Origin: Fibrobacter sp. UWH6
GTDB lineage: Bacteria > Fibrobacterota > Fibrobacteria > Fibrobacterales > Fibrobacteraceae
Assembly (NCBI RefSeq): GCF_900142465.1
Contig: NZ_FRAX01000025.1
Location: 1 to 40,725, forward strand
Length of the DNA: 40,725 nucleotides
Direction: 5' to 3'
Positions 1-40,725 of this stretch are shown in pieces (the stretch's first letter is position 1; the number at the start of each line of letters is the position of its first letter). The translations under genes and the position numbers were made by a program. Below the pieces are notes generated by a model. The model made no database searches. It saw only the letters and a program-made list of their open reading frames with translations, and was not told where the DNA came from.

Positions 1-210
1 GGCTATCGTCCCCAGTTCTACTTCCGCACCACCGACGTTACTGGTACCATCCAGCTGCCGGAAGGTGTCGAAATGGTGACCCCGGGTGACACCGTCACTA
101 TCCACACCACTCTGATCGCTCCTGTCGCAATGGAAAAGCAGCTCCGCTTTGCTATCCGTGAAGGTGGCCGTACCGTTGGTGCTGGTTCTGTAACCGAAAT
201 CATCAAGTAA
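1..210 (+). CDS. tuf: Elongation factor Tu, C-terminal part (5' end outside window)
   Basis: Frame 1 is open from the first base to a TAA and gives 69 residues matching domain 3 of EF-Tu. It includes the stretches [20 protein letters not shown] and the closing [15 protein letters not shown]-Tu is the GTPase that carries aminoacyl-tRNA to the ribosome; the GTPase domain lies upstream of the window. It is followed after 14 bases by rpmG, then tRNA-Trp, secE and nusG, a gene order common in bacteria. Identification is near certain; only the C-terminal sixth is visible. Confidence 0.97.
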
Positions 211-224
211 TCGGATAATATATA

Positions 225-377
225 ATGCCTAGAGAACTCATCACGCTCGAATGCACCGAATGCAATCAGCGCAATTATGACTGCGACAAGAATAAGCGTC
301 TTCATCCTTCTCGCGTAGAATACAAGAAGTACTGCCCGTTCTGCCGCAAGCATACCGTTCACAAGGAAACCAAGTAA
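225..377 (+). CDS. rpmG: 50S ribosomal protein L33 (zinc-ribbon form)
   Basis: A 50-residue protein, the normal size for bL33, starting [13 protein letters not shown]. Two CxxC pairs (C10/C13 and C37/C40) mark the zinc-binding C+ form of L33, as opposed to the cysteine-free paralogue many bacteria also carry. It is a component of the large ribosomal subunit near the E site. It sits between tuf and tRNA-Trp in the usual tuf-rpmG-trnW-secE-nusG order. The start is the first ATG after the tuf stop; no strong Shine-Dalgarno precedes it, so translation may be coupled to tuf. Confidence 0.95.
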
Positions 378-389
378 GGAAGTCCGAAT

Positions 390-462
390 AGGTCGGTAGC
401 TCAATTGGTAGAGTCACGGTCTCCAAAACCGTTGGTTGGGGGTTCGAGTCCCTCCCGACCTG
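390..462 (+). tRNA. trnW: tRNA-Trp (anticodon CCA)
   Basis: The acceptor stem AGGTCGG (390-396) pairs with CCGACCT (455-461), and G462 is the discriminator base. The D arm contains AGCTCAATTGGTAGAGT. The anticodon stem ACGGT/ACCGT (416-420/428-432) encloses the loop CTCCAAA, with the anticodon CCA at 423-425. The T arm has GGTTCGAGTCC. The 3' CCA end is not encoded (GCTC follows), so it must be added by the nucleotidyltransferase. The position between rpmG and secE is the classic location for this tRNA. Confidence 0.96.
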
Positions 463-481
463 CTCACTTCCTGGAGTCATT

Positions 482-670
482 ATGCGTAAGATTCAGCAAT
501 ATATCAAAGAATCCATCCAAGAATTGAAGCAAGTTACTTGGCCCACTTGGGAAGAACTTAAAGGTTCTACCATGGTGGTGATGCTTTTCAGCGTCGTTAT
601 GGGTGTATATATTGCTGGGTTAGACGTAGGTCTCTCTTGGATCGTTGACAAGATTATGGGAAGAGGTTAA
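482..670 (+). CDS. secE: Preprotein translocase subunit SecE
   Basis: A 62-residue protein of the short, single-span SecE type. The N-terminal amphipathic part carries the family motif ELKQVTWPTWEEL at about residues 15-27. One membrane segment follows at about 32-55 (MVVMLFSVVMGVYIAGLDVG). SecE clamps SecY in the inner-membrane SecYEG channel. It lies 19 bases after tRNA-Trp and 2 bases before nusG, so it is probably cotranscribed and translationally coupled with nusG. GGAG at about 472-475 acts as ribosome binding site. Confidence 0.96.
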   Translation: MRKIQQYIKESIQELKQVTWPTWEELKGSTMVVMLFSVVMGVYIAGLDVGLSWIVDKIMGRG

Positions 671-672
671 TT

Positions 673-1206
673 ATGATGCGTTGGTATGCCATTCACACCT
701 TTTCCGGTCAAGAAAACAACATTAAGAAACGTATCGAGCAGATGATTGAACGCGAAGGCGTTCAAGAAAAGTTCGGTCAGATTATCGTACCGACTCGCGA
801 AGTGGCTTCTACAGTTCGCGGTCGTCGTCACGTTTCTGTCCAGAACATGATGCCGACTTACGTTATTATTGAAATGGTGCTGGACGAGCTCACCCAGCAT
901 TTGGTGATGAACATTAATGGCGTCACCCATTTCTTGGGAATGACCCCGACTAAGCGCGTGGCCATTCCTTTAGCACAGAGCGAGGTCGATCGTCTTCTGG
1001 GAGTTGATCCTAGTGATTCCGGAGACGTGATCCAAATTCCGTATAAGATTGGCGAAAATGTCCGCATCAAGGAAGGTCCCTTCAAGGACTTTGTGGGCGT
1101 CGTAGACGAAATCATGGATGCCAAGATCAAGGTCATGGTAACTGTGTTCGGTCGTTCTACACCTGTTGAACTCGCCTTTAACCAGGTTGAATCCGACAAC
1201 GCATAA
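673..1206 (+). CDS. nusG: Transcription termination/antitermination factor NusG
   Basis: 177 residues, the normal NusG length. The N-terminal NGN domain begins RWYAIHTFSGQENNIKKRI, and the C-terminal KOW domain is seen in IKEGPFKDFVGVVDEI. NusG binds the RNA polymerase clamp and links it to Rho or to ribosomal protein S10. Two consecutive ATGs (673 and 676) follow GAGG at 663-666; the first has 6-base spacing, the second 9, so either could be used. It is followed by the L11-L1 genes as in most bacteria. Confidence 0.97.
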   Translation: MMRWYAIHTFSGQENNIKKRIEQMIEREGVQEKFGQIIVPTREVASTVRGRRHVSVQNMMPTYVIIEMVLDELTQHLVMNINGVTHFLGMTPTKRVAIPLAQSEVDRLLGVDPSDSGDVIQIPYKIGENVRIKEGPFKDFVGVVDEIMDAKIKVMVTVFGRSTPVELAFNQVESDNA

Positions 1207-1235
1207 CGTACGGTTTTTGAAACGGAGATAATACA

Positions 1236-1661
1236 GTGGCAAAGAAAATCACAGGTTATATTAAGCTCCAGATTCCCGGTGGTGCAGCTAATCCGGCTCC
1301 TCCGGTAGGTCCCGCCCTTGGTCAGAAGGGTGTGAACATTATGGAGTTCTGTAAGCAGTTCAACGCTAAGACTCAGGATGCCAAGGGAATGATCATTCCC
1401 GTGGTTATTACCGTCTACGCTGATAAGAGCTTTACCTTCATCACGAAGGTTTCGCCGGTTCCGGCCCTCATCAAGAAGGCTGTCGGCATTGAAAGTGGCT
1501 CTGGCGAACCCAACCGTAAGAAAGTTGGCAAGATCACCAAGGCCCAGATCCAGGAAATCGCCCAAAAGAAGATGCCGGATCTAAACACAATCGACCTCGA
1601 AGCCGCTATGCGCATGGTTGCTGGTACTGCCCGCTCCATGGGTGTTGAAGTGGTTGACTGA
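1236..1661 (+). CDS. rplK: 50S ribosomal protein L11
   Basis: 141 residues. The start codon is GTG, preceded by GGAG at 1224-1227, and the next residues [29 protein letters not shown] are the hallmark L11 N terminus. The C-terminal RNA-binding domain includes [14 protein letters not shown] and ends [17 protein letters not shown]11 binds the GTPase-associated region of 23S rRNA and is needed for stringent-response signalling by RelA. It is first of the rplKAJL run. Confidence 0.97.
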
Positions 1662-1701
1662 GGCAGGTAATTCACCGTTACGTATCTGACAGGAAAATTT
1701 C

Positions 1702-2388
1702 ATGTTCAGAGGAAAAAAATACAAAAAGATTGCTGAATCCATCGAACGTAACAAAGCTTACGGTCTGAATGAAGCAATCGAAATCCTTAAAAAGTCCGAA
1801 TTGAAGTTCGACCAGACTGTCGAAATCCACTTCAATCTCGGTGTGGACCCAAAACATTCCGACCAAGTGGTTCGTGGCACTGTCGTGCTTCCGCATGGTA
1901 CCGGTCGTCAGGTTCGCGTTCTCGTTTTCTGCAAGGACAATAACATTGAAGTTGCACAGAACGCTGGCGCTGACTACGCTGGTGGTGCCGACTTGGTTCA
2001 GAAGATTCAGGAAGGCTGGCTGGACTTTGACGCCGTCGTTGCTACTCCCGACATGATGCCGGTGATTAGTAAGGTGGCTCGCGTTCTTGGCCCCCGTGGT
2101 ATGATGCCGTCCCCCAAGGCTGGTACTGTGACCGTTAACGTTGCACAGACCGTCAAGGAACTGAAGGCCGGTAAGATTGTATACCGCGTCGACAAGGGTG
2201 CAAACGTTCACGCCCCCGTTGGCAAGCTCTCCTTCAGCCTCGATCAGCTGGTTGAAAATACCAAGGCTGTTATCGACTCTGTTGTCAAGGCTAAGCCGCA
2301 ATCTTCTAAGGGCACCTATATTAAGAGCCTTACGTTGTCCGCAACTATGGCTCCGGGCATTAAACTTGATATGGCACTGACACGCTAG
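1702..2388 (+). CDS. rplA: 50S ribosomal protein L1
   Basis: 228 residues, the normal size for uL1. Family signatures include [20 protein letters not shown] and the conserved block [17 protein letters not shown]1 forms the mobile stalk at the E site and in many bacteria represses its own operon by binding mRNA. No clear L1-type operator was recognised in the short leaders before rplK or rplA. The gap to rplJ is only 8 bases, so the long L10-L12 binding leader known from E. coli cannot be a separate intergenic element here. Confidence 0.97.
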
Positions 2389-2396
2389 GAGATACC

Positions 2397-2945
2397 ATGA
2401 AAGCTGTAGTTAAAAAACAACAGACTGTGGACGCTCTCGTAGAATCCTTCAAGGGTGCTACCGCTGTCTACCTGCTCAACTATCAAGGCTTGACCGTTGA
2501 AAAGGACAATGCCCTTCGCAAGTCCCTCAGCGCTAAGGGCGTGCAGTACAAGGCTGTGAAGAATACTCTTCTCAAGCGCGTGCTCGCTGCTCTCGGTGTA
2601 GAAGGTCTCGAAGACCAGCTGACTGGCGCAACTTCCGTCATGGTTGGTTTCGAAGAAGATCCTCTTCTGCCGGCTCGCGAAATTGAAGCATTCCACAAAG
2701 CTAACCCCGATTTCTTGATCGCCAAGAGCATTTACCTCGATGGTAAGCCGATGCCTGGCACCGAAGTCGTGAACCTCGCTAAGATTCCGGATCGCAAGGG
2801 TATGATCGCAATGATCGTCTCCATCGCTCTCGGACCTGGTTCCACTATCGCTGGTCAGATCAAGACCCTCCAGGAAAAGCTGGAAGAAGCATCGGGCTCC
2901 GAAGCAGCACCTGCAGCAGAAGCTGAAGCCGCACCGGAAGCTTAA
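2397..2945 (+). CDS. rplJ: 50S ribosomal protein L10
   Basis: 182 residues with the uL10 N-terminal rRNA-binding domain (YLLNYQGLTVEKDNALRKSL, then YKAVKNTLLKRVL). The C-terminal helix that binds L7/L12 dimers is followed by an Ala/Glu-rich tail of about 15 residues. AGGAGA ends 5 bases before the ATG. L10 forms the base of the ribosomal stalk and recruits translation factors through L12. It lies directly between rplA and rplL. Confidence 0.96.
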   Translation: MKAVVKKQQTVDALVESFKGATAVYLLNYQGLTVEKDNALRKSLSAKGVQYKAVKNTLLKRVLAALGVEGLEDQLTGATSVMVGFEEDPLLPAREIEAFHKANPDFLIAKSIYLDGKPMPGTEVVNLAKIPDRKGMIAMIVSIALGPGSTIAGQIKTLQEKLEEASGSEAAPAAEAEAAPEA

Positions 2946-2996
2946 CAACAAACCACAAACCAAAAAATTTAAACGGAATAATCGGAGAAACACATC

Positions 2997-3368
2997 ATGG
3001 CAACTGATATCAAGGCATTGGGCGATCAAATCGTTGGTCTTACCCTTCTCGAAGCCAAGGCTTTGGCTGACTACCTCAAGGAAACCCACGGCATTGAAGC
3101 CGCTGCTGGTGGCGCCGTAGTTATGGCAGCTGCAGCTGCTCCTGCTGAAGAAGCAAAGACTGAATTCGACGTCATCCTCGTCGAATGCGGTGCTAAGAAG
3201 ATGGACGTCCTCAAGGCTGTCCGCGCTATCACCGGTCTCGGCCTTAAGGAAGCTAAGGACCTCGTCGAAAAGGCCAACAGCGTCGTTAAGGAAGCTATGC
3301 CGAAGGCTGACGCTGAAAAGCTCAAGAAGGAACTGGAAGATCTCGGAGCAAAGGTCGCTCTGAAGTAA
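2997..3368 (+). CDS. rplL: 50S ribosomal protein L7/L12
   Basis: 123 residues. The N-terminal dimerisation domain is followed by an Ala-rich hinge (residues about 35-52). The C-terminal domain has the factor-binding pattern [21 protein letters not shown] and [14 protein letters not shown]. It is the multi-copy stalk protein that contacts EF-Tu and EF-G. GGAG lies 10 bases before the ATG. A hairpin downstream separates it from rpoB. Confidence 0.97.
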
Positions 3369-3403
3369 TGCTTTCACTTCACTGAATCTTTTATACGCCA
3401 ATC

Positions 3404-3427
3404 GCCTGCACTTTCGTGCGGGCTTTT
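3404..3427 (+). terminator. Hairpin between rplL and rpoB, probable attenuator
   Basis: GCCTGCAC (3404-3411) pairs with GTGCGGGC (3416-3423) through eight pairs including one G-T wobble, around the tetraloop TTTC. It is followed by only four T before GGTGT. The short T run suggests partial termination, comparable in position to the rplL-rpoB attenuator of E. coli, which sets the ratio of ribosomal stalk protein to RNA polymerase. The remaining spacer to rpoB (3428-3557) shows no gene. Confidence 0.6.
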
Positions 3428-3557
3428 GGTGTATTAAGATTTTCTGCTTTTTCTACCGAAAAAAGCCCATGGCAACAAGGTCAAGAAGATAGTCATTCTT
3501 AATATTTTTCTACCTTTGGTGCCAACATTTAGCTCTTTACCGGATGAGGTATTTCAA

Positions 3558-6500
3558 ATGACCACGGAGAGAAAGTCATACTCCTCCAACAAATTCCAGT
3601 TGGAACTCCCGTACCTGATTGAAGTCCAGAAGGCTTCGTACGAGCAATTCCTCCAGAAGGATATTCCGCAAGAAAAACGTCTCAAGGTTGGCTTGGAACG
3701 CGTGTTCCAGGACATTTTCCCAATTACTGACGTCAAGGGTCTCTATTCCCTTAATTACGAAGGTTACTATTTCGGTATCCCGAAATACAGCATCCCCGAG
3801 TGCCGCGAACGTGGACTTACCTATTCCATGGAAATGTTCGCCACTCTGTCTTTGCAGATTTTTGAAGAAGACGGCGAAGACCGCAAGCTCAAGGAAGAAG
3901 TCAAGAATGACGTTCTGGTTTGCGACCTCCCGATCATGACCGCAAACGGTACGTTCATCGTCAATGGCGCTGAACGCGTTGTCGTTTCTCAGTTGCATCG
4001 TTCCTACGGTGTCAGCTTCGACAAGGAAATGCAGATTTCCGGTCGTGACGACTACAAGAGCCGTATTATCCCGCACCGCGGCGCCTGGGTTGAATTCAAC
4101 ACCGAAGGCGACATCCTTTACCTCATTATCGACCGCAAGAAGAAGTTGGCTGCAACCGCCATGCTTCGTTGCATCGGTTTCGAAACCACGCAGGACATCC
4201 TGAAGCTCTTCTACAAGAAGACAGACGAAGTCGTTGTTGCAGAAATGGCTGAACAGTACGACGAAAACGGTGTCTGCGCTCTCATCGACCGCATTGTATT
4301 TGAAGACGTCATCGACGAAGCTACCGGCGAAATCATCCTCGAAGCAAACACTGTTATCGACGACAAGAAGCTGAGCCGCCTCATCGAAAACCGCGTCGAG
4401 AAGATCGTCCTCCTCTCCAAGGAAGAAGACAACCTCCTCATCCACTACACCCTGGCTGCAGACAAGACCAAGTCTCGCGAAGATGCTCTCAAGGCAATCT
4501 ACTCCGTGACCCACCAGCAGCAGGATGAAGCTCCGGATATGCGCACTGCCGAAATCTACTTCGACAGCCAGTTCATTTCCGATCCTCATAAGTATGACCT
4601 TGGTGAAGTCGGTCGTTACCGCCTGAACTCCAAGATTTACAGCAAGGCTGAAATTCGCAGCGTGCTCGCAGAACAGGGCCCGGAATTCAAGATCCCGTCC
4701 CTCACCACCATGACCATGAGCAAGGCAGACTTCCTCGCCATCATCGTCTACATGGTTGGTCTCTACAACGGCACCGAAGGTTACGCTCTCGACGATATCG
4801 ACCACTTGGGCAACCGTCGTACCCGTTCCGTTGGCGAACTTCTTGCTAACCAGATTTCTGTGGGCCTGTCCCGCATGTCCCGTGTGATCCGTGAAAACCT
4901 CACTCTCCACGGCGAAGACGAACAGACCACTCCTCGCGAACTGGTGAACACCCGCATGGTGTCTACTGTTGTGCAGGCCTTCTTCGGCTCCAGCCAGCTG
5001 TCCCAGTTCATGGACCAGATGAACCCGCTTTCTGAACTTACTCATAAGCGTCGTCTGTCCGCTCTCGGCCCCGGTGGTCTTTCCCGCGAACGCGCAGGCT
5101 TCGAAGTCCGTGACGTGCACTACACTCACTACGGCCGTCTCTGCCCGATCGAAACTCCGGAAGGTCCTAACATCGGTCTTATCAACTCTCTCGCATCCTT
5201 CGCCGTGGTTAACCACTTCGGCTTCATCGAAACCCCGTACCGTATCGTGGGCCTCGTTGACTTCAAGGATGCCAAGGGCAACATTGTAAAGGTTCCGGAA
5301 GCCAAGTGGCACTTCGGTATCTTCAAGGCTTTCGTACACGATCCGCACCTGTTCCTGGAACTCGAACTTTCCAAGAAACAGGCAGACTTTGTTCGTATGA
5401 ACCTGGACAACACCCAGCGTGACCTGTTCGATGGTTTTGTGAACAAGGTATTCGCTTTCAAGGACACCGAAGGTCAGGTTACTTACTACCGCAACGGTTT
5501 CACCGTTGAAAACTTCGAAGGCACTCCCGACTACGAACAGGCTGGCGACGCTGTCGAACAGATCGTTTCTAGCTACATCACCTGCCTCACTGCAGATGAA
5601 GAAGACGCCTTCAAGGTTGCTCCGGCTTCTACCGAACTTGACGAAGACAACCGCTTCAAGGGCGACATGGACGGCTACGTCATCGTCCGCGACAAGAGCG
5701 AATATGTCCACGTTATGCGTCAGGATTCCTTCGAACCCGAAGACAACGAAACCGAACGTATCGACCTCATGGACGTGGCCCCGATGCAGATCGTGTCTGT
5801 GGCTGCAGGTCTTATTCCGTTCCTCGAACATGACGATGCTAACCGTGCCTTGATGGGCTCTAACATGCAGCGTCAGGCTGTGCCTCTGCTCCGTGCAGAA
5901 GCTCCCGTTGTGGGCACTGGCCTGGAACGTCGCGCCGCTCTCGACTCGGGTACCGTTGTCCGTGCAAAGCACGACGGTATGGTTACCTTCGTTGACGCAC
6001 GCAACGTCACTGTTCAGCGCGGTAACATGGTTGACGGTTCCTTCGTTCCGCTGACCGGTCTCGGCGAAGACTATGAATTCCTCGGCAAGGATCCTATCGA
6101 CGAATACGTTCTCCGTAAGTTCGAACGTTCCAACCAGGATTCCTGCATTAACCAGAAGCCCATCGTCAACGTTGGTGACTTCGTCAAGGCTGGCGACGTG
6201 CTGGCTGACGGCGTGTCCACCGACCACGGTGAACTGGCTCTCGGTAAGAACATCCTCATCGGCTTCTTGCCGTGGAATGGTTATAACTACGAAGACGCAG
6301 TTATCATTTCCGAAGAATTGGCTATTAAGGACACCTTCACTTCTATCCATATCGAAGAATACGAAATGGAAGTTCGTGAAACCAAGCGTGGTCCTGAAGA
6401 ACTGACCCGTGAAATTCCTAACGTCGGTGAAGAAGCTCTCCGCAACCTGGACGAAAACGGTGTTGTCCGTGTCGGTGCTGAAGTCACCGCAGACGACATC

Positions 6501-7829
6501 CTCGTCGGTAAGGTTACCCCGAAGGGCGAAACCGAACTCTCTCCGGAAGAACGTCTCCTCCGCGCCATCTTCGGTGAAAAGGCTGGCGACGTCCGCGATT
6601 CTTCTCTGAAGGCTCCTCCGGGAATGAAGGGTATCGTTCTTGAAACCCGCGTCTTCAGCAAGAAGGACAAGGCTGACAAGAACAGCAAGGAAAAGGATCA
6701 GGAAACCATTAACGAAATCCGTAGCAACTTCCAGACTCAGATCGACAAGATCAAGGTTGCTTGCTCCGAACACTTGTTCGAACTTCTCGGCGGTAAGGCT
6801 GCCGGCAAGGTGATGGACAATGAAACCCATGAACTCCTGATTCGCGAAGGTCAGACCTATACCGAACAGAACCTGGCCGCTATCGACGTGACCAAGGTTT
6901 CTCCGGCCTCTACCTTCGTGGTGGGCGATGACGAACTCCAGGAACAGGTCCTGACTCTCGTCCTCGTTGCACGCGACAATCTGGATACCCTTACCCGCAC
7001 CATGGAAAAGGAAATTGACAAGGTGACTAAGGGCGACGAACTGAAGCCGGGCGTTCTCAAGTCCGTCAAGGTTTACATCGCCAAGAAGCGTTGCCTCTCC
7101 ATCGGTGACAAGATGGCAGGTCGCCATGGTAACAAGGGTGTTGTGTCCAAGATCGTTCCGGTCGAAGACATGCCGTTCACCGAAGACGGTCGTCCGCTTC
7201 AGATCCTTCTGAACCCGCTGGGCGTGCCTTCTCGTATGAACATCGGTCAGGTGCTTGAAGTGCACTTGGGCTGGGCTGCAAAGACTCTCGGCTTCAAGGT
7301 GACCACCCCCGTGTTCGACGGTGCCAAGTTCGAAGACATTTGTGAAGAACTGAAGAAGGCCTACGAAAAGAACCCCATCGTTAACTACGAAATGGATCCG
7401 GACAACGGCAAGATTATCGGTAAGGCAAAGCTTTACGACGGTAAGACTGGCGAAGCCTTCCTGAACCCCGTGACTATCGGTTACATGTACTACCTGAAGC
7501 TGGGCCACTTGGTAGACGACAAGATTCATGCTCGTTCTATCGGTTCCTACGCACTGGTTACTCAGCAGCCTCTTGGCGGTAAGAGCCAGTTCGGTGGTCA
7601 GCGCTTCGGTGAAATGGAAGTGTGGGCAATGGAAGCATACGGTGCCGCATACACCTTGCAGGAACTCCTCACCGTCAAGTCTGACGATGTCCAGGGCCGT
7701 TCCAAGGTCTATGATGCCATCGTTCATGGCCAGAACACTCCGAAGCCGGGTGTACCTGAATCCTTTAACGTTATGATCCGCGAAGTTCGTTCTTTGGGTC
7801 TCAATATTCAGACCAATGGAGATAAGTAA
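3558..7829 (+). CDS. rpoB: DNA-directed RNA polymerase beta subunit
   Basis: 1423 residues from the chosen ATG. A longer frame reaches back to a TTG at 3516, but GAGG at 3546-3549 is spaced 8 bases from 3558, and [10 protein letters not shown]... is a normal beta N terminus. The rifampicin-pocket region lies around residues 477-510 ([17 protein letters not shown]), followed by [13 protein letters not shown] and the strongly conserved [20 protein letters not shown]. The C-terminal part has [14 protein letters not shown] and the clamp-binding end [18 protein letters not shown]. It forms the catalytic core with rpoC, one base downstream. Residue 488 is Met where E. coli has Asn518; this is probably lineage variation. 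Confidence 0.98.
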
Positions 7830-7830
7830 A

Positions 7831-10800
7831 ATGGTCGAAGAAATTGAACGCGACAATTCTGGCGATATTTCGATTCACCTCGCCGCTCCGGAAATGATCC
7901 GCAGCTGGTCCCATGGTGAAGTGACCAAGCCGGAAACCATCAACTACCGCTCTTTCAAGCCCGAAAAGGATGGTCTTTTCTGCGAAAAGATCTTCGGACC
8001 TGTTAAGAACTGGGAATGTAACTGCGGTAAGTTCAAGCGCATCCGTTATAAGGGTGTGGTTTGCGACCGTTGCGGTGTTGAAGTGACTCACTCCAACGTA
8101 CGCCGTAAGTACATGGGCCATATCGAATTGGCCATTCCTCTGACTCACACCTGGTTCGTCCGTAACCAGCCCTGTGTTATCGGTGCTCTCCTGAACCTTT
8201 CCACCAAGGATCTGGACAACATCATCTACTACGAAAAGTATGTAGTGATCGATCCGGGTACCACCGATCTGGAACCCAACACTCTCATTGACGAAGCTCA
8301 GTATCAGGACCTTTCCAACGAAGGTCGTCAGTTCGACGCCAAGATGGGTGCTTCCGCTATTAAGCAGCTCCTCGACCGCGTTGATCTGGCTGCACTTTCT
8401 GCTGACCTCCGCGTGCAGGCTCAGTCCAAGTCCAAGACCAAGCAGGATGACGCTCTCAAGCGCCTCAAGGTTGTGGACGCCTTCCTGAAGTCTCAGCGCG
8501 AAAGCTTCCGCGACTACTACGAAAATCCGGAAAAGGCAATGAAGCAGGACGCTCAGCAGCCCTGGCTCCGTGGCCTCGCCGAAGCCGTTGCAGAATTCAA
8601 GGCTTCCTACGAAGCTTCCCACGAAAACTTCATCGTGGCAGACGCTTACGAAGAATTCCGTGTCAAGTATCCTAACGAAGCTCGTTTGCTCGCAAACCAG
8701 CCGTCCTGGATGATTCTTGACGTACTTCCGGTTATTCCGCCCGATCTGCGTCCTCTCGTTCCCCTGGAAGGTGGCCGTTTCGCAACTTCCGACTTGAACG
8801 AACTCTATCGTCGCGTGATCAACCGTAACAATCGCTTGAAGAAGCTGATTGATATCCGTGCCCCGAACGTCATTCTCTGCAACGAAAAGCGTATGTTGCA
8901 GGAAGCTGTTGACCAGCTGTTCGACAGTGGCCGTCGCACGGCCCGTGCCGGTTCCGCACGTCCCATGAAGAGCCTCGCTGAACTCCTGAAGGGTAAGCAG
9001 GGTCGCTTCCGTATGAACCTCCTCGGTAAGCGTGTTGACTACTCCGGCCGTTCTGTTATTGTGGTTGGCCCGGAACTTCGCATGCACCAGTGCGGTCTCC
9101 CGAAGCGCATGGCTTTGGAACTTTACAAGCCGTTCATCATCCAGCGCCTGGAAGAAGAAGGTATCGTATATACCCTCAAGTCTGCCAAGAAGTATGTGGA
9201 CGCAGAACGTCCTGAAGTTTGGGACATTCTCGAACAGATTATCGAAGACCATCCGGTGATGCTGAACCGTGCTCCTACTCTGCACCGTCTCGGTATCCAG
9301 GCCTTCTACCCGAAACTCATTGAAGGTAATGCAATTCGCCTCCACCCCCTCGTCTGTACTGCATTTAACGCAGACTTCGACGGTGACCAGATGGCTTGCC
9401 ACCTTCCGCTGTCTTTCGAAACCCAGTTGGAATGCCGCGTCATCATGCTGTCTTCCAACAACATTCTTCACCCCGCTTCCGGTCAGCCGATTGCTGTGCC
9501 GGGCCAGGACATCGTGCTGGGTCTGTACTACCTGACCAAGCCCCGTCCGGGTCGCAAGGGCGAAGGCATGCACTTCTACGATCCGGCTGAAGCCATCCGC
9601 GCCTACGAAAACGGCTGCGTCGACCTGAACGCCTACGTATACCTGAAGCTCCCTGCAGGTCGCAAGATCTACATCGGCGCTGTGGAAAAGGATTGCGTCT
9701 GCCTCCGCGAAGAAGCTGATGACTTTGGCAATGTTGAAGTCAATGTCAAGGCTGGCGACAAGGTGAAGTTCCTTACCCTCAAGGAAGAAAACGTTATTAA
9801 GACCACTGTCGGTCGAATCATCTTCAACGAATTCGTTCCCAACGCCCTGGGCTACGCAAACGAAACCTTCGGTAAGAAGGTTATCGCCAAGTCCATCGAT
9901 GACCTGTACCGTCGTACCGGCAACCGCGTAACGGTTGACTACCTGGATGACCTGAAGGCCAACGGTTATAAGTGGGCAACTCGCGCCGGTTCCTCTGTGG
10001 CTATCGCCGAAATGGTGATCCCCAAGGAAAAGCAGGAAATGCTGGACAAGGCCGCTGACGCAATCTCCAAGATTCGTGGTCTGTACGAAGACGGTGTGAT
10101 TACCGACGGTGAACGTTACAACCAGACCGTTGACGTTTGGTCCAAGACTACTTCTGACGTTGCTGCCAAGCAGTGGGAACTCCTTTCCGGTGACCGCGAT
10201 GGCTTCAACCCCGTTTACATGATGGCTGATTCCGGCGCTCGTGGTAGCCGTGAACAGATTAAGCAGCTGTCCGGTATGCGTGGTCTTATGCAGAAGCCGA
10301 CCAAGTCTCTGGATGGTCGTGAAGTTATTGAAAACCCGATTAAGTCCTGCTTCCGTGAAGGCCTGAACGTGATGGAATACTTCATTTCCTCTCACGGTGC
10401 TCGTAAGGGTTTGGCTGATACCGCTATGAAGACCGCTGACGCTGGTTACTTGACCCGCCGTCTGGTTGACGTAGGACAGGACTTGGTGGTTACCGAAGAA
10501 GATTGCGGTACTACCAACGGTATCGAAGTTTCTGCATTCAAGGACGGTGACGATACTATCATCGCTCTTGAAGAACGTCTCCTGGGTCGTGCACCCGTGG
10601 ATGACATCAAGCATCCGGTGACTGGCGAAGTCATCGTCAAGGCTGGCGAACTGGTCACCGAACGTGACCTGGCTAAGATTACCGCTACCGGTCTGGAACA
10701 CATCAAGATGCGTTCCGTGCTGACCTGCGATTCTCGCACCGGTATCTGCTCCAAGTGCTATGGCCGTATGCTTGCTTCTGGTCGCCCTGTTGACCTGGGC

Positions 10801-12276
10801 GAAGCCGTGGGTGTGCTCGCAGCACAGTCCATCGGTGAACCGGGTACTCAGCTTACCCTCCGTACCTTCCACGTGGGTGGTGCAGCCTCCCGTCTGACTG
10901 TCGAAAGCGACAAGAAGGCTCTGGTTGACGGTCACGTCGAACTGGATATGGTGGAAACCGTTGAAAACGAAGGCCAGAAGATCGTTACCAGCCGTATGGC
11001 TGAACTCGTTATCTTTGATAAGACCGGTATTAATAAGGGTCGTTACCAGATTCCTTACGGTTCTATCCTGAAGGTCGAAAATGGCGCTACCGTTACTAAG
11101 GGTCAGTCCATGTTCGAATGGGATCCGTATAACAGCCCCATTATCAGTAATGTTGCTGGTAAGGTTGTTCTCACGGATATGGTAGAAAACCGTACATACC
11201 GTGCCGAAACCGACGAAGTTACCGGTGTTGAAACCTGGACCGTGATTAGCGATAAGCAGCACGGTAAGAAGGACCTCCACCCGGCAGTTACCATTGTTGA
11301 TTCTTCCAACACTAAGATTGGTAACTACATGCTCCCTGACGGCGCTATTCTTACCGTCCGTGCAGGTGACAAGGTTAGCGTCGGTCAGACTGTTGCTAAG
11401 CTTCCCCGTGCCGCAGGTAAGACCCGCGACATTACCGGTGGTCTTCCCCGCGTGGCAGAACTCTTCGAAGCCCGCGTGCCGAAGTCCAAGGCATTCATCG
11501 CACCGATCGACGGTCTGGTGAGCTACGGTGAAGAAGTCCGCAACAATCAGGTTGTGATTATTAAGATGGATGACCAGGAAGTGAAGGTGCTGGTTCCTCG
11601 TGGTGTCCATCTGGCGGTTAATGAAGGTGACCGTGTCCGTGCTGGTCAGAAGATCAGCGATGGTAGCGTAGATCCCCATGATATTCTTGATGTCCTTGGA
11701 CCTGAAGAAGTCCAGCGTCACTTGGTGAACGAAATCCAGGCGGTTTACCGTCTGCAGGGTGTGGCTATCGCAGATAAGCACATCGAATGTATCGTTCGTC
11801 AGATGATGCGTAAGGTCAAGATCAAGGATTCTGGAGACTCCGAGTTGCTCCCGGGCGAAGAAATTTCCAAGGCCCGTCTGCGTTCCATCAACGACCAGTT
11901 GGTCGCTGTTGGTAAGACTGAGGCGACCTACACGCCGATGCTCCTTGGTATCACGAAGGCATCCTTGGCAACAGACAGCTTCATTTCTGCCTGTTCCTTC
12001 CAGGAAACCACTAAGATCCTTACCCGCGCTTCTATCGAAGGTTGCGTGGACCCGCTCATGGGTCTTAAGGAAAACGTGATTATGGGTCGTCTGATTCCGT
12101 GCGGTACCGGCGCACGCCACCTCAGGAACGTCGAGGTGCATGATGCCGATGCTCAGCTGGATGTTGCGGCTCGGCCTATGAGTACTCAGATTGATTTTGA
12201 GGACGAAACTGACAACGGAATCCAGATGCTGGATAACGAAATCGGTTCTTCCGACGAAGAAGATTCGGAGAATTAA
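7831..12276 (+). CDS. rpoC: DNA-directed RNA polymerase beta' subunit
   Basis: 1481 residues from the ATG that starts one base after the rpoB stop. An in-frame ATG at 7816 lies inside rpoB, but GGAG at 7818-7821 is correctly placed for 7831. The N-terminal zinc ribbon is [21 protein letters not shown] (C..C..C..C). The catalytic magnesium motif NADFDGDQM is at about 513-521. The second zinc site has [13 protein letters not shown], and [19 protein letters not shown] is conserved. The C terminus ends in an acidic tail (SSDEEDSEN). The rpsL promoter follows at once, and no terminator separates the two genes. Confidence 0.98.
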   Translation: [1481 protein letters not shown]

Positions 12277-12286
12277 TCCTAAGTAC

Positions 12287-12315
12287 TTGAAATAATTGGA
12301 AATAAGAACTATATT
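12287..12315 (+). promoter_or_regulatory. Sigma70-type promoter for rpsL-rpsG
   Basis: TTGAAA (12287-12292) and TATATT (12310-12315) are separated by exactly 17 bases in an AT-rich spacer. Transcription would start near 12322, giving a leader of about 23 bases with AGGAGA before the rpsL start. It would let the S12-S7 pair be made in excess of RNA polymerase subunits even though the genes are in line with rpoC. Confidence 0.65.
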
Positions 12316-12344
12316 TGCACTCCAAAATCTAGGAGATTAATAAA

Positions 12345-12734
12345 GTGCCTACTATTCAACAGCTCGTCCGTAACGGACGTGAACAGATCAGCAACAAGAC
12401 CGCTTCCGTGGCCTTGAAGTCCTGCCCCCAGAAGCGCGGCGTTTGCACCCGTGTTTATACCAGCACCCCGAAGAAGCCGAACTCCGCTCTTCGTAAGATC
12501 GCTCGTGTACGCCTTTCCAACAAGATGGAAGTTACCGCTTACATCCCCGGTGAAGGCCACAACCTCCAGGAACACTCCATCGTGCTCATCCGCGGTGGTC
12601 GTGTGAAGGACGTTCCGGGTGTTCGTTACCACATCATCCGCGGCACCCTGGATACCCAGGCTGTCAACGGCCGTCAGAACGGTCGCTCCAAGTATGGTGT
12701 TAAGAAGAAAGGCGCCGCTCCGGCCAAGAAGTAA
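12345..12734 (+). CDS. rpsL: 30S ribosomal protein S12
   Basis: 129 residues starting at GTG ([12 protein letters not shown] follows the initiator), with AGGAG at about 12331-12335. The decoding-site loop [17 protein letters not shown] carries the Lys-Lys pair of the streptomycin-sensitive form. Further conserved stretches are [12 protein letters not shown] and [15 protein letters not shown]12 monitors codon-anticodon pairing in the A site. The C-terminal extension is Lys/Ala-rich ([10 protein letters not shown]). It is followed by rpsG after 10 bases. Confidence 0.97.
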
Positions 12735-12744
12735 GAGGTAAACT

Positions 12745-13221
12745 ATGTCTAGAAGAAGAAAGGCTCTCCATCGCTCCATCCTCCCGGATCCGCGTTACAA
12801 GTCCACTCTCGTTACCGAACTCGTTGGTGTTGTTCTCAAGCAGGGCAAGAAGACCATCGCTGAACAGATCGTTTACACCACCCTCGAAACTCTCGATAAG
12901 AAGATCGAAGGTACTGAAACCGCTCTCGAAAAGTTCGAAATGTGCCTCGACAACATCAAGCCGAAGCTGGAAGTTAAGTCCCGCCGTATCGGTGGTGCAA
13001 ACTACCAGGTTCCGATGGAAGTCGCACCGGACCGTGCCAAGGCTCTCGCTCTCCGCTGGTTGCTCGACGCAGCTCGCAAGCGCACCGAACCGAACATGGC
13101 TCAGCGTCTCTCTGCAGAACTCGTTGCTGCAAAGAACGGTGAAGGTAACGCTGTTCGTAAGAAGAACGATACTCACAAGATGGCTGAAGCTAACAAGGCT
13201 TTCGCTCACTTCCGTTTCTAA
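12745..13221 (+). CDS. rpsG: 30S ribosomal protein S7
   Basis: 158 residues with the uS7 signatures RRRKALHRSILPDPRYKS, VVLKQGKKTIAEQIVY, and GGANYQVPMEVAPDRAKALALRWL. S7 organises the head of the small subunit at the E site. The usual neighbour fusA does not follow; a strong terminator closes the operon about 30 bases after the stop codon. Confidence 0.97.
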   Translation: MSRRRKALHRSILPDPRYKSTLVTELVGVVLKQGKKTIAEQIVYTTLETLDKKIEGTETALEKFEMCLDNIKPKLEVKSRRIGGANYQVPMEVAPDRAKALALRWLLDAARKRTEPNMAQRLSAELVAAKNGEGNAVRKKNDTHKMAEANKAFAHFRF

Positions 13222-13251
13222 TTCTTGCGATAGTAAAGAATATCCTAGAAG

Positions 13252-13286
13252 AAAAGGTTCCACTGAAAAGTGGAACCTTTTCTTTT
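13252..13286 (+). terminator. Rho-independent terminator after rpsG
   Basis: A perfect 13-bp stem, AAAAGGTTCCACT paired with AGTGGAACCTTTT, encloses a GAAA tetraloop and continues into CTTTT. It is the strongest terminator in the first third of the window and ends the tuf-to-rpsG superoperon. Confidence 0.9.
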
Positions 13287-13322
13287 GTAGTATCCTAGAG
13301 TAGCACGTAAGGTAAGTGTCGC

Positions 13323-14219
13323 ATGTTGCTGGTATCTGATATTTTAACGAGCTCCATTCTATTTTTACTGTTATCCATGCTTTTTTCGGGATGCAGCAAG
13401 TCGCCCGAAAGGCGTGCCTACGAGGCTCATGAAAAGTCTGTGGAGAAAGATCGCCTACACAAGTGAGCCTTGTTCCAACAGACGAAGGATGGACTGGATG
13501 CTGACTCCACCTACGCCTTGCTGAATAAGGCCTACGAACTCTACAGGTTCAACTTGCCTGAAGATGAAGATCTGGCTTTTAACGATAGCGTGGAATTGCT
13601 TGCTCGTCCTTTCTTTGAAAAATGGAAACAGCGCTCTGATTTGACCTGCGCTGCATCTGCTGCCCAGGGGCCCGTTGCAGACGAGTTAAGGGCTATTTAC
13701 TTGGCTCTGTATAAACCAGGTGAGTGCTCTGACCGAAACGCGCAATTCTCTTTGTACTTTGCAGAACAAGTAGATGTTGTGTACAAAGTAATTCCTGCTG
13801 GAGGTTTTGAGGAATTAGAGGCTTACGTTAAAAAGATTGATTGTCATTATGAAAAATGTCCAGTGGCGAGCAATCTGTGTGTTGTAGCGGATTCCTTGAA
13901 TCTGAATAGACTCTTGATGACCGAGACCGATAAGTATGCTTTGGATGTATTTATGGAGCTTGAGTCTCCCTGGAGTTACGAAAGCAATCTCCTGAAAAAG
14001 AAGTTTCTAGGCAACATTATTCCTGTTAGCGACCTGACTCCTAATGGCGTTCCGATGTATGGAAATGAGGGACTACTTAAGGTGACTGGAATATATGTGA
14101 ATGAAAATAGAGACTTGGCTCTTGTTGAGGGCTATTCTATTACGATGGATAGATTTTACCTACGAAAAGAGAACGGATCCTGGTGCGTAGTAAAAAATGA
14201 AATCATTGGATGGTTCTAG
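13323..14219 (+). pseudogene. Lipoprotein gene interrupted by one in-frame TGA
   Basis: From ATG 13323 the frame encodes a lipoprotein signal peptide (hydrophobic ILFLLLSMLFSGC, lipobox Cys at residue 24) and runs 47 codons to a TGA at 13464-13466. The same frame then continues without a stop for another 250 codons to TAG. The second half has no in-frame ATG near its beginning (only TTG at 13470) and no export signal of its own, so the two halves look like one protein of about 298 residues. The product is of unknown function, with six cysteines in the distal part and no domain I recognise. A sequencing error, a recent nonsense mutation or stop-codon readthrough are all possible. Confidence 0.7.
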
Positions 14220-14260
14220 GCATGTGTGGTACGTTTTAATTTATCTACATTCTAATTTGT

Positions 14261-14917
14261 ATGACCCGATTTTTTACGATACTACTGCTTGTTGCATGTA
14301 CGCAGGCTGCAATAGCCCAGGAAGAGGAACCGCATATTTCCAGCGGAATGAAAACTGCTAGTGATTCTTGGTGGCCTGGAGGATTTCATTACGGGTTTAG
14401 CTACATAGCAACTGTTGATAATCCGGCAATATTTGATATTGACTTAATCGGAGGCATGGGGTCTTTTGATGATTTGTGGGGCTTTTTAAACAAGAAGCGC
14501 GCTTCGGTGGGATTCAGTGCTATTCGCTTTGAATTGAATTTTAAAACAGATCAGATTATTTCGGATGAATTCATTTTCTTCGTGGGGCCTGTTGGAATAT
14601 TGATGGCAATTGCTGGGAGCGTTCACGAAAAAGCGGCTTTTCCCTTTGGTGTTTTGCTGGAACTTATTTCGGGGAATAACTACTGGAGTCTTACGGACGG
14701 TGGGCGTTTTGGTTTGTTTGACTATCACCATGTGGTAAGCTGGTTCTGGAGTGATGAGTGGGGCTATGTAGAGAATGTCGGTTTGCGTTATGTTTATAAA
14801 AAAAATGAAAGAAGATCTACATCATACATTGATTTGGGAGCATCCCTCCGCTATACGAATAAAGATTGGGCTGTAGGTTTGTTTGTTCGTTGGGGAGGGA
14901 CTCAAGTGGGTAAGTGA
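14261..14917 (+). CDS. Exported protein of unknown function, possibly outer-membrane
   Basis: 218 residues. The N terminus (RFFTILLLVACTQAAIA) is a signal peptide. It could be cleaved after AIA or, less typically, lipidated at Cys13 (LVAC). The mature part is rich in aromatic residues and glycine, and the last 60 residues alternate polar and hydrophobic positions (VGLRYVYKK, YIDLGASLRY, WAVGLFVRWG). This suggests membrane beta strands, although there is no terminal aromatic residue. No family is recognised. There is no clear ribosome binding site before the ATG. It lies 41 bases after the broken lipoprotein gene and could share its transcript. Confidence 0.65.
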   Translation: MTRFFTILLLVACTQAAIAQEEEPHISSGMKTASDSWWPGGFHYGFSYIATVDNPAIFDIDLIGGMGSFDDLWGFLNKKRASVGFSAIRFELNFKTDQIISDEFIFFVGPVGILMAIAGSVHEKAAFPFGVLLELISGNNYWSLTDGGRFGLFDYHHVVSWFWSDEWGYVENVGLRYVYKKNERRSTSYIDLGASLRYTNKDWAVGLFVRWGGTQVGK

Positions 14918-14943
14918 TTTCACCCCCATTTTCTCAACATTTT

Positions 14944-14971
14944 ACTAACTACTAACCACTAACCACTAATC
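14944..14971. repeat. Four 7-base tandem repeats upstream of eno
   Basis: ACTAACT, ACTAACC, ACTAACC and ACTAATC follow each other without gaps. The array ends 9 bases before the TATATTATA box of the eno promoter, covering the -35 area. It may be a simple tandem duplication or phased binding sites for a regulator. Confidence 0.75.
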
Positions 14972-14979
14972 ACTTTTTT

Positions 14980-14988
14980 TATATTATA
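14980..14988 (+). promoter_or_regulatory. Probable -10 region of the eno promoter
   Basis: TATATTATA lies 43 bases before the eno ATG after a T run. No good -35 hexamer is present at the right distance; the tandem repeat array occupies that position. The leader would contain AAAGG before the ATG. Confidence 0.45.
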
Positions 14989-15030
14989 CCCAGTTGAAAA
15001 TTTTTTCACTCTAACCAAAGGTCAAATAAA

Positions 15031-16455
15031 ATGGCTTCTAAAATTAAGTCCGTTGTTGCCCGCCAGATCCTCGACTCTCGCGGCAATCCCTCTCTCGAAG
15101 TTGATGTTACCCTCGAAAACGGTGTGACCGGTCACGCCGCTGTTCCGAGTGGTGCTTCCACCGGTGAACGCGAAGCTTGCGAACTCCGCGACGGTGACAA
15201 GAAGACTTACCTCGGCAAGGGCACCCTTACCGCTGTTAAGAACGTCAACACCAAGATCGCTAAGAAGCTCGTCGGCATGGATCCTTCCAAGCAGGTCGAA
15301 ATCGATGACGCTATGATCGCTCTCGACGGCAACCGCATGCTCAAGAACAAGCTCGGTGCAAACGCTATCCTCGGCGTTTCCATGGCTGTTTGCGTTGCTG
15401 CTGCTAACGACGCTAAGATGCCGCTGTACCAGTACATCGCTAAGATGCACGGCACCGAAAAGCTCACTCTCCCCTGCCCGATGTGCAACGTCATCAACGG
15501 CGGTGCTCACTCTTCCGCTCCGATCGACTTCCAGGAATTCATGATCGCTCCGGTTGGCGCTAAGACTTTCTCCAAGGGTCTCCAGATGGTGACCGAAATC
15601 TTCCACGCTCTTAAGGCTGTCCTTAAGAAGGGTGGTTTCGACACCACCGTTGGTGACGAAGGTGGCTTCGCTCCTGGTGTTTCCATCAAGCCGGCTAAGA
15701 ACAAGTTCGGTTACGAAATCACTGGCGTTATGACCCTTGAAAAGGCTCTCGACGCTCTGAAGACTGCAACCACCAATGCTGGTTACAAGTTCGGCACCGA
15801 CATCAAGATCGCTCTTGACGTTGCTTCTTCCGAATTCTGCGACAAGAACACCAAGGCTGGCAAGCCGGAAACCTACACCTTCAAGAAGAGCACCAAGAAG
15901 ACCCTCAAGTCTGCTGACATGGTCAAGCTCTATGAAAAGCTCATCGACAAGTATTCCATCTTCTCCATCGAAGACGGTCTGGATGAAGCTGACTGGGCAG
16001 GTTGGAAGGTCATGACCGACAAGCTCGGTTCCAAGCTCAACCTCGTGGGTGACGACCTGTTCGTTACCAACCCGACCATCTTCGACGAAGGCATCAAGGC
16101 TGGCATCGCTAACGCTATCCTCATCAAGGTGAACCAGGTTGGTTCCGTTTCTGAAACCCTCGCTGCTATCAAGCGCGCTCAGAACGAAGGCTATGCTCCG
16201 ATCGTTTCTCACCGTTCCGGCGAAACCGAAGACACCTTCATTGCTGACCTCGCAGTTGGTACTGCCGCTGGCCAGATCAAGACCGGTTCTCTCTCTCGTA
16301 CCGACCGCGTCTGCAAGTACAACCGCCTCCTCCGCATCGAAGAAGAACTTGGCAAGAACGCTGTCTATGCCGGTGATCCTCGCAAGGCTGTGAAGGCTGC
16401 TGCTCCTAAGGCTGCTTGCAAGAAGGCTTGCGCTAAGAAGGCTGCTAAGAAGTAA
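15031..16455 (+). CDS. eno: Enolase with an added Lys/Ala-rich C-terminal tail
   Basis: Enolase converts 2-phosphoglycerate to phosphoenolpyruvate in glycolysis. The 474-residue protein carries all family landmarks: [17 protein letters not shown] at the N terminus, the loop [34 protein letters not shown], the metal site [21 protein letters not shown] and [18 protein letters not shown]. Bacterial enolases are usually about 430 residues. Here about 25 extra residues follow the normal end, made of Lys, Ala and a few Cys ([18 protein letters not shown]). Codon use is strongly biased like that of the ribosomal genes, indicating very high expression. It has its own promoter and terminator, so it is monocistronic. 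Confidence 0.97.
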
Positions 16456-16483
16456 TTCTTCTCTAGAGCAAAAAGCTTAAAGG

Positions 16484-16518
16484 AAGTCCCGATGAAAGTC
16501 GGGGCTTTCTTTTTTTTT
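16484..16518 (+). terminator. Rho-independent terminator after eno
   Basis: AAGTCCCGA (16484-16492) pairs with TCGGGGCTT (16499-16507) with one G-T wobble around TGAAAG. A long T-rich run follows. Confidence 0.88.
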
Positions 16519-16949
16519 AGTATGATTTTCTTTTATCTGAAATTTTATATATAAAATATTTGCATCCGCCAAAAAAGATTTTGCTTGTTTGCGGGGATGG
16601 GCTTACACGGGGGTGGGGGAGTTTCACCAGGATTGTGAGGAGGGAGGTTCCTCCTGGGGGGGGATTGTGAAATTTCCTGTTTACAATGGGGGTTCGCAGG
16701 TAGGTCCCGCATACCTTGAATAGGTGAAAGTGTGATGGTTGATTCCTTGGTACCGCTCAAAACGTCCTTGTTTGTAAACTTCCGTAAACTTTGAGTGCCG
16801 TGCAGGGCCCGAAATTTCGCTGTTTTGGCCATGGTTGCTGTTGCAAACGCATTTTCGGATTGACTCGGAAACAGATTTTTCTTTAAAAACTATATTACGT
16901 GAGAATTTTTTTCACACAAGCTTTTTTAGCTTACTTAAAGAGGACACAA
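16519..16949. other. Long G-rich spacer before the ABC importer genes
   Basis: No convincing gene is seen. From 16593 to 16619 four G runs of 3-5 bases are separated by 2, 7 and 1 bases, matching the G-quadruplex consensus. A direct repeat GGATTGTGA occurs at 16630-16638 and 16662-16670, 32 bases apart. Between the copies AGGAGG (16638-16643) can pair with CCTCCT (16650-16655), followed by a run of eight G. TATATT at about 16889-16894 may be the -10 box for the importer operon. A proline-rich minus-strand frame across the spacer is most likely the complement of the G runs. Confidence 0.55.
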
Positions 16950-18779
16950 ATGATTGGAATGAAATCAATTGCCAGGACGGCGCTTGCGCTTACGGCAACT
17001 GGTGCGCTTCTCTCCGGCTGCGGCGACGCATCTTCGGAAGGCGGACTGGCTAGCGGTGCATTGCCTCGTCAGGAAACGCTTTACTTGTCTGGCCAGCAGA
17101 CTTCTGCTCCGGGTTCTTTCAACCCCCTGGCAGAAAGTTGGGCTGCATCTTGGCCGGTAGGTGGACGCTTTAACCTGATGTATGAACCGCTCATCACTTA
17201 TAACTCCCTGAACGGTCAGATCGAAGATCTTCTGGGCCACCTGGTCGAAGAACTTTCCAATAATGACAGTATCGTTATTGACTTGAACCCCGCTGCAAAG
17301 TGGAGCGATGGCAAGCCGGTGACCTCCACCGACGTGACCTTCATGCTTCTCCGCGGTTCCATCAACTCTGCTGAACAGATTTCTGCAATTCACGTTGATA
17401 CTTTGAAGAACGGACCTGAAGGTGTGGTTGCCGAACGTCTTTCCTTCATTGTGAACAAGCAGGCTCGTAACAACCCGCTTACCGTTCGTGACTTGCTGCA
17501 GGCTACCCGTATCGCTCCGGCTCACATCTTCGAACCCATGATCAAGGAAAAGGGGCTGGACGAAGTGAAGAAGATGCCCATGGATCAGAACCCCGTGGTG
17601 TCCGGTCCGTATGCACTCCGCTCTGCAAACGAAACCAAGATTATTCTTGAACGTCGTGACGACTACTGGGGCAACGCCGCTCTCCATAACGGTCAGCTTC
17701 CTGCTCCTAAGTACATCGTTCACCCGATTTACAAGAACAACGAACATAACACCATCGCTATGCGCGAAGGTAACCTGGATGCTTCTCAGAGCTTCATTCC
17801 TCGTATTAACCGTAAGGCTGCTGCCGGCGTTCATACTTGGTGGGATGAACCTCCTTATTTCCGTCCGGGTGCAATGCCCATGCTCGTCATCAACACCACT
17901 AAGGAACCGTTGAACGACAAGCGTTTCCGTCGCGCTCTCGCAACCGCTATTGACTACACTGCTCTCCGTCAGTTCGCAGTCTCCAACTATACTTCCACCC
18001 TGAAGGCTGGCCTTATCATGCCCACCGACCTGGAAGGTAAGTACATCGTTGACGAAGACCTGCCCAAGTATGGTGCAAACCTCTCTATTACCGACGATGC
18101 TGAACGTCTGAATGCTGTGAAGCAGATGCTCTCCGAAGCTGGCTTCAAGTCTGTGTTCAATGACGATGGTACTCTGGATCATATGGAAAATGCCAAGGGC
18201 GAACGTCTGCCGACTTTGTCCATCACTTCCCCTGCCGGTTGGACCGACTGGGAAGCTATGGTCACTATCGCTGTTGACGGTATGCGTAAGGCTGGTATCG
18301 ATATTCGTGAAGGCTTCGTGGATGGTGGTCAGTACTGGCCGGCTATGGGTCTTGGCAACTTCGACCTGGTTATGCACAAGCCGGTTGCCGACGTGACTCC
18401 GTCTCTCCCCTGGAGCCGCTTCAACGAAATCATGTCTTCTCGTGACTGGACCGACCTCGGTGGTTGGGCTGGCGTGAACATCGGCCGTTACAACAAGCCG
18501 GGTTCTCCTGAATACCGTCCGGAAGTCGACCAACTTTTGTCTGCAATTCCGCTGATGACTGATTCTACTGAAATCGCAAAGGCTTACCGCGAACTGAACA
18601 AGATCTTCATGGAAGATCAGCCGTCCATCCCGCTGGTATACCTGCCGGAACAGTTCTACGAATTCAGCGACCGCGTATGGACCAACTGGCCCACCGCCGC
18701 TAATCCGTATGCTCCTGCCCAGCTCCCCTGGGTTGCATCCGGTACCAAGATTCTCTGGAACTTGAAGCTTGCAAAATAA
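16950..18779 (+). CDS. ABC importer substrate-binding lipoprotein (SBP family 5)
   Basis: 609 residues from the ATG with AGAGGA five bases upstream; an earlier in-frame ATG at 16899 would put 17 residues before the signal peptide. The lipobox LLSGC places the lipidated Cys at residue 24. The body is of the OppA/DppA class: a YEPLITYN segment early on, then AAKWSDGKPVTSTDVTFML, the typical ligand-pocket lead-in, and RFRRALATAIDYTAL in the middle. Some members of this class bind oligopeptides and others, in Thermotoga and archaea, bind cello- and other oligosaccharides. Sequence reading alone cannot tell which. It is first gene of a five-gene operon, and the GH9 cellulase follows the operon directly. 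Confidence 0.9.
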   Translation: MIGMKSIARTALALTATGALLSGCGDASSEGGLASGALPRQETLYLSGQQTSAPGSFNPLAESWAASWPVGGRFNLMYEPLITYNSLNGQIEDLLGHLVEELSNNDSIVIDLNPAAKWSDGKPVTSTDVTFMLLRGSINSAEQISAIHVDTLKNGPEGVVAERLSFIVNKQARNNPLTVRDLLQATRIAPAHIFEPMIKEKGLDEVKKMPMDQNPVVSGPYALRSANETKIILERRDDYWGNAALHNGQLPAPKYIVHPIYKNNEHNTIAMREGNLDASQSFIPRINRKAAAGVHTWWDEPPYFRPGAMPMLVINTTKEPLNDKRFRRALATAIDYTALRQFAVSNYTSTLKAGLIMPTDLEGKYIVDEDLPKYGANLSITDDAERLNAVKQMLSEAGFKSVFNDDGTLDHMENAKGERLPTLSITSPAGWTDWEAMVTIAVDGMRKAGIDIREGFVDGGQYWPAMGLGNFDLVMHKPVADVTPSLPWSRFNEIMSSRDWTDLGGWAGVNIGRYNKPGSPEYRPEVDQLLSAIPLMTDSTEIAKAYRELNKIFMEDQPSIPLVYLPEQFYEFSDRVWTNWPTAANPYAPAQLPWVASGTKILWNLKLAK

Positions 18780-18797
18780 AGGTTAAAAGGAATACAA

Positions 18798-20180
18798 ATG
18801 CTTAAACAATATCCTATGCTACGCTATGTCCTGCAGAAGGGGTTCTGGTATCTCCTGACCTTCGTCTTTGCAGTGGCATTGAACTTCGCTTTGCCCCGCG
18901 TGGGCGGTAGCGACCCGGTCGACATCATCATGGGTCAGGCCGGTAAGGGTCTTTCTCCGACTGAAGCTCAGAAGAAGAAGGCCGAACTCCTGGTTTCTTT
19001 CGGCATGGCCGAACTGGACGAACAGGGCAATCCTGTTTACGAACCGGAAGTTGACGAAAACGGCCAGATGGTCACCAAGAAGGTTGCCAAGCTGGACGAA
19101 AACGGTGCTGAAGTTACCGTTACCGTCAAGGACGTAAATGAAGACGGCACTCCGAAGATGGCTGAACGTCAGAAGGTTGACGCTGAAGGTAAGCCCGTAT
19201 TCGAAGAAAAGCCGGTCCTGGATGCCAAGGGCAAGCAGGTCATGATCAAGGACAAGAAGACCAAGAAGAAGGTAGCCCAGGTCGAAAAGGTGGCTGTCAT
19301 GGAACAGTACCAGACCGAACATCAGGAAACCGTCATGGTTGACGAAGTCGTTATGAAGACCGAACCCAAGCGTTCCTCCGCTGTTTCTCAGTTCTTCGCT
19401 TACATTGGCAACGTGTTCAAGGGTGACCTTGGCAAGTCCTATGCCAACAACACTGAAGTGACCACCATCATCAAGAACGCTCTTCCGTGGACCCTCTTGA
19501 TCCAGGCTCCCACCATCCTCTTGGGTTGGATCATCGGTAACCTTCTCGGTGCTTTCGCTGCTTACAAGCGCGGCATCTTCGACAAGGTGTTCTTCCCGGT
19601 TGCTATGTTCCTGAACGGTGTTCCGTACTTCGTGTTCGGTATGCTTCTCGTGGCTCTCTTCTCTATCACTCTCGGCTGGTTCCCGGCTGTGGGTAACATG
19701 AGCCCGGATATTCAGGAATTCACCTTCTCCTGGGCTTGCCTCAAGAGCGTCGGTTGGTACTACATCCTGCCGTTCTTCTCTTGCTTCCCCATCCTTCTTT
19801 CCGGTCAGGCTACCGGTATGCGTTCCATGTCCATCTATGAACTTGGTACCGACTACATGAAGTATGCTAAGTGGCTGGGCCTCCGCGAAGGCCGCATCAT
19901 TAGCTACGTGTTCCGTAACGCTATGCTCCCGCAGCTCACTGGTCTTGCCCAGTCTCTCGGTGCAATGGTGGGCGGTGCTCTCATTACCGAAATGATCTTC
20001 TCTTACCCGGGCCTCGGCATGGCTATGCTCGACGCCATTAACAAGCAGGACTACGCTACCATCCAGGGTTGCACCTTGATGATCTCTACCTGCGTTCTCG
20101 TTGCAAACTTCGCTGTTGACGTCCTGATCGCAGTCTTCGACCCGCGTGTTAAGGCCGGTCTCCAGATGGGAGGTAAGTAA
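18798..20180 (+). CDS. ABC importer permease, OppB/DppB type, with periplasmic repeat insert
   Basis: 460 residues, about 130 longer than typical OppB/DppB. A first membrane span (about 15-33) is followed by the usual LPRVGGSDPVDIIMG. A highly charged, hydrophilic stretch (about 60-195) then intervenes before the normal core resumes at VFKGDLGKSYANNTEV. Further spans and the cytoplasmic EAA-type loop (MKYAKWLGLREGRIISYVFRNAMLPQ) are intact, so the permease should work. By the known topology of the family the insert is periplasmic, on the side where the binding protein docks. It lies 18 bases after the binding-protein gene and 2 bases before the second permease gene. Confidence 0.92.
   Translation: MLKQYPMLRYVLQKGFWYLLTFVFAVALNFALPRVGGSDPVDIIMGQAGKGLSPTEAQKKKAELLVSFGMAELDEQGNPVYEPEVDENGQMVTKKVAKLDENGAEVTVTVKDVNEDGTPKMAERQKVDAEGKPVFEEKPVLDAKGKQVMIKDKKTKKKVAQVEKVAVMEQYQTEHQETVMVDEVVMKTEPKRSSAVSQFFAYIGNVFKGDLGKSYANNTEVTTIIKNALPWTLLIQAPTILLGWIIGNLLGAFAAYKRGIFDKVFFPVAMFLNGVPYFVFGMLLVALFSITLGWFPAVGNMSPDIQEFTFSWACLKSVGWYYILPFFSCFPILLSGQATGMRSMSIYELGTDYMKYAKWLGLREGRIISYVFRNAMLPQLTGLAQSLGAMVGGALITEMIFSYPGLGMAMLDAINKQDYATIQGCTLMISTCVLVANFAVDVLIAVFDPRVKAGLQMGGK
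19014..19259 (+). repeat. Six tandem 12-14-residue repeats inside the permease gene
   Basis: Residues 73-154 of the permease form six units with the pattern hydrophobic-Asp/Asn-x-x-Gly-x-x-Val. The key glycines are at 77, 89, 103, 117, 131 and 145, a spacing of 12 then exactly 14 four times. Units include LDEQGNPV, VDENGQMV, LDENGAEV, VNEDGTPK, VDAEGKPV and LDAKGKQV. The pattern suggests short beta hairpins. The DNA repeats are diverged, so the array is old. Confidence 0.8.
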
Positions 20181-20182
20181 TC

Positions 20183-21028
20183 ATGGGAAAGCTCTTTAGA
20201 AACCTTCTCAAGTCTCCGATGTTCGTCGTCGGTATCTCTATCTTCGTTCTCACCCTGTTGATCGCTGTCTTCGGACCGCTGCTCTACAGTGTTGACACTC
20301 ATGCCCGTGACATCCTGGCTGGCCCCTATGCCGGTTCCAGCTCCGCTCACCTGCTTGGCACCGACCACCTGGGTCGTGACTATGTGTCTCTGTTGATCGA
20401 AGGTCTCGGCAACTCCCTCTATGTGGGCTTCCTTGCCGGTATCATTGCTACTACTCTCGGTGTTCTTATTGGTCTGTTTGGCGGTTTCCGCGGCGGCTGG
20501 ATTGACGAAGTCCTGAACATGTTCACTAACCTGTTCATCGTTATCCCGCAGTTCGTGATTCTCGTGCTCATCAGCTCTGCCTTTAAGGATGGCCGTTCTC
20601 TGACTCTTATCGGCGTGGTGATTGGCCTTACCGCTTGGAGCTGGTCTGCTCGTGCCGTTCGTGCACAGGCTTCCTCTCTCCGTAGCCGTGACCATATCTC
20701 CCTGGCCCGTATCAACGGTGCTAGCACCCTGACCATCGTGATCAAGCATGTGCTCCCGTACCTGCTTTCCTACGTGTTCATGGTGTTCATCATGCAGGTG
20801 GGTTCCGGTATTCTTTCCGAAGCTTCCATTTCTATGATCGGCCTTGGCCCTGTGGATACCACTTCTCTGGGTATCATCCTGAACCAGGCTAAGGATAACG
20901 GCGCTCTTGCTGACTCCATCTGGATCGCATTCCTGCCGGCAACTCTGGTCGTTACCTTGACCGTGTTCGCACTTTACCTGATCAATACTTCTATGGAAGG
21001 CGTCTTCAACCCGCGTCTCCGCAAGTAA
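20183..21028 (+). CDS. ABC importer permease, OppC/DppC type
   Basis: 281 residues. An N-terminal membrane span (FVVGISIFVLTLLIAVFGPLL) is followed by the family mark LLGTDHLGRDYVSLLIEGLGNSL and about five further spans. The ATPase-contact loop is ARINGASTLTIVIKHVLP. It forms the heterodimeric channel with the preceding permease. It is of ordinary length and lacks the repeat insert of its partner. It starts 2 bases after the previous stop and ends 9 bases before the first ATPase gene. Confidence 0.92.
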   Translation: MGKLFRNLLKSPMFVVGISIFVLTLLIAVFGPLLYSVDTHARDILAGPYAGSSSAHLLGTDHLGRDYVSLLIEGLGNSLYVGFLAGIIATTLGVLIGLFGGFRGGWIDEVLNMFTNLFIVIPQFVILVLISSAFKDGRSLTLIGVVIGLTAWSWSARAVRAQASSLRSRDHISLARINGASTLTIVIKHVLPYLLSYVFMVFIMQVGSGILSEASISMIGLGPVDTTSLGIILNQAKDNGALADSIWIAFLPATLVVTLTVFALYLINTSMEGVFNPRLRK

Positions 21029-21037
21029 GAGGTAACA

Positions 21038-22036
21038 ATGTCTGAAAATGTATTTGAAGTAGAAAACCTCGGCCTCTATTACTTGGGTCGTTTTGGCGAC
21101 AAGACCCACGCTGTTACCGACGTGTCCTTCTCCATGAAGAAGGGTGAAATCCTCGGTATCGCTGGTGAATCTGGTTGCGGTAAGTCCACTCTCGTGTCTG
21201 GCCTTATGGGCATGTGCATTCCGCCGCTGTACCCCGAAAAGGGTGACGTCCGCGTGAAACACGGCGACAAGATGGAATCCCTCATGAACCGTTCTCTCGA
21301 AGACGTGCGCGCCAACGTTTTGGCTCAGCAGGTCTCCATGATTCCTCAGGGTGCATTCAACGCCCTGAACCCGGTTCGTAAGATCAAGGACATCGCTGCC
21401 GACGTGATCGCTGCTCACCAGCAGCCCGGCAAGAAGCTGGACCAGAAGGAAATCTACGCTCGTCTCCGTGAACGTTTCGACCTGTTTGGCATGGACACTG
21501 ACCGCGTTCTGAATTCTTACCCCATCCAGCTGACCGCAGGCGAACGCCAGCGTTCCGTGATCGGTATTTCTACCCTTCTGAACCCCCAGATGGTGATTGC
21601 TGACGAACCTACTTCCGCTCTGGACGTTTCTACCCAGAAGGAAGTGATCTCCATGATCTTCGACCTTCTCGATAAGGGTATCTTCAGCACCATGATCTTC
21701 ATTACCCACGAACTTCCGCTGCTCTATCATGTGGCCGACAATATCGCCATTATGTATGCCGGCGAAATCGTGGAATACGGTACTGCCGAACAGATCGTTA
21801 AGGATCCTCGTCACCCGTATACCCAGGCTTTGATGGGCGCTATGCTCTCTACCGAAGCTTCTCAGCGTACCCGCCATCCTGAAGCTATCGAAGGTGCTCC
21901 TCCTAGCCTCAAGAACAAGATTGTGGGTTGCCGCTTTGCTCCCCGCTGCAAGAAGGCCTGCCCGGATTGCAAGAAGAACACTCAAGAAATCCGCATTGTC
22001 GGCGATCGTCAAGTGAGGTGCGATTATGCTAAGTGA
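21038..22036 (+). CDS. ABC importer ATPase, OppD/DppD type
   Basis: 332 residues. Walker A is GESGCGKST (43-51), the Q loop region reads SMIPQGAFNALNP, and Walker B is MVIADEPTSALD with Glu190. The signature motif reads LTAGE (165-169) where the common form is LSGGQ or FSGGM, so one of the two ATP sites may be degenerate. The C-terminal oligopeptide-type extension has GCRFAPRCKKACPDC, the four-cysteine pattern that holds an iron-sulfur cluster in characterised DppD-type proteins. Its last 11 bases overlap the second ATPase gene, indicating translational coupling. Confidence 0.92.
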   Translation: MSENVFEVENLGLYYLGRFGDKTHAVTDVSFSMKKGEILGIAGESGCGKSTLVSGLMGMCIPPLYPEKGDVRVKHGDKMESLMNRSLEDVRANVLAQQVSMIPQGAFNALNPVRKIKDIAADVIAAHQQPGKKLDQKEIYARLRERFDLFGMDTDRVLNSYPIQLTAGERQRSVIGISTLLNPQMVIADEPTSALDVSTQKEVISMIFDLLDKGIFSTMIFITHELPLLYHVADNIAIMYAGEIVEYGTAEQIVKDPRHPYTQALMGAMLSTEASQRTRHPEAIEGAPPSLKNKIVGCRFAPRCKKACPDCKKNTQEIRIVGDRQVRCDYAK

Positions 22037-22838
22037 TAAGCCCGTTGTATTTTCTGCCAAGCGTATCAGCAAGGACTTCGGTGCCGGTAAGAACCTGAAG
22101 ACTGCCGTGAAGGATGTTTCCTTCGACATTTATGACGAAGAATTCATCTCTATCGTGGGCGGTTCCGGTTGCGGTAAGTCCGTTCTCGCCAAGATCATGC
22201 TTGGTCTGTACGAACCCACTCGCGGTCAGTTCCTCTATCGCGACAAGCCCATCAAGAACCTGAAGGACCACTGGAACGAAGTCCAGTCTGTGTTCCAGGA
22301 TCCGTTTGGCTGCTTCAACCAGTTCTTTACCATCCGCTCCCAGCTCGAAGACGCTCTGAACATCCTGAAGGATAAGCCCTCCAAGGAAGAAGTCCGTCGT
22401 CGCGTTGACGAAGGCCTGATGGCTGTGAACGTCAAGCCCGAAGATATCGAAGGCAAGTATCCCTTCGAACTTTCCGGTGGTCAGATGCAGCGTATGCTCC
22501 TCGCCCGTATCTTCGCTCTTCGCCCGAAGGTGTTGATTGCTGACGAAGCTACCTCCATGGTGGACGCCTGCGTTCGTGCAAACATCCTTGACTATCTTCG
22601 TAAGTTGAAAGACGAACTGAAGATGACCGTGATCTTCGTGACTCACGATATCGGTCTTGCCAACTACGTTTCCGACCGTATCTTCATCATGAACGAAGGT
22701 AAGATCGTGAACCAGGGTACTCCTGCAGAAGTTCTGGACAACACCAGCGAACCGCACACCCTGAAGCTGCTTGACGATATTCCTGAAGTCCACAAGACTG
22801 AATGGATCAAGAACAGCAAGCGTTCTAAGAAGGGCTAG
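22026..22838 (+). CDS. ABC importer ATPase, OppF/DppF type
   Basis: 270 residues. Walker A is GGSGCGKSV (45-53), the signature is a canonical LSGGQ (149-153), and Walker B is VLIADEATSMVDA. This subunit has a normal signature, so the pair with the LTAGE subunit is asymmetric. It is shorter than many OppF proteins because it lacks the C-terminal cysteine-containing extension and ends in a basic tail (KNSKRSKKG). It is the last gene of the operon, followed directly by a terminator. Confidence 0.92.
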   Translation: MLSDKPVVFSAKRISKDFGAGKNLKTAVKDVSFDIYDEEFISIVGGSGCGKSVLAKIMLGLYEPTRGQFLYRDKPIKNLKDHWNEVQSVFQDPFGCFNQFFTIRSQLEDALNILKDKPSKEEVRRRVDEGLMAVNVKPEDIEGKYPFELSGGQMQRMLLARIFALRPKVLIADEATSMVDACVRANILDYLRKLKDELKMTVIFVTHDIGLANYVSDRIFIMNEGKIVNQGTPAEVLDNTSEPHTLKLLDDIPEVHKTEWIKNSKRSKKG

Positions 22839-22859
22839 TTCCTACTAGAACTTTGAAAC

Positions 22860-22896
22860 GTCCCGGTTCCATGGAAATGGAGCCGGGGCTTTTTTT
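22860..22896 (+). terminator. Rho-independent terminator after the ABC importer operon
   Basis: TCCCGGTTCCAT (22861-22872) pairs with ATGGAGCCGGGG (22877-22888), with G-T wobbles, around GGAA, followed by seven T. Confidence 0.88.
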
Positions 22897-23016
22897 ATCC
22901 AGTTTGCGGGACCTGTCTGACGTCCACCCATAAAAAGCATTCCTAATAGGAATAATTTGTTTTCTCTTGAAAACGCAAATGTGGCGAGAGGTTATTACAA
23001 ACGCTTTTTTTATAAG

Positions 23017-23022
23017 TATATT
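23017..23022 (+). promoter_or_regulatory. Possible -10 box immediately before the GH9 gene
   Basis: TATATT lies only 7 bases before ATG 23030. TTACAA at 22995-23000 would be a weak -35 with 16-base spacing. No Shine-Dalgarno is visible upstream of the ATG. Transcription from this box would begin at or next to the ATG, giving a leaderless message. Confidence 0.35.
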
Positions 23023-23029
23023 GAGCAAT

Positions 23030-24832
23030 ATGAGAACGTGTAATCTTGTATTGTCTGTCCTGGGTGCCGGAGCCCTTGCAAGCGCTTTTGCCGGCCCTCT
23101 TCTGATTAACCAGCTGGGTTTTACCCCCAATTCCGAAAAGTTGGCCATTGTGCCGGGCAGCGATGCCAACGAACTTGAGGTTCGCGACTTGAACGGAAAG
23201 ACCGTTTTGACCATGGAAGCCCCTATGGTCTATGACTGGGAATTCAGCGGGGAAGAAGTCCAGACCTATGATTTTTCTGCAGTGAAGACTCCGGGTACCT
23301 ACCGCCTTTATCGCGGTGGCGAGTATCTGGGTAACCCCATCGTGATCGGCGATCGCGTTTATGAAGAGTTGGCCAAGGGTGCCATCAAGTGGTTCTATTA
23401 CCAGCGTGCCAGCATGCCTATCGAGGCTCAGTATGGTGGAAAGTGGGTTCGTGCTGCTGGCCATCCTGACGATAAGGTGATTGTTTACGGTACCGATGAA
23501 CGTACCGCTGCCGGTTACCAGAAGTCCGTGGGCAAGAAGCATCCAAAGGCTGGCAAGAATGTGGTTATCAATTCTTCCAAGGGTTGGTACGATGCCGGTG
23601 ACTACGGCAAGTATGTGGTGAATTCTGGCATTACCGTGTTCACCTTGCTGCAGCTTTATGAAAATTTCCCCACCTACATGGACTCCCTCACCTGGAACAT
23701 TCCCCGTGAGTTGAAGAACATGCCCCTGATTCTTGAAGAGGTCAAGTATAATCTGGACTGGATGCTGACCATGCAGGACGAAGACGGCGGCGTGTACCAC
23801 AAGGTGACTACCTTGATGTTCGGCGGATCCGTGATGCCCGAAAAGGATGGCGCTCCCCGTTATGCCATTATCAAGAACGTGACCGCAACTCTGGACTTTG
23901 CCGCAGTGATGGCTCAGGCCAGCGTGGTGTACAAGAAGTTTGACGCCGCTTATGCGGATCAGTGCCTGAAGGCTGCCGAAAAGGCATACGCCTGGGCCAA
24001 GAAGAATCCCAAGGCTTTTTACAAGCAGCCTGATGACGTTCAGACTGGTAGCTACGCTCCCGGTGATGAAAACGGCAAGGATGAATTCCGCTGGGCCGCA
24101 ACTGAACTTTACCGCGCCAAGGTGGTGGCTGGCCAGAAGGACAAGGCTGCAAATGGCTATCTGGCTGACTTGAAGGCTAACAAGTTTACTCCCGATGGCG
24201 CCTGGTGGGGCAACGTGAATATGCTTGCCGCTTTCCGCGTGGCCATGGACGGCGCCACTTTCGGTGCTGACTTGAACAAGGCTGCCAAGAAGGTGGTGAT
24301 GGATGAGGCCAACAACCTCCGTGCCGTGGGCGATACCAGCGGTTACCATCTGCCGGCATTCCCCTGGAGCTGGAACTGGGGCTCCAACAGTGCAATGGCC
24401 AACAACGCCATGGTGCTGCTCCACGCCTACTATCTGACTGGCGACAAGAGCTATGTGGATGGCGCCCAGCAGGTTCTGGACTACCTGCTCGGAAAGAACC
24501 CCATGGAAATTTCCTATGTGACCGGTTTCGGTTATCGCAGTGCCCGCAATCCTCACCACCGTCCTAGCGAAGGTGACTTTGTAGACGATCCGGTGCCTGG
24601 CATGCTGGTGGGTGGCCCGCACCTTGGCAAGCAGGATATTAACCTGGATGGCAAGGAATCCTGGAAGTGCGAAAACTATGCCGCTGCCGACAAGCCGGCC
24701 CTGGCCTACATCGACAACCGTTGCAGCTACGCAACCAACGAAGTGGCCATTAACTGGAACGCTCCCCTGGCTTATGTGGCTGGCGCCTTGCAGGCTATTT
24801 ACTTGAATATTGCTAATACTCCCGCCAAGTAA
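23030..24832 (+). CDS. Glycoside hydrolase family 9 endoglucanase
   Basis: 601 residues from the ATG that gives a clean signal peptide (MRTCNLVLSVLGAGALASAFA, cut before GPLL). An N-terminal Ig-like CelD_N domain starts LINQLGFTPNSEKLAIV and spans about 22-105. The GH9 catalytic domain follows: KGWYDAGDYGKYVVNSG holds the nucleophile-activating aspartates (D188, D191), then NPHHRPSEG, and TNEVAINWNAPLAYVAG supplies the proton-donating Glu571. The enzyme should hydrolyse internal beta-1,4-glucosidic bonds of cellulose or mixed-linkage glucans with inversion. There is no carbohydrate-binding module, type IX tail or basic terminal module, so it is probably periplasmic or released. It has its own terminator and is flanked by the ABC importer. 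Confidence 0.95.
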   Translation: MRTCNLVLSVLGAGALASAFAGPLLINQLGFTPNSEKLAIVPGSDANELEVRDLNGKTVLTMEAPMVYDWEFSGEEVQTYDFSAVKTPGTYRLYRGGEYLGNPIVIGDRVYEELAKGAIKWFYYQRASMPIEAQYGGKWVRAAGHPDDKVIVYGTDERTAAGYQKSVGKKHPKAGKNVVINSSKGWYDAGDYGKYVVNSGITVFTLLQLYENFPTYMDSLTWNIPRELKNMPLILEEVKYNLDWMLTMQDEDGGVYHKVTTLMFGGSVMPEKDGAPRYAIIKNVTATLDFAAVMAQASVVYKKFDAAYADQCLKAAEKAYAWAKKNPKAFYKQPDDVQTGSYAPGDENGKDEFRWAATELYRAKVVAGQKDKAANGYLADLKANKFTPDGAWWGNVNMLAAFRVAMDGATFGADLNKAAKKVVMDEANNLRAVGDTSGYHLPAFPWSWNWGSNSAMANNAMVLLHAYYLTGDKSYVDGAQQVLDYLLGKNPMEISYVTGFGYRSARNPHHRPSEGDFVDDPVPGMLVGGPHLGKQDINLDGKESWKCENYAAADKPALAYIDNRCSYATNEVAINWNAPLAYVAGALQAIYLNIANTPAK

Positions 24833-24878
24833 TTTTACTTATTGGTCGCGCGCGGGATAGCGCGAAAACTTTGAAAGG

Positions 24879-24904
24879 GACCTCGCCAAGGCGGGGTCTT
24901 TTTT
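24879..24904 (+). terminator. Rho-independent terminator after the GH9 gene
   Basis: GACCTCGCC (24879-24887) and GGCGGGGTC (24890-24898) form a nine-pair stem, with one G-T wobble, followed by a T run. A second small GC-rich inverted repeat (CGCGC/GCGCG) lies just upstream near 24850. Confidence 0.85.
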
Positions 24905-25042
24905 ATTGTAGAGAATATCTTCTTTTATTTGCAACATTCGTATATTTAAAACGTCAGATTAATGAATATGGCTTGCGGAAAACCCTCTATTAAAAAATCA
25001 ACAAGTCCAAGGATTATGGAATTGGCGGTTGGAGCGATAGTT

Positions 25043-25582
25043 ATGAATGTCCGAAGTATTAGTATTGTGATTTTCTTTTGCATAGTTATATCGTTTGCTG
25101 AAGGCGATTCCCTTTCAAATGATGTCTTTGGCGAGTATTGCCTTGTCAAAGATGAGAAAAATGTGTGGAACCTAGGAAAATATAAAGAAAACAAGCCTTT
25201 CCTTTTTTCATATATTCGTTGTTCTTATACAGGTTTGTATGGCGTTTTTATTTCTGATCCTTGGTCTTCATTTGGTGTTCCTATGGGATCATCCTCGTTT
25301 GATAAGAATAAGCCTTCTAAATGTTCTAATAAGTTTTCTTTTGATAGAGAGTATATTTTTGCAAATGAATTTAAAGTAGAACAAACAAAAGAGTGGGCGA
25401 ACGAAATTGCTGGTTTGCAAAATAAATTTCACGATTTGGATTGGAAAGTTACTTACGACTCAAATTATGTTCGCCTCAATACATCGGGAACGGCCAAAAT
25501 TTATATTTCCGGCTTCTGTACCGAGGAACAGCTGAAAATGATTCAGGAACGGAAGGCTGATAAATTGTACAATAGGAAATAG
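25043..25582 (+). CDS. Small exported protein of unknown function
   Basis: 179 residues from the ATG preceded by GGAG at 25031-25034; an upstream in-frame ATG at 24962 would add 27 residues before the signal peptide and lacks a ribosome site. The signal peptide is MNVRSISIVIFFCIVISFA, cut before EGDS. The mature protein has four cysteines, is rich in Lys, Ser and aromatic residues, and shows no domain I recognise. Its codon use is far more A/T-rich and less biased than the neighbouring enzymes, suggesting low expression or recent acquisition. TATATT near 24941 may be its promoter -10 box, and it has its own terminator. Confidence 0.7.
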   Translation: MNVRSISIVIFFCIVISFAEGDSLSNDVFGEYCLVKDEKNVWNLGKYKENKPFLFSYIRCSYTGLYGVFISDPWSSFGVPMGSSSFDKNKPSKCSNKFSFDREYIFANEFKVEQTKEWANEIAGLQNKFHDLDWKVTYDSNYVRLNTSGTAKIYISGFCTEEQLKMIQERKADKLYNRK

Positions 25583-25600
25583 TTTTGATTATTATTTTGA

Positions 25601-25625
25601 GCCTCGCTTTTGCGAGGCCTTTTTT
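25601..25625 (+). terminator. Rho-independent terminator
   Basis: GCCTCGC (25601-25607) and GCGAGGC (25612-25618) form a perfect seven-pair stem with a four-T loop, followed by CTTTTTT. Confidence 0.88.
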
Positions 25626-25758
25626 CGTTGTACGGCTATTGCAATAATTGCAAAACTGTTTGCTATAGGGGGGTGAATATAGGCCCTTTTCGGACGTAAT
25701 TTTTAGGGTGGGGAAGTTCCCTTGGTGTGTGTACGTAGAATAATATGAGGGACAAATT

Positions 25759-28476
25759 ATGTTCGGAGTTGGTTTTCGCGGAAAGGCTCGCGTAGTTGCC
25801 TTATCGCTTGGGATTGCGGCCTTTGCTGCAAATTTTGGTTTTGCACAGGATCAGCTTTACACGGAAATGTTTCCGCTGTCGGCTGTGAAACTTCTGGATG
25901 GTCCTTTGAAGGATCGTCAGGAATTGAATGGCGAAACCCTTCTGGCTTACGATACGGATAAACTGATTGCGCCTTTCTACGAAGAGGCGGGCATGAAGCC
26001 TAAGGCAACCAAGTTTAGCAACTGGGCTGGTTTGGATGGCCATGTTCTGGGGCACTACTTGAGCGCCTTGGCTATGCATTATGCGGCTACCGGCGATACG
26101 GAAATCAAGAAGCGCATGGAATATGTGGTGGATGAACTGGAAATCATCCAAAAGCAGAATTCCAAGGACGCAAACTTTGTAGGCTACATCAGTGGCGTTC
26201 CCAACGGAAAGTCCATGTGGCTCAAATTCAAGAACGGCGATGCCGGCGCACAGAACGGCTATTGGGTTCCCTGGTATAATATTCACAAGACTTATGCGGG
26301 TTTGCGTGATGCCTGGATGTACGGTGGCGTGACTCGTGCCAAGGATATGTTCCTCGCTTTGTGCGACTGGGGTATTACCATTACCAACGGCCTTAACGAT
26401 TCCAAGATGGAATCCATGATGGGTACGGAATACGGTGGCATGAACGAAGTATACGCCGACGCTTACGAAATTACCAAGAATTCTAAGTACCTGGATGCGG
26501 CCAAGAAGTGGTCCCATAAGTGGCTGTTGAATGCCATGGCTTCCAACAACGACGTGCTTTCCAATAGACACGCCAATACCCAGGTGCCGAAAGTTGTGGG
26601 CTTTGCCCGTGTGGCAGAATTGAGCGGCGACAAGACTTATAAGGCGGGCGCTGAAACCTTCTGGGATATTGTGGTGAACAAGCGCAGTATCGCCATTGGC
26701 GGTAACAGTATTTCTGAACACTTCCCGGAATATGACAAGTACAACAAGTACATCGAGGAACGTGAAGGGCCCGAATCCTGCAATACTTACAATATGCTGA
26801 AGCTGACGGAACGCCTGTTCCATATGACTCCCAGCGCCAAGTATGCGGACTTCTATGAACGTGCCTTATTTAACCATATTTTGTCTACAATTCACCCGAC
26901 TCACGGTGGCTACTGCTACTTTACTCCGGCACGCCCCCGCCATTACCGCGTTTACTCCAAGGTGAATGCGGGCATGTGGTGCTGCGTGGGTTCCGGCATG
27001 GAAAACCCGGGTAAGTATGCCCAGTTTATCTACACCAAGGAAAATGACGCGTTGTACGTGAATTTGTATGCAGCGACGGAATTGAACTGGAAAGAAAAGG
27101 GAATTAAGATTAAGCAGGAGACTGCGTTCCCCAAGGGTGAGGTGTCGAAATTTACCGTGAGCGGCGCCGGCAGTTTCAAGATGATGCTGCGTCATCCGTA
27201 CTGGGTGAAGGCCGATGAGTTCAAGGTTGTGGTCAATGGCGATACTGTGGTAACCAAGTCTGACGCGTCCAGCTATGTTTCTGCTGGTACTGTAAAGGCT
27301 GGCGACGTGGTGGAAGTTATTTACCCCATGCATACTCATATTGAGGAACTTCGCGGCATGAGCGATTACGTGGCGCTGCTTCACGGACCTATTGTGCTGA
27401 GTGCCAAGACGGGAACGGAAGGCCTTAGCGGTCTCGTGGCTGATGATGGCCGCTGGAGCCACATTGCAGGTGGCGCCTTGCAGTCTCTGGATGGTGCCCC
27501 CATGCTTGCCAGTGAAAAGGCTGACATTCCCTCTAAGCTGACCCCCGTAAAGGGCGAACCCTTGCATTTCAAGGCTCCCTATTTGTTCGCTACCCAGAAG
27601 GATGCTAACCTGTTGCTGGAGCCGTTCTACGAAGTTCATGATGCTCGTTACATGATGTATTGGATGGTGATGACGGATCCTGCCGTTCTTGAAAAGCTGA
27701 AGAAGGAACAGGAAGAAGCCTTGGCTCTTGATGAAAAGACGGTAGACAAGGTGGCCCCTGGCGAACAGCAGCCCGAGGCGGATCATCGCATGAAGAACGA
27801 AAATTCTTCTACCGGGACTCATCAGGGTGAATTCTACCGCGATGCAGGCCAGTGCTCTGGCGGCGATGGCGGATTCATTAGCTACGAGCTGGAAACCAAC
27901 AGCGAAGACTCCCTGGATTTGATGGTGCGTTACTGGGGTAACGAAGGTTGCACCCGCGCATTCGATATTATGATCGACGGCGAAAAGCTTGCCAGCGAAA
28001 ACATTTCCAACAAGTGGAAGAAGGATGAATTCGTTAATGTGAAGTATCCCATTCCCGATGAAATGGTGAAGGGCAAGAAGGTGATTACCGTAAAGTTCCA
28101 GGCAAGCACCGGCATGGTGGGCGGTATCTTCGGAGTGCGCCTGTTGCGCAACAAGCCGAAGCCGGAACCTGTCGTAGAAGACACTACTGCAGCAATTGTT
28201 GCTAGCCGCAGAAATGTCGCAAGCACTGTGCCGCAGCTCCGTGCCCGCGCAAATTCCGATGTGTTGCAGATCGAAGCTAGCTCTCCGTTGCAGAACAATG
28301 TGGCTGTGAAGATTTTCTCCATGGATGGCCGCCTGGTGAAGGCTCAAACATTGAATGCCGGCAGCGCAACTTTCAGCATTGGCATTGGTGACATGAAGAA
28401 TGGCATGTACATTATGCGTGTGCTGCAGAACGGAAATCTGTTCGGCAATACCATCTTCACGAAAAAGGGAATTTGA
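25759..28476 (+). CDS. GH127-type (DUF1680) beta-L-arabinofuranosidase-like enzyme with type IX-like tail
   Basis: 905 residues with AGGGA before the ATG. The signal peptide ends FGFAQ at about 30. The catalytic alpha-barrel has WAGLDGHVLGHYLSALA (88-104), GGNSISEHF with probable acid/base Glu320, E339-S-C341, and C408-C409 (GMWCCVGSG). These correspond to the Glu/Cys zinc site and cysteine nucleophile of characterised GH127 enzymes. A beta-sandwich region follows (about 660-805). The last 75 residues (VKIFSMDGRLVKAQTL, MKNGMYIMRVLQNG) resemble a type IX secretion sorting domain. The likely role is removing L-arabinofuranose from hemicellulose or glycoprotein sugars outside the cell. Family assignment is strong; substrate is inferred. 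Confidence 0.9.
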   Translation: MFGVGFRGKARVVALSLGIAAFAANFGFAQDQLYTEMFPLSAVKLLDGPLKDRQELNGETLLAYDTDKLIAPFYEEAGMKPKATKFSNWAGLDGHVLGHYLSALAMHYAATGDTEIKKRMEYVVDELEIIQKQNSKDANFVGYISGVPNGKSMWLKFKNGDAGAQNGYWVPWYNIHKTYAGLRDAWMYGGVTRAKDMFLALCDWGITITNGLNDSKMESMMGTEYGGMNEVYADAYEITKNSKYLDAAKKWSHKWLLNAMASNNDVLSNRHANTQVPKVVGFARVAELSGDKTYKAGAETFWDIVVNKRSIAIGGNSISEHFPEYDKYNKYIEEREGPESCNTYNMLKLTERLFHMTPSAKYADFYERALFNHILSTIHPTHGGYCYFTPARPRHYRVYSKVNAGMWCCVGSGMENPGKYAQFIYTKENDALYVNLYAATELNWKEKGIKIKQETAFPKGEVSKFTVSGAGSFKMMLRHPYWVKADEFKVVVNGDTVVTKSDASSYVSAGTVKAGDVVEVIYPMHTHIEELRGMSDYVALLHGPIVLSAKTGTEGLSGLVADDGRWSHIAGGALQSLDGAPMLASEKADIPSKLTPVKGEPLHFKAPYLFATQKDANLLLEPFYEVHDARYMMYWMVMTDPAVLEKLKKEQEEALALDEKTVDKVAPGEQQPEADHRMKNENSSTGTHQGEFYRDAGQCSGGDGGFISYELETNSEDSLDLMVRYWGNEGCTRAFDIMIDGEKLASENISNKWKKDEFVNVKYPIPDEMVKGKKVITVKFQASTGMVGGIFGVRLLRNKPKPEPVVEDTTAAIVASRRNVASTVPQLRARANSDVLQIEASSPLQNNVAVKIFSMDGRLVKAQTLNAGSATFSIGIGDMKNGMYIMRVLQNGNLFGNTIFTKKGI

Positions 28477-28511
28477 CCCTAGATTTGAATAAAAATTAGG
28501 TATGTAGAGAA

Positions 28512-28541
28512 GGTGCCCCGCTTGCGCGGGGTGCCTTTTTC
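28512..28541 (+). terminator. Rho-independent terminator after the GH127-type gene
   Basis: GGTGCCCCGC (28512-28521) pairs with GCGGGGTGCC (28526-28535), with two G-T wobbles, around TTGC and is followed by TTTTTC. It separates this gene from the DUF4832-type gene. A TATATATTTAG box just downstream may start the next transcript. Confidence 0.88.
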
Positions 28542-28581
28542 TTTTGGGGAGTATATATTTAGAGGAAAGTTTGGGTTAATA

Positions 28582-30327
28582 ATGAGTTTAAAGAGAATCC
28601 TTAATTTTATTTGTGTTGCAGTTGCCGCGGAATGTGCCGCGGTAAGTTCTGCCTTTGCTGAAAACTCTGCCCTGGCGTTGCAGGATTTGAAGTATAGTGA
28701 TTCTAGAAAGTCTCTGAATAATCCTGGCAGAGGCTGGTATCGTACCCAGGGATTGCGCCTTAAGGAATCCGACAATAAGGCTGTTGGAATTTCTCAGCCT
28801 TTGACTCATTTACGTGTGGACATTTCCGCCTTTTCCGAAAAGGGCTTACAATCCATTGATTCTAGCAAGACTCCCCGCGATACGATTTACGGTGTTTCCA
28901 AACCTTTGACAGACGACGCTTTGGCGGCTCTTAATTCCACTTTTGCGAATGCTAGAGAAAAAGGCAATAAGGTCATTGTCCGTACATCCTACGATATTGA
29001 TGGTCGCGGAAAACAGGATCCTCCTCAGAAAATAATTCTCGGCCATATAAAGCAGTTGGCCGAAGTTTATGGAAAGAATTCGGATGTCATTACCTATGTG
29101 GAACTTGGAATGTATGGCAGCTGGGGCGAACAGCATACCAGTAACAATGGCAGCAATGCAGAAATCGCAGAAGCCCTGCAGACCATGATTGTGAATACCC
29201 CGTCATCCATTAAGGTGGGCGTGCGTCGTCCAGATATTGTTGCTTATTGGCTGGGCGTGCAAAGTGAAACTCGAGATGACGCTGGCAACATTACCAAGGT
29301 TGGCTACGAAAATTTTGATATCAATTCCGATGTGTTCAAGGCTGCGGTAAAAGCAAAGGGTGATACCATCTATCGTGTGGGCATGTACAACGATGGCTAT
29401 TTGGGAAGCACCACGGATTTGGGCACAGTGGCCATGGGCAATCCAAAGCTTACTCGCGAAATGATGGTTTCCTGGTTGGAACAATATTCTTTGAATACGC
29501 CTTATGGTGGTGAAATGGTGGCGAATTACAATGGCGACCATCCCATGAATACGGCACGCTACTTAAGCTATGAAGGTTTCCGAACCCATACAAGCTATTT
29601 GAATTGGGAATGGCATTACGAAACAATCCAGAACATGAAGGACTCCATTCTCGGTCCTGAATTTGGAAAGGGATTTCGTGCACCCGATTCCGAATATGTT
29701 GGTGCAACTGCTTATAAGTATGTAGAAGATCATCTAGGTTATCGCTTTGTTCTGCGAGAATCCTGGTTGCCGGATTCTTTGTATGACGACACTTTGTTCC
29801 GAGCAAAGTTCAAAATTCAGAATGTGGGCTTTGGAAATCTGACGAAATCTGCGTCTGCAAAACTTGTGTTTATCGAGGATGTAGATCCGTGTGATGTGTG
29901 CCCGGCTGCATACGAGATGGATATCAGTGATGTTTTTGACTTGCGAAAAGTTTATGGACGCTCCATTGTTGTTGATGGCTCTGATACAACTTTGACCTTT
30001 GATGGAATGAATGAATTTACCATTGAAGGAAAAAGCTCTCGAGGCAAGTACGATGTCGTCTTGCAAGTCGAAGGGATTTCCTTTGCCAATGTGAACGAAT
30101 CCATCTTTATGTGCGAAAAATCTGTGGATGGGTTATACTTGGGCAAAACCTATGTTCGTCCAAAGGATATTCGAGGACCGACTTCTCTCGGGATAAAAAA
30201 TCTTCATCAGAGCAACACTCGCAATAACCAGCCGATGGTTTTCCGCAACGGTTATCAAATCAAAGTTCGTGGTGGCGAGTTGCATGGTGGTAAGACATTC
30301 CAGGTGAATGGAAAAGCCGTGAAATAA
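28582..30327 (+). CDS. Exported DUF4874/DUF4832-type protein with basic terminal module
   Basis: 581 residues from the ATG that gives a signal peptide (SLKRILNFICVAVAAECAAVSSAFA). The N-terminal half begins NNPGRGWYR and runs like the DUF4874 barrel domain, with LRVDISAFSEKG, VELGMYGSWGEQH, and VGVRRPDIVAYWLG. The second half (from about YRFVLRESWLPD, then FKIQNVGFGNLTKSASAKLVF) is a beta domain typical of DUF4832. The last 40 residues (NNQPMVFRNGYQIKVRGGE) are a basic module shared with the next protein. No enzyme activity is established for these domains to my knowledge. The barrel with conserved Trp, Glu and Asp and its neighbours suggest a glycoside-active or sugar-binding role. It lies 35 bases before the GH44-type gene, so the two are probably an operon. 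Confidence 0.8.
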   Translation: MSLKRILNFICVAVAAECAAVSSAFAENSALALQDLKYSDSRKSLNNPGRGWYRTQGLRLKESDNKAVGISQPLTHLRVDISAFSEKGLQSIDSSKTPRDTIYGVSKPLTDDALAALNSTFANAREKGNKVIVRTSYDIDGRGKQDPPQKIILGHIKQLAEVYGKNSDVITYVELGMYGSWGEQHTSNNGSNAEIAEALQTMIVNTPSSIKVGVRRPDIVAYWLGVQSETRDDAGNITKVGYENFDINSDVFKAAVKAKGDTIYRVGMYNDGYLGSTTDLGTVAMGNPKLTREMMVSWLEQYSLNTPYGGEMVANYNGDHPMNTARYLSYEGFRTHTSYLNWEWHYETIQNMKDSILGPEFGKGFRAPDSEYVGATAYKYVEDHLGYRFVLRESWLPDSLYDDTLFRAKFKIQNVGFGNLTKSASAKLVFIEDVDPCDVCPAAYEMDISDVFDLRKVYGRSIVVDGSDTTLTFDGMNEFTIEGKSSRGKYDVVLQVEGISFANVNESIFMCEKSVDGLYLGKTYVRPKDIRGPTSLGIKNLHQSNTRNNQPMVFRNGYQIKVRGGELHGGKTFQVNGKAVK

Positions 30328-30362
30328 AAGTCGGGTGGCGCCGACAAAAAAAAGGTGGTGTT

Positions 30363-32183
30363 ATGAAAAAGTTGTTTGGGTTTGCGGGAAGTTTGGTTCC
30401 TGCGCTTTCTCTGGTGGCGTTCCTCGGAACTTCTGCCCAGGCGGAGATTTCTGTAATGGTGGATGCGTCCGCCGGCGTCAAGAAAATTTCCCCTTACCTC
30501 TATGGCCGAAACATTGACAAGGTCAGCGCCGATAGCGCCCGCCTCAGCGATGAAGACCAAACTTCCATCAAGACGATGAACGAAGCCGGCATTCGTTTTA
30601 TTCGTGCAAACTACGGCAACAATTCTACCCGCTACAACTGGCGAAAAAAGTTGACCGTTCATCCGGACTGGTACAACAACGTGAATGCCGTGGACTGGGA
30701 CATTACCGCCAAGAAGATTCTGGACAACATGCCTCAAGCAGATGCCATGTATGCTTTCCAGCTGACAGGTTATGCGGCCGCCACCAACGAATACAACTTT
30801 GCAGATTGGACTTTCTACAAGGCTCATAACGATACCTGGGCCAAGGCAACCCTTGACTTGGCTGGCGGTGGCGAAGTTGCCGACGATGGAGAGACTCTCA
30901 TCAAGGCTGGTGATTACAGCTTGTATTGCGAGCCTTGGCCCGCCGATTCCACTGTTGGAATTATTGACCACTGGGCAAAAGAATTGAAGTACGACATGTC
31001 CAGACTCCAGTATTGGAGCATGGACAATGAAATGGAAATCTGGAACGGCACCCACGGAGATTTGCCGCTGGATATGGATCCGGATTTCTTGGTGGAACGC
31101 TATGTTGACGTGGCCAAGAAGGCCCGCACCGTTTGGCCCGAAATCAAGTTGACGGGTCCTGTGGTTGCAAACGAATGGCAGTGGTGTACTACGGGTGCGT
31201 CTGAAGGCAAGTCTGGCCTAGGCAAAGGCGAAGACCGTAATTATTGCTGGCTTGAATACTTTATCAAGCGCCTTGCCGAAGAACAGAAAAAGTCTGGCGT
31301 CCGTATGCTTGACGTGTTTGACATGCACTGGTATCCCTCGGAAAAGACTTACGCAGAACGTGTCAATTGGCACCGAGTTTTCTTTGATACCACCTACAAT
31401 TATTCTGGTGCTAATGGTATTAAGTTGGTCAGCGGCAAGTGGGATAACAACCAGACCAAGGAATATATTTTCGAACGTGTGAATGGTTGGCTGGATCAGT
31501 ATTTCGGTAAAGGTCACGGCATTACCTTGGGCCTTACCGAAACTTCCATTATTGACGAGAAAGATCCCATGACCACGGCGATTTCATATGCATCCTGGCT
31601 TGGAACCTTTATGGATCACGGTGTGGAAATTTTCACTCCCTGGACATGGGGCGATGGCATGTACGAAGTGCTGCACCTCTTTAGTCGCTATAACGGGGAA
31701 TTCCGAGTGCAGTCTGAATCCAGCAACGATTCTTTGCTTTCAGCCTATTCCTCTGTAAGCAACGCAAGAGATTCCATGACGGTGATTCTTGTGAACCGCG
31801 CAGAAAAGGATGCACAAAGCGTGACCTTGAATGTGAAGGGCTTGAAGAATGTGGGTGCTTCTGCAGAAACTTTGACATTGGCTGGAATCAGCGGTGAAAC
31901 TTTCGTTTCTCACGAAAGCAATGCATTGAAGAAGGGCGCTGCAACTGTTGATGTTGCTGCTGGTACAGTGGCTCTCGAAGTGCCGGCAAAATCCATTGTG
32001 GCGGTTCGCTTGACTGCTGATGCGGGCGAAGTGATTGAGGCTATTGCAAAACCCATTGTGCGGAACGATCGTCGCCACAATAACCAGCCTATGATTTTCC
32101 GCGATGATTACCAAATCAAGGTTCGTGGCGGTGAACACTTCGACAATAAAATTTTCCGTGTGAATGGAAAAGTGGTGAAGTAA
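30363..32183 (+). CDS. Glycoside hydrolase family 44-type endoglucanase with basic terminal module
   Basis: 606 residues with signal peptide ending FLGTSAQA at 27. The (beta/alpha)8 domain starts ISPYLYGRNIDK. It carries the GH44 pattern YWSMDNEMEIWNGTH with probable proton donor Glu223, LLDVFD-like MLDVFDMHWYP (315-325), and LGLTETS with probable nucleophile Glu393. A beta-sandwich (about 430-560) follows as in known GH44 enzymes. The last 40 residues repeat the basic module of the upstream protein. GH44 enzymes cut beta-1,4-glucan backbones, often xyloglucan or carboxymethylcellulose, with retention. The family call rests on motif order; GH39 or GH51 relatives are less likely. Confidence 0.82.
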   Translation: MKKLFGFAGSLVPALSLVAFLGTSAQAEISVMVDASAGVKKISPYLYGRNIDKVSADSARLSDEDQTSIKTMNEAGIRFIRANYGNNSTRYNWRKKLTVHPDWYNNVNAVDWDITAKKILDNMPQADAMYAFQLTGYAAATNEYNFADWTFYKAHNDTWAKATLDLAGGGEVADDGETLIKAGDYSLYCEPWPADSTVGIIDHWAKELKYDMSRLQYWSMDNEMEIWNGTHGDLPLDMDPDFLVERYVDVAKKARTVWPEIKLTGPVVANEWQWCTTGASEGKSGLGKGEDRNYCWLEYFIKRLAEEQKKSGVRMLDVFDMHWYPSEKTYAERVNWHRVFFDTTYNYSGANGIKLVSGKWDNNQTKEYIFERVNGWLDQYFGKGHGITLGLTETSIIDEKDPMTTAISYASWLGTFMDHGVEIFTPWTWGDGMYEVLHLFSRYNGEFRVQSESSNDSLLSAYSSVSNARDSMTVILVNRAEKDAQSVTLNVKGLKNVGASAETLTLAGISGETFVSHESNALKKGAATVDVAAGTVALEVPAKSIVAVRLTADAGEVIEAIAKPIVRNDRRHNNQPMIFRDDYQIKVRGGEHFDNKIFRVNGKVVK

Positions 32184-32214
32184 AAAAAGTCAACGATGGA
32201 TTTAATAATAAATG

Positions 32215-32247
32215 CCCCGGCACAAAAGTGTCGGGGTTTAATGCTTT
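32215..32247 (+). terminator. Terminator after the GH44-type gene
   Basis: CCCCGGCAC (32215-32223) pairs with GTGTCGGGG (32228-32236) around AAAA with one wobble. TTTAATGCTTTTT follows. It also lies at the 3' side of the convergent rpe gene. Confidence 0.8.
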
Positions 32248-32249
32248 TT

Positions 32250-32284
32250 GGATCCTTCGGTCACTGCGTTCCCTCAGGATGACG
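32250..32284. repeat. Imperfect palindromic intergenic repeat
   Basis: GGATCCTTCGGTCACTGCGT and the following CCCTCAGGATGAC form an element with ATCCT/AGGAT ends. Sequences of this kind (CCTTCGG...CTCAGGATGA) recur between genes in many bacterial genomes. Only one copy is present here, so the dispersed nature is from general knowledge, not shown in this window. Confidence 0.45.
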
Positions 32285-32300
32285 CGGACGATACAAAAAA

Positions 32301-32948
32301 TTAGCCGTTGACCATCTTTACGAACTGGCGGCAGACTTCTTCGGGATTGGGTTTGCCGAAGATGGCGGAACCGACTACGAAGACGTTGGCGCCAGCTTCC
32401 TTGCAGGCGAGGATGTTGTCCAGTTTGACGCCACCATCGATCTGGATATCCAGTTCCGGCTTCATCTGGCGAAGCTCGCGGATCTTGTCCAGGCAATAGG
32501 GAATGAGGCTCTGGCCGCCGAAACCCGGATTCACGGACATGACGAGGACCATGTCAACGATGTCCAGCACATGCTTGATGTTAGAAAGCGGGGTTGCGGG
32601 GTTGATGGCCACAGCGGGCTTTACGCCAAGTTCTGCAATCTGGTGCAGCAAGCGGTCCAGATGGTTAGTGGTTTCGGCGTGGACGCTAATGAGGTGTGCG
32701 CCGGCCTTAGCAAATTCAGCCACGTAGTTTTCGGGGTTGGCAATCATCAGGTGGCAATCCAGGGGGAGGCTGGTGCCCTTCTTGACGCAGGCGGAAATGC
32801 CCGGGCCAAAGCTGATGTTGGGGACGAAATGACCGTCCATGATATCCAGGTGAACGAGGCCTGCGCCGCCGTTTTCGATAGCCTTGAGGCCGTTACCCAG
32901 TTCCAAAAAGTTTGCGTTCAAGACGCTGGGTGCGATGATCTGTTTCAT
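32301..32948 (-). CDS. rpe: Ribulose-phosphate 3-epimerase
   Basis: 215 residues from the ATG giving MKQIIAPSVLNANFLELG; a longer frame reaches upstream but adds unrelated sequence. The TIM-barrel landmarks are VHLDIMDGHFVPNISFGP with metal ligands His33 and Asp35, LDCHLMI (His66), SVNPGFGGQ and IDGGV. The enzyme interconverts ribulose 5-phosphate and xylulose 5-phosphate in the pentose phosphate pathway. It is the only minus-strand gene in this central region, convergent with the GH44-type gene and divergent from the Lys/Ala-CBM48 gene. The common SADF is NANF here. No clear ribosome site precedes it. Confidence 0.95.
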   Translation of the reverse strand: MKQIIAPSVLNANFLELGNGLKAIENGGAGLVHLDIMDGHFVPNISFGPGISACVKKGTSLPLDCHLMIANPENYVAEFAKAGAHLISVHAETTNHLDRLLHQIAELGVKPAVAINPATPLSNIKHVLDIVDMVLVMSVNPGFGGQSLIPYCLDKIRELRQMKPELDIQIDGGVKLDNILACKEAGANVFVVGSAIFGKPNPEEVCRQFVKMVNG

Positions 32949-33085
32949 GAATTGCAAGTTAGAAATTTTGCCAAGGACTCGCAAGACCATGTAACGGCTT
33001 GGCATGGAATTTGCAAACAAACATTAGACGGATAAATTACATTTTACTATCTTTACGCTTAAATAAAAACCAAGGAGAAAATAAA

Positions 33086-33592
33086 ATGTCTAAAGGTACT
33101 AAGACCGTAGTTGCAAAGCCGGCTGCCAAGAAGGCTGCTGCTAAACCCGCTGCAAAGGCTGCCACCAAGGCCGCAAAGCCCGCCGAAAAGAAGCCCGCTG
33201 TAAAGGCCGAAGAAAAGGTTGTTGCTAAGAAGGCTCCTGCAAAGGCTGCCGCTAAGCCTGCAGCAAAGGCTGCTACTAAGGTTGCAAAGCCCGCTGCCGA
33301 AAAGAAGACTGTTGCCAAGGCCGCTCCCAAGGCTCCCGCCAAGGCTGCAAAGAAGTCTGCCGCTCCCAAGAAGGTTACTCAGGAAGTCGTTGCTGACTGT
33401 CCGCTTGCTACCACCGTTTCTATCGCAGGTACCTTCAACAACTGGATGGTTGATGTGGACATGCTGAAGAAGGACAAGAAGACTGGTCTCTGGAAGATCA
33501 AGCTGGAACTTGTTCCGGGCGATTATGAATACAAGTTTGTTTGCGACGGTGAAAACTGGGACGTAGGCGACAACAAGATCATGCACGTTTAA
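33086..33592 (+). CDS. Histone H1-like Lys/Ala/Pro tail fused to a CBM48/AMPK-type glycogen-binding domain
   Basis: 168 residues; AAGGAG is 7 bases before the ATG. Residues 1-96 are almost only Lys, Ala, Pro, Val, Thr and Glu, like the C-terminal tails of histone H1 and bacterial H1-like proteins. They contain an internal duplication (AAAKPAAKAATK at 17 and at 54). Residues about 97-168 form an E-set carbohydrate-binding fold of the AMPK-beta/CBM48 type: VSIAGTFNNWM with Trp120, GLWKIKLELVPGDYEYKFVCDG, then Trp158. Such modules bind glycogen or starch, or sit before GH13 domains, but here there is no catalytic domain. There is no signal peptide, so it should be cytoplasmic. Strong codon bias suggests abundance. 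Function is unknown; a glycogen-surface or nucleic acid-linked role is inference. Confidence 0.85.
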   Translation: MSKGTKTVVAKPAAKKAAAKPAAKAATKAAKPAEKKPAVKAEEKVVAKKAPAKAAAKPAAKAATKVAKPAAEKKTVAKAAPKAPAKAAKKSAAPKKVTQEVVADCPLATTVSIAGTFNNWMVDVDMLKKDKKTGLWKIKLELVPGDYEYKFVCDGENWDVGDNKIMHV

Positions 33593-33620
33593 TTTGCTGA
33601 TTTTACAAATTGCGTTTGAG

Positions 33621-33655
33621 AAGGTTCCTCTAAGGAGGGGCCTTTTCATTTTTAG
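33621..33655 (+). terminator. Rho-independent terminator after the Lys/Ala-CBM48 gene
   Basis: AAGGTTCCTC (33621-33630) pairs with GAGGGGCCTT (33635-33644), with two wobbles, around TAAG, followed by a T-rich run. Confidence 0.82.
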
Positions 33656-33767
33656 GTTAGAATGCCTGGATTATTGGGAAAGTTTCTTTGTTGGGTAGAA
33701 TTTTCTTTGCGGTAAAGAATTAGATTCTCTATGGAGAAATTTTAAACAAGTGTGGGTGGAGAATATT

Positions 33768-36683
33768 GTGAAGGGAATGAAGTTCTTTTTTGCGGGATTT
33801 TTGGGCGCGTTGGCTCTGAATCTTGGGGCTTGCGGCTCTGACGATAAAAGTTCCACGGCTCCGATGGATGAATTGTCATCGGGTTCTGAAGATTATTTGT
33901 TTTCGTCAGGTGAGGAAAATTCTAACGGTTTAGTTTCCGGTTCTTCAGATTCGTCGGTTGATTCGTTGGCGGGAACATCTTCAAATTCCTTGACAAGTTC
34001 CGCAGAGGACTTGTCGGCAGGTTCCGCGACGGACCCTACGGCAGACACGGTTGTTGCGCTGAAAAATCCTCCGGTCATCTTTACCGAAGTGGACCTTGTG
34101 AATTTGTCTTACAAGGATGAAGAAGGTGGTGACGCCGGTTGGGTGGAAGTTTATAATCCAGCAGATACGGCGGTAAACCTGAAGGGTTATTATCTGACCA
34201 ACTCCAAGGCGGAACAGACCAAGTTCCAGTTTGGCAATGTGGTAGTTCAGCCAAAGTCCCACATGATTGTTTACCTGTCTGGGAGAAACTTGCCGGACTA
34301 TGTGGCGCCCCATGATACTGTCAATCTTTTGAGTTCCTATTGTGAAGGGGAAACGGATGCGGTAAATTATCCTGGTCGTGGTGCCAGCGAAATAAAACCT
34401 TTGGATGGTGCGTCCGATTTTTGCTTTGTGGAAAACGGAGTGAATAGGGCCGGCGCCCAGATGATTCCCGTGAAGTCGTCCCTGGGTTATTACGTTTTGT
34501 CATTGACCATCGGCTCGACGAACGAGGGTAAGGTTCCTGTGGATCTTTCCAAGGCAAATCAGTTTCAGCTGAAAGCTTATATCCCCAAGGATCACGAAGT
34601 CTACTTCAAGATTTTGCAGAAGGGTTTCCGCGAAATTAAAAGCTGGAACAAGATGCTGGTGGGAACGGGAGATTCCAACACGGTTTATTCCATTAGGCCG
34701 CCTCTCCATTCCGACTATCCTAACCTGGCTGAAATTACTGGCCTTCGCCTGGACAAGGATTATCACGATTCTCTTGCTACAGATATTAAGGTTTTCAGTT
34801 ATATCGCCTATGGCCGCGGATACGAACCTCACGCCAATTTCAAGTCCAAGAAGGATGGTGGTTCTCTCTATTTGTTCAATGGCGAAAAACAGCTTGTGGA
34901 TTCCGTGATGTATCCGGCGGCTGTTATCGGAAAAACTTGGTCCCGAGAAATTGCGGCAGTTAATGGTGTGGTCGCCGGCGCAGTTACCAGTACCTCCGCG
35001 AAGTGGGGCTTCGCAAATGCAACGCCTTATGGTGAAACTGTAGGCGCTGTGGAAAATGCTCCCCAAACTGTGAAAACAGAATTCCCTAACTCCGGTTTTT
35101 ATTCTGCGCCATTCTCTATTGCCTTTGGAACTGATGATGAAATCCGCTGCGAAAAGGGCGGTACTGTTCCCACAGCAACGAGCCCGCTGATGGTTACTAG
35201 TTTGAAGATTGATACCACCACGGTTTTGCGCTGTGCTACTTTTGAAAACGGTGCTGTTCCTGGTAACGTCATTAACCGCACTTATGTTTTTGAAGACCAG
35301 CCTACGGTCGCTTCCGTATTTATTACTGGCGATCCGCTGCAGATGTTCCATGCCGATTCCGGCTTGTTCATGAATGAAAATTTCTGGGGCGACAAGGAAA
35401 TTCCTGTGAACATTGAATTGCTGGAAGCCGGTCAAAAGGTGAGCGGCTTCAGCGAGAACGCAGGTCTTGCCATTAGCGGTAACGCCACCCGAACTTGGGC
35501 GAAGAAATCTGTGGAAATTACCTTCCGCGAAAAGTACGGAAAGAATAAACTGGATTATGTGCTGTTCCCGGAATTTCCCGACTTGAAAAAATTCAAGAGC
35601 TTCAAACTGCGCAACAACGGAAACAACTATCACTTTGATTACATCCGCGATATGTTGGCTTCCTCCATTACGGAAGGCCTGGGCATTGATTATCAGCATG
35701 GCCGCGCCTCCATTGTTTTCTATAACGGGGAATACTACGGCATTCATAACATTCGCGAATCCTCCAACAAGAATTATTACCTGGCCAAGTACAATCTGGA
35801 CGGGGACCAGGTGGACATCTTGAATAGTTCCGCTGAATCTATCACAGGCTCCCCGGTGGATTTCATTGCGTTGACCAACTTCTTGCTTACTAAGACCATG
35901 ACTGATGAAGATGTGGCCACTGTGAATGAGCAGATGGATTTGAACAATTTCATCAACTACTATGCTGCAGAAATATTTGCAAACAATCGCGACTGGCCCG
36001 GCAACAATCGCAAGGTTTGGCGTGGGAGTAGCCCCAAGACTCCCTGGAAGTGGTTCATGTACGATACGGATATGGCCTTTGACAACTCCCAGACTGATAA
36101 ACAGGAAAACTTGAAGGGCAATATTTTTGAATTCGTGACTGCCGCAAATTCTGGCTGGCCCAACAATCCTGAATTCACTCAGCACTTGCGCATGTTGCTG
36201 AAGAATGAAAATTTCAAGGCCGCGTTCATCAACCAGATAGCCGCCATTCTTTGCATGAACTTTAGCGCAGAACGTGTGGTGGCCCGCATGGAAAAATTGA
36301 ATGGAGCCATCACCGCCGAAGTGTCCCGCGATCAAAAACGCTGGAGCAAGAACGTGGCTACTATGACGGAACATGAAGGCAGAATCAAGACCTTCGCCAC
36401 CACCCGCCAGGATGTGGTCCGCAAGGAAATGAAGGAACATTTTGCCTTGGGCGAAATGGTGGACGTGACTCTTGCAAGTTCTGGCAATGGCAATGTGCAG
36501 GTTCATTACTTGCCGTTGGATAAATCCTCACTGAAGATCAAGTTCTTCAAGGGTACGCCCGTGACGCTTACTGCTGTGCCGAAGGATGGCGGAATATTCA
36601 TAGGCTGGAGTGATGGCGTCAAGGACGCAACTCGCACCATTGATCCTGAAGACGGCTTGAAGATAACTGCGAACTTTAAGTAG
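33768..36683 (+). CDS. CotH-kinase family lipoprotein with lamin-tail and InlB-repeat-like domains
   Basis: 971 residues from GTG 33768, chosen because GGAGA (33758-33762) is 5 bases upstream; ATG 33777 has no usable ribosome site and GTG 33750 is also open. Lipobox LNLGAC. A Ser-rich linker is followed by a lamin-tail-like domain (VIFTEVDLVNLSYKDEEGG, GWVEVYNPADTAVNLKGYYL), then a chitobiase-C-terminal-like beta domain. The CotH domain carries FKSFKLRNNGNNY, YYGIHNIRESSNKNYY, FANNRDWPGNN and the metal-binding YDTDMAF. The end (FFKGTPVTLTAVPKDGGIFIGWSDG) resembles InlB-type beta repeats. CotH proteins are secreted atypical protein kinases in Bacillus spores and occur in cellulolytic bacteria. 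The target here is unknown. Confidence 0.85.
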   Translation: MKGMKFFFAGFLGALALNLGACGSDDKSSTAPMDELSSGSEDYLFSSGEENSNGLVSGSSDSSVDSLAGTSSNSLTSSAEDLSAGSATDPTADTVVALKNPPVIFTEVDLVNLSYKDEEGGDAGWVEVYNPADTAVNLKGYYLTNSKAEQTKFQFGNVVVQPKSHMIVYLSGRNLPDYVAPHDTVNLLSSYCEGETDAVNYPGRGASEIKPLDGASDFCFVENGVNRAGAQMIPVKSSLGYYVLSLTIGSTNEGKVPVDLSKANQFQLKAYIPKDHEVYFKILQKGFREIKSWNKMLVGTGDSNTVYSIRPPLHSDYPNLAEITGLRLDKDYHDSLATDIKVFSYIAYGRGYEPHANFKSKKDGGSLYLFNGEKQLVDSVMYPAAVIGKTWSREIAAVNGVVAGAVTSTSAKWGFANATPYGETVGAVENAPQTVKTEFPNSGFYSAPFSIAFGTDDEIRCEKGGTVPTATSPLMVTSLKIDTTTVLRCATFENGAVPGNVINRTYVFEDQPTVASVFITGDPLQMFHADSGLFMNENFWGDKEIPVNIELLEAGQKVSGFSENAGLAISGNATRTWAKKSVEITFREKYGKNKLDYVLFPEFPDLKKFKSFKLRNNGNNYHFDYIRDMLASSITEGLGIDYQHGRASIVFYNGEYYGIHNIRESSNKNYYLAKYNLDGDQVDILNSSAESITGSPVDFIALTNFLLTKTMTDEDVATVNEQMDLNNFINYYAAEIFANNRDWPGNNRKVWRGSSPKTPWKWFMYDTDMAFDNSQTDKQENLKGNIFEFVTAANSGWPNNPEFTQHLRMLLKNENFKAAFINQIAAILCMNFSAERVVARMEKLNGAITAEVSRDQKRWSKNVATMTEHEGRIKTFATTRQDVVRKEMKEHFALGEMVDVTLASSGNGNVQVHYLPLDKSSLKIKFFKGTPVTLTAVPKDGGIFIGWSDGVKDATRTIDPEDGLKITANFK

Positions 36684-36700
36684 GTCGCTTGACACTTTTG

Positions 36701-36730
36701 TTGCCATCTTTGAAAAAAAAATTGTAGAAT
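36701..36730 (+). promoter_or_regulatory. Probable promoter of the FISUMP lipoprotein gene
   Basis: TTGCCA (36701-36706) and TAGAAT (36725-36730) are 18 bases apart, with an A tract between. AAGGAG (36744-36749) and ATG 36755 follow. A TTGACA at 36689 is too far from the -10 to be used with it. Confidence 0.5.
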
Positions 36731-36754
36731 AGTGACTGCAAAAAAGGAGTTTTT

Positions 36755-37423
36755 ATGAAGAATATTTTTGCAAGAATGGGTGTCGCTGTTTTGGTTTCTG
36801 CCATGGCTTTTGCATTGAATGCCTGCGGCAGCGATTCGGGTTCCTCGGCAGGAGACGATCCTGGCACTTCCAATGGTAACGTAGAAACCAGTTCCATGAT
36901 TGATTCCAGAGATGGTCAGAAGTATAAGACCGTAAAGATTGGAAAGATGGTCTGGATGGCGGAAAATATGAATTACAAGACTGCGGCCAGCAAGTGCTAT
37001 GACGACAAGTCTGAAAACTGCGAAAAGTATGGACGCCTGTATACTTGGAATGACGCCATGAATGCTTGTCCCGGTGGCTGGCATTTGCCTAACAAGGATG
37101 AATTTGAAGGTTTGAGAACATTGGCAGGCCAGACTGCCGAAGATATTGAAAAGGCTGGTGTGGTGCTGAAGTCCAAATCGGGTTGGGCAGAGAATGGCAA
37201 CGGTACGGACGACTTCGGTTTTGGCGCGCTGCCTGCTGGTGATTACGACGGCATTGATGATGGTCTTTTTGACGATGAGGGCAAACGAACTCGCTTTTGG
37301 TCTTCTACGGAGGAATCTAGCGGCAACGGGTATTATCTGCGTTTGGGGTACAACTCTGATAACGCCAGCATAAACAGTAGTGACAAGAGAAATGGTCTAT
37401 CAGTTCGCTGCGTGAAGGACTAG
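36755..37423 (+). CDS. FISUMP-domain lipoprotein (Fibrobacter major paralogous family)
   Basis: 222 residues. Signal peptide with lipobox ALNAC (Cys24), then a short Ser/Gly/Asp linker. Residues about 50-222 match the Fibrobacter succinogenes major paralogous domain: DGQKYKTVKIGKMVWMAENMNY, YGRLYTWNDAM, CPGGWHLPNKDEFEGL, FGFGALPAGDY, RFWSSTE and a terminal LSVRCVKD. The fold is thought to be C-type-lectin/sulfatase-modifying-like, and the family is greatly expanded in Fibrobacter. Function is not established; surface adhesion is often suggested. It lies 71 bases after the CotH gene with its own promoter. Confidence 0.93.
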   Translation: MKNIFARMGVAVLVSAMAFALNACGSDSGSSAGDDPGTSNGNVETSSMIDSRDGQKYKTVKIGKMVWMAENMNYKTAASKCYDDKSENCEKYGRLYTWNDAMNACPGGWHLPNKDEFEGLRTLAGQTAEDIEKAGVVLKSKSGWAENGNGTDDFGFGALPAGDYDGIDDGLFDDEGKRTRFWSSTEESSGNGYYLRLGYNSDNASINSSDKRNGLSVRCVKD

Positions 37424-37641
37424 TTTTTATTTGCAGTGTTTCTGTTAGGGACCGCAGTGGCGTAGCCATTCGAACGGGTTTACGTTTTTTGTAAGGCGTT
37501 CCCAGAACCCGGTTGAACGAAAAACGCCGGAGGCGTTTATAGCGCAAGGGCCCGGCTGGCGCGAGCCAGCAACAGCCAAAAAAATATTCTAAATTTCGCG
37601 CTGTAATTTAATGAGGCGCGCCGCGCCAGAAAAGGGAAAAC
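37424..37641. other. GC-rich leader between the FISUMP gene and lysA, with two hairpins
   Basis: AAACGCC (37522-37528) pairs with GGCGTTT (37532-37538) around GGA, a possible weak terminator. GCTGGC (37555-37560) and GCCAGC (37565-37570) enclose a GCGA tetraloop of the stable GNRA type. No lysine riboswitch core was recognised. An AT-rich segment near 37580 may hold the lysA promoter, and AGGGA precedes the lysA ATG. Confidence 0.5.
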
Positions 37642-38904
37642 ATGAAGAACACTAATATCCCCGAAGAACAGTTTGTGAAGGCTGCCGCTCAGTTCGGCAC
37701 CCCGCTTTGGATTTACGACCGCGCAACAATCGAACAGCGTTGCAAGGAAGTGAAGGTTTTTGATAACGTGCGTTTTGCCCAGAAGGCTTGCCCCAACCTC
37801 AGCGTGATCTCCCTGGTCCGCAAGCAGGGTTGCGTGGTGGACGCTGTCAGCGCCGGCGAAATTGTCCGCGCTCTCAAGGCCGGCTACAAGGGCGGCTGCG
37901 AAAAGGGTAAGGTTCCCGAAATCGTTTACACCGCCGACATCTTCGACAAGGACGCCCTGGAACTGGTGAAGGAACACAACATCGCCGTGAACGTGGGTTC
38001 CCCGGACATGATCCAGCAGCTGGCTGATGCCGGTGTGAAGTCCGAGCTGACCATCCGCGTGAACCCGGGTTTCGGTCATGGTCATTCCCGCAAGACCAAC
38101 ACTGGTGGCGATCTTTCCAAGCACGGTATCTGGCACGAACAGATCAAGGACTGCGTAAAGCTTGCCCAGGCAAACGGCATGTGGATCACTGGCCTGCATA
38201 TGCATATCGGTTCCGGTTCTGACTTTGAACATCTGGCTTCTGTTGCTGAAGCTATGTGCGACGCAAGCCGCCGTCTCGGTTCTCACCTCCGCACCATCAG
38301 CGCAGGCGGTGGTCTTCCCATCGAATACCACGAAGAGAACAAGGGCCCGCATATCGACATGGCTGCCTACTATGGCATTTGGGACAAGGCCCGCAAGAAG
38401 ATCCAGCAGAGCATCGGTCACGACGTTCATCTGGAAGTGGAACCGGGTCGCTACCTGGTTGCAGAAAGCGGTTACCTCATGGCTGAAATCCGCGCTGTCA
38501 AGAAGCAGGGCGACAATCTGTTCTACATCGTTGACGCTGGCTTTACCGACCTGGTTCGCCCCAGCTTCTACGGTTCCTACCATCAGATTTCTGTCATCGC
38601 CCGCGATGGCCGCGAACTGAACGAAACTGTTGACGCTGTGGTTGGCGGTCCCCTCTGCGAATCCGGTGACGTGTTCACTCAGGAAGAAGGAGGCTTCGTC
38701 GTGACCCGCAAGCTCCCCAAGGCTAAGGTGGGCGACCTCCTGGTTCTCCACGATGCTGGCGCTTACGGTGCTGCAATGTCCAGCAACTACAACAGCCGTC
38801 GTTACGCTGCCGAAGTGATGTACACCAACGGCGAAATGAAGGTTGTCCGAGAAAGACAATCCTTCGAACAGATGTTGCAGAACGACAAGATTATCGAATT
38901 CTAA
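37642..38904 (+). CDS. lysA: Diaminopimelate decarboxylase
   Basis: 420 residues. The enzyme makes lysine from meso-diaminopimelate with pyridoxal phosphate. The cofactor lysine is Lys48 in VRFAQKACPNLSVI, a variant also seen in E. coli-type LysA. Other landmarks are HMHIGSGSDFEHL, SAGGGLPIEY, EVEPGRYLVAESGYL, the phosphate and substrate site GPLCESGD with the catalytic Cys, and GAYGAAMSSNYNSR. Normal length. It is monocistronic: GC-rich leader upstream, terminator downstream. Codon use is strongly biased, fitting high expression. Confidence 0.95.
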   Translation: MKNTNIPEEQFVKAAAQFGTPLWIYDRATIEQRCKEVKVFDNVRFAQKACPNLSVISLVRKQGCVVDAVSAGEIVRALKAGYKGGCEKGKVPEIVYTADIFDKDALELVKEHNIAVNVGSPDMIQQLADAGVKSELTIRVNPGFGHGHSRKTNTGGDLSKHGIWHEQIKDCVKLAQANGMWITGLHMHIGSGSDFEHLASVAEAMCDASRRLGSHLRTISAGGGLPIEYHEENKGPHIDMAAYYGIWDKARKKIQQSIGHDVHLEVEPGRYLVAESGYLMAEIRAVKKQGDNLFYIVDAGFTDLVRPSFYGSYHQISVIARDGRELNETVDAVVGGPLCESGDVFTQEEGGFVVTRKLPKAKVGDLLVLHDAGAYGAAMSSNYNSRRYAAEVMYTNGEMKVVRERQSFEQMLQNDKIIEF

Positions 38905-38946
38905 GTTTGCGATTCCTGCGGGAATCACGTGACTCAATGAAAATCA

Positions 38947-38982
38947 AAAAAAGCCGGCGATTAATTTCGTCGGCTTTTTTGT
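38947..38982. terminator. Bidirectional terminator between lysA and the LamG lipoprotein gene
   Basis: AAGCCGGCGA pairs with TCGTCGGCTT around TTAATT, with one wobble. An A run lies on the left and a T run on the right, so it can serve both converging transcripts. Confidence 0.88.
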
Positions 38983-39026
38983 GTGGGGATTTCACCTTGG
39001 TGAGTTTCCCTTTTTGTTTGCTTTGT

Positions 39027-40253
39027 TTATTCGAAATCGTAAAGTAACTGGGAAGTTACTCTTATGTTGTCGAAGGAACCTTTTACCATGAAATTGGATA
39101 CGCCGCTTATACCCGTCATGCAGCATGTGTTCTTGTAGCCGATGTAGAGGTCGTTGCGTGCTCGGAATGATGGACTGTAACCGTAAGGGTCCATGATGTA
39201 GGCCAGTTGTTTGCCGTTCAGGAATATGGCTGTTTTTGATCCGTCCCACTGGCCGGCGATTTTATTCCAGCCGTCCTTAAATACAACTGGGGCGGAAACA
39301 TAGTCGTATCGATCGCTTCCATTCTTGAAGAAGAAAAGCTTGCTTTCGCTGACAACAAAAGTTAATCGTCCTTCGTTGTTTCCCACCAGAGCGCTTCTTT
39401 TGTAGTCAAAGTTTTCGCCGGGTTTGAAATAGAATTCGATGGTTCCCTGGGGGAGGGTGTCTTCCATGGCGATGGGCAGCTGGACGTTCTTGTTCACGAG
39501 CGTCAAAGCCTTTCCTGTATAGCCGTTCTCAAGTGTTCCGCTTTCCCAAGTATAATCGCCTTCGAAATCTTCAAAGTATTCCAATGAATAGAGTGATGAG
39601 GAACTTGAACTAATGAATTCCGAGCTGCTGGATACGGCGTTGTAGTAAACTGTATTGGATGAATTTACGGACAAATTCATAGAAGAGCTGGAACTGCATT
39701 CTATGCTGCTGCTTGACTGCTCGTATTCAATTTGGGTGGAGTGTTCCGGTTCGGTGGAGGTGAGGGCGTCGCTTTTGATGTAGCTGATTGTTCCAGCCTC
39801 TTTCTTGCAGAGACAATTGGGGATGTTCCAAATGCCCATGTCGCTAATGACTGCGATGTAGGCCGCGTCGGTTCCCAGCTTGAAGGTGCAAGCGTAGGCG
39901 TCGCTGGAAGAATGGACGGAGTAGATTTCGTAGGTCCCGTGACTATCCTGGATGGTTATGTCGAACCGGTTTTTCTGTTCGTTGTATTTGACCTTTGTAC
40001 AGGTGGCGCCGTAGTAATCCAGGAAATAGCTTGTGCGATCGCAAACAAAAGTCTTTAGATAGGTGTTATCCGATAGACCCTCTTCCCAGTAGGCACTTTC
40101 GTCAACGTTGTATTCTTCGTTGCAAGTTTCAATGGGCGATTTGGATGGAGCCTCGATTGCGAAGTCTGCGTTGCTCTCTGAATCGCTGCAACTAGCCAGG
40201 TTCAACATGAAAAATGCGGCTGTTGTTGCCAAAGCGTGGTGCTTAAGCTGCAT
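39027..40253 (-). CDS. Ser-rich lipoprotein with LamG/concanavalin-like domain
   Basis: 408 residues from the ATG with a perfect AGGAGG four bases upstream; the frame extends 33 codons further without a ribosome site. Lipobox LNLASC, then an N-terminal domain of about 150 residues with six cysteines and no family recognised. Two Ser-rich linkers follow (about 185-235). The C-terminal 170 residues are a LamG-like sandwich: EDFEGDYTWESG, GTIEFYFKPGENF, LTFVVSESKLFFFKNG, WNKIAGQWDGSKTAIFLNGKQLAY and FDNIRVTSQ. Such domains bind glycans or proteins. It is transcribed away from the rRNA promoter. Confidence 0.82.
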   Translation of the reverse strand: MQLKHHALATTAAFFMLNLASCSDSESNADFAIEAPSKSPIETCNEEYNVDESAYWEEGLSDNTYLKTFVCDRTSYFLDYYGATCTKVKYNEQKNRFDITIQDSHGTYEIYSVHSSSDAYACTFKLGTDAAYIAVISDMGIWNIPNCLCKKEAGTISYIKSDALTSTEPEHSTQIEYEQSSSSIECSSSSSMNLSVNSSNTVYYNAVSSSSEFISSSSSSLYSLEYFEDFEGDYTWESGTLENGYTGKALTLVNKNVQLPIAMEDTLPQGTIEFYFKPGENFDYKRSALVGNNEGRLTFVVSESKLFFFKNGSDRYDYVSAPVVFKDGWNKIAGQWDGSKTAIFLNGKQLAYIMDPYGYSPSFRARNDLYIGYKNTCCMTGISGVSNFMVKGSFDNIRVTSQLLYDFE

Positions 40254-40437
40254 GAATCCTCCTAATTTTGGTGCCAAATTTAGAATTTTCGAGTTTTTTA
40301 GAAGATGGGGTGGAATAATGAAATGAAAAAATGGGGATAGTCGGGCATTCAAGCGCTAACCTGGAGAAAATAAATGTGGATAGAATGTTAATAAACTGTA
40401 GTTTTTGTGGATTAAAAACAGTTATCTTTGAAAAATC

Positions 40438-40460
40438 GCAAAAAAAGTGAATTTTTTTGC
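40438..40460. promoter_or_regulatory. A-tract/T-tract inverted repeat just upstream of the rRNA promoter
   Basis: GCAAAAAAA (40438-40446) and TTTTTTTGC (40452-40460) are perfect 9-base arms around GTGAA, 10 bases before the -35 box. The position and composition fit an UP element contacted by the RNA polymerase alpha subunit. Confidence 0.6.
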
Positions 40461-40470
40461 AGAAACGCCC

Positions 40471-40498
40471 TTGACATTCATCCAGAAAATTCTATAAT
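40471..40498 (+). promoter_or_regulatory. rRNA operon promoter
   Basis: TTGACA (40471-40476) and TATAAT (40493-40498) are both perfect consensus hexamers with 16-base spacing. Transcription would begin near 40505, giving a leader of about 160 bases before mature 16S rRNA. Confidence 0.85.
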
Positions 40499-40504
40499 TG
40501 GCCT

Positions 40505-40667
40505 CACCTCCGAACGAGACAGCCGAAACGCTGAAACGGACGGAAGCGAGAACCCGAGAGGCTCTCGAGAAGATTGAAGGAATCGGAGATGTGCTTAGTG
40601 ACGGCCCAAGAAATTTCTTGGAATTAGTCGAATACGAACGTGATTACGGGACCAAGACTTTAAAAAA
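40505..40667 (+). other. 16S rRNA 5' leader
   Basis: The leader contains CGAGA/TCTCG (40555-40567) and a perfect 16-base palindrome CCAAGAAATTTCTTGG (40606-40621). A boxA-like GTGCTTAGTGAC lies near 40590. Processing stems that pair with sequence downstream of 16S cannot be judged because the window ends. Confidence 0.55.
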
Positions 40668-40725
40668 TTAATGAAGAGTTTGATCCTGGCTCAGAACGAA
40701 CGCTGGTGGCGTGTCTTATACATGC
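40668..40725 (+). rRNA. rrs: 16S ribosomal RNA, 5' end (continues beyond window)
   Basis: GAAGAGTTTGATCCTGGCTC followed by AGAACGAACGCTGGTGGCG is the universal start of bacterial 16S rRNA, covering the 27F primer site and helix 1-2 region. The mature 5' end is placed about five bases before GAAGAG by comparison with E. coli; it could shift by a few bases. Only 58 bases are present. Confidence 0.96.

Follow-up and report, generated by a model that had tools for sequence, protein, structure and literature searches.

A protein of 168 amino acids encoded by Fibrobacter sp. UWH6 joins a tail rich in lysine, alanine, and proline to a module of the CBM48 domain family. By analogy with PhaF, PhaM, and AlgP, we propose that it may act as a two-handed cytosolic adaptor that tethers glycogen to the nucleoid. 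Binding to glycogen and to DNA is inferred, as is the tethering itself, and we regard the proposal as evenly poised between right and wrong.

The fusion gene and its surroundings

The window, meaning the whole stretch of DNA analysed (40,725 nucleotides), comprises positions 1–40,725 of contig NZ_FRAX01000025.1 (C25), forward strand, in assembly GCF_900142465.1; the genome size is 3.92 Mb. The main features are:

32301–32948, minus strand: rpe (ribulose-phosphate 3-epimerase), divergent neighbour (TIGR01163, E = 3e-81, above cut-off)
33073–33078, plus strand: Shine-Dalgarno-like site AAGGAG, read directly; a GGAG-type site also precedes the start in relatives
33086–33592, plus strand: tail-CBM48 fusion gene, ATG at 33086, TAA at 33590–33592, 168 aa (orthologs, codon bias)
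33086–33373, plus strand: Lys-Ala-Pro tail resembling those of histone H1, AlgP, and PhaF, residues 1–96 (composition, predicted disorder)
33104–33235, plus strand: internal tail duplication, copy 1, about residues 7–50 (self-alignment)
33215–33346, plus strand: internal tail duplication, copy 2, about residues 44–87, partly overlapping copy 1 (self-alignment)
33374–33589, plus strand: CBM48/AMPK-beta-type module, residues 97–168 (Pfam, phmmer, alignments, AF2 model, structural matches)
33617–33648, plus strand: terminator-like hairpin of 14 pairs with a T-rich tail, 3′ of the fusion gene (sequence)

The terminator-like hairpin makes it likely that the fusion gene is monocistronic. Divergent rpe lies beside it in 90 of 112 loci, family f2 included (some loci are repeats of one genome). 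Codon bias is like that of ribosomal genes (CAI of 0.73 for the whole gene and 0.83 for its CBM part, against 0.62–0.81 for ribosomal genes), which suggests, on codon usage alone, that the protein is abundant. An artefact of frame or composition was ruled out by the ribosome-binding site, purifying selection, and conservation of the gene. A secreted protein was ruled out by inspection, the product having no hydrophobic leader or signal-peptide-like start. PADLOC gave no match to a defence system.

Other genes in the window have features of their own. The CotH kinase protein encoded downstream of the fusion gene at 33777–36680 resembles a lipoprotein and also has a lamin-tail domain (Pfam CotH, E = 3.5e-34; LTD, 2.8e-11). 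A DUF4874/DUF4832 protein (28582–30324) and a GH44-like protein (30363–32180) have in common a basic C-terminal segment of ~35 residues, NNQPM.FR..YQIKVRGGE...F.VNGK.VK, which is perhaps a secretion or sorting tail.

A CBM48 module with conserved sugar-site residues

Residues 97–168 match the Pfam profiles AMPK1_CBM (E = 1.7e-9; 38.2 bits, cut-off 26.8) and CBM_48 (E = 1.3e-6; 29.1 bits, cut-off 22.4), and phmmer with the module matches AMPK-beta2 and SEX4. Pfam finds no enzyme domain in the protein, in agreement with the sequence-only reading from which this work started. That reading had also proposed comparing the predicted structure of these residues with AMPK-beta, and the comparison gives the CBM48/AMPK-beta fold. 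In an AlphaFold2 (AF2) model built on an alignment with 33 relatives, residues 91–168 form a beta-sandwich (pLDDT blocks of 86–95), and the best structural match of the module is the AMPK-beta1 glycogen-binding domain (1z0m; Z 10.9, 1.6 Å, 68 residues). Further matches, after AMPK-beta, are to SEX4 and to other CBM48 and CBM20 domains.

The conserved tryptophans noted earlier are borne out across genera, with W120 invariant, like K150 and N163, and W158 near-invariant (at least 90%). In the window protein W120, K150, W158, and N163 are the counterparts of AMPK W100, K126, W133, and N150, as read by eye from alignments. A loop of ~13 residues, which in AMPK carries Leu146/Thr148, is lost in Fibrobacter and kept in related genera, and affinity may be lower because of this loss. 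The module was originally described as complete, which holds for its core fold and fails for this loop. AMPK-beta holds cyclodextrin via Trp100, Trp133, Lys126, and Asn150 (PMC9788615), and in plant PTST mutation of two matching Trp residues abolishes starch binding (PMC4339375).

Profile, predicted fold, and sugar-contact residues together place the protein in the CBM48 domain family, from which binding of glycogen or maltodextrin is inferred. The dN/dS ratio of the CBM is about 0.04–0.15 against the window copy, with a median of 0.12 over 836 pairs; judged by these ratios, the module is under purifying selection.

A basic tail of constant composition

The first 96 residues contain 37 Ala, 29 Lys, 10 Pro, and 4 Glu, with no Arg, Asp, or aromatic residues, a net charge of +25, and 4 copies of KPAA. 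This count confirms the 96-residue Lys/Ala/Pro tail of the original description. The internal duplication reported there also withstands scrutiny: ~44 residues (about 7–50 versus 44–87) align with each other at a score of 123, which none of 500 composition-preserving shuffles reached (maximum 97), and at the DNA level the 19-residue cores of the two copies share 79% identity. In the AF2 model the tail has pLDDT of about 50 and no secondary structure, and is predicted to be disordered.

Among genus-level relatives, 49 distinct tails range in length from 35 to 106 aa and are all of one composition; pooled, they contain 1003 Lys versus 1 Arg and no aromatic residues. Their net charge runs from +9 to +27, and reaches +37 in L114, a relative from another genus. 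Since 11 genera of 3 families retain the fusion even as the tail drifts in sequence and length, selection appears to act on tail composition. Cysteine pairs (ACAKACAK, TCATKKTC) occur in the tails of L043, L045, L029, and others, and are absent from that of the window protein.

No linker-histone or Hc1 profile matches the protein at E up to 1 (Pfam), and on this evidence its resemblance to histone H1/Hc1 is compositional only. A search of the same genome for other proteins with such a tail found none at E up to 10, with the caveat that the composition correction of BLAST may hide some.

Distribution in Fibrobacterota and beyond

The sequence-only reading had suggested searching for the fusion across Fibrobacterota, and it is found throughout the Fibrobacteraceae and in two further families. 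In a first sample the protein was present in 34 of 36 congeners, the two genomes without a match being 77% and 80% complete; in a second, AMPK1_CBM was matched in all 66 Fibrobacteraceae. Every copy read (11 genera, 3 families) has a basic, Lys-rich N-terminal tail, these copies being drawn from all nine sampled Fibrobacteraceae genera and from two genomes each of families f2 and f4. In two genomes of the distant family f7 (L121, L127), a divergent CBM48 is followed by a C-terminal Ala/Lys/Pro/Thr tail; this placement suggests, from sequence comparison, that module and tail were paired independently, by separate origin or by a move. Naked CBM48 proteins occur in other families (L097, L098). 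Outside the phylum, none of 13 loci (L070–L082) has a long Lys/Ala tail, in a single scan of a genome collection with shallow sampling. No published description of the tail-CBM48 architecture was found in the literature searched.

Other CBM48 arrangements were also seen in the phylum. At L088:1710-2435 (family f5) the module lies behind a long amphipathic helical region of apolipoprotein/phasin type (Pfam Apolipoprotein E, 3.5e-4, below cut-off), making this a possible glycogen coat protein. In L133, L138, L139, and L141 (families f9, f10, and f13), and likewise in L087 (f5), a Cys-rich N-terminus and a transmembrane stretch precede a C-terminal CBM48. The Cys-rich part of the first four (C...HxxxCxxC) is zf-HC2/anti-sigma-like by eye. 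Pfam gives no anti-sigma match for these membrane proteins, which are possibly envelope glucan-sensing anti-sigma factors.

Glycogen genes in the genome

The Fibrobacter lineage is known for heavy glycogen storage. The genome carries glgC (C7), a Glyco_transf_5/glgA-type gene (C14), and glgB (C20), and its only CBM_48 matches are GlgB and the fusion protein. The fusion gene lies apart from the glg genes, and many genomes without it, such as those of family f3, have glgC, so the fusion is not required for glycogen synthesis. Because almost all members of the phylum carry glgC, co-occurrence of the fusion with glycogen synthesis is uninformative. In family f3 (G039, G041, G043–G050) glgC is present, the fusion absent, and a Glyco_transf_5 match mostly absent; these organisms may lack glycogen or may synthesise it by a different pathway. 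Strain S85 expresses two glycogen synthases and the phosphorylase at high levels in every condition tested (PMC6204037). The main text of papers on S85 expression and on its genome does not mention the fusion gene.

A role in PHA storage or as a phasin was ruled out, with no PhaC_N match to a PHA synthase in the genome and no Pfam phasin match to the protein at E up to 1.

A proposed tether between glycogen and the nucleoid

In the proposed mechanism, the C-terminal CBM48 module would hold on to alpha-glucan chains exposed on the surface of glycogen inside the cell. The poly-Lys/Ala/Pro tail, predicted to be disordered, would bind nucleic acid, chiefly chromosomal DNA, non-specifically and by charge. 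Many copies of the protein per glycogen particle would hold the particle to the nucleoid, and tethered particles would stay dispersed and be shared between daughters rather than collect at a pole. Tethering in vivo and any benefit from it remain inferences. A csrA mutant of E. coli accumulates its glycogen at the old pole, which keeps the chromosome out of that region (PMC4836754). In AlgP and PhaF, KPAA-type tails attach to DNA and determine where granules lie (PMC9239181, PMC3574117, PMC13052382). Glycogen genes without a PHA synthase match, a tail of PhaF/AlgP type, and the polar glycogen of the csrA mutant together make a tether the best reading.

The architecture of storage granule-nucleoid tethers, a storage-polymer module and a Lys/Ala/Pro tail in one protein, is met here, with polymer binding inferred. 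PhaF of Pseudomonas and PhaM of Cupriavidus, which link PHA granules to the nucleoid, likewise combine a polymer-binding domain with an H1-like tail, and a role in granule position and partition has been proposed for them as for the fusion protein. Their polymer binder, however, is an amphipathic phasin helix rather than a CBM48 for alpha-glucan, and the fusion protein has its tail at the N-terminus and no phasin homology. AlgP of Pseudomonas aeruginosa, involved in the spacing of polyphosphate granules, has a similar disordered KPAA-rich tail and combines DNA binding with a place on a storage granule, as is inferred for the fusion protein; AlgP differs in its helical N-terminal domain and in acting on polyphosphate. 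The AMPK-beta glycogen-binding domain has the fold and core sugar-site residues of the fusion module, but the fusion protein has no kinase-complex domain and, in this genus, lacks the Leu146/Thr148 loop. Plant PTST and mammalian STBD1 are, like the fusion protein, non-catalytic adaptors that bind alpha-glucan, but PTST binds starch synthase through another region, STBD1 has a CBM20 and an ER membrane anchor, and neither has been described with a DNA-type tail.

Alternatively, the protein may be a glycogen coat or clustering factor, whose charged tails would organise particles (for example as rosette-shaped alpha particles) or keep them soluble, DNA being irrelevant. Such rosettes are reported in F. 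succinogenes (PMC8116748), the protein is predicted from codon bias to be abundant, and the f5 relative L088 has coat-type, apolipoprotein-like helices with its CBM48 in place of a Lys tail. We nevertheless consider this unlikely, though not negligible, in that like-charged tails would repel neighbouring copies in the absence of a polyanion, and the Lys/Ala/Pro tails of characterised granule proteins are thought to act via DNA.

The tail may instead bind another polyanion, linking glycogen to RNA and ribosomes or to polyphosphate and placing it near them. Poly-Lys tails are not selective, and it is a point against the tether that this one could equally bind RNA, ribosomes, or polyphosphate. 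AlgP is found with polyphosphate granules (PMC9239181), but Pfam detects no RNA-binding module in the fusion protein and DNA is the established partner of the PhaF and PhaM tails, and we see little probability in such a link. A targeting scaffold of the PTST or AMPK-beta kind, in which the tail would recruit a specific partner such as an acidic glycogen enzyme to glycogen, has a precedent in the delivery of GBSS to starch by PTST via a CBM48 without a catalytic domain (PMC4339375). It too appears improbable, as the tail has no conserved motif beyond composition and drifts in length (35–106 aa) and order while its composition stays constant, unlike a specific docking site. That the tail is a mere disordered spacer or solubility extension with no binding role would fit its several-fold variation in length and the tailless CBM48 proteins L097 and L098, but is very hard to reconcile with a net charge that stays strongly positive (+9 to +27) among genus-level relatives and with a similar tail at the opposite end of the protein in family f7.

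The roles first suggested, coating glycogen, tying it to nucleoid or RNA, or acting as a scaffold, thus narrow to a PhaF/AlgP-like tether as the most likely, with binding still inferred. More tentatively, and with confidence somewhat short of an even balance, the protein may be the first tether dedicated to linking glycogen and nucleoid in a bacterium. It would be abundant, would distribute glycogen along the chromosome and so between the daughters at division, and would have evolved in parallel with PhaF, PhaM, and AlgP, possibly twice within Fibrobacterota.

Significance

The placement and inheritance of glycogen in bacteria have hardly been studied. A 2021 review states that there are no studies of glycogen-associated proteins in prokaryotes (PMC8116748), and a 2025 review on organelle positioning leaves glycogen unmentioned (PMC13052382). 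The fusion protein provides a concrete, conserved candidate for which clear mutants suggest themselves, namely deletion of the tail and changes at W120/W158. The only storage materials for which tethering to the chromosome has been described to date are granules of bioplastic and of polyphosphate. By profile the fusion protein is neither a phasin nor a histone, yet by analogy it would work like PhaF, PhaM, and AlgP. If this is true, the principle of a polymer binder joined to an H1-type tail would no longer be confined to bioplastic and polyphosphate but would also cover glycogen, which very many bacteria use as a carbon store.
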